From positions 1-38,528 of the forward strand of contig QHNR01000051.1 in NCBI GenBank assembly GCA_003218475.1: 38,528 bases of DNA, given 5' to 3'. Below the pieces are notes generated by a model. The model was given only the letters and a program-made list of their open reading frames with translations. It was not told the DNA's origin and did no database searches. Both the position numbers and the translations under genes were made by a program. Shown here piece after piece: positions 1 through 38,528 of the stretch. Numbering within the stretch: the first letter of the stretch is position 1; every line of letters begins with the position of its first letter. The stretch is from Verrucomicrobiota bacterium. Lineage in GTDB: Bacteria > Verrucomicrobiota > Verrucomicrobiia > Chthoniobacterales > UBA10450.

Positions 1-2
1 AA

Positions 3-257
3 GCGATTCCTTTTGTGCTTCCCGGCCAGGAGAATCTCGAGTGGCAACTGATTCTCGACACGATGGATGCGAACGGTTTTTTGGCGGAGCCGAAAAAATT
101 CGCATCCGGCGATGACGTCGACCTTCGCGGGCGCGCCTGTTGTTTGCTGCAACTGGTGCGCGGCGCACAAGCTCAGGCACGTGCGGAATCCTGGAAAAAA
201 CGGCCTGTGGAATTCCCGCCGCTTAGTGCAGAGGAAGAACGCGCTCGCCGCAAATAG
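3..257 (+). CDS. C-terminal end of a probable GlgX-type glycogen debranching enzyme (partial)
   Basis: The reading frame is open from the left edge of the window and stops at 255-257, so this is the 3' end of a longer gene. The visible 85 residues contain IPFVLPGQENLEWQLILDT, then a segment ending in DLRGRACCLLQL. This is the layout of the C-terminal beta-sandwich of GH13 isoamylase/GlgX enzymes, where a WxxxLDT strand precedes a hydrophobic final strand. Those enzymes cleave alpha-1,6 branches of glycogen in the cytoplasm. About 25 residues, mostly charged, follow the last strand. The catalytic domain lies outside the window, so the assignment rests on this tail only, and another GH13 enzyme with the same domain would look alike. 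Confidence 0.55.
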   Translation, partial: AIPFVLPGQENLEWQLILDTMDANGFLAEPKKFASGDDVDLRGRACCLLQLVRGAQAQARAESWKKRPVEFPPLSAEEERARRK

Positions 258-332
258 CGCGCTTGCCGACGAGGCAAAATTCAGGCAACGCAATCTTGTG
301 GCGAAAGACGAATTAGTTTATAGAGATATGAA

Positions 333-366
333 GCGCGTGGTATCACGCGCGACCAAATTTTTGGTC
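333..366. terminator. Two adjacent perfect hairpins after the debranching gene
   Basis: GCGCGTG at 333-339 pairs with CACGCGC at 344-350 across a 4-base loop. Immediately after it, GACCAAA at 351-357 pairs with TTTGGTC at 360-366. The pair sits in the 120-base gap between the debranching gene and the next gene. There is no U tract after the stronger stem, so it may be an atypical terminator or an mRNA-end stabiliser rather than a classic intrinsic terminator. Confidence 0.35.
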
Positions 367-377
367 AGTGAGTGTTC

Positions 378-845
378 ATGACAGCGAGTTCTCTTATCAT
401 CGTCACTGATCGCGGCAGTCTGAAAGCATACCGGGTGAATGAGACGCCAACGCGCGGCCCGAGCCTGCAACTAGTACAGGCGTTCAACATCACCGATGCG
501 CACGGAAGACTCGTCGATAAATTGAGCGATTTCGCCGGGCGCTTTCCAGTGACTAACGGCGCGGGGTCGCACCATGGGGCGGCGTCCACTGCGGAACGGA
601 CGCAGATCGAAGTAGAGACCGATCGCCGCATTCAGAAAGAGCTCGCCGATCAAATTACAAAAATCGTATCGCGCAACGGCAAGGAAGGCTGGTCGTTTGC
701 CGCGCCCGCTGAAATTCACTCGGCGATTGTTGAGCTTTTGCCTCCAACAGTGCGCGACCGGATCGTGGAACACGTAAAATCGGATTTGGTAAAAATCGAA
801 CCGGCGAAACTCATTTCGCGGTTTCGCTCGCTGCAGCAAATATGA
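378..845 (+). CDS. Host-attachment family (baeRF-like) protein
   Basis: The 155-residue protein begins MTASSLIIVTDRGSLKAYRV, the opening of the 'protein required for attachment to host cells' family: a beta strand, a DRG turn, then the reporter strand. A variable middle region, rich in Gly, Ala and His around residues 55-70, is followed by a helix with ETDRRIQKELADQI. The C-terminal half has the family pattern of a buried strand, an FAAP-like turn and a PPTVRDRIVEHVKSDLVK helix. The fold is related to archaeal release factor eRF1 domains. The name comes from Agrobacterium and biochemical function is poorly known. I chose ATG at 378; an in-frame GTG lies two codons upstream at 372. It is followed by the ribosome hibernation gene on the same strand. 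Confidence 0.7.
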   Translation: MTASSLIIVTDRGSLKAYRVNETPTRGPSLQLVQAFNITDAHGRLVDKLSDFAGRFPVTNGAGSHHGAASTAERTQIEVETDRRIQKELADQITKIVSRNGKEGWSFAAPAEIHSAIVELLPPTVRDRIVEHVKSDLVKIEPAKLISRFRSLQQI

Positions 846-909
846 TGACACGATGCTCGAACATTTTTGTTCCCTCAACGTCGGAGGGCTCGTTAGTATC
901 TAATTAATT

Positions 910-1275
910 ATGCAACTGCCTGTTAAGCTCTCGTACCGGGGTCTGGAAAAATCTGACCAGATCGACAATCTCGTTTTGGAATATGCAGCGCGACTTGAGA
1001 AATTTTGCGACCACATCAACCGCTGCGACGTGGCTATCGAGCAGACCAATCATACGCATCACAAAGGAAATCCATACCGATGCCGTATCGATGTGACGGT
1101 GGCCCGAGGCCACGAGCTCGTCGCCGATGAAAGGCAGAGGGACAACGGATCGCACCAGCCGCTCAACAAAGTGATCCACGACGCTTTCAAAACAATGGAA
1201 CGCGAGTTACGCCGGGTCGTGGACAAGCAAAGACGCGACGTAAAAACGCACGCCGATACGCGTTCACCAAAGTAA
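910..1275 (+). CDS. hpf: Ribosome hibernation promoting factor / RaiA family protein
   Basis: The 121-residue protein opens MQLPVKLSYRGLEKSD and shows the S30AE fold of HPF/YfiA: a beta strand, a helix with NLVLEYAARLEKF, a strand containing RCDVAIEQ, then YRCRIDVTVARGHELVA. A long basic C-terminal helix carries FKTMERELRRVVDKQRRDVK. Members bind the 30S decoding centre and inactivate or dimerise ribosomes in starvation or stationary phase. The length fits a short-form factor without the extra C-terminal dimerisation domain of long HPF. A GGAGG lies about 20 bases upstream of the ATG, rather far for a normal ribosome binding site. The gene before it, on the same strand, ends 64 bases earlier. 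Confidence 0.8.
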   Translation: MQLPVKLSYRGLEKSDQIDNLVLEYAARLEKFCDHINRCDVAIEQTNHTHHKGNPYRCRIDVTVARGHELVADERQRDNGSHQPLNKVIHDAFKTMERELRRVVDKQRRDVKTHADTRSPK

Positions 1276-1300
1276 TGGCGCGCCGCTATCTCCGGACGAA

Positions 1301-1675
1301 TTAACCTTTCTTCGCGTACTTTTCGGCGCCGAGAAAATGCAGCGAAACGTACGGCTGATCGCCAATGACCCAGCTGTCATGCGGTACCGCCGGAATGTAA
1401 AAGAGCTCGCCCGCTCGCAGCTCGACGACGCGTCCATCATCGAAGGCAGCCGTCGCGGCGCCGGAGAGCACCAATCCAACGTGCTCAACGTTGCACCGAG
1501 TTGCGCCCACGCTTGGTCCAACGTGCTCGCTCCACTTCCACCCTGCTTCATAAGTGGCGCGACCAATTGTTACCCCGCCGAGATGCACAATCTCGAAACG
1601 ACCTTTTTCCATCACGCGAGCTTCATCCGGCGCGTCAAAGGATTTGAGAATTACGGCTATCTCGTCGCTGCTCAT
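1301..1675 (-). CDS. Small cupin-domain protein
   Basis: A 124-residue single-domain cupin. The core reads GWKWSEHVGP, then VEHVGLVLSGAATAAF, DDGRVVELRAGELFYIP and PHDSWVIGD. These are the two cupin motifs with candidate metal-binding His residues and the usual Gly turns before the second motif. The W-S-x-H signature belongs to a group of small stand-alone cupins often annotated only as cupin-domain proteins. Substrate unknown. It is transcribed away from the hpf gene and converges on it with a 25-base gap. No clear ribosome binding site precedes the ATG. Confidence 0.75.
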   Translation of the reverse strand: MSSDEIAVILKSFDAPDEARVMEKGRFEIVHLGGVTIGRATYEAGWKWSEHVGPSVGATRCNVEHVGLVLSGAATAAFDDGRVVELRAGELFYIPAVPHDSWVIGDQPYVSLHFLGAEKYAKKG

Positions 1676-1784
1676 GCGTGACTCAACAACGAAAAACTCC
1701 CTGGTAAAATCAAAAACTACTCTTCGCGTGCCGAAAGCGTCAGAAATGCTCTCATGATCCCTGACGAGAAAACCTCAGCCGCCG

Positions 1785-2606
1785 TTAGTCTCTGGTCGTG
1801 CGCCGGTTTGCCGCGGGCCGTCGCATGCGGGTCCAATGGTGCTGGACGACGACGACCTGGGTGTAGACGATCCAGGCCAACATCAGCGTACACACCAGCG
1901 CCAGCACGTTGAAAACGAACAGCAGCTTCGACTTGCGAGTGTCCAGTCGGATCTGCAACGCCGCGATGTCCGTCCGCACGCCTTGAACGTCGGTCTGCAC
2001 GTCGCCCAATCGGGTGTCGATGCGCTTCGTGAGTCCTTCAAGCGTAGCGACGGTCTCAGAGCTGGCGTCGCTCGTCTGCCCCACCACCAGTGCCCGCAGT
2101 GTACCCCGCAGCTGCGTCGCGTCCGCGGACAGCTCTTCGAGCCGGTTAAAGGCGTCATCCAGTGCCGCCAGGCGCGGAGCACGGTCGGCCATCATTGGCA
2201 AAGAGTTCACCATACTGACGGCGTTGGCCACGGTGCTCACCGCATTCCGCACAGGAGCCAGCACCTGCTGCATCTGCGCGATGCGTGGGGCCAGACTCGT
2301 CTCCAAGCGCTCGTTCAGCGCGTTGAGCACGGGGCTATTCGCTTGCGGTTGTGCGCCGACGGCAGCGATCGTCTCGGAGGCCTGCCGCACTTCCGTTCGG
2401 CTCATCGCGATGAGTTCGTCCACTCGCCGTACTCCGGCATCGACCACCCCGACTCCGGTCTCGGCGAAACCAAACACCTTCAGCGCGACGTCGGTGGCCT
2501 TGCGATCAACGAACCACGCGCCAAAGATGCCGAAGAGGCTCAGGCCGATGAAAAGTACGGCAAGGACAATGGCGACAACGCGAATTGTCTTCTCAAGGAT
2601 TGGCAT
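1785..2606 (-). CDS. Two-TM coiled-coil membrane protein of unknown function
   Basis: The 273-residue protein has a hydrophobic segment at about residues 8-32, then nearly 200 residues with heptad-like, Ala/Val/Leu-rich helical character and no recognisable enzyme motif. A second hydrophobic segment lies at about 229-252, followed by a very basic tail (RMRRPAANRRTTRD). This predicts a protein anchored at both ends with a long coiled-coil loop, probably on the periplasmic side if the basic tail is cytoplasmic. It follows the CorA-like gene on the same strand after 61 bases, so co-transcription is possible. I do not recognise a family. Confidence 0.6.
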   Translation of the reverse strand: MPILEKTIRVVAIVLAVLFIGLSLFGIFGAWFVDRKATDVALKVFGFAETGVGVVDAGVRRVDELIAMSRTEVRQASETIAAVGAQPQANSPVLNALNERLETSLAPRIAQMQQVLAPVRNAVSTVANAVSMVNSLPMMADRAPRLAALDDAFNRLEELSADATQLRGTLRALVVGQTSDASSETVATLEGLTKRIDTRLGDVQTDVQGVRTDIAALQIRLDTRKSKLLFVFNVLALVCTLMLAWIVYTQVVVVQHHWTRMRRPAANRRTTRD

Positions 2607-2667
2607 GGTCGGTTCCGATGTTCTCTCAGGCCGAGAAGCATTGAATCGTTAAGGGGTCACAGGGGTG

Positions 2668-3723
2668 CTAATCGCGGCGCTTGGCCAATCCCCAATACGC
2701 CAGAAACGCCGTCAATACCAGCAGGGGACTCACGACCAAAAAGAAACCGTACGGGTGTTGAGCCAGAGGAATACCACCTACGTTCATGCCAAACAAGCCC
2801 GCTACGAGGTTGATTGGCAACGCCAACACAGTTACTAACGTTAACACAAACAGTGTGCGATTGGTCTGTGCATCGACAAGCGCAGCCAGTTCTTCCTGAA
2901 GCTGTTTGACCCGCTCAACCAAAGCCGCGGTCTCGCTGATGGCGGTGGAGAACTTCTCTGCGGCTTGTTGCAGGTTCTGAAGCTCTGCTTCTGTCATCCA
3001 ATCGGGAGGCCGATTAAGAAGGCGAAAGAATGCAGCCGGTTCCGGGGCCAGAACTCGTTGGAGTCGAACCAACATCCGCCGCAGAGAACCCAGTTCACTG
3101 CGACTAATGGAAATCCGCTTGGCCAGCAGTCGATCTTCCATTGGATCCACTCGCTTGGTGGACCTCCGCACAATCTCAAACAGCACACTGGCCTGATCTC
3201 GTAACAAGTACGACAGAAGTTCAATCGGCGAACGAAAGACCTGGCCCGCTTGCACCGCTTCCCTGAGTTGGTCAACCGAGCGAAATGGTCGACGGCGCGC
3301 GCTTACCAGCACGCGCGGCTTTATGCAAAGAGTGGTCGTCGCAACCGCCGATGCGTCAAACGTGAAATCCAGGAGCACATCGTGAATATGCGCCACGAGT
3401 GAGTCTCCGTCTTGCACCAGATGAGTGGAGTCTATATCGCTACGCAAGCATTCGTAGAAGGTATCAGGCAAGTTTAGATACCGCCGTAGCCAGGGCTCAG
3501 AATCCGCATGGGAAATCGAAAAATGCAACCAGAGGAATTCATCCGGTACGTGTGGACCAGGCGCAGCCACAAACTCAACCGCCTCCTCCGAAGTGATCGA
3601 CCGTGGCGGCTGGTTAGGGACAAAATGATAGCCCCAGATCAGCCCATACTGGTCTGCGTCGGAAGCAGGATCGATATTTTCGCTCGTTGTTGGAGCGGCC
3701 TTAAGTTGCTGGGTTGCCTCCAT
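2668..3723 (-). CDS. CorA/ZntB-like divalent cation transporter
   Basis: A 351-residue protein with the CorA superfamily layout: a soluble N-terminal domain to about residue 200, a long helical stalk (about 205-290), and two C-terminal membrane helices. The first helix ends in the signature GMN (residues 312-314, within LFGMNVGG), followed by a short loop and the second helix at about 326-345. The N-terminal region (IWGYHFVP, DEFLWLHFSISH, LPDTFYECL) resembles the ZntB branch more than classic CorA, so zinc or a mixed cation specificity is plausible. The protein acts as a pentamer in the inner membrane. The start codon lies six bases after the stop of the upstream GNAT gene, which implies an operon. 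Confidence 0.85.
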   Translation of the reverse strand: MEATQQLKAAPTTSENIDPASDADQYGLIWGYHFVPNQPPRSITSEEAVEFVAAPGPHVPDEFLWLHFSISHADSEPWLRRYLNLPDTFYECLRSDIDSTHLVQDGDSLVAHIHDVLLDFTFDASAVATTTLCIKPRVLVSARRRPFRSVDQLREAVQAGQVFRSPIELLSYLLRDQASVLFEIVRRSTKRVDPMEDRLLAKRISISRSELGSLRRMLVRLQRVLAPEPAAFFRLLNRPPDWMTEAELQNLQQAAEKFSTAISETAALVERVKQLQEELAALVDAQTNRTLFVLTLVTVLALPINLVAGLFGMNVGGIPLAQHPYGFFLVVSPLLVLTAFLAYWGLAKRRD

Positions 3724-3729
3724 TGGTGG

Positions 3730-4206
3730 TTAATCCTTCTGCAGTCGCTTACACATTATGTCACCGGGCCGCTGGTGCCAAACACACGGCCCGAGTGGTG
3801 TCCAGCCCAGGTGTGAATACCACGCCTGCTTGTCGAGCGTGAACAAATAAAGAGTGTGTATCCCTCGCGACCGAGCTCCGTGCTCGACGGTAGCGCAGAG
3901 CGCGGCACCAACACCCTGACGACGAAAACGTGCGCCGACAAATACGCCCCCAAGCCATGGAGTGAGATCTTCGCGCCCTTCAAGATCGTGCGCGCGAAGG
4001 GCGGCAGTTCCAAGAAGTTGGTCATTCGCATGCGCAATCCATGCGATCGGCAACTTATCTCGATTCAGGTGCGTCTGTAGTTTTTTGACTCGAGCCTCAG
4101 GCGTTCTTTCGCCAAGAATAGAATCCCACTCTTCAAACAGCCACTGCGCCAGTTGCGGGATGTATTCTGGATGCTCAATCAGATAGCTGATCCGAACTCC
4201 GCACAT
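3730..4206 (-). CDS. GNAT family N-acetyltransferase
   Basis: A 158-residue acetyltransferase. It opens with ISYLIEHPEYIPQLAQWLFEEW, a common GNAT N-terminus. The strand IAWIAHANDQLLGTAALR leads to WLGGVFVGARFRRQGVGAAL, which contains the acetyl-CoA pyrophosphate-binding R-R-x-G-x-G/A loop (motif A). It ends with the motif B region LYLFTLDKQAWYSHLGWTPLG. Substrate cannot be read from the sequence. It is probably the first gene of a minus-strand operon with the CorA-like transporter downstream. No clear ribosome binding site is visible before the ATG at 4206. Confidence 0.8.
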   Translation of the reverse strand: MCGVRISYLIEHPEYIPQLAQWLFEEWDSILGERTPEARVKKLQTHLNRDKLPIAWIAHANDQLLGTAALRAHDLEGREDLTPWLGGVFVGARFRRQGVGAALCATVEHGARSRGIHTLYLFTLDKQAWYSHLGWTPLGPCVWHQRPGDIMCKRLQKD

Positions 4207-4606
4207 AGCAATTCAATATTGAGACTCACCGAGACACAGGATCGGCGACCGCTCGCGAATATTTTCGTGGACGCACACCGCGACGACGGGAAGCGTTTTG
4301 TTGCGGGGCGCAAATGAAAACCTGACGGCGTTTGTGGAATTGGAAGCGTCGATCGACCGCGCTACGGCTCACGATCCTCTGATACTACCGCCATGCTGAC
4401 CCGCGGCACCAATGGGAACAAGATCGTGAATCCGACCGATGTCGCGTAGGCAAAAGCGCAAGTCGGCGTGGCCATTTCCAGCGCGAACTTCCGAGGACGT
4501 AAACGATAATGGCGGCGTCAGCGCTTCCGACGTCAGTCTCGTTAAATCCCGGGTAGGAAGCAGCGTGCCGTAATTAGCTGCTCCTGCTGTCGATCTTATT
4601 TAGGTT
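4207..4606. other. 400-base stretch without an intact gene
   Basis: Between the GNAT gene and the esterase-like gene there is no full-length reading frame. It holds a broken plus-strand coding remnant at about 4240-4399 (separate entry). On the minus strand a short open stretch at about 4375-4470 reads FTILFPLVPRVSMAVV and then stops; I do not recognise it. No promoter or RNA gene is evident. Confidence 0.5.
4240..4399 (+). pseudogene. Decayed coding remnant, product unknown
   Basis: In one frame this reads NIFVDAHRDDGKRFVA. A one-base shift at the GGGG run near 4304-4307 moves into a second frame reading NENLTAFVELEASIDRAT, which stops at 4397-4399. The two halves join into a protein-like sequence of about 50 residues with balanced amino-acid use, which looks like the C-terminal end of a lost gene. 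From memory the FVELE-type ending recurs in proteins of related soil bacteria, but I cannot name a family. It is too short and broken to be functional. Confidence 0.35.
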
Positions 4607-5404
4607 TCAACGGCGTTGATGAAACGCCGTTGTTAACCAACTCATCGCCTGATCGGTAACTTGACGCGGACGCGAGGCATGGCCTCCGCTGAATTCGCGG
4701 AACTCCACATGGTATCCGTTTTTCCGCAGCGAGGCCACGATGACACGACTCGTCGAGGCAATCGGCAGGACATTATCCGATACGCCGTGGGCAATATACA
4801 CCAGCGGTGTTATAGCTGTGCCCGTAGGCGAGCGCTTTGCACGCCCCTGAGCCCTAACGATAAAGCTCGGTGAAAATGCGATCACGTAGCTGAATACGTC
4901 GCCGTTGGCCAGGCCAAGTGAAAGCGCGTACGACGCGCCGTCGGAAAATCCACCGATGGCGAGCCGGTTGCGATCGATCGCGCACCGGGCAAACGCTTCT
5001 TCCAAGGCGCGATTGATCGCCAAATAGTCGTAACCCCAATTTTTTGGTCGTCCGGTGCCCCAACTTGGGCCGAGCGATTCCGGCGCAAGAATAATGAAAC
5101 GGCCCTTGTCCGCATAAGGCGCGTATGATGTACCCCCGTCAAACCACTCTGAAGCATAGCCACCGGCCTTGTGCAGCAAGACCAGCAACGGCAACGGCTC
5201 GGCGTGACCCGTCGGAACGTACAGCAATCCGTTTCGGCCGCTGAGTTTTTGTAAGCCAGCGCTCGCCGTTTGCGTGGATGGCTTTGCCGGAAATACGATC
5301 CTTCCGGGCTCGGCAGTGGCACCGAACGATGTCGCCACGCTCAAACAACAGATAAAGATAAGGATCGCCTCGAAACGCAATCGAAGCAGGCAATTCGTCG
5401 CCAT
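4607..5404 (-). CDS. Secreted alpha/beta hydrolase, esterase/depolymerase-like
   Basis: A 265-residue protein with an N-terminal signal-like hydrophobic stretch (about residues 6-28) after a short basic start. The fold markers are in order: LPLLVLLHKAGGYASEWF (oxyanion-hole region), the nucleophile elbow GGFSDGAS (Ser154), then HGVSDNVLP (Asp210) and GGHASRP (His242). This matches the phospholipase/carboxylesterase and PHB-depolymerase (LpqC-like) families, which hydrolyse ester bonds outside the cytoplasm. Substrate unknown. I chose ATG at 5404 because it opens directly into the signal peptide; an in-frame GTG at 5422 would add six residues. Confidence 0.75.
   Translation of the reverse strand: MATNCLLRLRFEAILIFICCLSVATSFGATAEPGRIVFPAKPSTQTASAGLQKLSGRNGLLYVPTGHAEPLPLLVLLHKAGGYASEWFDGGTSYAPYADKGRFIILAPESLGPSWGTGRPKNWGYDYLAINRALEEAFARCAIDRNRLAIGGFSDGASYALSLGLANGDVFSYVIAFSPSFIVRAQGRAKRSPTGTAITPLVYIAHGVSDNVLPIASTSRVIVASLRKNGYHVEFREFSGGHASRPRQVTDQAMSWLTTAFHQRR
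4608..4632. terminator. Perfect 10-bp hairpin at the 3' end of the esterase-like gene
   Basis: CAACGGCGTT at 4608-4617 pairs exactly with AACGCCGTTG at 4623-4632 over a 5-base loop. It overlaps the last codons and stop of the minus-strand hydrolase gene. There is no U-rich tract after it on either strand, so terminator function is only possible, and mRNA stabilisation is an alternative. Confidence 0.35.
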
Positions 5405-5501
5405 TACGTGGAACCATAGCACACACGCTAGACATCAAGGACTCGGAGACCGGACCGTCTGCTTCGGGTAATGCGTTTGGCCCGTACTTTTTCAGGCGTT
5501 C

Positions 5502-5723
5502 CTACAGCTCAGCTGAATTTAGCCTGTCTTCAGATCCGTCCTCAGTTTCGAGAGAATTCTCCATCACATTCGCCACGATGTTGTCTGCCGTCCGCGCCAT
5601 GTCGCCGGTGTCGATCAACTGACTGCGGACATGCATGTAGGCAAACAGAGCGCACACCGTAATGATGAGATAGAAGGCACCGGCAATGCGCGCGAGCAAA
5701 CGCGGGTGGTTCGTCGTGTTCAT
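5502..5723 (-). pseudogene. Truncated DUF4386-type membrane protein
   Basis: Translation would start at ATG 5723 with a good ribosome binding site (AAAGGAGCG, 5 bases upstream). The first 50 residues, MNTTNHPRLLARIAGAFYL and onward through a membrane helix to RSQLIDTGDMARTADNIVAN, match the N-terminus of DUF4386 proteins: a LARIAG start, a first membrane helix, then a V-R-S-x-L-x-x-x-G-D-x-A pattern. Intact members are multi-helix membrane proteins of roughly 220-240 residues. Here the sequence leaves the family after NIVAN, continues as an acidic 23-residue tail and stops at residue 73. It looks like a 3'-truncated relic. It lies downstream of the attC site on the same strand. Confidence 0.6.
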
Positions 5724-5854
5724 CGGACGCTCCTTTACGAGACGCTTTGCAACTCGTCTTAGAGCAGCGGCAGCCACCATTCCAAAAATGCGACGGCCCG
5801 CGAATGTCGAAACTGCTCTCCCGAGTAGGAGTATCGGTACCAAGCGGCGCATAG

Positions 5855-5947
5855 GTCTAACGATCAGCGCTTCAGCCGCGCGAAGGCGCGGACGTCGCTC
5901 CCGCAACTTCCTGACGCGCCTTCGTCGGCTGCAAGCGCTTGATAGGT
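5855..5947 (-). mobile_element. Integron attC recombination site
   Basis: Read on the minus strand, the 93-base segment begins ACCTATC (5941-5947), a one-mismatch R'' box (RYYYAAC), and ends GTTAGAC (5855-5861), a perfect R' box (GTTRRRY). The arms pair over about 25 bases: AGCGCTTGCAGCCG opposite CGGCTGAAGCGCT, leaving one unpaired G in the L'' arm, then an internal loop (A opposite CG), then CGAAGGCGCG opposite CGCGCCTTCG, closed by a 24-base terminal loop. These are the recognised structural marks of attC sites: extrahelical base, unpaired central spacer and variable terminal structure. The VOC gene stops inside it, the normal cassette arrangement. No integrase or second attC is visible. 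Confidence 0.8.
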
Positions 5948-6360
5948 CGCCGCCTCGCGGATCCTCTTCGCTGGGGCGCAGAGAGCGCGCTGATGGTGAC
6001 GTAGTATCCGTCCGGATCCCGGAGTGAGAACTCCCTTGTTTGAGTGTTCGGGTTCACGTGGGGCTCCTCCTCGAATCGGGCGACGAGAGCGCGTGCCCTG
6101 TTCAGGGCCTTGTCGTAGTCGTCGACGCGGAAGAACAAGAGAAGCCCATTGCCAGGTGACGCCTCATCCGGGCTCATCAAGGAGGGATGCTCGTGCGCGC
6201 CCCACTGGTGGAGGCAGAGCAACACGGTCCCATCCGTATCCAGGATCTGACCAAAGTCGTCATGGCTCGGCGGCGTCTCGGGCTGGCCGAAGAGCGACTG
6301 GTACCATTTGAAGCTGCCCGGAACGTCACTTACGCCGATGATCGTCCATGTGCGTTTCAT
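5872..6360 (-). CDS. VOC (glyoxalase/bleomycin-resistance superfamily) protein, apparent gene cassette
   Basis: A 162-residue single VOC-fold protein. It opens MKRTWTIIGVSDVPGSFKWY and continues through LFGQPETPP, GTVLLCLHQWG, NGLLLFFRVDDYDKALNRA and REFSLRDPDGYYVTIS, the paired beta-alpha-beta-beta-beta modules of the superfamily. Members include glyoxalases, dioxygenases and fosfomycin or bleomycin resistance proteins; the substrate here is unknown. The last 27 residues are basic and low in structure because the frame runs into the attC site, a common feature of cassette-borne genes. A near-consensus GTTACGC (one mismatch to GTTRRRY) lies on the minus strand at 6377-6383, 17 bases before the ATG, and could mark the cassette's 5' boundary. 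ATG 6360 was preferred to an upstream ATG at 6480 because the VOC fold starts there. Confidence 0.75.
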   Translation of the reverse strand: MKRTWTIIGVSDVPGSFKWYQSLFGQPETPPSHDDFGQILDTDGTVLLCLHQWGAHEHPSLMSPDEASPGNGLLLFFRVDDYDKALNRARALVARFEEEPHVNPNTQTREFSLRDPDGYYVTISALSAPQRRGSARRRPIKRLQPTKARQEVAGATSAPSRG

Positions 6361-6698
6361 CGCGTTTCCGCTGTCGGCGTAACGAGAATTAGACCGCATC
6401 TTGCAATCTATTTCCTGCCGTTGCGAGGGGAAAGCGATTAAAAGACTGCACGGCGCGAATTGTGCCGAATCGTTCGGCATTTAGGGGAATGGTTTGGGGT
6501 GGCACACTGACCCTGCCCCGTCAGTCCAGCCGCAGCCAGCAACTCGCCCGCGTGCCGCGGGACGGAGATCGAGCAGCGGATACGTCGTGCATTCCTGAAC
6601 GCCGTTTCACCCGAAATCTGGCCTTTTCGCTGATTTGCGTCTTAACTGCTCGCTTGCTTAATCGCTCACACGCGCTTAACCAAACAGGAAGGAAACAC
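6361..6698. other. 338-base gap with a perfect 17-base palindrome
   Basis: Between the VOC gene (minus) and the small secreted protein (plus). It contains TGCCGAA-TCG-TTCGGCA at 6463-6479, a perfect 7-bp inverted repeat that could be an operator or a small hairpin. A reading frame runs through much of the gap but has no protein-like character. No recognisable gene. Confidence 0.4.
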
Positions 6699-6920
6699 AT
6701 CAGAATAATCGCAATAGCAGTGCTGATCCTTATGACCCTCGGGATGGCGCAAGCCGAACCATGTCACTCACAGCGCAATTACATTCTGCGAAGACAGGAG
6801 GCAATGCCAGCACTGGGAACGCCAACGTTCCGGATGAACTATGGGAAGCGGAAGATCGACTACTATCGCAACGGCCTGATGTTTGAAGGCGACAACGTAG
6901 TCGGCGTCAGCAAGCGTTGA
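6699..6920 (+). CDS. Small secreted hypothetical protein with a non-standard start
   Basis: The frame reads RIIAIAVLILMTLGMAQA followed by EPCHSQRN, a convincing signal peptide with cleavage after AQA. A mature part of about 53 residues ends FEGDNVVGVSKR, and the YYRNGLMFEGDNVVGV strand pair resembles small outer-membrane or SmpA-type beta modules without clear membership. A good ribosome binding site, AGGAAGG, is at 6687-6693, but the codon at the right distance (6699) is ATC, not ATG/GTG/TTG. The next standard starts are GTG 6720 and ATG 6732, which would cut the signal peptide. Either ATC is used, the start has mutated, or the gene is decaying. Confidence 0.45.
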   Translation: MRIIAIAVLILMTLGMAQAEPCHSQRNYILRRQEAMPALGTPTFRMNYGKRKIDYYRNGLMFEGDNVVGVSKR

Positions 6921-7087
6921 ACTGGAGCGACCATGAAAAGCGCGTCTTGCAGTCACATCGGACCTTCGTCCTGCTAAAACTCGTTCAACGTGGTGGCTGA
7001 AAAGCAGAGCAAAATATTCAACGGACTGCGCAGGCCGCTTTCTGAGGCGTAACTCTTAACTTTTAGCCAAAGATCCTCAGCCGTCCC

Positions 7088-9082
7088 TCACGCTGGGGCG
7101 CCGCCGAGGGCGCCGGGGAGCGGTGGCGTGACGTCGGGCGCGGCGACGACTTGCTTAGGCGGTTTTTCGGCCGGCATTTTCTTGCTGGGCGGCGGCGATG
7201 CGCCTGGCGGCGGATTGATCAGACGGCCGTGCTCGGCGATCTCTTTGATTTGCGAGCCGTCCAAGGTTTCGAATTCGAGCAGCGCTTTTGCAATTACTTC
7301 CAGTTTATCGCGATTCGCCGTGAGCGTTGTCTTGGCGAGTTGATACGCGTCATCGAGAAGTTTTTTCACTTCCTGGTCGATTTGCTCGGCCGTTGCTTCG
7401 CTGTAGTCGCGCGCGCGTGAAATGTCGCGGCCGAGGAAAACGTAGTCTTCGTGATCGCCGTACTCGACCATGCCCATTTTTTCGCTCATACCCCATTCGC
7501 AAACCATCCGGCGCGCAATTGCCGTAGCCATCTTGATGTCGCCGCGCGCGCCATTGGTGATGTCGCCAAAGACGATTTCCTCCGCAACGCGTCCGCCCAT
7601 ACTTACAGCCAGACCGGCGAGCAACTCGTTTTTGCGATTGGTATATTTGTCTTCCTCGGGCAACCACATGGTCGATCCAAGGGACGGCCCGCGCGGGATG
7701 ATCGTGACTTTGTGCAGCGGCTCGGTGTGTGGAAGAAGTTCGAGCAACAGCGCGTGACCCGCCTCGTGGTACGCGGTATTCGTTTTTTCTTTTTCGCTGA
7801 GCGCAAGACTCCGGCGCTCCTTACCCCAGCGAACTTTATCGCGCGCTTCTTCGAGTTCGGCCAGCGTGATTCCCTTTAATCCACGACGCGCCGCGAGCAA
7901 TGCCGCTTCGTTGATTACGTTCGCAAGTTCGGCGCCGGAATAGCCCGGTGTGCCGCGCGCAACTACTGCGAGATCGACGCCTTCGGCAAGTTTCACTTTC
8001 TTGGCGTGGACGCGCAGGCGATCGAAACGTCCCGGTCGCAACAACGCGGGGTCGAGAACGTCAGGGCGGTTCGTAGCGGCGATGATGATCACGCCTTCCT
8101 GCGTATCGAAGCCGTCCATCTCCACGAGCAAGGCATTCAATGTTTGTTCGCGCTCGTCGTGGCCGCCGCCTACACCGTGTCCACGATGACGCCCGACGGC
8201 GTCTATTTCGTCTATGAAGATGATACACGGCGCGGATTTTTTGCCCTGCTCGAACATGTCGCGAACACGGCTTGCGCCGACGCCTACGAACATTTCAACA
8301 AAGTCCGACCCACTGATGGAAAAGAACGGAACATCCGCTTCGCCTGCAATCGCGCGCGCCAACAGCGTCTTGCCGGTGCCGGGCGGCCCGACCATCAACA
8401 CGCCCTTTGGAATGCGGCCACCGAGCTTCTGAAATTTTTTCGGGTCGCGCAAAAACTCGACGAGCTCCTGCACTTCGTCCTTTGCTTCCTCGACACCTGC
8501 GACGTCGCGAAACGTGATTTTATTTTTGTCACGGGCGAGCATGCGCGCCTTCGATTTGCCGAAATTTAGCGCGCCCTTTCCGGCCATGCGGATTTGCTGG
8601 CGAAACAGGAAGTAAAGCACGAGCAAGAACAAGGCGATTGGTAGAAAGCCAACCACCGTTTGCGCCAGCATGTTGGATTCCGTCTTGATCGCGGGCTGAA
8701 TGCCGGCGTCGGCAAGCTTTTTCTGCAGATCATTTGTGAAATTCAAATAGATCGTGGTTCGAAACGGCACCGGCTGAGATGGCGCCGCGCCCATTCCCTG
8801 GCGGATGTACGCGCCGCGCAGTGTTTGCGTCGGCCGGCCATCCTCTACCACCAGCTGGAGCGGATAATTTTTGTCGTTAACGATCTGTTTGTTTTCCAGC
8901 AGCTCGAGAAAACGGTTATACGGCACGTCTTCGACCGGTTGCATTCCTCCCCGGTAAAAGAGCATCGCCATCGCAATCAGACTGAACGCGATCACGATGA
9001 GAATAACGCCACGCCAATTAAAATTGGGTTCGCTGCCTCGAGATTTATTCTCCTTTTGAGAGTTCCGATCGAACTGGGGCAT
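7088..9082 (-). CDS. ftsH: ATP-dependent zinc metalloprotease FtsH with an internal gap
   Basis: A 664-residue membrane AAA+ protease that degrades membrane and regulatory proteins at the inner membrane. It has TM1 at about 25-43, a periplasmic domain, TM2 at about 141-161, Walker A GPPGTGKT (232-239), Walker B IIFIDE (287-292), the second region of homology [19 protein letters not shown], and the zinc site HEAGH (439-443). The C-terminus is Pro-rich. Directly after GRFDR the usual strand and helix of about 15 residues (in E. coli a Q-V-V-V...R-E-Q-I segment) are missing, and the sequence resumes at [10 protein letters not shown]. The frame is intact, so this is a 45-base in-frame deletion or an assembly fault. 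No clear ribosome binding site precedes the ATG. Confidence 0.95.
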
Positions 9083-9326
9083 AAAAACTGTTAATGAAGT
9101 TAAAAATTACCATGAACAAACGGCAATGCAAAAGAGGCGAAGCTGTCGCGGGCAAGCTGGCCGCCGCCGCAGCCTTGAAGCAGATCAGAATCGTTTGTCA
9201 CTAAATCATTAGTCATCCGTTCGAGCTTGGTCGTTCGGTATTTCGTCATTCGTTACACTTCTGTATTCGTGACTGCGCATTGCGCCGCTCGCCGGTTTCG
9301 GTTAAAATTCGCACCCGACCATCAAC
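9083..9326. promoter_or_regulatory. Divergent intergenic region between ftsH and the ABC gene
   Basis: A 244-base spacer that must hold the promoters of both divergent genes. The side near the ABC gene contains several short TCGTTCG/TCATTCG-like direct repeats (about 9215-9255). I could not place -35/-10 boxes with confidence. Confidence 0.4.
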
Positions 9327-12300
9327 ATGGCAGAGCTTATTACATCAGTCGCAGATAAGATCGATCGCGCTGTACAGCGGGTGACCCCCTTTGCTTATCG
9401 AGTGCGACGAACCGGCCGACGCTGGATGCGCCGGGCAATGCGCAAGCCTCGCAGCGTTTCCGAGGGGCCAAATCTGTTGCCCTTGTTGATCCAGGTGCTT
9501 GCGAGTTTTACCAAGGCAGACGGGGTCATACTCGAGGAGGAGATCGACTCAAGCCTTGGTTTCCTGCGTTACGACTATCCGGAAGCGGTCTATTCCGAAC
9601 TGCGACAGTTGTTCCGGCAAGCGCTTTACGAGCAACAGGACCTCGCCGCCATGGCTCAAAAACTCGGCGCGCAACTGAGCACCGAACGAAAGATCATGCT
9701 GGGGGTGCAGCTGTACGACCTGATCTCGCAGGCCGGTTTGAAACAGGAACAGGTGGTCGCCTTTTATTCGTTTATGTCGCAGATGGGGATGGCCGCGCAA
9801 GCAATCGACATCGTTTATCAACTCAACGCGTCAGAGGACTCGGACCCATCGATCTATCAGCATGGCGCGTCACCCTTGGAATCGCTGTCCTTCGGTGCCA
9901 ACGGCAAGGCCGATATAATATTCAAGAACCTCAGCGAAATCGATTACCTGATGGCGTTTCGTTATCACGATCTGATTTTGTTGAAAAATTACAGCGGCCA
10001 AAATGTCTCGGTGCGCGGGAGACCATTGGTGCGCGGCGGCTTCTGCCGAATTTATCCTGGCCAGCGCATTTTAGTAGGCGACCAGGTGCTCAGCTACCAG
10101 GAACTGGCGCAGTATTTCAACGCCAAGAAAAACGTTTCGCTTCCACAGATTTTCATCCGCGTGAACAAGGAGTCGGACGAAGTGGAACTGGAACGCTCGC
10201 GAACGCGTGAAAGCGCGCTGCGGGTCACCTTCGGATTGAACGTACGAGTGAAGGCGTTGCGGGATGTGAATGCCGAGCTCAACGGAGTCAGATTGAAAGC
10301 CGGCACACAAGTCGAGGCCACGCTCGAGGACAGGATTGTTTTCCATAACGACAGCGAAATGGATTTGAACGATCTGCGCCGGCGTGCTCGCGCCCTGGGC
10401 GGACGCTTCCAGCTCAAGGCCTCCAAATCGGAATATTTGGTGTCGAACGACCCGAGCCGGCTCGAAGCTGACGATATTTTGCTGTCGCCGGGCACGAGCG
10501 GCGATGTGGTACTGAAGATTTTCTGCGACTACGACCAGCGCGTGGGCGTCCTGGAGGTCATCGAAGCGGATCGGCCGATCATGGTGGGCGACGAGACCGT
10601 GCGTACGACGGCGCAGCTCAAGGACGGCGATACGATTCGAATCGATGTGGGACAGGTTTTGCGGTGCAACTTTTCGGAACGAATCATCGAGGAAGAGCGC
10701 AACATCATTCGCACCCTCGAGGTAAACGAAGTCACGCACCGTTTTGGCAAGGGCGAGATTGGCCTGGAGGGAATCTCGTTTGGCATCACGCGTGGCGAGC
10801 TTGTTTGCGTGATGGGTGCGAGCGGTTCGGGAAAGAGCACGCTGCTGCGAGTGCTTGCCGGTCAGCTGCAGCCAACCAGCGGAGATGTCATCCTCAATGG
10901 CCAGTCGCTCTATCAGAATCTCGACGTCTTGAAGCAGTACGTCAGTTATATGCCCCAGCAGGACGCCTTCGACGAACACCTCACAATCGGTGAGAACCTG
11001 ATGTTTGCGGCGGCGATTCGCGCACCGCACCTCTCACGGCGCGATCGCACCCGGCGCCTCGATGCAAAACTAGTTGAGCTCGGATTGGGCGAACGGCGTG
11101 ATGCGGTCGTCGGCAGCCCGGAGAGCAAAACGCTGAGCGGTGGCGAGCGGAAACGCCTCAACATTGGACTAGATATGATCGGGATCTCCGATGTTTATTT
11201 GTTTGACGAACCGACTTCCGGCCTTTCCTCAAAAGATTCCGAGCACGTCATGGAAATCATTCGAGGCCTGGCGCACAACAAAATCGTCATGGTCACGATT
11301 CACCAGCCCAGCTCGAAACTCTTTCAGATGTTTCACAAAGCGATCCTGCTCGACAAAGGCGGGCGCCTCGTCTTTTTCGGAACTCCGTCAGACATGTTGC
11401 GCTATTTTGCGGAAGCAGAACATCAACATCAGTTCGGGGCCGAATTAGGAGCATGCCCATCATGTGGAACGACCCGGCCAGAATTTATTTTTGATGTGCT
11501 GGAGACGCCACTGCGCGATTTAAGCGGAGATATCATTTACGAGGAAAACAGCCGCGGTCAGCTCGTGGCGTCGCGTCGTTATTCGCCGGAATTCTGGCGC
11601 GACAAGTACGAGGCGTTCCGACTGATTCAGGACGTCAAGCAAGTTTCCCTGCGTCAGGAGCCGGCTAAACCGTTAACGGTCGCACCCGTTCAAAAAAAGC
11701 GGCTGCCAGTCCGCTGGCACGATGAGTGGACGCAGTTTCGCACGCTGTTACGCCGTTCTTTTCTGAGCAAACTGCGCAACAGCGCCAACCTGGTCATTAC
11801 GATTGGGGTTTCGCCCGTGCTCGCGCTGCTGATAGCGACCATCCTGCGCTATTCAGAGAACGGGACATATGATTTCGCTTCTGCCTATCATATCCCGACG
11901 TTTTTATTTCTCGGTCTCATCGTGGCGATGTTTCTTGGCCTGACTAACAGTGCCGACGACATCATCCGGGATCGGCCTGTGCTGCAAAGGGAGCGCAACA
12001 TCAAGGTTCGATTGTCTTACTACGTCATTTCGAAAAGTCTCACGCTTGGGGTGTTTGCCCTTGTTCAGTGCGTCCTGTTTGTTCTGATCGGCAATTCCCT
12101 GCTCCAAATCCGCGGAATGTTCTGGATAGATCTTGGGATCATGTTCATGACCGCGATGAGTGGCGTGGCGCTGGGTCTGCTCGTCTCTTCGCTGGTGGCT
12201 GATCCGAAAACGGCGGCCAATATCGTTCCGCTCGTTTTGATTCCGCAGATCATCATGGGTGGTGCTCTCATCAAATACGAAGACATGAACCGGAACCTTG

Positions 12301-12914
12301 GTCTGCTTTACTCGCTCTCACATTGGATTTCCGAACATCCGAGCACGGACAAAACACTGAAAACCGAGAGCAAACTGCAGGTGCCATTGGTCTGCCAGTT
12401 CATCGCCATGCGCTGGTCGTACGAAGAGATGGTTGTCGCCCAGGCCAAACTAAATCCGCTCACGCGGCGGCAAGATCGGACTAATGATGAAATTCAAAAG
12501 CTCGCGCCCAAAGCGAGCACGGCAGCGCAACGCGGACGTCTCAATGACTTAAAGGACGTCCTGGCATTACTCTCCGGCCTCGAAGCGCATTCCACGACGG
12601 AGATCAATCGTTATCTAAAGCTGGTCGACCCAGTCATCGCCGGGAAACAGAAATTCGATCGGTCGCTCTTCAAGGACGCGAACGGCCCGGTCACTGCCGA
12701 GCAAATCTATGCGAACCAGAAAGTGTCCGACCTGATCTCAAAGGCTGAGATGGAACAAAACGATTATCGCCGAGGCAAAAAACCGAACGTGTTCTTCGGC
12801 CTGCAGACACGTTATTTCGGATTCAAAATTGGCGTGTTTACATTTAACACAGTGGTTCTGCTTGTATCCACACTTGGATTGCTTGTTGGGCTGCTAATTC
12901 GGACCCTTTGTTGA
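9327..12914 (+). CDS. TerB-like/ABC fusion exporter (ABCG-type half-transporter with regulatory N-terminus)
   Basis: A 1195-residue protein. Residues about 48-165 form a helical TerB/DjlA-like domain (LPLLIQVLASFTKADG, later LYDLISQAGL). Residues about 180-455 are beta-rich repeats with VRGRPLVRGGFCRIYPGQRI and IMVGDETVRTTAQLKDGD, resembling FHA-type or small sandwich modules. An ATP-binding cassette follows: Walker A GASGSGKST (497-505), signature LSGGERKR (603-610), Walker B VYLFDEP (623-629), H-loop TIHQPSS. A CPSC pair sits at 710-713. The last part is an ABC-2/ABCG-like membrane domain with about six helices and a long soluble loop (about 1010-1150) before the last helix. It is probably an efflux or envelope-related ABC exporter. 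Substrate unknown. Confidence 0.85.
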   Translation: MAELITSVADKIDRAVQRVTPFAYRVRRTGRRWMRRAMRKPRSVSEGPNLLPLLIQVLASFTKADGVILEEEIDSSLGFLRYDYPEAVYSELRQLFRQALYEQQDLAAMAQKLGAQLSTERKIMLGVQLYDLISQAGLKQEQVVAFYSFMSQMGMAAQAIDIVYQLNASEDSDPSIYQHGASPLESLSFGANGKADIIFKNLSEIDYLMAFRYHDLILLKNYSGQNVSVRGRPLVRGGFCRIYPGQRILVGDQVLSYQELAQYFNAKKNVSLPQIFIRVNKESDEVELERSRTRESALRVTFGLNVRVKALRDVNAELNGVRLKAGTQVEATLEDRIVFHNDSEMDLNDLRRRARALGGRFQLKASKSEYLVSNDPSRLEADDILLSPGTSGDVVLKIFCDYDQRVGVLEVIEADRPIMVGDETVRTTAQLKDGDTIRIDVGQVLRCNFSERIIEEERNIIRTLEVNEVTHRFGKGEIGLEGISFGITRGELVCVMGASGSGKSTLLRVLAGQLQPTSGDVILNGQSLYQNLDVLKQYVSYMPQQDAFDEHLTIGENLMFAAAIRAPHLSRRDRTRRLDAKLVELGLGERRDAVVGSPESKTLSGGERKRLNIGLDMIGISDVYLFDEPTSGLSSKDSEHVMEIIRGLAHNKIVMVTIHQPSSKLFQMFHKAILLDKGGRLVFFGTPSDMLRYFAEAEHQHQFGAELGACPSCGTTRPEFIFDVLETPLRDLSGDIIYEENSRGQLVASRRYSPEFWRDKYEAFRLIQDVKQVSLRQEPAKPLTVAPVQKKRLPVRWHDEWTQFRTLLRRSFLSKLRNSANLVITIGVSPVLALLIATILRYSENGTYDFASAYHIPTFLFLGLIVAMFLGLTNSADDIIRDRPVLQRERNIKVRLSYYVISKSLTLGVFALVQCVLFVLIGNSLLQIRGMFWIDLGIMFMTAMSGVALGLLVSSLVADPKTAANIVPLVLIPQIIMGGALIKYEDMNRNLGLLYSLSHWISEHPSTDKTLKTESKLQVPLVCQFIAMRWSYEEMVVAQAKLNPLTRRQDRTNDEIQKLAPKASTAAQRGRLNDLKDVLALLSGLEAHSTTEINRYLKLVDPVIAGKQKFDRSLFKDANGPVTAEQIYANQKVSDLISKAEMEQNDYRRGKKPNVFFGLQTRYFGFKIGVFTFNTVVLLVSTLGLLVGLLIRTLC

Positions 12915-12915
12915 C

Positions 12916-13046
12916 ACCGTGCTTCAGCGCGGTGGCATCGCTGTAACGAGCTTGGAAACCGCTTTAGCGGGTTGCCTCCATTCGAGGAAACTGCTAAAGC
13001 AGTTTGGGAACTTACTTCGCGCCTGGCACCCAGCTAAAGCAGGGTG
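12916..13046. repeat. Cluster of four short hairpins with CTTTAG/CTAAAG cores
   Basis: Four palindromes lie in series between the ABC gene and the M24 peptidase gene: CACCGTGCTTCAGCGCGGTG (12916-12935), ACCGCTTTAGCGGGT (about 12958-12973), AAACTGCTAAAGCAGTTT (12989-13006) and ACCCAGCTAAAGCAGGGT (13028-13045). The last three share a C-T-T-T-A-G or C-T-A-A-A-G core in alternating orientation and the first has the related CTTCAG. The spacing of roughly 30-40 bases and the shared core suggest a dispersed REP-like repeat family rather than chance. A terminator or mRNA-end role is possible. Confidence 0.6.
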
Positions 13047-13095
13047 TTAATGAGAAGTTGCTCCAGCGACGTTGCCGAGGAAAATAGAGGCCACC

Positions 13096-14229
13096 ATGAG
13101 CAAAGAAAAAAATAATACTGCGCGCCTTATCGTCGCCGCCAGCGAGACCGACCCCGAAATGCTCTACGCGACTAAGTTTTGGGCGCCTGATCCTTTCATT
13201 TTTCTCCAGCGCCGCGGCAAGCGCACGCTCGTCTTGAGCGATTTGGAAATCGATCGCGGCCGCAAACAGGCCAACGCAGATGAGTTCGTCATGTTCAGTG
13301 ACGTTGAAACCGAAGTGCAGGGAAAATCAAAAAAGGCGCCGGCTTATGAAAAAGTTCTCGCCCGTTTTCTCAAGAAACGCGGCGTGAGATCCGCAATTGT
13401 TCCCGCAAATTTCCCACTTCGCTACGCGGAGGAACTTGCAGCGAACAAAATCCGTGTTCGCTCAACGAACGGAATCTTCTGGCCAGAGCGTGAAGCGAAA
13501 TCTGACAACGAAGTCGAAATGATGGGACATGCCTTGCGGATCACGGAAAAAGGGCTCAAACGCGCGATCGAAGTGTTGAAACAGTCCAAACCCGCCTCCG
13601 GACAGCGATTGCGCTGGAATGGTAAAACGCTGACTTCCGAAATGCTCCGGGCTGAAATTGATTCCGCGATTTTGCGCGCGGGCGGCATTCCCAATGGCAC
13701 AATTGTCGCCGGTGGCGATCAGGCTTGCGATCCACATGAGCGCGGCTTTGGACCGCTCTACGCGGATTCGTTGATTATTCTGGATGTTTTTCCACGCGAC
13801 GCGAAGACCGGATATTTTGGCGATATGACACGCACCGTGCTTCGCGGGCGCGCCAGCGACGCGCAACGAAAACTTTGGGCAACGGTAAAAGCCGGACAAG
13901 CCCTCGCCTTAAAGAAAATCAGAGCCGGCGTGGACGGCATGACGATTCACAAGGCGATCCAGGAATTTTTCGCGAAGCGCGGCTTCCCGACGGAGATTCG
14001 CAAGGGCAGACGAGTGGGATTCTTTCACGGTACCGGGCACGGTCTGGGTCTGGAGATACATGAGCATCCGCGTTTGCAGAAAGTCACGCTGAAGGATCGC
14101 CAAGTGCTCACCGTTGAGCCGGGGCTTTATTATCCCGGACTCGGTGGAGTGCGCTTGGAAGATGTGGTGTTGGTTACAAAAACCGGATGCAGAATTCTGT
14201 CACGATTTCCCAAGCAGTTGGAAATTTAA
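13096..14229 (+). CDS. M24 family Xaa-Pro peptidase
   Basis: A 377-residue 'pita-bread' metallopeptidase. The N-terminal creatinase-like domain (to about residue 135) precedes the catalytic domain. The five metal ligands are visible: Asp230 in ILDVFP, Asp243 in FGDMTRT, His315 in HGTGHGLG, Glu341 in TVEPG and Glu355 in RLEDVV. The enzyme should remove an N-terminal residue preceding proline, or act as a dipeptidase, in the cytoplasm. I chose ATG 13096, preceded by AGAGG, over a TTG 24 bases upstream. The N-terminal domain is shorter than in E. coli PepP/PepQ, which fits the smaller family members. The gene is followed by an inverted-repeat element. Confidence 0.88.
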   Translation: MSKEKNNTARLIVAASETDPEMLYATKFWAPDPFIFLQRRGKRTLVLSDLEIDRGRKQANADEFVMFSDVETEVQGKSKKAPAYEKVLARFLKKRGVRSAIVPANFPLRYAEELAANKIRVRSTNGIFWPEREAKSDNEVEMMGHALRITEKGLKRAIEVLKQSKPASGQRLRWNGKTLTSEMLRAEIDSAILRAGGIPNGTIVAGGDQACDPHERGFGPLYADSLIILDVFPRDAKTGYFGDMTRTVLRGRASDAQRKLWATVKAGQALALKKIRAGVDGMTIHKAIQEFFAKRGFPTEIRKGRRVGFFHGTGHGLGLEIHEHPRLQKVTLKDRQVLTVEPGLYYPGLGGVRLEDVVLVTKTGCRILSRFPKQLEI

Positions 14230-14247
14230 CCACGCATACACCCGTGG

Positions 14248-14353
14248 TCATCCTGAGCGCAGCGAAGGACCTCGCCTACGAAGTTTACGACGCACGCGGA
14301 CCCGAGCGTGATCCATTCACCCTGTGCGAGGTTCCTCGCTTCGCTCGGAATGA
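14248..14353. repeat. 106-bp inverted-repeat element (MITE/REP-like)
   Basis: The left arm 14248-14275 (TCATCCTGAGCGCAGCGAAG and onward to CTCGC) pairs imperfectly over 28 bases with the right arm 14326-14353 (GCGAGGTTCCTCGCTTCGCT and onward). The 50-base middle has no gene. This GAGCGAAGCGAAGGA palindromic phrase is a familiar dispersed repeat in soil bacteria. It sits directly after the M24 peptidase stop and could act as a strong hairpin at the mRNA end. Confidence 0.65.
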
Positions 14354-14446
14354 TAGTTCTGGCAAATGAACGCGCAACGCTTCTCGGCGTCTAATTTCCC
14401 TGCGGCAAAGTGACAAGTTCCTTTGACGCGTTAAATTTAATTCGAC

Positions 14447-15145
14447 ATGTATTATCCGTACGGTTTCGGTCTCGGATCTCACTGGCTGCTCTACATCGGC
14501 GTGCCATTGATCCTGGGAATTTGGGCGCAGATTCGGGTGACTAGCGCGTTCCGAAAATGGGGCGAGGTGCGGGCGAGCTCGAACATCACCGGTGCGGAGT
14601 GCGCGCAGGAAATTCTGCGGGCGGCCCAAATACAGGATGTGGAAGTTGTAGAGACGAACAATTTTCTTGGAGACCATTATGATCCGAGAGACAAGAAACT
14701 GCACCTGTCGAGCAATGTTTATCATACTCCATCAGTAGCGGCGCTAGGCATCGCCGCGCATGAGACCGGTCACGCCATTCAGCACGCCAGGGCTTACGCG
14801 CCGCTGAAAGCACGAATGGCCATTGTGCCCGTTACGATGATCGCGTCGCAACTGTTGCCGTTCATCATTATCGGCGGCCTTTTCTTTGGGATCACTGGTC
14901 TGATTACGCTTGGGATTTACTGCTATTTAGTCCTGGTGGTTTTCCAATTGATTACGTTACCGGTGGAATTCGATGCTTCACGCCGCGCGAAAATAATTTT
15001 GCGTGAAATGGGAATCGTACAGCCGGGACAGGAAGCTGCCGGTGTGAACAGAGTCTTGAACGCAGCCGCGCTCACTTACGTGGCGGCATTTATCGCTGCA
15101 TTGGGCAACTTGCTGTGGTTAATGTCGCTCCGCGATCGGCGGTGA
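14447..15145 (+). CDS. YugP-like zinc metallopeptidase, membrane-bound
   Basis: A 232-residue membrane protein of the Zn_peptidase_2 (YugP) family. It has an N-terminal membrane helix (about residues 11-29), then the soluble part with the zinc site AAHETGHAIQHA (HETGH, residues 105-109). Two or three further membrane helices follow (about 124-170 and near the C-terminus), with the family marker LPVEFDASRRAKIIL between them. The Bacillus homologue is uncharacterised, and an intramembrane or envelope proteolytic role is assumed. It lies 22 bases before the sigma-factor gene and may be transcribed with it. Confidence 0.85.
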   Translation: MYYPYGFGLGSHWLLYIGVPLILGIWAQIRVTSAFRKWGEVRASSNITGAECAQEILRAAQIQDVEVVETNNFLGDHYDPRDKKLHLSSNVYHTPSVAALGIAAHETGHAIQHARAYAPLKARMAIVPVTMIASQLLPFIIIGGLFFGITGLITLGIYCYLVLVVFQLITLPVEFDASRRAKIILREMGIVQPGQEAAGVNRVLNAAALTYVAAFIAALGNLLWLMSLRDRR

Positions 15146-15167
15146 TCGACCGCATCGTTTCGAAAAG

Positions 15168-15854
15168 ATGAATTCCTCAGTCGCATTACCTGCTCGCCGG
15201 ATCTCTGATTTGTTGTCGTCCGGTCTCGAAGCTCGTGCTAAATCTAAGCGCGACGCGATGGACCAGCCAAGAACCGACCCGGATCAGGAGTTGGTCAAGC
15301 GCACGCAGGCGGGCGATGCGGGCGCTTTCGACGAGCTAGTCATCAAATACACGCCGCGTCTCTACGGTCTCGTCTATAACATGACCTCGAATCATGAGGA
15401 TACGAACGACCTTTTGCAGGACATTTTCGCCAAAGCCTACAAAGCGATTCGCGGGTTCCGCGGCAAATCGTCCTTTTACACCTGGATTCATTCTATCGCG
15501 GTAAATATGTCACTCAATTTTCTCAAGAAGCGCGGCCGCCGGTTTCAATTGAGTCTGGATGATGTGGACGCGAGCATTCAAAACGACAAGGAATTCCTGG
15601 AACTGACGGCGACGAGTAGTCCGGTGCGCGAAGCGGACCTCTCCGAGCTGCAGCGAAGATTGAACGAGGCCATGATGAAATTGTCTGATGAACACAGAGC
15701 CGTGGTGACCATGTTCCATATTCAGGGGATGCCCCACGCGGAGATCAGTAAAATCTTGCGTGTTTCGGAAGGAACAGTACGTTCCAGGCTCTTCTACGCG
15801 AATCGACAGTTGCAAAATTACCTGGACGAATTTCGGAAAAATCCTGTTTCTTAA
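15168..15854 (+). CDS. ECF-type RNA polymerase sigma factor
   Basis: A 228-residue sigma-70 family protein of ECF type. Region 2 runs from ELVIKYTPRLYGLVYNMT through DTNDLLQDIFAKAYKAI (core binding) to FYTWIHSIAVNMSLNFLKKR (-10 recognition). A variable linker is followed by region 4 with LSDEHRAVVTMFHIQGMPHA and the helix-turn-helix SKILRVSEGTVRSRLFYA. The first 30 residues are not part of the fold, so translation may really start at the internal ATG 15258 (MDQPRTDPDQELVKR). Downstream come a membrane-anchored protein and an HtrA-like protein, the typical arrangement for an envelope-stress sigma factor with its regulators. Confidence 0.85.
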   Translation: MNSSVALPARRISDLLSSGLEARAKSKRDAMDQPRTDPDQELVKRTQAGDAGAFDELVIKYTPRLYGLVYNMTSNHEDTNDLLQDIFAKAYKAIRGFRGKSSFYTWIHSIAVNMSLNFLKKRGRRFQLSLDDVDASIQNDKEFLELTATSSPVREADLSELQRRLNEAMMKLSDEHRAVVTMFHIQGMPHAEISKILRVSEGTVRSRLFYANRQLQNYLDEFRKNPVS

Positions 15855-15866
15855 TCCGCTCTGAAA

Positions 15867-16355
15867 ATGGACGAATTCAACGATAGCGAAATCGCGAGGC
15901 TGCTTCGGTTGAAGCGCTACGAGCAACCGCCGCCTGGATATTTTGAGAATTTCCTGCACGAATTTCATCGCCGGCAGCGCGATGAATTGGTCCGCCAGCC
16001 GCTTTGGCGAATTTGCCTGGAACGCGCTCACAACTTCGTGTGGCAGCTGAATGTGGGTTCTTTGACGTCGTATCCTGCTGCCGTAACGGCGGTCCTGCTT
16101 TGTGCCGCGATAATTTCAATAAAGATTTATCAGCAACCCGAGACGGCTCGCGTCGCTCTCCAGAGTCCGCCAGCCATATCGGTGCCGGCGAGTGCCGAAG
16201 GAGAATGGAACCTTGCGTCTCCGGTCGCCACCCAGATTCTCAGGACGCAGCCGGTTCGCAGTTTTCATGAAAGCGCCCAGACTCACCGAGCCTCCCCCCC
16301 GCGTTACGTGCTCGATAGCGTCCCCGTGAGTTATGAGCCCACTTTCAGATTCTAA
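15867..16355 (+). CDS. Probable membrane-anchored anti-sigma factor
   Basis: A 162-residue protein with a cytoplasm-like N-terminal half (residues 1-70) containing ARLLRLKRYEQPPPGYFENF and a basic helix. One membrane helix at about 74-90 (YPAAVTAVLLCAAIISIKIY) is followed by a 70-residue extracytoplasmic tail rich in Pro, Ser and Ala. No zinc-binding anti-sigma (ZAS) HxxxCxxC motif is present. The assignment rests on position: it begins 12 bases after the sigma-factor stop, has the one-helix topology of anti-sigma factors, and its 3' end overlaps the HtrA-like gene by 23 bases. I cannot recognise it by sequence alone. Confidence 0.55.
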   Translation: MDEFNDSEIARLLRLKRYEQPPPGYFENFLHEFHRRQRDELVRQPLWRICLERAHNFVWQLNVGSLTSYPAAVTAVLLCAAIISIKIYQQPETARVALQSPPAISVPASAEGEWNLASPVATQILRTQPVRSFHESAQTHRASPPRYVLDSVPVSYEPTFRF

Positions 16356-17451
16356 ACGCAGCATAGTTGCACTCGCCCTGATCTTCTGCTCAGGCGGGAG
16401 TTTTCTCTTTGGGCAGGAGAAGTCTGCTACGGCAACTACCGATCAGACGAAAGAGCTCCTTGAGCGTGCTATTGCGCAGGCGGAGTCGACTGCGGCAATC
16501 AGCCATCAGCTCAAAGATGTCTTTCAGCGCGCCGCCAAAGCGGTGGTGAAGATCCATGGCGTCGACGAACACAGCGAAATTTGCGGCACCGGATTTTTCA
16601 TTGACCCGACCGGCACGCTGTACACCGCGTACACGGTTGGAGGCGAAGCGGGAAATTTCACAATCGAATTCGGCGGTAAAAAATATCCGGCGCGCCAGCT
16701 TTTAGCGGACATCCGCAGCGGGACAGCGATGCTAAAAATAGATGCGGCCACGCCGGCCCTGCCCATCGGCAAATCTGAAGAACTGGGAGTCGCGACCCCC
16801 GTCGTGGCGATCGGTTATCCTTTGGATTTGCCGGAAACGCCCAACTGCGGAATGGTCGCAGGATTCGATCGGAAATATCTGGGCCGTTATTTTTCTACCA
16901 CCCACTTGCGTGTGAACCTGCCGACACAACGCGGAGAAGCCGGGGCGCCGCTCTTGAACATGAAAGGCGAGGTCGTTGGCATCGTCGTCAGCAGACTCGA
17001 GAATAACTCGGCGTGTTATGCGGTGCCGGTCGAAGCGGCGGAAAAAATTCGCAGCGATTTTGTTCGTTTCGGTGAAGCCAAACACGGCTGGGTCGGAATC
17101 AATGTTTCGGAGGCCGCTCAACCGGTGGAAGGTTCCCGCGCGGAAATGACCCAGATCATGGATGACACTCCGGCTGCCCGTTCCGGGATCAAGCCCGGGG
17201 ACATTCTCCTACAAGTTGGCCGCAAAAAAGTGACCCAACCAGAAGATGTGCTGGATGCTTCGTTCTTCATTACTGCCGGGGACACCGTCCCGATCACTGT
17301 GATGCGCGGCGATCAAAAACTGACTTTCCACGTGCAGGCCGCTCTTCATCCAGCCAGTCGGACTGGAGTGTTGGTTGCCTCTCCGGGAACGCCTGCGTTG
17401 AATCAGGCAATTCCGCTCTCGCTAGGCTCAGAGGCGCCACGAACGCCGTAG
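16333..17451 (+). CDS. HtrA-like pseudoprotease with PDZ domain
   Basis: A 372-residue secreted or anchored protein with a signal-like segment at residues 9-27. The trypsin-like domain (about 60-240) keeps the fold landmarks but not the catalytic triad: TNYH is replaced by TAYT (His to Thr101), TDLA by SGTA (Asp to Gly130), and GNSGGPL by GEAGAPL (Ser to Ala203). A normal PDZ domain follows (about 255-340) with GWVGINV, AARSGIKPGDILLQVG and VTVMRG-type landmarks. It should bind peptides or unfolded proteins but not cut them. The start lies 23 bases inside the preceding gene, so translational coupling is likely. Together they form a sigma/anti-sigma/sensor-like operon. Confidence 0.8.
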   Translation: MSPLSDSKRSIVALALIFCSGGSFLFGQEKSATATTDQTKELLERAIAQAESTAAISHQLKDVFQRAAKAVVKIHGVDEHSEICGTGFFIDPTGTLYTAYTVGGEAGNFTIEFGGKKYPARQLLADIRSGTAMLKIDAATPALPIGKSEELGVATPVVAIGYPLDLPETPNCGMVAGFDRKYLGRYFSTTHLRVNLPTQRGEAGAPLLNMKGEVVGIVVSRLENNSACYAVPVEAAEKIRSDFVRFGEAKHGWVGINVSEAAQPVEGSRAEMTQIMDDTPAARSGIKPGDILLQVGRKKVTQPEDVLDASFFITAGDTVPITVMRGDQKLTFHVQAALHPASRTGVLVASPGTPALNQAIPLSLGSEAPRTP

Positions 17452-17527
17452 CAAGAAGTAGTTCCTGGACTGAGTTGATAGTCTCCTCTGCAGTGCATCT
17501 GCGGTAATGAATGGAGCGTTTCTAACG

Positions 17528-19747
<2,220 letters not shown>

Positions 19748-19815
19748 CTAGCATCTTCGGAAAAACCGATCCACCTTTCAATTTTCCGCAAAAACAGCTA
19801 AGCATTTACGAAGTG

Positions 19816-21621
19816 ATGAAACCCGGCGAATGCATCCTCGGGGTCGAAGGCGGCGGCACGAAAACCGGCTGGGTACTCGTGGAAACTGTGGCCGCAGTGG
19901 ATGCAGTGAACTGGGAATTTCACGTCATCAACCAAGGAAAACTGCCCCCATCAAATTTTCGCCTCACGACGCCCGAGCGTCTCCGCGTAATTTTTGCAGA
20001 GCTGCCAAAGCAAATTGATCGCGCCGGAGTTTTCCTTGCCGGTTGCGCCACAGAGGAAGATCGCCGTTCGCTCAAGCAAATCTGTCTCGAGATATGGCCA
20101 AATGCTAAAATCATTACGGGCAGCGACCGCGACTCCGGCCTCGCAGGAGCGCTCGATCATGGAGACGGAATTGTCGTCAACGCTGGAAGCGGTTCATCGG
20201 TCACGGGACGCCGAGGTGAGCGAATCGAAAGAGCCGGCGGGTGGGGACACATCCTGGGCGACGCTGGCGGCGGTTATTTTCTTTCCATTCAGGCGCTTCG
20301 TCTGATCTTGCGCGAGCACGATTTGCATCGCGGTGAGATCAGCTTCGCCGCAAAAATCCTGCACGCGCTGTCCTTAAACAACCTGGATGAACTCGTGCGC
20401 TGGGTGCAAACGGCGGACAAAATGGACATCGCGATGCTCGCCCCGGTGGTGTTTGAAGCCGCGAATGAGGGTGATGCGCGCATGATGGAGATCATTGAAG
20501 AAGGCGCGCGTGTCCTCTGCGAATACACCGAGGCCGTCGCATCGGGTCTGCATTTGCTAGCGCCAAAGGTCGCACTGATTGGCGGCCTGTTTTACCGTGA
20601 CTCGATTTATACGCATGCGTTTCGGCGAAGACTAAAAAAGAACCTGCCTGATGCTCGCGTGGCAGTCGCGGAACGCGCACCTGAGCTTGGGGCGGCATGG
20701 CTCGCATCCGAGCTCTGTGATCACACCGCAGTTCATCCCAAGCTATCGGAGACCGAAATCGACGGTTTGGCTGCCGCTTTAACCGAGCAACGCAACCCTC
20801 GCTCGGAAAATCTGGAAAAAATGAGCGGACGAGAGTTGGTCCAAGTTTTTGTCGAGGAAGAGCAGTTCGTCCAGGCGGCATTGCGCGCGGCGGCTGCCGA
20901 GCTGACCAGGGCCGTTGAAATCGTGGCCGAATCGCTGCGAAATGGCGGCCGGTTGTTTTATGTTGGTGCCGGGAGCAGCGGGCGCATTGGCGTTCTTGAT
21001 GCGAGCGAAATCCCACCGACGTTTGGCGCGCCACGTGAGCTTGTTCAGGGAGTAATCGCGGGCGGGATGACTGCGCTGTCTCGCAGTGCGGAGGGGGCGG
21101 AAGACGACGAAACTGCCGGCGCATTGGCCATGGATGAGCGGCGAATAAAGAATCCCGATGTTGTCATCGGGATTTCGGCCAGCGGCAGAACGCCATTCGT
21201 GCTCGGCGCGCTTGCGCGCGCAAAGCAGTCAAGCGCAAAGACGATTTTGCTCACGTGTAATCCAACTACAGCCGGTGGCGCTGACGCCCGCCAGCCGCGA
21301 TCCCCGATCGCGGCTACAGTTCTCGATCTGGTGATCACGCTCCCAGTTGGGCCGGAAATTCTTACCGGATCAACAAGGTTGAAAGCCGGTACCGCGACAA
21401 AGGTTGCGCTCAACATCATTAGTACCGGCGCTATGATTGCGCTTGGTAAAGTGCGCGGCAATTTGATGGTGGATCTGCATACCACTAGCGCGAAGCTGCG
21501 CGATCGCGCCGTGCGCGTGGTGGCTAAGCTGACCCAATGCGATTACAGTTCCGCACGCGAAAAACTCGAAGCGAACGAGTGGAATCTTCGTAGAATCATA
21601 GGCGGAATGGACAAAAAATAG
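19816..21621 (+). CDS. murQ: Fusion of BadF/BadG-type amino-sugar kinase and MurNAc-6-P etherase (MurQ)
   Basis: A 601-residue protein made of two enzymes. Residues 1-300 are an ASKHA kinase of the BadF/N-acetylglucosamine kinase type: phosphate loop GVEGGGTKTGW, then VVNAGSGSSVTG and GGWGHILGDAGGG. Residues about 305-601 are MurQ: NPRSENLEKMS, the SIS domain with YVGAGSSGRIGVLDASEIPP (catalytic Glu398), EGAEDDE, ISASGRTP and LTGSTRLKAGT. MurQ cleaves the lactyl ether of MurNAc-6-phosphate to GlcNAc-6-phosphate. A kinase joined to it would supply MurNAc-6-P, as MurK does in Clostridium, for peptidoglycan recycling. A 12-residue insertion lies at 484-495. ATG 19816 is where the kinase fold starts. 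Confidence 0.9.
   Translation: MKPGECILGVEGGGTKTGWVLVETVAAVDAVNWEFHVINQGKLPPSNFRLTTPERLRVIFAELPKQIDRAGVFLAGCATEEDRRSLKQICLEIWPNAKIITGSDRDSGLAGALDHGDGIVVNAGSGSSVTGRRGERIERAGGWGHILGDAGGGYFLSIQALRLILREHDLHRGEISFAAKILHALSLNNLDELVRWVQTADKMDIAMLAPVVFEAANEGDARMMEIIEEGARVLCEYTEAVASGLHLLAPKVALIGGLFYRDSIYTHAFRRRLKKNLPDARVAVAERAPELGAAWLASELCDHTAVHPKLSETEIDGLAAALTEQRNPRSENLEKMSGRELVQVFVEEEQFVQAALRAAAAELTRAVEIVAESLRNGGRLFYVGAGSSGRIGVLDASEIPPTFGAPRELVQGVIAGGMTALSRSAEGAEDDETAGALAMDERRIKNPDVVIGISASGRTPFVLGALARAKQSSAKTILLTCNPTTAGGADARQPRSPIAATVLDLVITLPVGPEILTGSTRLKAGTATKVALNIISTGAMIALGKVRGNLMVDLHTTSAKLRDRAVRVVAKLTQCDYSSAREKLEANEWNLRRIIGGMDKK
21265..21315 (+). repeat. Repeat-like in-frame insertion inside murQ
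   Basis: MurQ proteins normally read CNPxSPIA at this point; here 12 extra codons (21265-21300, TTAGGADARQPR) separate CNP from SPIA. The inserted DNA leads into a perfect 10-bp hairpin, AGCCGCGATC (21293-21302) with GATCGCGGCT (21306-21315), and contains a second small stem, GGCG-CTGA-CGCC. CTACAG flanks the segment on both sides as a direct repeat. It looks like a small palindromic element inserted without breaking the frame. Confidence 0.5.
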
Positions 21622-21791
21622 GCGTCATGATTTTCGCATTGCGATGGGTCTCCGCAGTGTCGAACGCCGTGGCGAATGTTTCTTCGCTCGACAATTAGCG
21701 CCGAAAGCGTCGCAGAAAATTTAAACTTCGATAAGCGCAAGAGAACTGCCTCGCGCGAAGGTAGGTATGACTTAACCGAAAGGAAACCTTT

Positions 21792-21941
21792 ATGCTGTGG
21801 ACAATATTTGTAATCTTGCTGGTGCTCTGGCTCCTTGGACTCGTCAGCTCCTATACCCTGGGCGGATTCATTCACATCCTGCTCGTCATTGCGATTGTGG
21901 TACTGATCCTTCAGTTGATCTCAGGCCGGCGGCCACTGTAA
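21792..21941 (+). CDS. Small Lmo0937-type membrane protein
   Basis: A 49-residue protein beginning MLWTIFVILLVLWLLGLVSS, then YTLGGFIHILLVIAIVV and the ending SGRRPL. The pattern of two hydrophobic helices separated by a YTLGGFIHILL motif is that of the Lmo0937 family of very small stress-associated membrane proteins. A good ribosome binding site, AAAGGAAA, is centred about 9 bases before the ATG. It is followed after 10 bases by another small membrane protein, probably in the same transcript. Function is unknown; family members often appear in osmotic or envelope stress settings. Confidence 0.8.
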   Translation: MLWTIFVILLVLWLLGLVSSYTLGGFIHILLVIAIVVLILQLISGRRPL

Positions 21942-21951
21942 GCTCGCATTA

Positions 21952-22173
21952 ATGAAACCAGCCGGCATTGTCGGCATCATTCTGATCGTTGTCGGCCTCA
22001 TAGGCTTTGCTTGGGGCGGTTTGGGTTGGACGACGCAAAAGAAAGACGCCCAGCTGGGCCCACTTGAGATCACGCACAAGGAGAGTCACGGGATCGCTTT
22101 TCCGCCGATCGCGAGTGGGATCTGTCTCGTCGGCGGAATAATCCTGGTAGTATTCGGCAGCCAAAAAAGCTAG
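21952..22173 (+). CDS. Small two-TM protein, DUF3185-like
   Basis: A 73-residue protein with two membrane helices (about 5-27 and 52-70) separated by a polar loop containing KKDAQLGPLEITHKES. GIILIVVGLIGFAWGGLGW and a second Gly-rich helix (ASGICLVGGIILVVFG) match the DUF3185 layout. The stop codon overlaps the stop of the convergent HtrA gene by four bases (CTAG). It is likely co-transcribed with the Lmo0937-type gene before it. Function unknown. Confidence 0.7.
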   Translation: MKPAGIVGIILIVVGLIGFAWGGLGWTTQKKDAQLGPLEITHKESHGIAFPPIASGICLVGGIILVVFGSQKS

Positions 22174-23642
22174 CCACCCGCCTTTAGCACGGCAAAAGTT
22201 TTCGTGCCTTTGCGGTCGAGATACAGGAGCACGCCGCGCTTAGGATCGGCCTTGTTGAGCGCATCGCGGAATGATTGTACGTTCGTCACCGGTTTGCCGT
22301 CCACTTCGGTAATGACGTCTTCGCGCTGGATGTCCTGCGCCGCAGCAATGCTATTGTCCTCCACATCCGTTACAATCACTCCTTTTTCAGTCGGAAGCTT
22401 CAAGCGTTTCGCAACCTCCTCCGTCAATTCCTGCACTTGCAATCCAAACTTGCCGACATTTTCCTGTGACGGTTGCCGCGGCTGGGTCGGCAAAGTATTT
22501 GACGCTCGCGCGATCTCGCTAGGTAATTCGCCAAGTTTGATAGGGACTTTGATCGTTTGGCCTTTGCGCCAAACGGCAAGTTGGACATTTTGGCCGATTT
22601 TCTTTTTCAGGATCTCGTGCTGAAGCTGTGAGTCTGTTTCGATCGGTGTTCCGTCTATCTGGGTGATTACGTCGAACGGCTTCAAGTCGCTTTTGGACGC
22701 AGGCGCATCAGCTTCGATCGTGCGCACCACCACTCCTTTATCGGCGCCCTTAAACAAATCCCGAATCGTTGGATCGTCACCGAGCGTTTCGATCCGAATG
22801 CCCAGCCACGGACGCATGATTTTATGGCCGGCGACCAATTCGGCGCCGATTTCTTTCGCCATGTTGATTGGAATTGCAAACCCCAGTCCCCGGTTCATGC
22901 CATTGATCAGCGTGTTCATCCCAATCACCTTGCCATCGATGTCGCACAGCGGTCCGCCGCTGTTACCCGGGTTAATTGAGGCATCGGTCTGCAGATAATC
23001 TGAGATCGAATAGCCGCCTGTCTGAAACAATTTGCTCCGGCTTTTGCCGCTGATTACTCCATAGGTAAACGTGTAGTCGAGCTTGAATGGTGCGCCGATT
23101 GCAAACGCAAATTGCCCAACCCGCACACCATCGCTGTCCCCAAGCTGGACTACTGGCAGATCTTTCGCGTCGATTTTAATGACGGCGATATCGGTTTTCT
23201 CGTCCGTACCCACCACCGTCGCTGAAAAATTCCGCCCGTCTCTTAGCTTGACGTCGATTTTATCTGCGCCTTCTACCACGTGAAAGTTTGTGAAAATGTA
23301 GCCATTGGGCCGCACGATAAAACCAGAGCCTTCGCTTTGGACCGGACGCGGCCCGCCGGGATTTCGGCGTGGATTGTTTTCATCGGGCGGCCCCTGAAAG
23401 AACAGGTCGTCGAGCGGCGAGGTCTCGCTCAGGTCGTTCTTCTTGGAAACCTCAATAATGACCACGCTCGGCGCGACAGTTTCGAAGACTTTGGCGAAAG
23501 CGTCGTTTAATTGGTGAACGACGTCCTTGCCAGCTTCCGCCCGGAAATCATCCGGCGGAACAGTGGAATTCGGGGCGACCTCAGGTTGCGCCGCAAACGA
23601 TGTACTCAGTGCAACGCACAGGGTAAAAATGGACAAACGCAT
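22170..23642 (-). CDS. htrA: HtrA/DegP (Do) family serine protease, catalytically intact
   Basis: A 490-residue periplasmic protease-chaperone. A signal peptide (MRLSIFTLCVALSTSFA) precedes a trypsin-like domain with the full triad: His121 in TNFHVVEGA, Asp151 in KTDIAVIKID, Ser228 in NPGNSGGPL. Two PDZ domains follow, with DAPASKSDLKPFDVITQIDG and a second ending EVDGKPVTNVQSFRDAL. It degrades or refolds damaged envelope proteins. I chose ATG 23642, which opens directly into the signal peptide; an upstream TTG at 23681 would add 13 residues. It contrasts with the triad-less HtrA-like gene at 16.3 kb. Confidence 0.93.
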   Translation of the reverse strand: MRLSIFTLCVALSTSFAAQPEVAPNSTVPPDDFRAEAGKDVVHQLNDAFAKVFETVAPSVVIIEVSKKNDLSETSPLDDLFFQGPPDENNPRRNPGGPRPVQSEGSGFIVRPNGYIFTNFHVVEGADKIDVKLRDGRNFSATVVGTDEKTDIAVIKIDAKDLPVVQLGDSDGVRVGQFAFAIGAPFKLDYTFTYGVISGKSRSKLFQTGGYSISDYLQTDASINPGNSGGPLCDIDGKVIGMNTLINGMNRGLGFAIPINMAKEIGAELVAGHKIMRPWLGIRIETLGDDPTIRDLFKGADKGVVVRTIEADAPASKSDLKPFDVITQIDGTPIETDSQLQHEILKKKIGQNVQLAVWRKGQTIKVPIKLGELPSEIARASNTLPTQPRQPSQENVGKFGLQVQELTEEVAKRLKLPTEKGVIVTDVEDNSIAAAQDIQREDVITEVDGKPVTNVQSFRDALNKADPKRGVLLYLDRKGTKTFAVLKAGG

Positions 23643-23787
23643 GGGCTGGAATTTGGACAGCAGGGAACATGCAACGTTCAACTGGCTGCGTCCAATCCCG
23701 GCTTACTCGAAGTCGGGCTCGCGCTTCCGTCGGAGTTATACGACATTTGTTGACGAAGCTCGTATAATTCCCAGTCCAACCCTGCAT

Positions 23788-25086
23788 ATGCACGCGTTCA
23801 AGAGGCGAGTCATCTTCCCGGCAGGCGTTACAATTTTGATTTTGGTCCTTTTGTGGGCAATGGCCATTGGGCCGGAACCTCCTGCGCGCGTCACAATCTC
23901 GCCGGAAGAACTCGTGCGGGCTGTCACGATTCAGCGCGATTCCCTTATCGACTTGTGCCTGATCGAGCGCGTCGACCCAAACGGGCGTGATGCGCAGGGG
24001 CGCACGCCGCTGCTGATCGCCACGTCTCAGCAAAATTGGAAAACGGCTCAACGACTGCTTGACGTCGGGGCGCTGGTCGATGTTGCCGATAAGAATGGCT
24101 TTACGCCGCTGATGGCAGCAGCGATGCACGGAAACCCAGCAAAGTTCAGACTGCTTCTGGAGCGTTCAACGAAGCTTCGCCCCGAAGTTCCGTGCGCGGA
24201 CGGGCAAGACCTTTTGGGCTTTGCTCTCGACGGCGGCGATCAGGAGATCATCAACACTGTGATGGAGCGCTTACCACCAGCGCCGCAGTGGACAAGCAGT
24301 ACGCGACGTGCTCTGACCGCAGCCCTCCAAGCCGGGAAAAAGGAGCAAATCCGATTGCTTCTTGGAAAACATTCAGCGCCTCCGACACCTGAGGGGAAGA
24401 AGGTGCCGTTTCTTGCCTACTCCATTGCGGGAAACAACTCCTCTCTTTTCAGCACGCTTTTGGCTTGTGGAGCCGACCCTAACACGGTTCTGCCCTCTCA
24501 ATCTGACAAGGATTTTCTGGCTATGCTCTCGTCGAAAGGGCTTCGCAGCTACGTGGAAGAAGACAGGAACATCACCGTCGCGATGCTTGCCGCCGGGCTT
24601 GGACAGGATGACTACCTGCGCGGTCTGATCGACGCAGGTGCCAACCGGAGCCGATTGACGAGTCGAAACAAAATGTCGGCGTTGGATATTGCCGCTGAAA
24701 CGGGCCACTGGCGTGCTGCACAAATTCTTCTTGGCGGCGGACCATCGCCGGATCGCTTGCGCCTCGAAATTTCTCTCGGATTGCAACGCGTCGCTCTCTT
24801 TAAGAACGGCGTGCCGGTGTATCGCACGCAATGCTCGACTGGGCGACCGGGTTATTCGACGAAAAGGGGCGAATTTGTGATCACCAACAAGGAACGAAAT
24901 CATCGTTCCACGATCTACCACGTAGACATGCCGTATTTCATGCGCCTGAGCTGTCTTGATTTTGGAATGCACGCGGGCTACGTGCCGAATCATCCGGCAT
25001 CCCACGGCTGCATTCGTTTGCCAGAAGACGCTGCTCGCAAATTCTTCTCGGAAATTCCGGTCGGCACACTTGTGACCGTGCAATAA
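23788..25086 (+). CDS. Ankyrin-repeat/L,D-transpeptidase (YkuD) fusion
   Basis: A 432-residue protein. A membrane or signal helix (about 9-27) is followed by about 280 residues of ankyrin-type repeats (GRTPLLIATSQQNWKTAQRL, NGFTPLMAAAMHGN, later MSALDIAAETGHWRAAQIL). Residues about 325-432 are a YkuD catalytic domain with the conserved His395 in MHAGYVP and the active-site SHGCIRLP (Cys408). L,D-transpeptidases make 3-3 peptidoglycan cross-links or attach lipoproteins to the wall. The ankyrin part would sit in the periplasm and could dock partner proteins. The gene is divergent from htrA, with 145 bases between start codons. A 14-bp palindrome, CAGGCAATTGCCTG, follows at 25092-25105. Confidence 0.88.
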   Translation: MHAFKRRVIFPAGVTILILVLLWAMAIGPEPPARVTISPEELVRAVTIQRDSLIDLCLIERVDPNGRDAQGRTPLLIATSQQNWKTAQRLLDVGALVDVADKNGFTPLMAAAMHGNPAKFRLLLERSTKLRPEVPCADGQDLLGFALDGGDQEIINTVMERLPPAPQWTSSTRRALTAALQAGKKEQIRLLLGKHSAPPTPEGKKVPFLAYSIAGNNSSLFSTLLACGADPNTVLPSQSDKDFLAMLSSKGLRSYVEEDRNITVAMLAAGLGQDDYLRGLIDAGANRSRLTSRNKMSALDIAAETGHWRAAQILLGGGPSPDRLRLEISLGLQRVALFKNGVPVYRTQCSTGRPGYSTKRGEFVITNKERNHRSTIYHVDMPYFMRLSCLDFGMHAGYVPNHPASHGCIRLPEDAARKFFSEIPVGTLVTVQ

Positions 25087-25185
25087 GGCGACAGGCAATT
25101 GCCTGGTCAAATTCCGACGTCGCGGAAAGGCATCTATGATTTCCTTGAATCCAAACTGTGCCTTGCGGCATCTTAATGGAAATCG

Positions 25186-25878
25186 ATGGAAGCAGACGAG
25201 CAGCCTTTCTCTCCCGTGACCAACCAGGCTTCTGTCGCCACGAAAATTTCGAGCGCCACTTTGGCGGGACTACTCGTCTCGCTCTTCGCGATGGTCGCAA
25301 TTCGCTATGCGTTCGCGTTTTTTGTACCCGAGATCACGTTTGCCTCGGCAATTTTGAAGGAAACGCTGATCTGGGCGAGCGCAGCCGTTCTCCTGGTTAT
25401 TATCCGTCGCGGCGAACATTTATCGTTCAGGTCAATCGGCCTCGGCACATGTCGCTGGTGGAAATCGATTGCCTGGGGATTGGTGATCGCGATCGTATCG
25501 GCGGGAGTCGTCGGCGGCCTGGCTTATCTCACGGGGTACGGACACGGACCGGGGTCCGCCGCGTTCGAGAAGCTGCCGCTCTGGTTGATTACAGTGATCG
25601 TTTTGCGCGCTGGAGTGGTAGAAGAATTATTTTACCGCGGTTACGCCATCGAACGCCTGCGGATGATTGGTCTCGGACCTTTTTGGTCCGTCACAATTCC
25701 GCTGGTGATTTTTTCGCTTGGCCATTGGTCCGGAGGCGCTGCAAATATTCTAATCGCGTTCGCGGCGGGCATAATCCTGACCGGATTTTATTTGTGGCGT
25801 CGCGATCTCGTGGCCAACATGATCGGCCACGGCTTGGTGGATTTTGTTGCTAACGTTGTGCCAAGACTTTTTTCCTGA
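25186..25878 (+). CDS. CPBP family intramembrane glutamic protease
   Basis: A 230-residue polytopic membrane protein of the CPBP (Abi/Rce1-like) family. It has six or seven membrane helices and the conserved site VVEELFYRGYAIERL (Glu146, Glu147, Arg151), then the His motifs SLGHWSGG (His180) and IGHGLVDFV (His215). These residues form the glutamate-based active site of Rce1-type proteases. Bacterial members have been linked to immunity-peptide processing and surface-protein maturation, but the substrate here is unknown. Downstream lies an alpha/beta hydrolase gene on the same strand, 45 bases away. Confidence 0.87.
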   Translation: MEADEQPFSPVTNQASVATKISSATLAGLLVSLFAMVAIRYAFAFFVPEITFASAILKETLIWASAAVLLVIIRRGEHLSFRSIGLGTCRWWKSIAWGLVIAIVSAGVVGGLAYLTGYGHGPGSAAFEKLPLWLITVIVLRAGVVEELFYRGYAIERLRMIGLGPFWSVTIPLVIFSLGHWSGGAANILIAFAAGIILTGFYLWRRDLVANMIGHGLVDFVANVVPRLFS

Positions 25879-25923
25879 ACGCGGCAGATTACAAGGATGC
25901 CGGGCCGCGGTCGGTGATAGCAT

Positions 25924-26532
25924 ATGAAGCCTTTAATCTTGTTCGCGCCCGGAGCCGGCGCAACTTCGTCGCATCCCTGGATGCAAAATTGGAAAGTTCG
26001 TTTGTCCGAAATCGGTGACGTTGAGACTTTCGATTATGACTATATGCGTGAGGGCCGGAAACGCCCCGATCCTTTGCCAAAACTGATCGTGGCACATCGA
26101 AAAGCACTGAGCCAGGCGCGGGAACGACTTCTGGCCGGATCGACCATCTTGATTGGCAAGAGCATGGGTGGCCGCATCGGCTGTCTTGTGTCGCTCGAAG
26201 AAAAAGTGGACGCGCTAGTTTGTCTCGGATATCCGCTTTGCGCGATGGGTGATCGCGCAAAACTTCGGGACGAAGTTTTGCGAGCGCTGAATACGCCAAT
26301 CCTGTTCGTGCAAGGCACCCGCGATCCGCTTTGTCCCTTGGATCTCCTTGAGCAGGTGCGCGCAGAAATGAAGGCATCCAACTTTTTGCACATCGTCGAA
26401 GGCGGGGACCATTCATTGCGGGTCCCAAAGCGCCAGCTCGAGCTAAAGAGCGAAACGCAGGAAGACGTGGATCGGAAAATTCTCGAAACCATCGCTCAGT
26501 TTGTTGACCAATTGCCAATGTCCGCAGATTAG
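25924..26532 (+). CDS. Alpha/beta hydrolase of the KANSL3/TEX30-like type
   Basis: A 202-residue single-domain hydrolase. It opens KPLILFAPGAGATSSHPWMQ (oxyanion region), has the nucleophile elbow IGKSMGGR (Ser80), then LFVQGTRDPLCP (Asp134) and VEGGDHSL (His163). The GAGxxxxHPWM start and compact size match the TEX30/KANSL3-related group of small bacterial hydrolases. Their substrates are not well known. The gene ends seven bases before the potassium channel gene, so the two are probably co-transcribed. Confidence 0.8.
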   Translation: MKPLILFAPGAGATSSHPWMQNWKVRLSEIGDVETFDYDYMREGRKRPDPLPKLIVAHRKALSQARERLLAGSTILIGKSMGGRIGCLVSLEEKVDALVCLGYPLCAMGDRAKLRDEVLRALNTPILFVQGTRDPLCPLDLLEQVRAEMKASNFLHIVEGGDHSLRVPKRQLELKSETQEDVDRKILETIAQFVDQLPMSAD

Positions 26533-26538
26533 ATCAAG

Positions 26539-27438
26539 ATGAGCGGAAAGAGGACGAAGATGCGGCAGCGGAAGCCGAGTCACGTTTCGATCCGCTCTGG
26601 TCAGGTCGAATTCGTCAAAGTCGGGACCGATGCCTGGCGGTGGCGCGATGTCTATCGTTGGCTCCTCGGTTTAAGGTGGCCGCAGTTTGCAGCGTTTGTC
26701 GCCAGTCTTTACGTCGGGCTAAATCTTTTTTTCGACGCGCTTTACAGTCTCCAGCAAGACAGCATCGCCGGCAGCACCGGTGGGCATTGGTTCTTTGATT
26801 ACTTCTTTTTCAGCGTGCAAACGTTGGCCACGGTTGGCTATGGCCACATGTATCCGCAGACGCTTTACGGTCACATCGTCAGCACCGTCGAAATCATGAC
26901 CGGGATATTTTTACTCGCGGCTATGACCGGCCTCATTTTCGTGCGATTTTCTCGCCCGATCGCGCGCGTTGTTTTCAGCAATTCCCTGGTCATTGCGCCG
27001 TTGAATGGGAAGCCGACACTCATGGTGCGAATTGGCAACGAAAATCAGCACAGCATGGTCGAGGCCGAGTTCCGGATCATGTTCTCGCGTGATGAACCGT
27101 TGCTCGAAGGCGGCGACTTCCGCTACTTCTATGTTCTCAAACTCCATTTCGATCGGCTGACGGTTTTTCCCGCGGCGCTGACTCTGCGGCATACAATCGA
27201 TGACAAGAGTCCGCTTTTTGGCGCGACTGTTGAATCTCTCGAAGCCAGCCGTGCGCTGTTTCTGGTATCAGTGGTTGGAATCGACCCGGTTCTCGCAGCG
27301 TCGGTTCAAACGCAAAAGGATTACAGTTGGCGCGATGTACGGTTCGGCGAACGTTTCGTCGAAATTTATACCGAGCATGGCGGGGGACGGCTCACCGTCG
27401 ATTACGGGCGTCTTCACGAGACCGAGCCGGCTTCATAG
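26539..27438 (+). CDS. Inward-rectifier-type (Kir/KirBac) potassium channel
   Basis: A 299-residue channel subunit. A slide-helix region (WRDVYRWLLGLRWPQFAAF) leads into TM1 (about 48-68), the pore helix and the selectivity filter TVGYG (98-102) followed by HMYP, and TM2 (about 112-136). The rest is a cytoplasmic immunoglobulin-like Kir domain with LMVRIGNENQHSMVEAEFRI and WRDVRFGERFVEIY. KirBac channels pass potassium as tetramers and are gated by the cytoplasmic domain, lipids and pH. His follows the filter where many KirBac channels have Asp. The gene starts seven bases after the hydrolase stop. Confidence 0.9.
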   Translation: MSGKRTKMRQRKPSHVSIRSGQVEFVKVGTDAWRWRDVYRWLLGLRWPQFAAFVASLYVGLNLFFDALYSLQQDSIAGSTGGHWFFDYFFFSVQTLATVGYGHMYPQTLYGHIVSTVEIMTGIFLLAAMTGLIFVRFSRPIARVVFSNSLVIAPLNGKPTLMVRIGNENQHSMVEAEFRIMFSRDEPLLEGGDFRYFYVLKLHFDRLTVFPAALTLRHTIDDKSPLFGATVESLEASRALFLVSVVGIDPVLAASVQTQKDYSWRDVRFGERFVEIYTEHGGGRLTVDYGRLHETEPAS

Positions 27439-27461
27439 ACCTTGTCGCGGCGGGCGGCTTT

Positions 27462-27958
27462 CTAGTCTGGGCTTTGCTGCGGCGCGAGGACCATCCGCAC
27501 AAACTGGGACATGGCGGCAATGAGCTGAACCCCGATAGCGGCGAAAACGCATTAAGCAGGGCTCCGTTGTAAAGTTGCAACAGCGTCGCTGCAATCCCGA
27601 CGGCTCCTGTCAGATAAAAGATGGAGCGGCTCGCGCCCGCGCGGTGCAACTCTTGCAGATCAAACCGGCGAAAAACTTTCACTATCCCTCTGCCGAACAG
27701 CAAAAGAATTACGAATGCGGCGCCGCTGCACCAACGCCAGATGTCTGCCGGGACGGGCCTGATAGTCAGGAACAGCAGCCCAATCATGCAAAGAGCGAGT
27801 GGGAGAATTGAGTTGGTTAGAAGTTGCCTGAGCCGAAATTTGTTGATCGGCGACAATTCGTGAATCGATTCGCGTCGAAAAATGACCACGACGCTGGCAA
27901 AACCCGCCAGCGTAACGGCGATTTGCGCCGCAGTGCTTAGGGCTTCACCCGGTTCCAT
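27462..27958 (-). pseudogene. Small multi-TM membrane protein with a frameshift near its C-terminus
   Basis: The first 140 residues (MEPGEALSTAAQIAVTLAGF and onward) form three or four membrane helices with VVVIFRR and LRQLLTNSILPLALC. After LLNAFSPLSG the direct frame becomes non-protein-like (Ser-, Cys- and Arg-rich) and runs on to 27392, overlapping the channel gene. The neighbouring frame continues the hydrophobic pattern as VQLIAAMSQFVRMVLAPQQ and stops at 27462, clear of the channel gene. Adding one C to the CCCC run at 27530-27533 (GGGG on the coding strand) joins the two into a 165-residue protein. Family not recognised. Confidence 0.6.
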
Positions 27959-28049
27959 GAACTATCACTTCAATATTCGGTACCGAATTGCGGAAGAACT
28001 ATTTTGCAGATTATCTTTCGAGTTCAACCAACGAAAGGAACAACAAACT

Positions 28050-28340
28050 ATGGCAACCTATGTCTGTCTGATTCAGTTTACGGACCAGGGTATTCGTAAC
28101 ATCAAGGACACAGTGAAACGAGGCGACGCCGCGATGGCGGAGGCGGAGAAAATGGGCATGAAGATCGCGGACGAATTCTGGACGATGGGCGCTTACGCTG
28201 TTGTGGTGCTCGAAGCGCCCAATGATGAGACGATGAGCCCGTTCATTCTCAAGATCGGCTCACTCGGCAACGTCAAGGGCCAGACCCTGCGCGCTTTCCG
28301 TCGGAACGAAATGGAAGACCTTCTAGCGAAAATAAAATAG
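28050..28340 (+). CDS. GYD-domain protein
   Basis: A 96-residue protein matching the small GYD family: MATYVCLIQFTDQGIRNIKD, then EKMGMKIADEFWTMGAYAVVVLEAPNDE in two parts, and a C-terminal helix RRNEMEDLLAKI. Members are ferredoxin-like alpha/beta proteins of unknown function found widely in soil bacteria and archaea. The ribosome binding site GAAAGGA is 10 bases before the ATG. It stands divergent from the frameshifted membrane gene. Confidence 0.8.
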   Translation: MATYVCLIQFTDQGIRNIKDTVKRGDAAMAEAEKMGMKIADEFWTMGAYAVVVLEAPNDETMSPFILKIGSLGNVKGQTLRAFRRNEMEDLLAKIK

Positions 28341-28435
28341 CTGTCGTTAAGGGCCGTTGGCGCACCGGTTCGGTCACAGAGATCCCTGGCTAGAAAGCCT
28401 GCGTTGCTTTCGCCTTGAACATCCGGGGGTTGGAG

Positions 28436-28822
28436 CTAGTACGCCTGCCCTGGAGGCAGAGCTGATGGAACCAGAACGACGCGATTCGAGTCCTGCCATA
28501 CTGCCGTGAACACGTATGTGCGCCCTGGCTGAACATTCAGCACAGTCGATGTCGGTTGGTAGAAGTAATTGTTTGGAACGGCTGAGACTGTCAATACATG
28601 ACGTCCCGATGGGATAGAATGATCATAGCGGCGGCCTTGTACCACGTTCGCGACGGTTCTTCCATCGATCTGAAGATGGAGAGACAAATTCCATCCAAAG
28701 TTCGGAACCCTCAAAACAATCAGACGCGCGCCCGGCTGAGCGGCGGCAGTTCCCGCCGAGATTATGCAAACGAAAACAAGAATCAGAAAGAGTCTGGCGG
28801 CGGAGGTGTATCCCGGCTTCAC
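28436..28822 (-). CDS. Secreted PEGA-like beta-sandwich protein (copy 1)
   Basis: A 128-residue protein with a signal peptide (to about AAAQ, residue 29) and a single small beta domain: LIVLRVPNFGWNLSLHLQID, GRTVANVVQGRRYDHSIPSG, RHVLTVSAVP, then VLNVQPGRTYVFTAVW. The order (a carried-ligand strand, an IDG turn, an IPSGRHVLTV strand and an LNVQPGRTY strand) is that of PEGA-type domains, which often sit on surface proteins. The translation start is GTG. It is about half identical to the gene at 28888-29322, so the two are tandem paralogues. Confidence 0.65.
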   Translation of the reverse strand: MKPGYTSAARLFLILVFVCIISAGTAAAQPGARLIVLRVPNFGWNLSLHLQIDGRTVANVVQGRRYDHSIPSGRHVLTVSAVPNNYFYQPTSTVLNVQPGRTYVFTAVWQDSNRVVLVPSALPPGQAY

Positions 28823-28887
28823 GGCCTCATGCTATGGGCGCCGCCCGTTTTTGGATAGCGCGGCGTTCATCGACTTCTGGAGTTCGC

Positions 28888-29322
28888 TTAGTAGATTGTC
28901 CTGACGCTGGAAGGCCTACCCGGCCAGCCATTTTGCCACAGCTCCCCGGGGGTCAACCACGCCCCTGATGGGCGGAGAAAAACGAAATTCGAATCCCACA
29001 TCGCAGTAAACGCATAAGTCCATCCCGGCTGGACGTCCACTATTGTCGAAGTGGGTCCGGAATACCCCGTGTATGGTACCTTGGACACGGTTAAGACATG
29101 TCGCCCGGCTGGCACCCAGCCGTGGTAATGGTGGCCCTGTACAATGTTCGTGACAGGCGTGCCATCGATCTGGAGATGGAAACCTAAGTTCCATCCAAAG
29201 TTCGGAGACCTGGAAATGACCAGACGCCCAAGCGGTTGAGCGCCGGCGGTTCCAATCGAAACCGCGCAAACACAAACCACGATGAGGAAGATTCTGCTGA
29301 TGTAGCGAGTTAACGTCGTCAT
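28888..29322 (-). CDS. Secreted PEGA-like beta-sandwich protein (copy 2)
   Basis: A 144-residue paralogue of the downstream gene. A signal peptide ending AGAQ precedes LVISRSPNFGWNLGFHLQID, GTPVTNIVQGHHYHGWVPAG, RHVLTVSKVP and IVDVQPGWTYAFTAMW. The C-terminal 20 residues (TPGELWQNGWPGRPSSV) differ from copy 1. The shared NFGWNL, HLQIDG and VQG motifs show recent tandem duplication. Both lie on the minus strand 65 bases apart and are probably co-transcribed. Their role is unknown; export to the periplasm or surface is likely. Confidence 0.65.
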   Translation of the reverse strand: MTTLTRYISRIFLIVVCVCAVSIGTAGAQPLGRLVISRSPNFGWNLGFHLQIDGTPVTNIVQGHHYHGWVPAGRHVLTVSKVPYTGYSGPTSTIVDVQPGWTYAFTAMWDSNFVFLRPSGAWLTPGELWQNGWPGRPSSVRTIY

Positions 29323-29556
29323 AGGTTAATTGTAGCACGAATTCTCCTCATGTCGTAGATGACAATGAGCTGTTCATTTATACTGTTGGGGCGCTGTTCT
29401 TTGCTCCGAAAGGCACACGTCACGGTCCGCACATCGTGTGCACAGAAGTGATCAGCCTCACAATTTTTGATGGACCGCTCACCGTCGAGTGAGCTCGTTG
29501 CCGACTACAAACAATTCCAGTTGGCTGAGGTCGAAACTGCGTGTATTTCTTCAAGC

Positions 29557-30051
29557 ATGAAGATCTTCGCCGCCCGATGTTTGATTGCCGTGGTTGTTCT
29601 GGCTGCCGCAAGCTCCGCGTTTGCCAATCCTTTCAAGACCAAAATTATCACCGGCACGACTTCGGCTTTGGTAATCACCGTGCCCGATGATCACTTTCTT
29701 AAGATCACGAATTTTACTCAGCAAGGAGGAACTGATCGCGGCGTCGTTAGCGTAACGCTCACCGGTGATGAAAATAGTGGAACAGCCAATGTTCTCACCG
29801 CGACACGGATTGATCTCAGCACTGGAACCAATTCGCAAAATGCCCCGGAAATCATTAATCGAGTGATAATAGCGGGTCCGGCTCAAGTGACGGTTGCACC
29901 AGTAACCGGTGCGACGCTCTTTATCACATATAGAAAAGAATCCAACGAAGGCGGTGGCGGCTCAAACAATATTGTGTTCATCAGCCCCACGCCTGGTGCT
30001 ACGGCTACGGCTACACCGAGCTTCTCTCCTTTCCCGACAATAACGCCTTAA
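29557..30051 (+). CDS. Secreted protein of unknown function with Thr/Pro-rich tail
   Basis: A 164-residue protein starting MKIFAARCLIAVVVLAAASS with cleavage after AFA. The mature part is beta-rich (TSALVITVPDDHFLKITNF, GVVSVTLTGDENS, AQVTVAPVTGATLFITYR) and resembles a small surface or fibre-like domain. It ends in a low-complexity tail, SPTPGATATATPSFSPFPT, that may be a linker or glycosylation region. An in-frame ATG at 29467 would add 30 residues that mask the signal peptide, so ATG 29557 is preferred. No family recognised. Confidence 0.55.
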   Translation: MKIFAARCLIAVVVLAAASSAFANPFKTKIITGTTSALVITVPDDHFLKITNFTQQGGTDRGVVSVTLTGDENSGTANVLTATRIDLSTGTNSQNAPEIINRVIIAGPAQVTVAPVTGATLFITYRKESNEGGGGSNNIVFISPTPGATATATPSFSPFPTITP

Positions 30052-30085
30052 GCTTTTGCCCCTGATTTTCAGCCCCGGTGCTCAC

Positions 30086-31078
30086 CTAGCCAGCAATGGC
30101 GTCAATCGCTTTCCATTCGGCTGGAGTTAACTTCAGCTTTGCGGCAGCGACGTTTTGTTCCAAGTGCGCCAAAGACGCGGTTCCCGGGATCGGCAGCAGC
30201 ACAGGCGATCGCTCCAAGAGCCACGCCAGCGCGACTTGAACAACGCTCACTGCGTGGGCCTTTGCCGCGACATTCAGCGGGTTGTCAGATTTCAAACCTC
30301 CGCCTCCTCCGATTGGAAACCATGGCAGAAAACCAAGATTCTTTTTCTCGCAATAGACCAGAACGTCTTCCGATTTGCGATCCTCAATGTTGTACCGGTT
30401 CTGCACACTCACGATCGGGACAATCTTCTGTGCCCGGGAGATTTCATCCGGGTCCACGTTGGAAAGTCCAACGTGCCGAATGCTTCCGGCATCCTGCATT
30501 TGCTTAAGCGCGCCCACCGATTCCTCAATGGGGACTTTGGTGTCGACCGTGTGCAATTGATACAAATCGATTCGCTCGAGCCGTAGCCGCTTGAGACTCC
30601 CTTCGACAGCTTGTTTTAGATGTTCCGGTCGTCCGTTTGGCACCCACTGGCCGGGCCCCGGGCGAGTCAGGCCGCCTTTGGTCGCTATTACGAGACCTTT
30701 TGGATAGGGATATAGCGCCTCTGCGATAAGCAGTTCGCTCGTTTCCGGCCCGTACGCATCCGCTGTGTCGATCAAATTCACACCGAGCTCGACCGCGCGT
30801 CTGAGAACTTTGAGCGCGTTCTGGCGATCGGGTGGCCAACCCCAAATGCCTTCGCCGGTGATACGCATCGCACCAAAACCGATCCGGTTCACTGCCAGAT
30901 CGTCGTCCAATTTCCAAGTGGTATTTGTGGCCATTCTCGTTGTCGTTGTTGAGTCAGCTCCGAAAATTACATCTGATTCTCCGGCAACAAGCGCTGCTCC
31001 AGTTGCAAGCGTTGTCCCAAGAAATGCTCGGCGAGTAATAGCTGCATTATCATTCAGGTCTGAACGTTTTTTGTGCAC
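30086..31078 (-). CDS. Tat-exported aldo/keto reductase
   Basis: A 330-residue AKR-fold oxidoreductase. The N-terminus carries a twin-arginine signal (ITRRAFLGTTLATGAAL, Arg16-Arg17). The barrel has the catalytic tetrad Asp104 and Tyr109 (NLIDTADAYG), Lys134 (VIATKGG) and His176 (LYQLHTVD), and the cofactor-side SNVD and PIPGTASLAHLEQN motifs. Members reduce aldehydes or ketones with NADPH. Tat export implies folding in the cytoplasm with cofactor bound. Translation starts at GTG 31078; an internal ATG (residue 49) would remove the signal, so a cytoplasmic form is possible. Confidence 0.88.
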   Translation of the reverse strand: MHKKRSDLNDNAAITRRAFLGTTLATGAALVAGESDVIFGADSTTTTRMATNTTWKLDDDLAVNRIGFGAMRITGEGIWGWPPDRQNALKVLRRAVELGVNLIDTADAYGPETSELLIAEALYPYPKGLVIATKGGLTRPGPGQWVPNGRPEHLKQAVEGSLKRLRLERIDLYQLHTVDTKVPIEESVGALKQMQDAGSIRHVGLSNVDPDEISRAQKIVPIVSVQNRYNIEDRKSEDVLVYCEKKNLGFLPWFPIGGGGGLKSDNPLNVAAKAHAVSVVQVALAWLLERSPVLLPIPGTASLAHLEQNVAAAKLKLTPAEWKAIDAIAG

Positions 31079-31203
31079 GCGTGCTCAGCGTACGTCCACG
31101 CAAATCACTGTCAACGCAACGGGCGGCCTAGTCGCTCGTCTGCCATTTCACCCTGTCTCATGTGCTTTTCTTCCGTTCGTGCATCAGGACCGCAAATGCC
31201 TCT

Positions 31204-31758
31204 TCAAGATTCTTTGCCGAGAATCAAAATGCCTGCCGCGTGTCCGGCCATGACAAGAATCTTTCTGCTTCGCAGATCGGTCTGCTTGAAGAGCTCCATG
31301 ATTTCGTACGCGAGCTGAGGCGTGCCGTAATCAATGGTTTTCGAGCTTGTCGGAGCTTGATTCAGCACAGCCGCCCACAGTCTTGAGTCGTGGCAATGAA
31401 TAATCGCCCCAGCCTTGGCATCGGATTCGTAAATTGCAGCATGCGTCAACGATTCCGACGAAGGAATCGTTGAACCTTCGTATTGAAGCCAGTTCCTTTC
31501 GAAATCGTAGGCCACCACTTTCGCGCAATCCGCCAGAGTCAGTTCTGGTATTCCGCCGGTCGCGGATCCGGTGATATAAAAATTTTCGGTCGCGCCGTCC
31601 CTTATGCTCAGATTGCCGAAGCCAATAACATTTGAATCCATGCCGATCAGACTTAGCTGGAGAAGTCTTCGCCGGTACGCATTCAATTCAGCAAGACTGC
31701 TGAACGGAGCGATCTCGGTAGCCGTGCGTTCGCACGAAAACTTTACGTATTCGCTCAC
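31204..31758 (-). CDS. Class II aldolase/adducin family protein
   Basis: A 184-residue enzyme with the zinc site of the family: His121 and His123 in IIHCHDSR, His173 in MAGHAAG, and the catalytic Glu102 in PSSESLTHAAIY. The IGFGNLSIR segment binds the substrate phosphate in relatives. Members include L-fuculose-1-P aldolase, MtnB dehydratase and the Ald2/DrdA aldolases that split 5-deoxy- or methylthio-ribulose phosphates. The start codon overlaps the stop of the mtnA-type gene by four bases (ATGA), so the two are translationally coupled and probably act in sequence. It is slightly shorter than the usual 200-220 residues. Confidence 0.82.
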   Translation of the reverse strand: MSEYVKFSCERTATEIAPFSSLAELNAYRRRLLQLSLIGMDSNVIGFGNLSIRDGATENFYITGSATGGIPELTLADCAKVVAYDFERNWLQYEGSTIPSSESLTHAAIYESDAKAGAIIHCHDSRLWAAVLNQAPTSSKTIDYGTPQLAYEIMELFKQTDLRSRKILVMAGHAAGILILGKES

Positions 31759-32864
31759 GGTGCCTGTTCGGGAAAAAGCGCGCGGATACTTTTGTCGTTC
31801 GCTTCACACACGCCTCGCTCGGTGATTAATCCAGTTACCAGACGGGCCGGTGTGACATCGAAACCATAGTTTGCGGCCGCGCTTCCCTCCGGCGTGACGC
31901 GCACTTCCACCTGTTGTCCTTCGAGCCATCCGTCGACACACCTCACTTCCTCTGCGCTGCGCTCTTCGATCGGGATTTCTTTCAATCCGTCCCGCATGCT
32001 CCAGTCGAGCGAAGACGAAGGCAGTGCTACATAGAAAGGAACGTTATTGTCTCTCGCGGCCAGCGCCTTCAGATACGTCCCGATTTTGTTCGCAACGTCT
32101 CCCGTGTGAGTCGTACGATCGGTTCCAACGATCACCAAATCCACTTCGCCGCGTTGCATCAAGTGTCCTGCTGCGCTGTCGGCGATCACGGTATGCCGCA
32201 CGCCGTGTTCGCTCAGCTCCCATGCCGTAAGTTTGGAACCCTGATTTCTGGGTCGAGTCTCAGCAACCCACACGTGAACCGGCAACCTCCTGTCGTGCGC
32301 CGCATAGATTGGCGAGGTGGCAGAACCATAGTCGACAAACGCGAGCCATCCTGCATTACAATGGGTGAGCACATTGAGCGGTTTTCCGGGTTTCTTTTCG
32401 GCGATCTGCTCAATGAGCTTTAATCCATGCTGCCCAATCATGCGGCACTGCTCTGAATCTTCCTCCGCAATCAATCGGGCTGTGCGCAAGGCAAACGCGA
32501 TCTTCTCGTCGGCGGTCTTCGCGCCCGCGATATTTTTTAGCTGGCGGTCTACTGCCCACGAAAGGTTCACGGCCGTCGGCCTGGTTGCCTTGAGTTGCCT
32601 CGCTGCATGGACCAGATGTTCATCAAATGAACCGCTCGCCGCAGCCTCCTTTGCTGCGAGATACATTCCATATCCCGCGCTCGCTCCGATCAACCCAGCC
32701 CCGCGAACATGCATTTCGCGAATCGCCGTCGCCATCTGTTTGACGGTGCGAATTTCTTCGATCACGAACCGATGAGGCAAAAATCGTTGATTGATCAGTT
32801 GGATTACGCATTCATCGCCCGGCTTAAGCCAAATCGTTCGGAAGTGTTGGCCGCCGACTTTCAC
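31755..32864 (-). CDS. mtnA: Methylthioribose-1-phosphate isomerase (MtnA type; possibly 5-deoxyribose-1-P isomerase)
   Basis: A 369-residue aldose-1-phosphate isomerase related to eIF2B. Family marks: MHVRGAGLIG (residues 51-60), RPTAVNLSWA, LTHCNAGWLA with the catalytic Cys169, AETRPRNQGSKLTAWEL, and VGTDRTTHTGDVANKIGT with the catalytic Asp249. It interconverts methylthioribose-1-P and methylthioribulose-1-P. The next gene is a class II aldolase rather than a complete mtn cluster, which suggests an MtnA-aldolase shunt for methylthioribose or 5-deoxyribose phosphates. The sequence does not show which substrate is used. Confidence 0.88.
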   Translation of the reverse strand: MKVGGQHFRTIWLKPGDECVIQLINQRFLPHRFVIEEIRTVKQMATAIREMHVRGAGLIGASAGYGMYLAAKEAAASGSFDEHLVHAARQLKATRPTAVNLSWAVDRQLKNIAGAKTADEKIAFALRTARLIAEEDSEQCRMIGQHGLKLIEQIAEKKPGKPLNVLTHCNAGWLAFVDYGSATSPIYAAHDRRLPVHVWVAETRPRNQGSKLTAWELSEHGVRHTVIADSAAGHLMQRGEVDLVIVGTDRTTHTGDVANKIGTYLKALAARDNNVPFYVALPSSSLDWSMRDGLKEIPIEERSAEEVRCVDGWLEGQQVEVRVTPEGSAAANYGFDVTPARLVTGLITERGVCEANDKSIRALFPEQAP

Positions 32865-32950
32865 GGGTTGTTACTATGATCTGTGAACCTGGTGCCTCAC
32901 TTAGCAATCGCTTAGACGTGCAACTGTCGCTAGGCTTGCTTTCCGAATCT

Positions 32951-33481
32951 TTATTCGGTCGTCAATGGTGCACCGGGCATCGGGCCACCGAACAACGCAA
33001 TCAAAACATTCTGAAGCGACCAATTATTGTTCATCTCGATCCACTGGCTTCCGCCGCGCGGGTAATCGGTTGCCGTCAAAATCGCAGTGACGCGACCGCT
33101 TTCTTTTAGCAGATACATTTTCGCGCCCGGCGCCAGATCGATCCGGCCGCAGCCCAGACCGTCCCGAGGCCGCGCCACCGGGATCAACGCACCACGGCGG
33201 CCACTGGAGAAGAATGTTCGCAGACCAGGATCGAATCTGACAGCGGGAAAATGAAAATCGAACGGTTCATCCCTGCGTGGGTCGTCGCCCGCGTAAGGGA
33301 AATTACTGAACGTGATCCTCGCCATGAGTCCGCCGCGCGTGGGTTCGAGATAGAGCTGACGCCAGGTTATTTCGCCATAAGCGAACGTCTGCGGGTGATC
33401 AGGGCTGGTGATGCTGGTTGCACTCGCAATTGCCGAAACACTACCGGCAAGGAGGGTCGCCAGAAAAATCGCGACTCGCAT
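32951..33481 (-). CDS. Secreted hypothetical protein
   Basis: A 176-residue protein with a clear signal peptide (MRVAIFLATLLAGSVSAIAS). The mature part is mostly beta strand and loop with ITWRQLYLEPTRGGLMARIT, FDFHFPAVRF and GCGRIDLAPGAKMYLL. No enzyme motif is visible, and no family recognised. It lies between the GNAT gene (52 bases upstream) and mtnA (86 bases downstream) on the same strand. I took ATG 33481 because upstream codons in the frame lie antisense-like over the GNAT gene. Confidence 0.6.
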   Translation of the reverse strand: MRVAIFLATLLAGSVSAIASATSITSPDHPQTFAYGEITWRQLYLEPTRGGLMARITFSNFPYAGDDPRRDEPFDFHFPAVRFDPGLRTFFSSGRRGALIPVARPRDGLGCGRIDLAPGAKMYLLKESGRVTAILTATDYPRGGSQWIEMNNNWSLQNVLIALFGGPMPGAPLTTE

Positions 33482-33533
33482 GCTGCGAATGTACGACGGC
33501 GTGGGTACTCGTCCAGTGTCTGCTTTCAATCTG

Positions 33534-33959
33534 CTAAAGATCAATTCCCATCGGTACGGCGCCAGGAATTTTCTCCCAGCCAACATGCTCCCAGAATTTC
33601 GTGCCGCGCTGGTTATCATCGGCCACCATGATAATAACACGTTTGGCCCCAGCCTTGCGCAGGCCGTCCAGGCACTCGTCGAGCACACGCTTGCCAAGGC
33701 CGCATCCCTGATACGCCAGATCAACCGCCAAATGGTAAATGTGTCCGCGGCGTCCATCATTCCCGCATAACGCAACTCCAACAATTGCCGATCCGTCAAC
33801 CGCCACCCTGCTCAGCCCTGGGTTTCGGGCGAGAAATTGGGCGATGTCTTCCCTCTCATCACCTTCAGCGATTTCGAGACCTTCGACGCGCTGCCAGAGC
33901 TGAAGCGCTGCGTGATAATCGCTGATGCAAAATTCTCGGGTGTGAATCTTCTCGCTCAT
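33534..33959 (-). CDS. GNAT family N-acetyltransferase
   Basis: A 141-residue acetyltransferase starting MSEKIHTREFCISDYHAAL, with the acetyl-CoA loop LAYQGCGLGKRVLDECLDGL and the motif B region RVIIMVADDNQRGTKFWEHV followed by GWEK. The layout and length resemble small YpeA-like GNAT enzymes. Substrate unknown. An excellent ribosome binding site, AAAGGAGGCG, precedes ATG 33959 and decides the start over an ATG 30 bases upstream. It is divergent from the amidohydrolase gene with 74 bases between. Confidence 0.85.
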   Translation of the reverse strand: MSEKIHTREFCISDYHAALQLWQRVEGLEIAEGDEREDIAQFLARNPGLSRVAVDGSAIVGVALCGNDGRRGHIYHLAVDLAYQGCGLGKRVLDECLDGLRKAGAKRVIIMVADDNQRGTKFWEHVGWEKIPGAVPMGIDL

Positions 33960-34033
33960 TTTGTATTCGCCTCCTTTCATCTTGACCAAACAGATTCGTA
34001 TCGAACAAATCTTTATCGATCGGTGAGCTGATT

Positions 34034-35707
34034 ATGAAATGTAAACATACCATTTATTTTTTGGTAATTGTGACGGCAATGTATGCGAATGCCCAGCCAA
34101 AGCCGTCCGCAACCTTGATCGTAGCCAACGCGGCTGTTTACACGGTAGACAAACAGCATCCCAAGGCAGACGCAGTGGCTGTGATCGGTGACCGCATCGT
34201 CGCGGTGGGGTCGAGTGCCGAAATCAATTCGTGGCGCGGTCCGTCGACCAGGGTGATTGATGCCGCCGGCAAGCTCGTGTTGCCGGGATTTAACGACGCG
34301 CACGTGCATTTCATCCAAGGCGGCGCACAGCTCGAACAAGTTCAGCTTACTGACGCCGCAACGCCGGAGGAATTTGTGAAACGCCTCGCGGCGCAGGTGA
34401 AAAAGACACCCAAAGGCGAGTGGATTTTGGGCGGCCGATGGGATGAAACCAAATGGGCTAAGCCGGAGCTTCCGACCAAGGACTTGGTAGACCCCGTCAC
34501 GGGTGACATTCCAATGTTTGTTGAGCGCTACGACGGTCACGAGGCGCTTGCTAACTCGGTCGCGATGAAGCTGGCCAGGGTTGATGCGAAAACTCCAGAC
34601 GTTCCCGGCGGAGTCATCATGCGCGACGCAGGCGGAAATCCCACTGGGGTTTTCAAGGACGCCGCAATGACACTGATCTATAAAGCCATTCCGCCGATGA
34701 CGCATGAACAGCGGCTTCGTGCTGCTCGCGGCGCTCTCAAACACGCAGCATCGCTGGGTGTCACCAGTGTGCAGCACATGAATCCTGAGTTTGCCGATGT
34801 CGCTGCCTATTCCGAGCTAGCGGAAAAGGGTCAACTCAGCGCACGCATTTACGCGGTTCCGATGGAAACGAACTGGCAGGACCAGGCAAAAGTTGGCATT
34901 CGTCACGCGTGGGGATCGAGCTACTTGCGACTCGGCGCAGTCAAGGGTTATGCCGACGGGTCGCTAGGCTCGAGAACGGCTTACATGTTCGAGCCATTTG
35001 CCGATGATCCGGGGAACCGCGGCTTGTTGAGTGACGAAATGCATCCGCCGACCGCGATGCGCGACCGCTTGATGCAGGCGGATGCTGCTGGCTTGCAACT
35101 CCGCGTTCATGCCATCGGCGACCGCGCGATTTCCATGATGCTAGATATTTTCGCCGACATCGAAAAGGCGCACGGATATCATGACCAGCGGTCTACCATT
35201 GAGCACGCGCAGCACATGGCGCAGAAAGATTTCGCGCGTTTCGCTAGCCTCCACGTCATCGCTTCGATGCAACCCTATCACGCCATCGACGATGGCCGCT
35301 GGGCGGGAAAACGTCTCGGTCACGACCGCGCGCGATATAGCTACGCATGGCATAGTTTCCTCAGTCACGGTGTAACGCTTGCTCTTGGGACGGATTGGCC
35401 TGTCGCTCCGCTCAATCCGCTCCTGGGCCTTTACGCTGCGGTGACCCGCGCCACGCTGGATGGCAAGAACCCGGATGGTTGGTTCCCGGAGGAGAAGATT
35501 ACCCTGCCTGAGGCAGTGGAAGCCTACACGATGGGCTCGGCGTTTGCCGAATTTCAGGAACACGAAAAAGGATCCATTACACCTGGCAAACTGGCTGACA
35601 TGGTCATCCTGAGTGACAACATCTTTGACTTCAAACCGGAAGCCATTCGCAACGTGAAAGTGGAAAGCACGATTGTGGGAGGCAAGGTCGTGTACGAAGT
35701 GCGCTGA
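34034..35707 (+). CDS. Exported amidohydrolase of the YtcJ-like (Amidohydrolase_3) group
   Basis: A 557-residue metal-dependent hydrolase with a signal peptide (to about NAQ, residue 21). Markers in order: VVYTVD-type N-terminal strand (ANAAVYTVDKQHPKADAVAV), the metal site LPGFNDAHVHFIQGG (His90, His92), GGRWDETKW, HAIGDRAISMML, TIEHAQHM, and LGTDWPVAPLNPLLGLYAAV. These fit YtcJ/Amidohydrolase_3 enzymes, which hydrolyse amides or imidazolones of unknown natural substrates. The lnt-like gene begins two bases after its stop, so the two are in one operon. Confidence 0.85.
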   Translation: MKCKHTIYFLVIVTAMYANAQPKPSATLIVANAAVYTVDKQHPKADAVAVIGDRIVAVGSSAEINSWRGPSTRVIDAAGKLVLPGFNDAHVHFIQGGAQLEQVQLTDAATPEEFVKRLAAQVKKTPKGEWILGGRWDETKWAKPELPTKDLVDPVTGDIPMFVERYDGHEALANSVAMKLARVDAKTPDVPGGVIMRDAGGNPTGVFKDAAMTLIYKAIPPMTHEQRLRAARGALKHAASLGVTSVQHMNPEFADVAAYSELAEKGQLSARIYAVPMETNWQDQAKVGIRHAWGSSYLRLGAVKGYADGSLGSRTAYMFEPFADDPGNRGLLSDEMHPPTAMRDRLMQADAAGLQLRVHAIGDRAISMMLDIFADIEKAHGYHDQRSTIEHAQHMAQKDFARFASLHVIASMQPYHAIDDGRWAGKRLGHDRARYSYAWHSFLSHGVTLALGTDWPVAPLNPLLGLYAAVTRATLDGKNPDGWFPEEKITLPEAVEAYTMGSAFAEFQEHEKGSITPGKLADMVILSDNIFDFKPEAIRNVKVESTIVGGKVVYEVR

Positions 35708-35709
35708 AG

Positions 35710-37181
35710 GTGTATTCGGAGCTTGGCGCAAACACACGAGAGTTCTCTCTGAAATTTTACAATTTCTTTCTCGTCATCGCTGCCGGTCTCGTCTCGGCCG
35801 CATTGTTATATTTCGGTACCGGCCTGCATCCGATTTGGTGGTTGGTCTGGTTGGCGCCGGTTCCGGTGCTGGCGATTGCACCACGACTTCGCGGCGGCGC
35901 TGCTTTTCTGCTCGGTTTCATTGCGTGGCTCATCGGCGAAATGAACCAATGGAACTACGTCAGACATCAGATCGAACTGCCACCGCAAATCATCATTCTT
36001 TACTTTCTAGTTCCTGCCGTGGTTTTCGGTTTGGGTGTTCTGTTCATACGCAGTTTTCTGAGGCGCGGCTGGCTCTTTCTAGCAGCGCTTGCTTTTCCTG
36101 TTTATTGGGTGGCATGCGAATATCTGAACGCGATTTCATCGCCTCACAGCACGTGGGGCAATCTTGCTTACACACAAATGAATTGTCTCCCAGTGATCCA
36201 GATCGCTTCGATCACCGGAATTTGGGGAATCAGTTTCATCATGTTTCTGTTTGCCGGAACTACTGCAACTCTTTTGAGCGGCGCGGGAAAACCATGGCAA
36301 CGTCGCGTGCTCGCTATTGCTGGCGGTGCCGCCGTGTGCGCCGTATTCGTTTTTGGTAAATGGCGTTTGCAGTCCCATCCTTCGGCTCAACCTGTTGTAG
36401 TGACACTCGTCGCAAAGGATGTGCCGATGAGTGTCTACCTCGGCTCCGAAGAACAAGCCCTGAAGCTATTCCGCGAGTATGCCGACGAAGTGCATCACGC
36501 TACTCCGGCTGGAACAGAGGCTGTCGTTCTCCCCGAAAAAATCGGGCGCGTCAGCGAGAGCGCATTAGCGGAGGTGGACACTCTCTTTTCTTCGGCTGCG
36601 ACTGCTACACGTACGGCGATTGTCCTGGGCTTGGTTCGGAAAACGCCATCTGCTGGCTTCAATTCCTCCCCTTTTATTCGCCTGACGGGAGAATGGAAGC
36701 GAACTACGACAAGCATCATCTGTTGCCAGGCGTAGAGCCTGAAAAACCTGGCGATAAACGTGCGCTGCTCGACCAGCCGTCGGGTCGTTGGGGATTGCAA
36801 ATTTGCAAGGACATGGACTTTCCCGAGCTCAGCCGCGAATACGCCGTGCAGGGTGCGAACCTGTTGCTGGTGCCGGCGTGGGACTTTAATGTCGATCGAT
36901 GGTTGCACGCGCGGATGGCCGTGCTGCGCGCGGTGGAGAACGGTTTCGCGCTGGCCCGCTCGGCGCGCAATGGTCTGCTTACTCTCAGCGACAATCGCGG
37001 TCGCATCATTGCGGAAACGGCGACGGTGCCAGGCCGCTTCGTATCGATCACTGGGAAAGTGAACGTCACGCGCGAGCGAACGTTTTACACCAAAACCGGC
37101 GATTGGTTCGCCTGGCTTTGTGTCGCCATCTTCGTCACGTTGCTCGTGTCGCAACTGGTCGCGCGATCAAGACGCAGCTGA
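35710..37181 (+). pseudogene. lnt: Lnt-like apolipoprotein N-acyltransferase interrupted by a frameshift
   Basis: The N-terminal part in one frame has six or so membrane helices (FLVIAAGLVSAALLYF, then WWLVWLAPVPVLAIAP) and the start of a nitrilase domain with Glu276 in VVLPEKIG. After about residue 320 the frame runs into non-protein sequence and stops at 36735. The nitrilase domain continues in the next frame with YSPDGRMEANYDKHHLLPG (catalytic Lys), LQICKDMDFPE (catalytic Cys) and a final membrane helix. Restoring one C in the CCCC run at 36668-36671 gives a 490-residue protein of normal Lnt size. Lnt adds the third acyl chain to lipoproteins. A slippery C-CCT-TTT (36669-36675) would allow -1 frameshifting with the same result. 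The start is GTG, two bases after the amidohydrolase stop. Confidence 0.78.
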
Positions 37182-37229
37182 TTGCGCGAGCGGCTTGCGG
37201 ATTTCTGCGAGTTAGCCGAGTGAGACGAT

Positions 37230-37646
37230 GTGAAGCAATTCGGTGTGGTTTTTCTGGCGATCTTCGCAACCGTGAGCGGCGGCTGGGCGAATCTCGGCGA
37301 TGGCTACGAGAAAGTGGACGATTCGTACGGCAACATTGTGCAGCGAAAGTTGCGTGATGACGGAACAGTCAGCGTTCTTTACCACAAGGATCGGTATCTG
37401 TATCAGGTTACCTTCGCTGATGGCCGGAGCGTCTCCGAAAGCTATTTCAACGTGAAGGGCACCGATCTTTCCGAAAAAGAGATCACGAAATTCCTCAAGG
37501 CAAATGCCGCCGGCGCCACGTGGACCTCCGACAAAGAGGCCAAGAAACGAAGTTTCAAACGCAGTGATGGCAAGGCCGAGGCAACTTACGGAAAGGTGAA
37601 TGGTCGGTCCGCGCTAACCGTTCGGGAAGTTCACGGAAAACCTTAG
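37230..37646 (+). CDS. Small secreted protein of unknown function
   Basis: A 138-residue protein with a signal-like N-terminus (VKQFGVVFLAIFATVSGGWA) and a mature beta-rich part: GNIVQRKLRDDGTVSVLYHK, YLYQVTFADGRSVSESYF, DLSEKEITKFLKANA and RSALTVREV. It looks like one small sandwich or lipocalin-like module; no family recognised. Translation starts at GTG 37230; the ATG two bases earlier is followed at once by TGA in its own frame. It follows the lnt-like gene after 48 bases. Confidence 0.55.
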   Translation: MKQFGVVFLAIFATVSGGWANLGDGYEKVDDSYGNIVQRKLRDDGTVSVLYHKDRYLYQVTFADGRSVSESYFNVKGTDLSEKEITKFLKANAAGATWTSDKEAKKRSFKRSDGKAEATYGKVNGRSALTVREVHGKP

Positions 37647-37863
37647 CTATTCGCGTCAGTTCTTGGGGGAGGGCTCTGAGTCGTCTTCAGACGCCAGGAG
37701 CGCGCTTTGGCTCAATGAGAAACGCTCGGCAACATGTTGACAAGGGGCTCTTGTTACGATTGAATATCGCGCGTTAGTTTCCCCTTCTCGCCAGTCATTC
37801 TGTCGGCGAGGTGTTGTTCGGAAATTCGCAGATTTCAATCAGCAATTGCACAGGAGCCCACGT

Positions 37864-38528
37864 ATGGCGGGACATAGTAAGTGGTCGAAGGTCAAGCGGT
37901 TTAAGGGCGCGATCGACGCGAAACGCGGCAAGATCTTCAGCAAATTGTCGAAGGAGATTACCATCGCGGCAAAAGCCGGCGGGGGTGATCCAAACGGCAA
38001 CCCGCGTCTACGGAGCGCGATCCAGGCTGCGCGGGCGCAAAGCATGCCCAACGATAATGTCGAGCGCGCAATCAAACGCGGCACGGGCGAGGGTAGGGAC
38101 GGCGAACAATTCGACGAGATCGTTTACGAAGGTTACGCGCCGGGCGGCGTCGCGATCATCGTTGAGACTGCAACGGACAACAAGAATCGCACCGGGGCGG
38201 AGATTCGCAGAATCTTCACCCAAAACGATGGCAACCTCGCATCGAGCGGGAGTGTCTCGTACATGTTCCACAGGAAAGGCCAAATCACGGTCCCTCGATC
38301 GAGCATCGACGAGGATCGGTTGCTGGAGATCGCCCTGGAGGCTGGCGCGGAGGAGTTGACAACCGATGAGGATCAGTATGTTATCACCACTTCCCACGAT
38401 CAGCTCTACGCCGTAGCTGAGGCGCTCAAGAAAGCAGGCGTCACTACCGATGGGCAAAAGTTTACGTTTATCCCCGATACTACAATCGCGGTCAGGGACG
38501 AGGCCGTGGCGCGTCAGGTGCTTCGCTT
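37864..38528 (+). CDS. yebC: YebC/PmpR family protein (partial, cut by the window edge)
   Basis: The frame opens MAGHSKWSKVKRFKGAIDAK, the hallmark start of YebC/PmpR proteins, and continues KIFSKLSKEITIAAKAGG, MPNDNVERAIKRGTGEG, IVYEGYAPGGVAIIVETATD and NDGNLASSGSVSYMF, through to the last base of the window (about 221 codons; the family has about 240-250). These proteins act as DNA-binding regulators in some bacteria and as translation helpers that relieve ribosome stalling in others. The ribosome binding site AGGAG (37852-37856) is seven bases before the ATG. No Holliday-junction (ruv) genes are visible because the sequence ends. Confidence 0.95.
   Translation, partial: MAGHSKWSKVKRFKGAIDAKRGKIFSKLSKEITIAAKAGGGDPNGNPRLRSAIQAARAQSMPNDNVERAIKRGTGEGRDGEQFDEIVYEGYAPGGVAIIVETATDNKNRTGAEIRRIFTQNDGNLASSGSVSYMFHRKGQITVPRSSIDEDRLLEIALEAGAEELTTDEDQYVITTSHDQLYAVAEALKKAGVTTDGQKFTFIPDTTIAVRDEAVARQVLR

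Follow-up and report, generated by a model that had tools for sequence, protein, structure and literature searches.

Organization of the sigma factor operon

The window analysed here, a stretch of 38,528 nucleotides, belongs to a draft genome of 3.16 Mb in 195 contigs that is 83% complete, so that absences from this genome are soft. Its closest relatives with a name are soil genomes of Verrucomicrobia, Candidatus Udaeobacter among them, in the order Chthoniobacterales. Open reading frames and Pfam matches placed three tightly packed genes at positions 15168-17451. The first encodes an ECF sigma factor, the second a membrane protein that spans the bilayer once, and the third an HtrA-PDZ protein. 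The preliminary description of this DNA had reported the same three frames, and the overlap between the second and third genes measured exactly 23 bases. The features of the operon and of the two peptidase genes nearby are listed below.

14447-15145, plus strand: YugP-like zinc peptidase with an HETGH motif, immediately preceding the sigma factor gene
15168..15854, plus strand: ECF sigma factor, 228 aa, RpoE-like (Pfam and NCBIfam matches; adjacent in nearly all order and class loci)
15867..16355, plus strand: anti-sigma-like protein, 162 aa (AF2 model; conserved LLRLKRYEQPPPGYF and tail)
16302..16352, plus strand: C-terminus of the anti-sigma protein, with the tail RYVLDSVPVSYEPTFRF-COOH as a proposed ligand of the PDZ domain (conservation; the window protein ends FRF)
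16333..16355, plus strand: 23 bases shared by the 3′ end of the anti-sigma gene and the 5′ end of the HtrA-like gene (direct reading)
16333..17451, plus strand: HtrA-like pseudoprotease, 372 aa, carrying an export signal and a single PDZ domain (Pfam Trypsin_2 and PDZ_2)
16633..16635, plus strand: codon for Thr101, which takes the place of the catalytic His (alignment; His absent in every operon homologue aligned)
16720..16722, plus strand: codon for Gly130, which takes the place of the catalytic Asp (alignment; Gly throughout the order alignment)
16939..16941, plus strand: codon for Ala203, which takes the place of the catalytic Ser (alignment; Ala, Gly and others in homologues)
17080..17340, plus strand: PDZ domain with an HGWVGI motif resembling a carboxylate-binding loop (PDZ_2 at residues 255-334)
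22170-23681, minus strand: active DegP-like HtrA with two PDZ domains and intact FHVV, TDIAV and GNSGG (sequence motifs)

The first protein matched only sigma-70 regions 2 and 4 in Pfam, as expected of an ECF factor, and scored 115 bits against the sigma70-ECF model TIGR02937 (cut-off 43) while falling under the RpoE equivalog cut-off; a grouping for it within the ECF classification may already exist. Upstream of the sigma factor gene, a shared ECF-type promoter motif showed no convincing excess over reversed controls. The 23-base overlap was kept by the majority of order loci but not throughout the class, several lineages having no gene overlap (among them loci L059, L060 and L071), and the fixed stoichiometry that had been read from it is possible. 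Elsewhere in the window, sequence reading pointed to what appears to be a BadF/NagK-type sugar kinase fused to a MurQ-like SIS domain (19591-21621, plus strand) and to an ankyrin-repeat-like protein whose C-terminal stretch resembles an L,D-transpeptidase (SHGCIRLP; 23527-25086, plus strand), and Pfam identified an ABC transporter of 1195 residues with a TerB-like N-terminal part and an ABC-2 membrane domain (9327-12914, plus strand).

The HtrA-like protein has lost the catalytic triad

The third protein belongs to the HtrA/DegP/DegS fold on the evidence of its Pfam domains and of PDB sequence matches at E 1e-31. A model of its orthologue at L060 superposed on DegQ with a Z of 32.7 and on DegS with about 29, and its structural neighbours included DegS structures solved with bound YQF and YRF peptides. 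The protein scored below the cut-offs of the family models, with 134 bits for degP_htrA_DO against a cut-off of 416, and 83 and 95 bits for the two DegS equivalog models against cut-offs of 423 and 408. The preliminary description had found His, Asp and Ser replaced by Thr101, Gly130 and Ala203, and alignment both with DegP, DegQ and DegS chains and with the family confirmed all three changes. Among operon homologues, the His position holds Thr, Ser, Ala, Asp, Leu, Asn and others, never His; the Asp position is always Gly in the order except at L089, which is a match and not an orthologue, and is Asn, Gly, Ser, Arg or Cys elsewhere in the class; and Ser is kept only at L060 and L150-L154, all six of which lack both His and Asp. 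No operon homologue with an intact triad was found.

The protein has nevertheless been retained. The dN/dS of the HtrA-like gene against family members was about 0.06-0.11, indicating strong purifying selection on a dead HtrA-like protein, and within the order G252, W253 and G255 of the PDZ loop are invariant or nearly so. In a tree of HtrA sequences, one branch with support 98/98 separated all of the pseudo-HtrAs from the active HtrAs of the genome, which is consistent with a single, ancient loss of the triad, while long branches leave the finer placement unsure. In one family (f15, L197-L201), the protease half of the pseudo-HtrA is largely eroded and the PDZ half is retained; the tails of the paired anti-sigma proteins there end in EF or EM, with Met in two loci.

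The operon is conserved across the order and the class

The HtrA-like protein was used to search 98 genomes, namely its own and those of relatives, giving a match in 97 and a close orthologue in most. Within Chthoniobacterales, nearly all loci with enough flanking sequence had the genes for the sigma factor, the anti-sigma-like protein and the HtrA-like protein one after another, spanning a dozen families; at the level of the class the arrangement recurred in another 40 loci, which represent about 20 families. Together, about 117 loci in over 30 families of Chthoniobacterales and the surrounding class combine this gene order with a dead triad. The same gene order occurs at one outlying locus from another part of the phylum, whose anti-sigma protein ends in YSF; two genomes of 0.9 Mb, together with a few genera, lack the operon. 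The three genes form a conserved unit: their order and the lost triad recur across order and class, and with the low dN/dS this puts the arrangement far outside what chance would give. Neither outcome that the preliminary description would have taken as refutation, an intact triad in homologues of the operon or a gene order confined to this genome, was observed.

The distribution of the neighbouring peptidases differs. The YugP-like protein had been suggested to supply the missing cleavage, and its HETGH-bearing gene lies directly upstream of the sigma factor gene throughout the family of the window and in two other loci of the order; it was not found upstream of the sigma factor gene in the remaining families of the order. 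With this distribution it cannot serve as the protease of such operons in general and was rejected as a core partner, and we consider it very unlikely that it cuts the anti-sigma protein. The active two-PDZ HtrA lies about 5 kb from the operon, a spacing that is repeated in 15 or more genomes of the family. Besides the pseudo-HtrA, the genome has nine Trypsin_2 matches, of which no fewer than seven carry the Ser motif, and an RseP-like M50 protease. The MucB_RseB family (PF03888) had no match in this 83% complete genome, with a positive E. coli control.

The active HtrA bears on an adaptor reading, in which the pseudo-HtrA would bind the anti-sigma tail and deliver it to an active HtrA, by hetero-oligomer or hand-over, and so promote cutting. 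MamO, a dead HtrA-like protein, activates proteolysis by MamE (PMC4794232), and many genomes of the family have the active gene in a similar position; outside this family, however, it was not seen as a fixed neighbour. We regard the adaptor reading as a minority possibility, though one to be taken seriously.

The membrane protein is a putative anti-sigma factor

The middle gene matched no Pfam or NCBIfam family, and a fold search of the PDB with its AF2 model (pLDDT 63) returned no match. The model consists of a three-helix N-terminal part (residues 6-60), a membrane helix (69-87), a disordered periplasmic linker and the conserved tail. In the alignment of the middle genes, the N-terminal cytoplasmic part and the C-terminus are conserved and the linker is variable. 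Operon position and topology are the grounds on which we assign the protein as a putative anti-sigma factor.

The putative anti-sigma protein ends in a conserved tail

The C-terminus of the window protein, YVLDSVPVSYEPTFRF, follows a hyperconserved order consensus, RYVLDxxPVSYExxFxF-COOH. The last residue is Phe in all 77 loci of the order, and residue -2 is Phe, Leu or Tyr in 66 of them. Outside the order, all 40 class loci with an HtrA gene end in Phe or Tyr. Where homologues have no HtrA gene within reach, 4 of 15 end in Phe and the others in Lys, Arg, Gln, Asn or Pro. Counted by family, a Phe or Tyr end was found in 22/22 with the HtrA gene versus 2/10 without (Fisher p 4e-6, a value that ignores shared ancestry). 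Four homologues (L192, L193, L202 and L203) have no nearby HtrA gene, yet end in Phe. The tail pattern matched a single place in the genome of the window, and none of the 21 long non-overlapping ORFs of the window ends in Phe.

Part of the tail lies within the overlap, and its conservation might be a by-product of nucleotide constraint from the start codon of the HtrA-like gene. In most loci the ATG of the next gene falls within TAT GAG, the codons for Tyr-Glu in the tail, and nucleotide constraint may be the cause of these two residues. The terminal Phe, in contrast, is encoded by TTC in 39 loci and TTT in 38, and this even use of both codons contradicts the overlap as its explanation. All three stop codons occur after it, RYVLD sits upstream of the overlap, and the tail with its terminal Phe persists where the genes do not overlap (for example L059, L060 and L071) and in the class. 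As an account of the whole tail, nucleotide constraint is thus highly improbable.

The form of the tail suggests a ligand for a PDZ domain. The PDZ pockets of DegS and AlgW take large aromatic residues at positions 0 and -2, as in YQF and WVF (PMC8545111). All five outer-membrane proteins detected in the genome carry hydrophobic-x-Phe ends (YQF, FAF, YSF, FAF and FHF), so that the putative anti-sigma protein, judged by its sequence, ends like the proteins whose mis-assembly sigma-E systems watch.

Docking of the tail was not seen in a prediction of the two proteins fused at L060, in which the HtrA part reached pLDDT 97-98 and the tail remained undocked at 42-46. The fusion is a natural read-through with TAG as Gly and has almost no alignment depth. 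An internal tail with no free carboxylate and a thin alignment make this a weak test, which still does not support binding. By-eye inspection of the class alignment for covariation between the tail and the PDZ loop gave no clear pattern.

Target genes often sit inside ECF operons, and the HtrA-like protein could be a chaperone under control of the sigma factor with no part in signalling, while the tail would serve some other partner, such as a PDZ protein of the RseP type or an active HtrA. Inactive HtrAs keep chaperone activity (PMC11642142), and the undocked tail in the fused prediction agrees with such a role. Against it, the tail motif tracks the presence of the HtrA gene across families, and the order and overlap of the genes are conserved. 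A role as chaperone only appears improbable to us, the more so given that tracking. The preliminary description had suggested a sensor or scaffold. We still prefer this reading, for which the conserved tail now provides a specific candidate ligand, with the fused prediction as a weak result on the other side.

Proposed mechanism

We propose that the operon encodes an envelope-stress switch in which the pseudo-HtrA acts as a PDZ sensor that does not cut. The single-span anti-sigma protein would hold the ECF sigma factor at the membrane, and the PDZ domain of the co-expressed pseudo-HtrA, perhaps together with its dead cleft, would bind the hydrophobic-x-Phe-COOH periplasmic end and cap the anti-sigma protein. 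When assembly of outer-membrane proteins fails, their like tails would compete for the PDZ domain and the cap would depart. The uncapped anti-sigma protein would then be destroyed by separate active proteases, a true HtrA followed by the RseP-like M50 protease, and the sigma factor would be freed. We put the chance that this sensor reading holds for the operon at about even. Its extension to the whole class, as a competition switch in which the anti-sigma protein mimics the C-terminus of an outer-membrane protein, is held by the PDZ domain of a dead HtrA and is displaced by real tails, seems plausible to us but falls somewhat short of that. The sequences themselves show the gene order, the lost triad, the purifying selection, the conserved tail and its association with the HtrA gene, and the like form of the outer-membrane-protein ends in this genome. 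Binding of the tail, the competition, the anti-sigma function and the identity of the cutting enzymes are the inferred steps. The presence of an RseP-like M50 protease, with no RseB family match, fits the proposal; the undocked tail, the Phe ends of four homologues that lack the HtrA gene, the Met ends in two f15 loci and the failure to find a common promoter motif speak against it. The proposal suggests that a dead protease senses envelope damage through release of a brake, without cutting.

Comparison with known systems

A search of the open-access literature found no description of such a system. Its parts come from known families, and their combination is a new variation on sigma-E. MamO of magnetotactic bacteria is likewise an HtrA/trypsin-like pseudoprotease whose active site has degenerated and whose function is conserved, but it works in magnetosome formation, through metal binding and MamE activation, and has no sigma/anti-sigma context. 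RseB and MucB offer a parallel for a non-cutting periplasmic cap that leaves the anti-sigma factor upon a stress signal, as proposed here, whereas the HtrA-PDZ fold of the pseudo-HtrA is unrelated to theirs.

The sigma-E pathway is the textbook HtrA pathway, in which misfolded outer-membrane proteins are sensed by PDZ binding, followed by cutting. Like the sigma-E/RseA/DegS/RseP system of E. coli and the AlgU/MucA/AlgW system of P. aeruginosa, the present operon combines an ECF sigma factor, a single-span anti-sigma protein and an HtrA protein with one PDZ domain, and it shares with them the hydrophobic-x-Phe class of ligand (binding being predicted here) and an RseP-like M50 protease in the genome. 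Unlike in those systems, the HtrA protein is catalytically dead, is encoded in the same operon and, to judge from its signal region, is probably soluble and not membrane-anchored; the outer-membrane-protein-like tail is carried by the anti-sigma protein itself, and the RseB family was not found. A whole bacterial class, including soil relatives of Candidatus Udaeobacter, seems to have kept the sensing half of the pathway and dropped the cutting half, which would be a case in nature of sensing parted from cutting, with the ligand mimic built into the anti-sigma protein.
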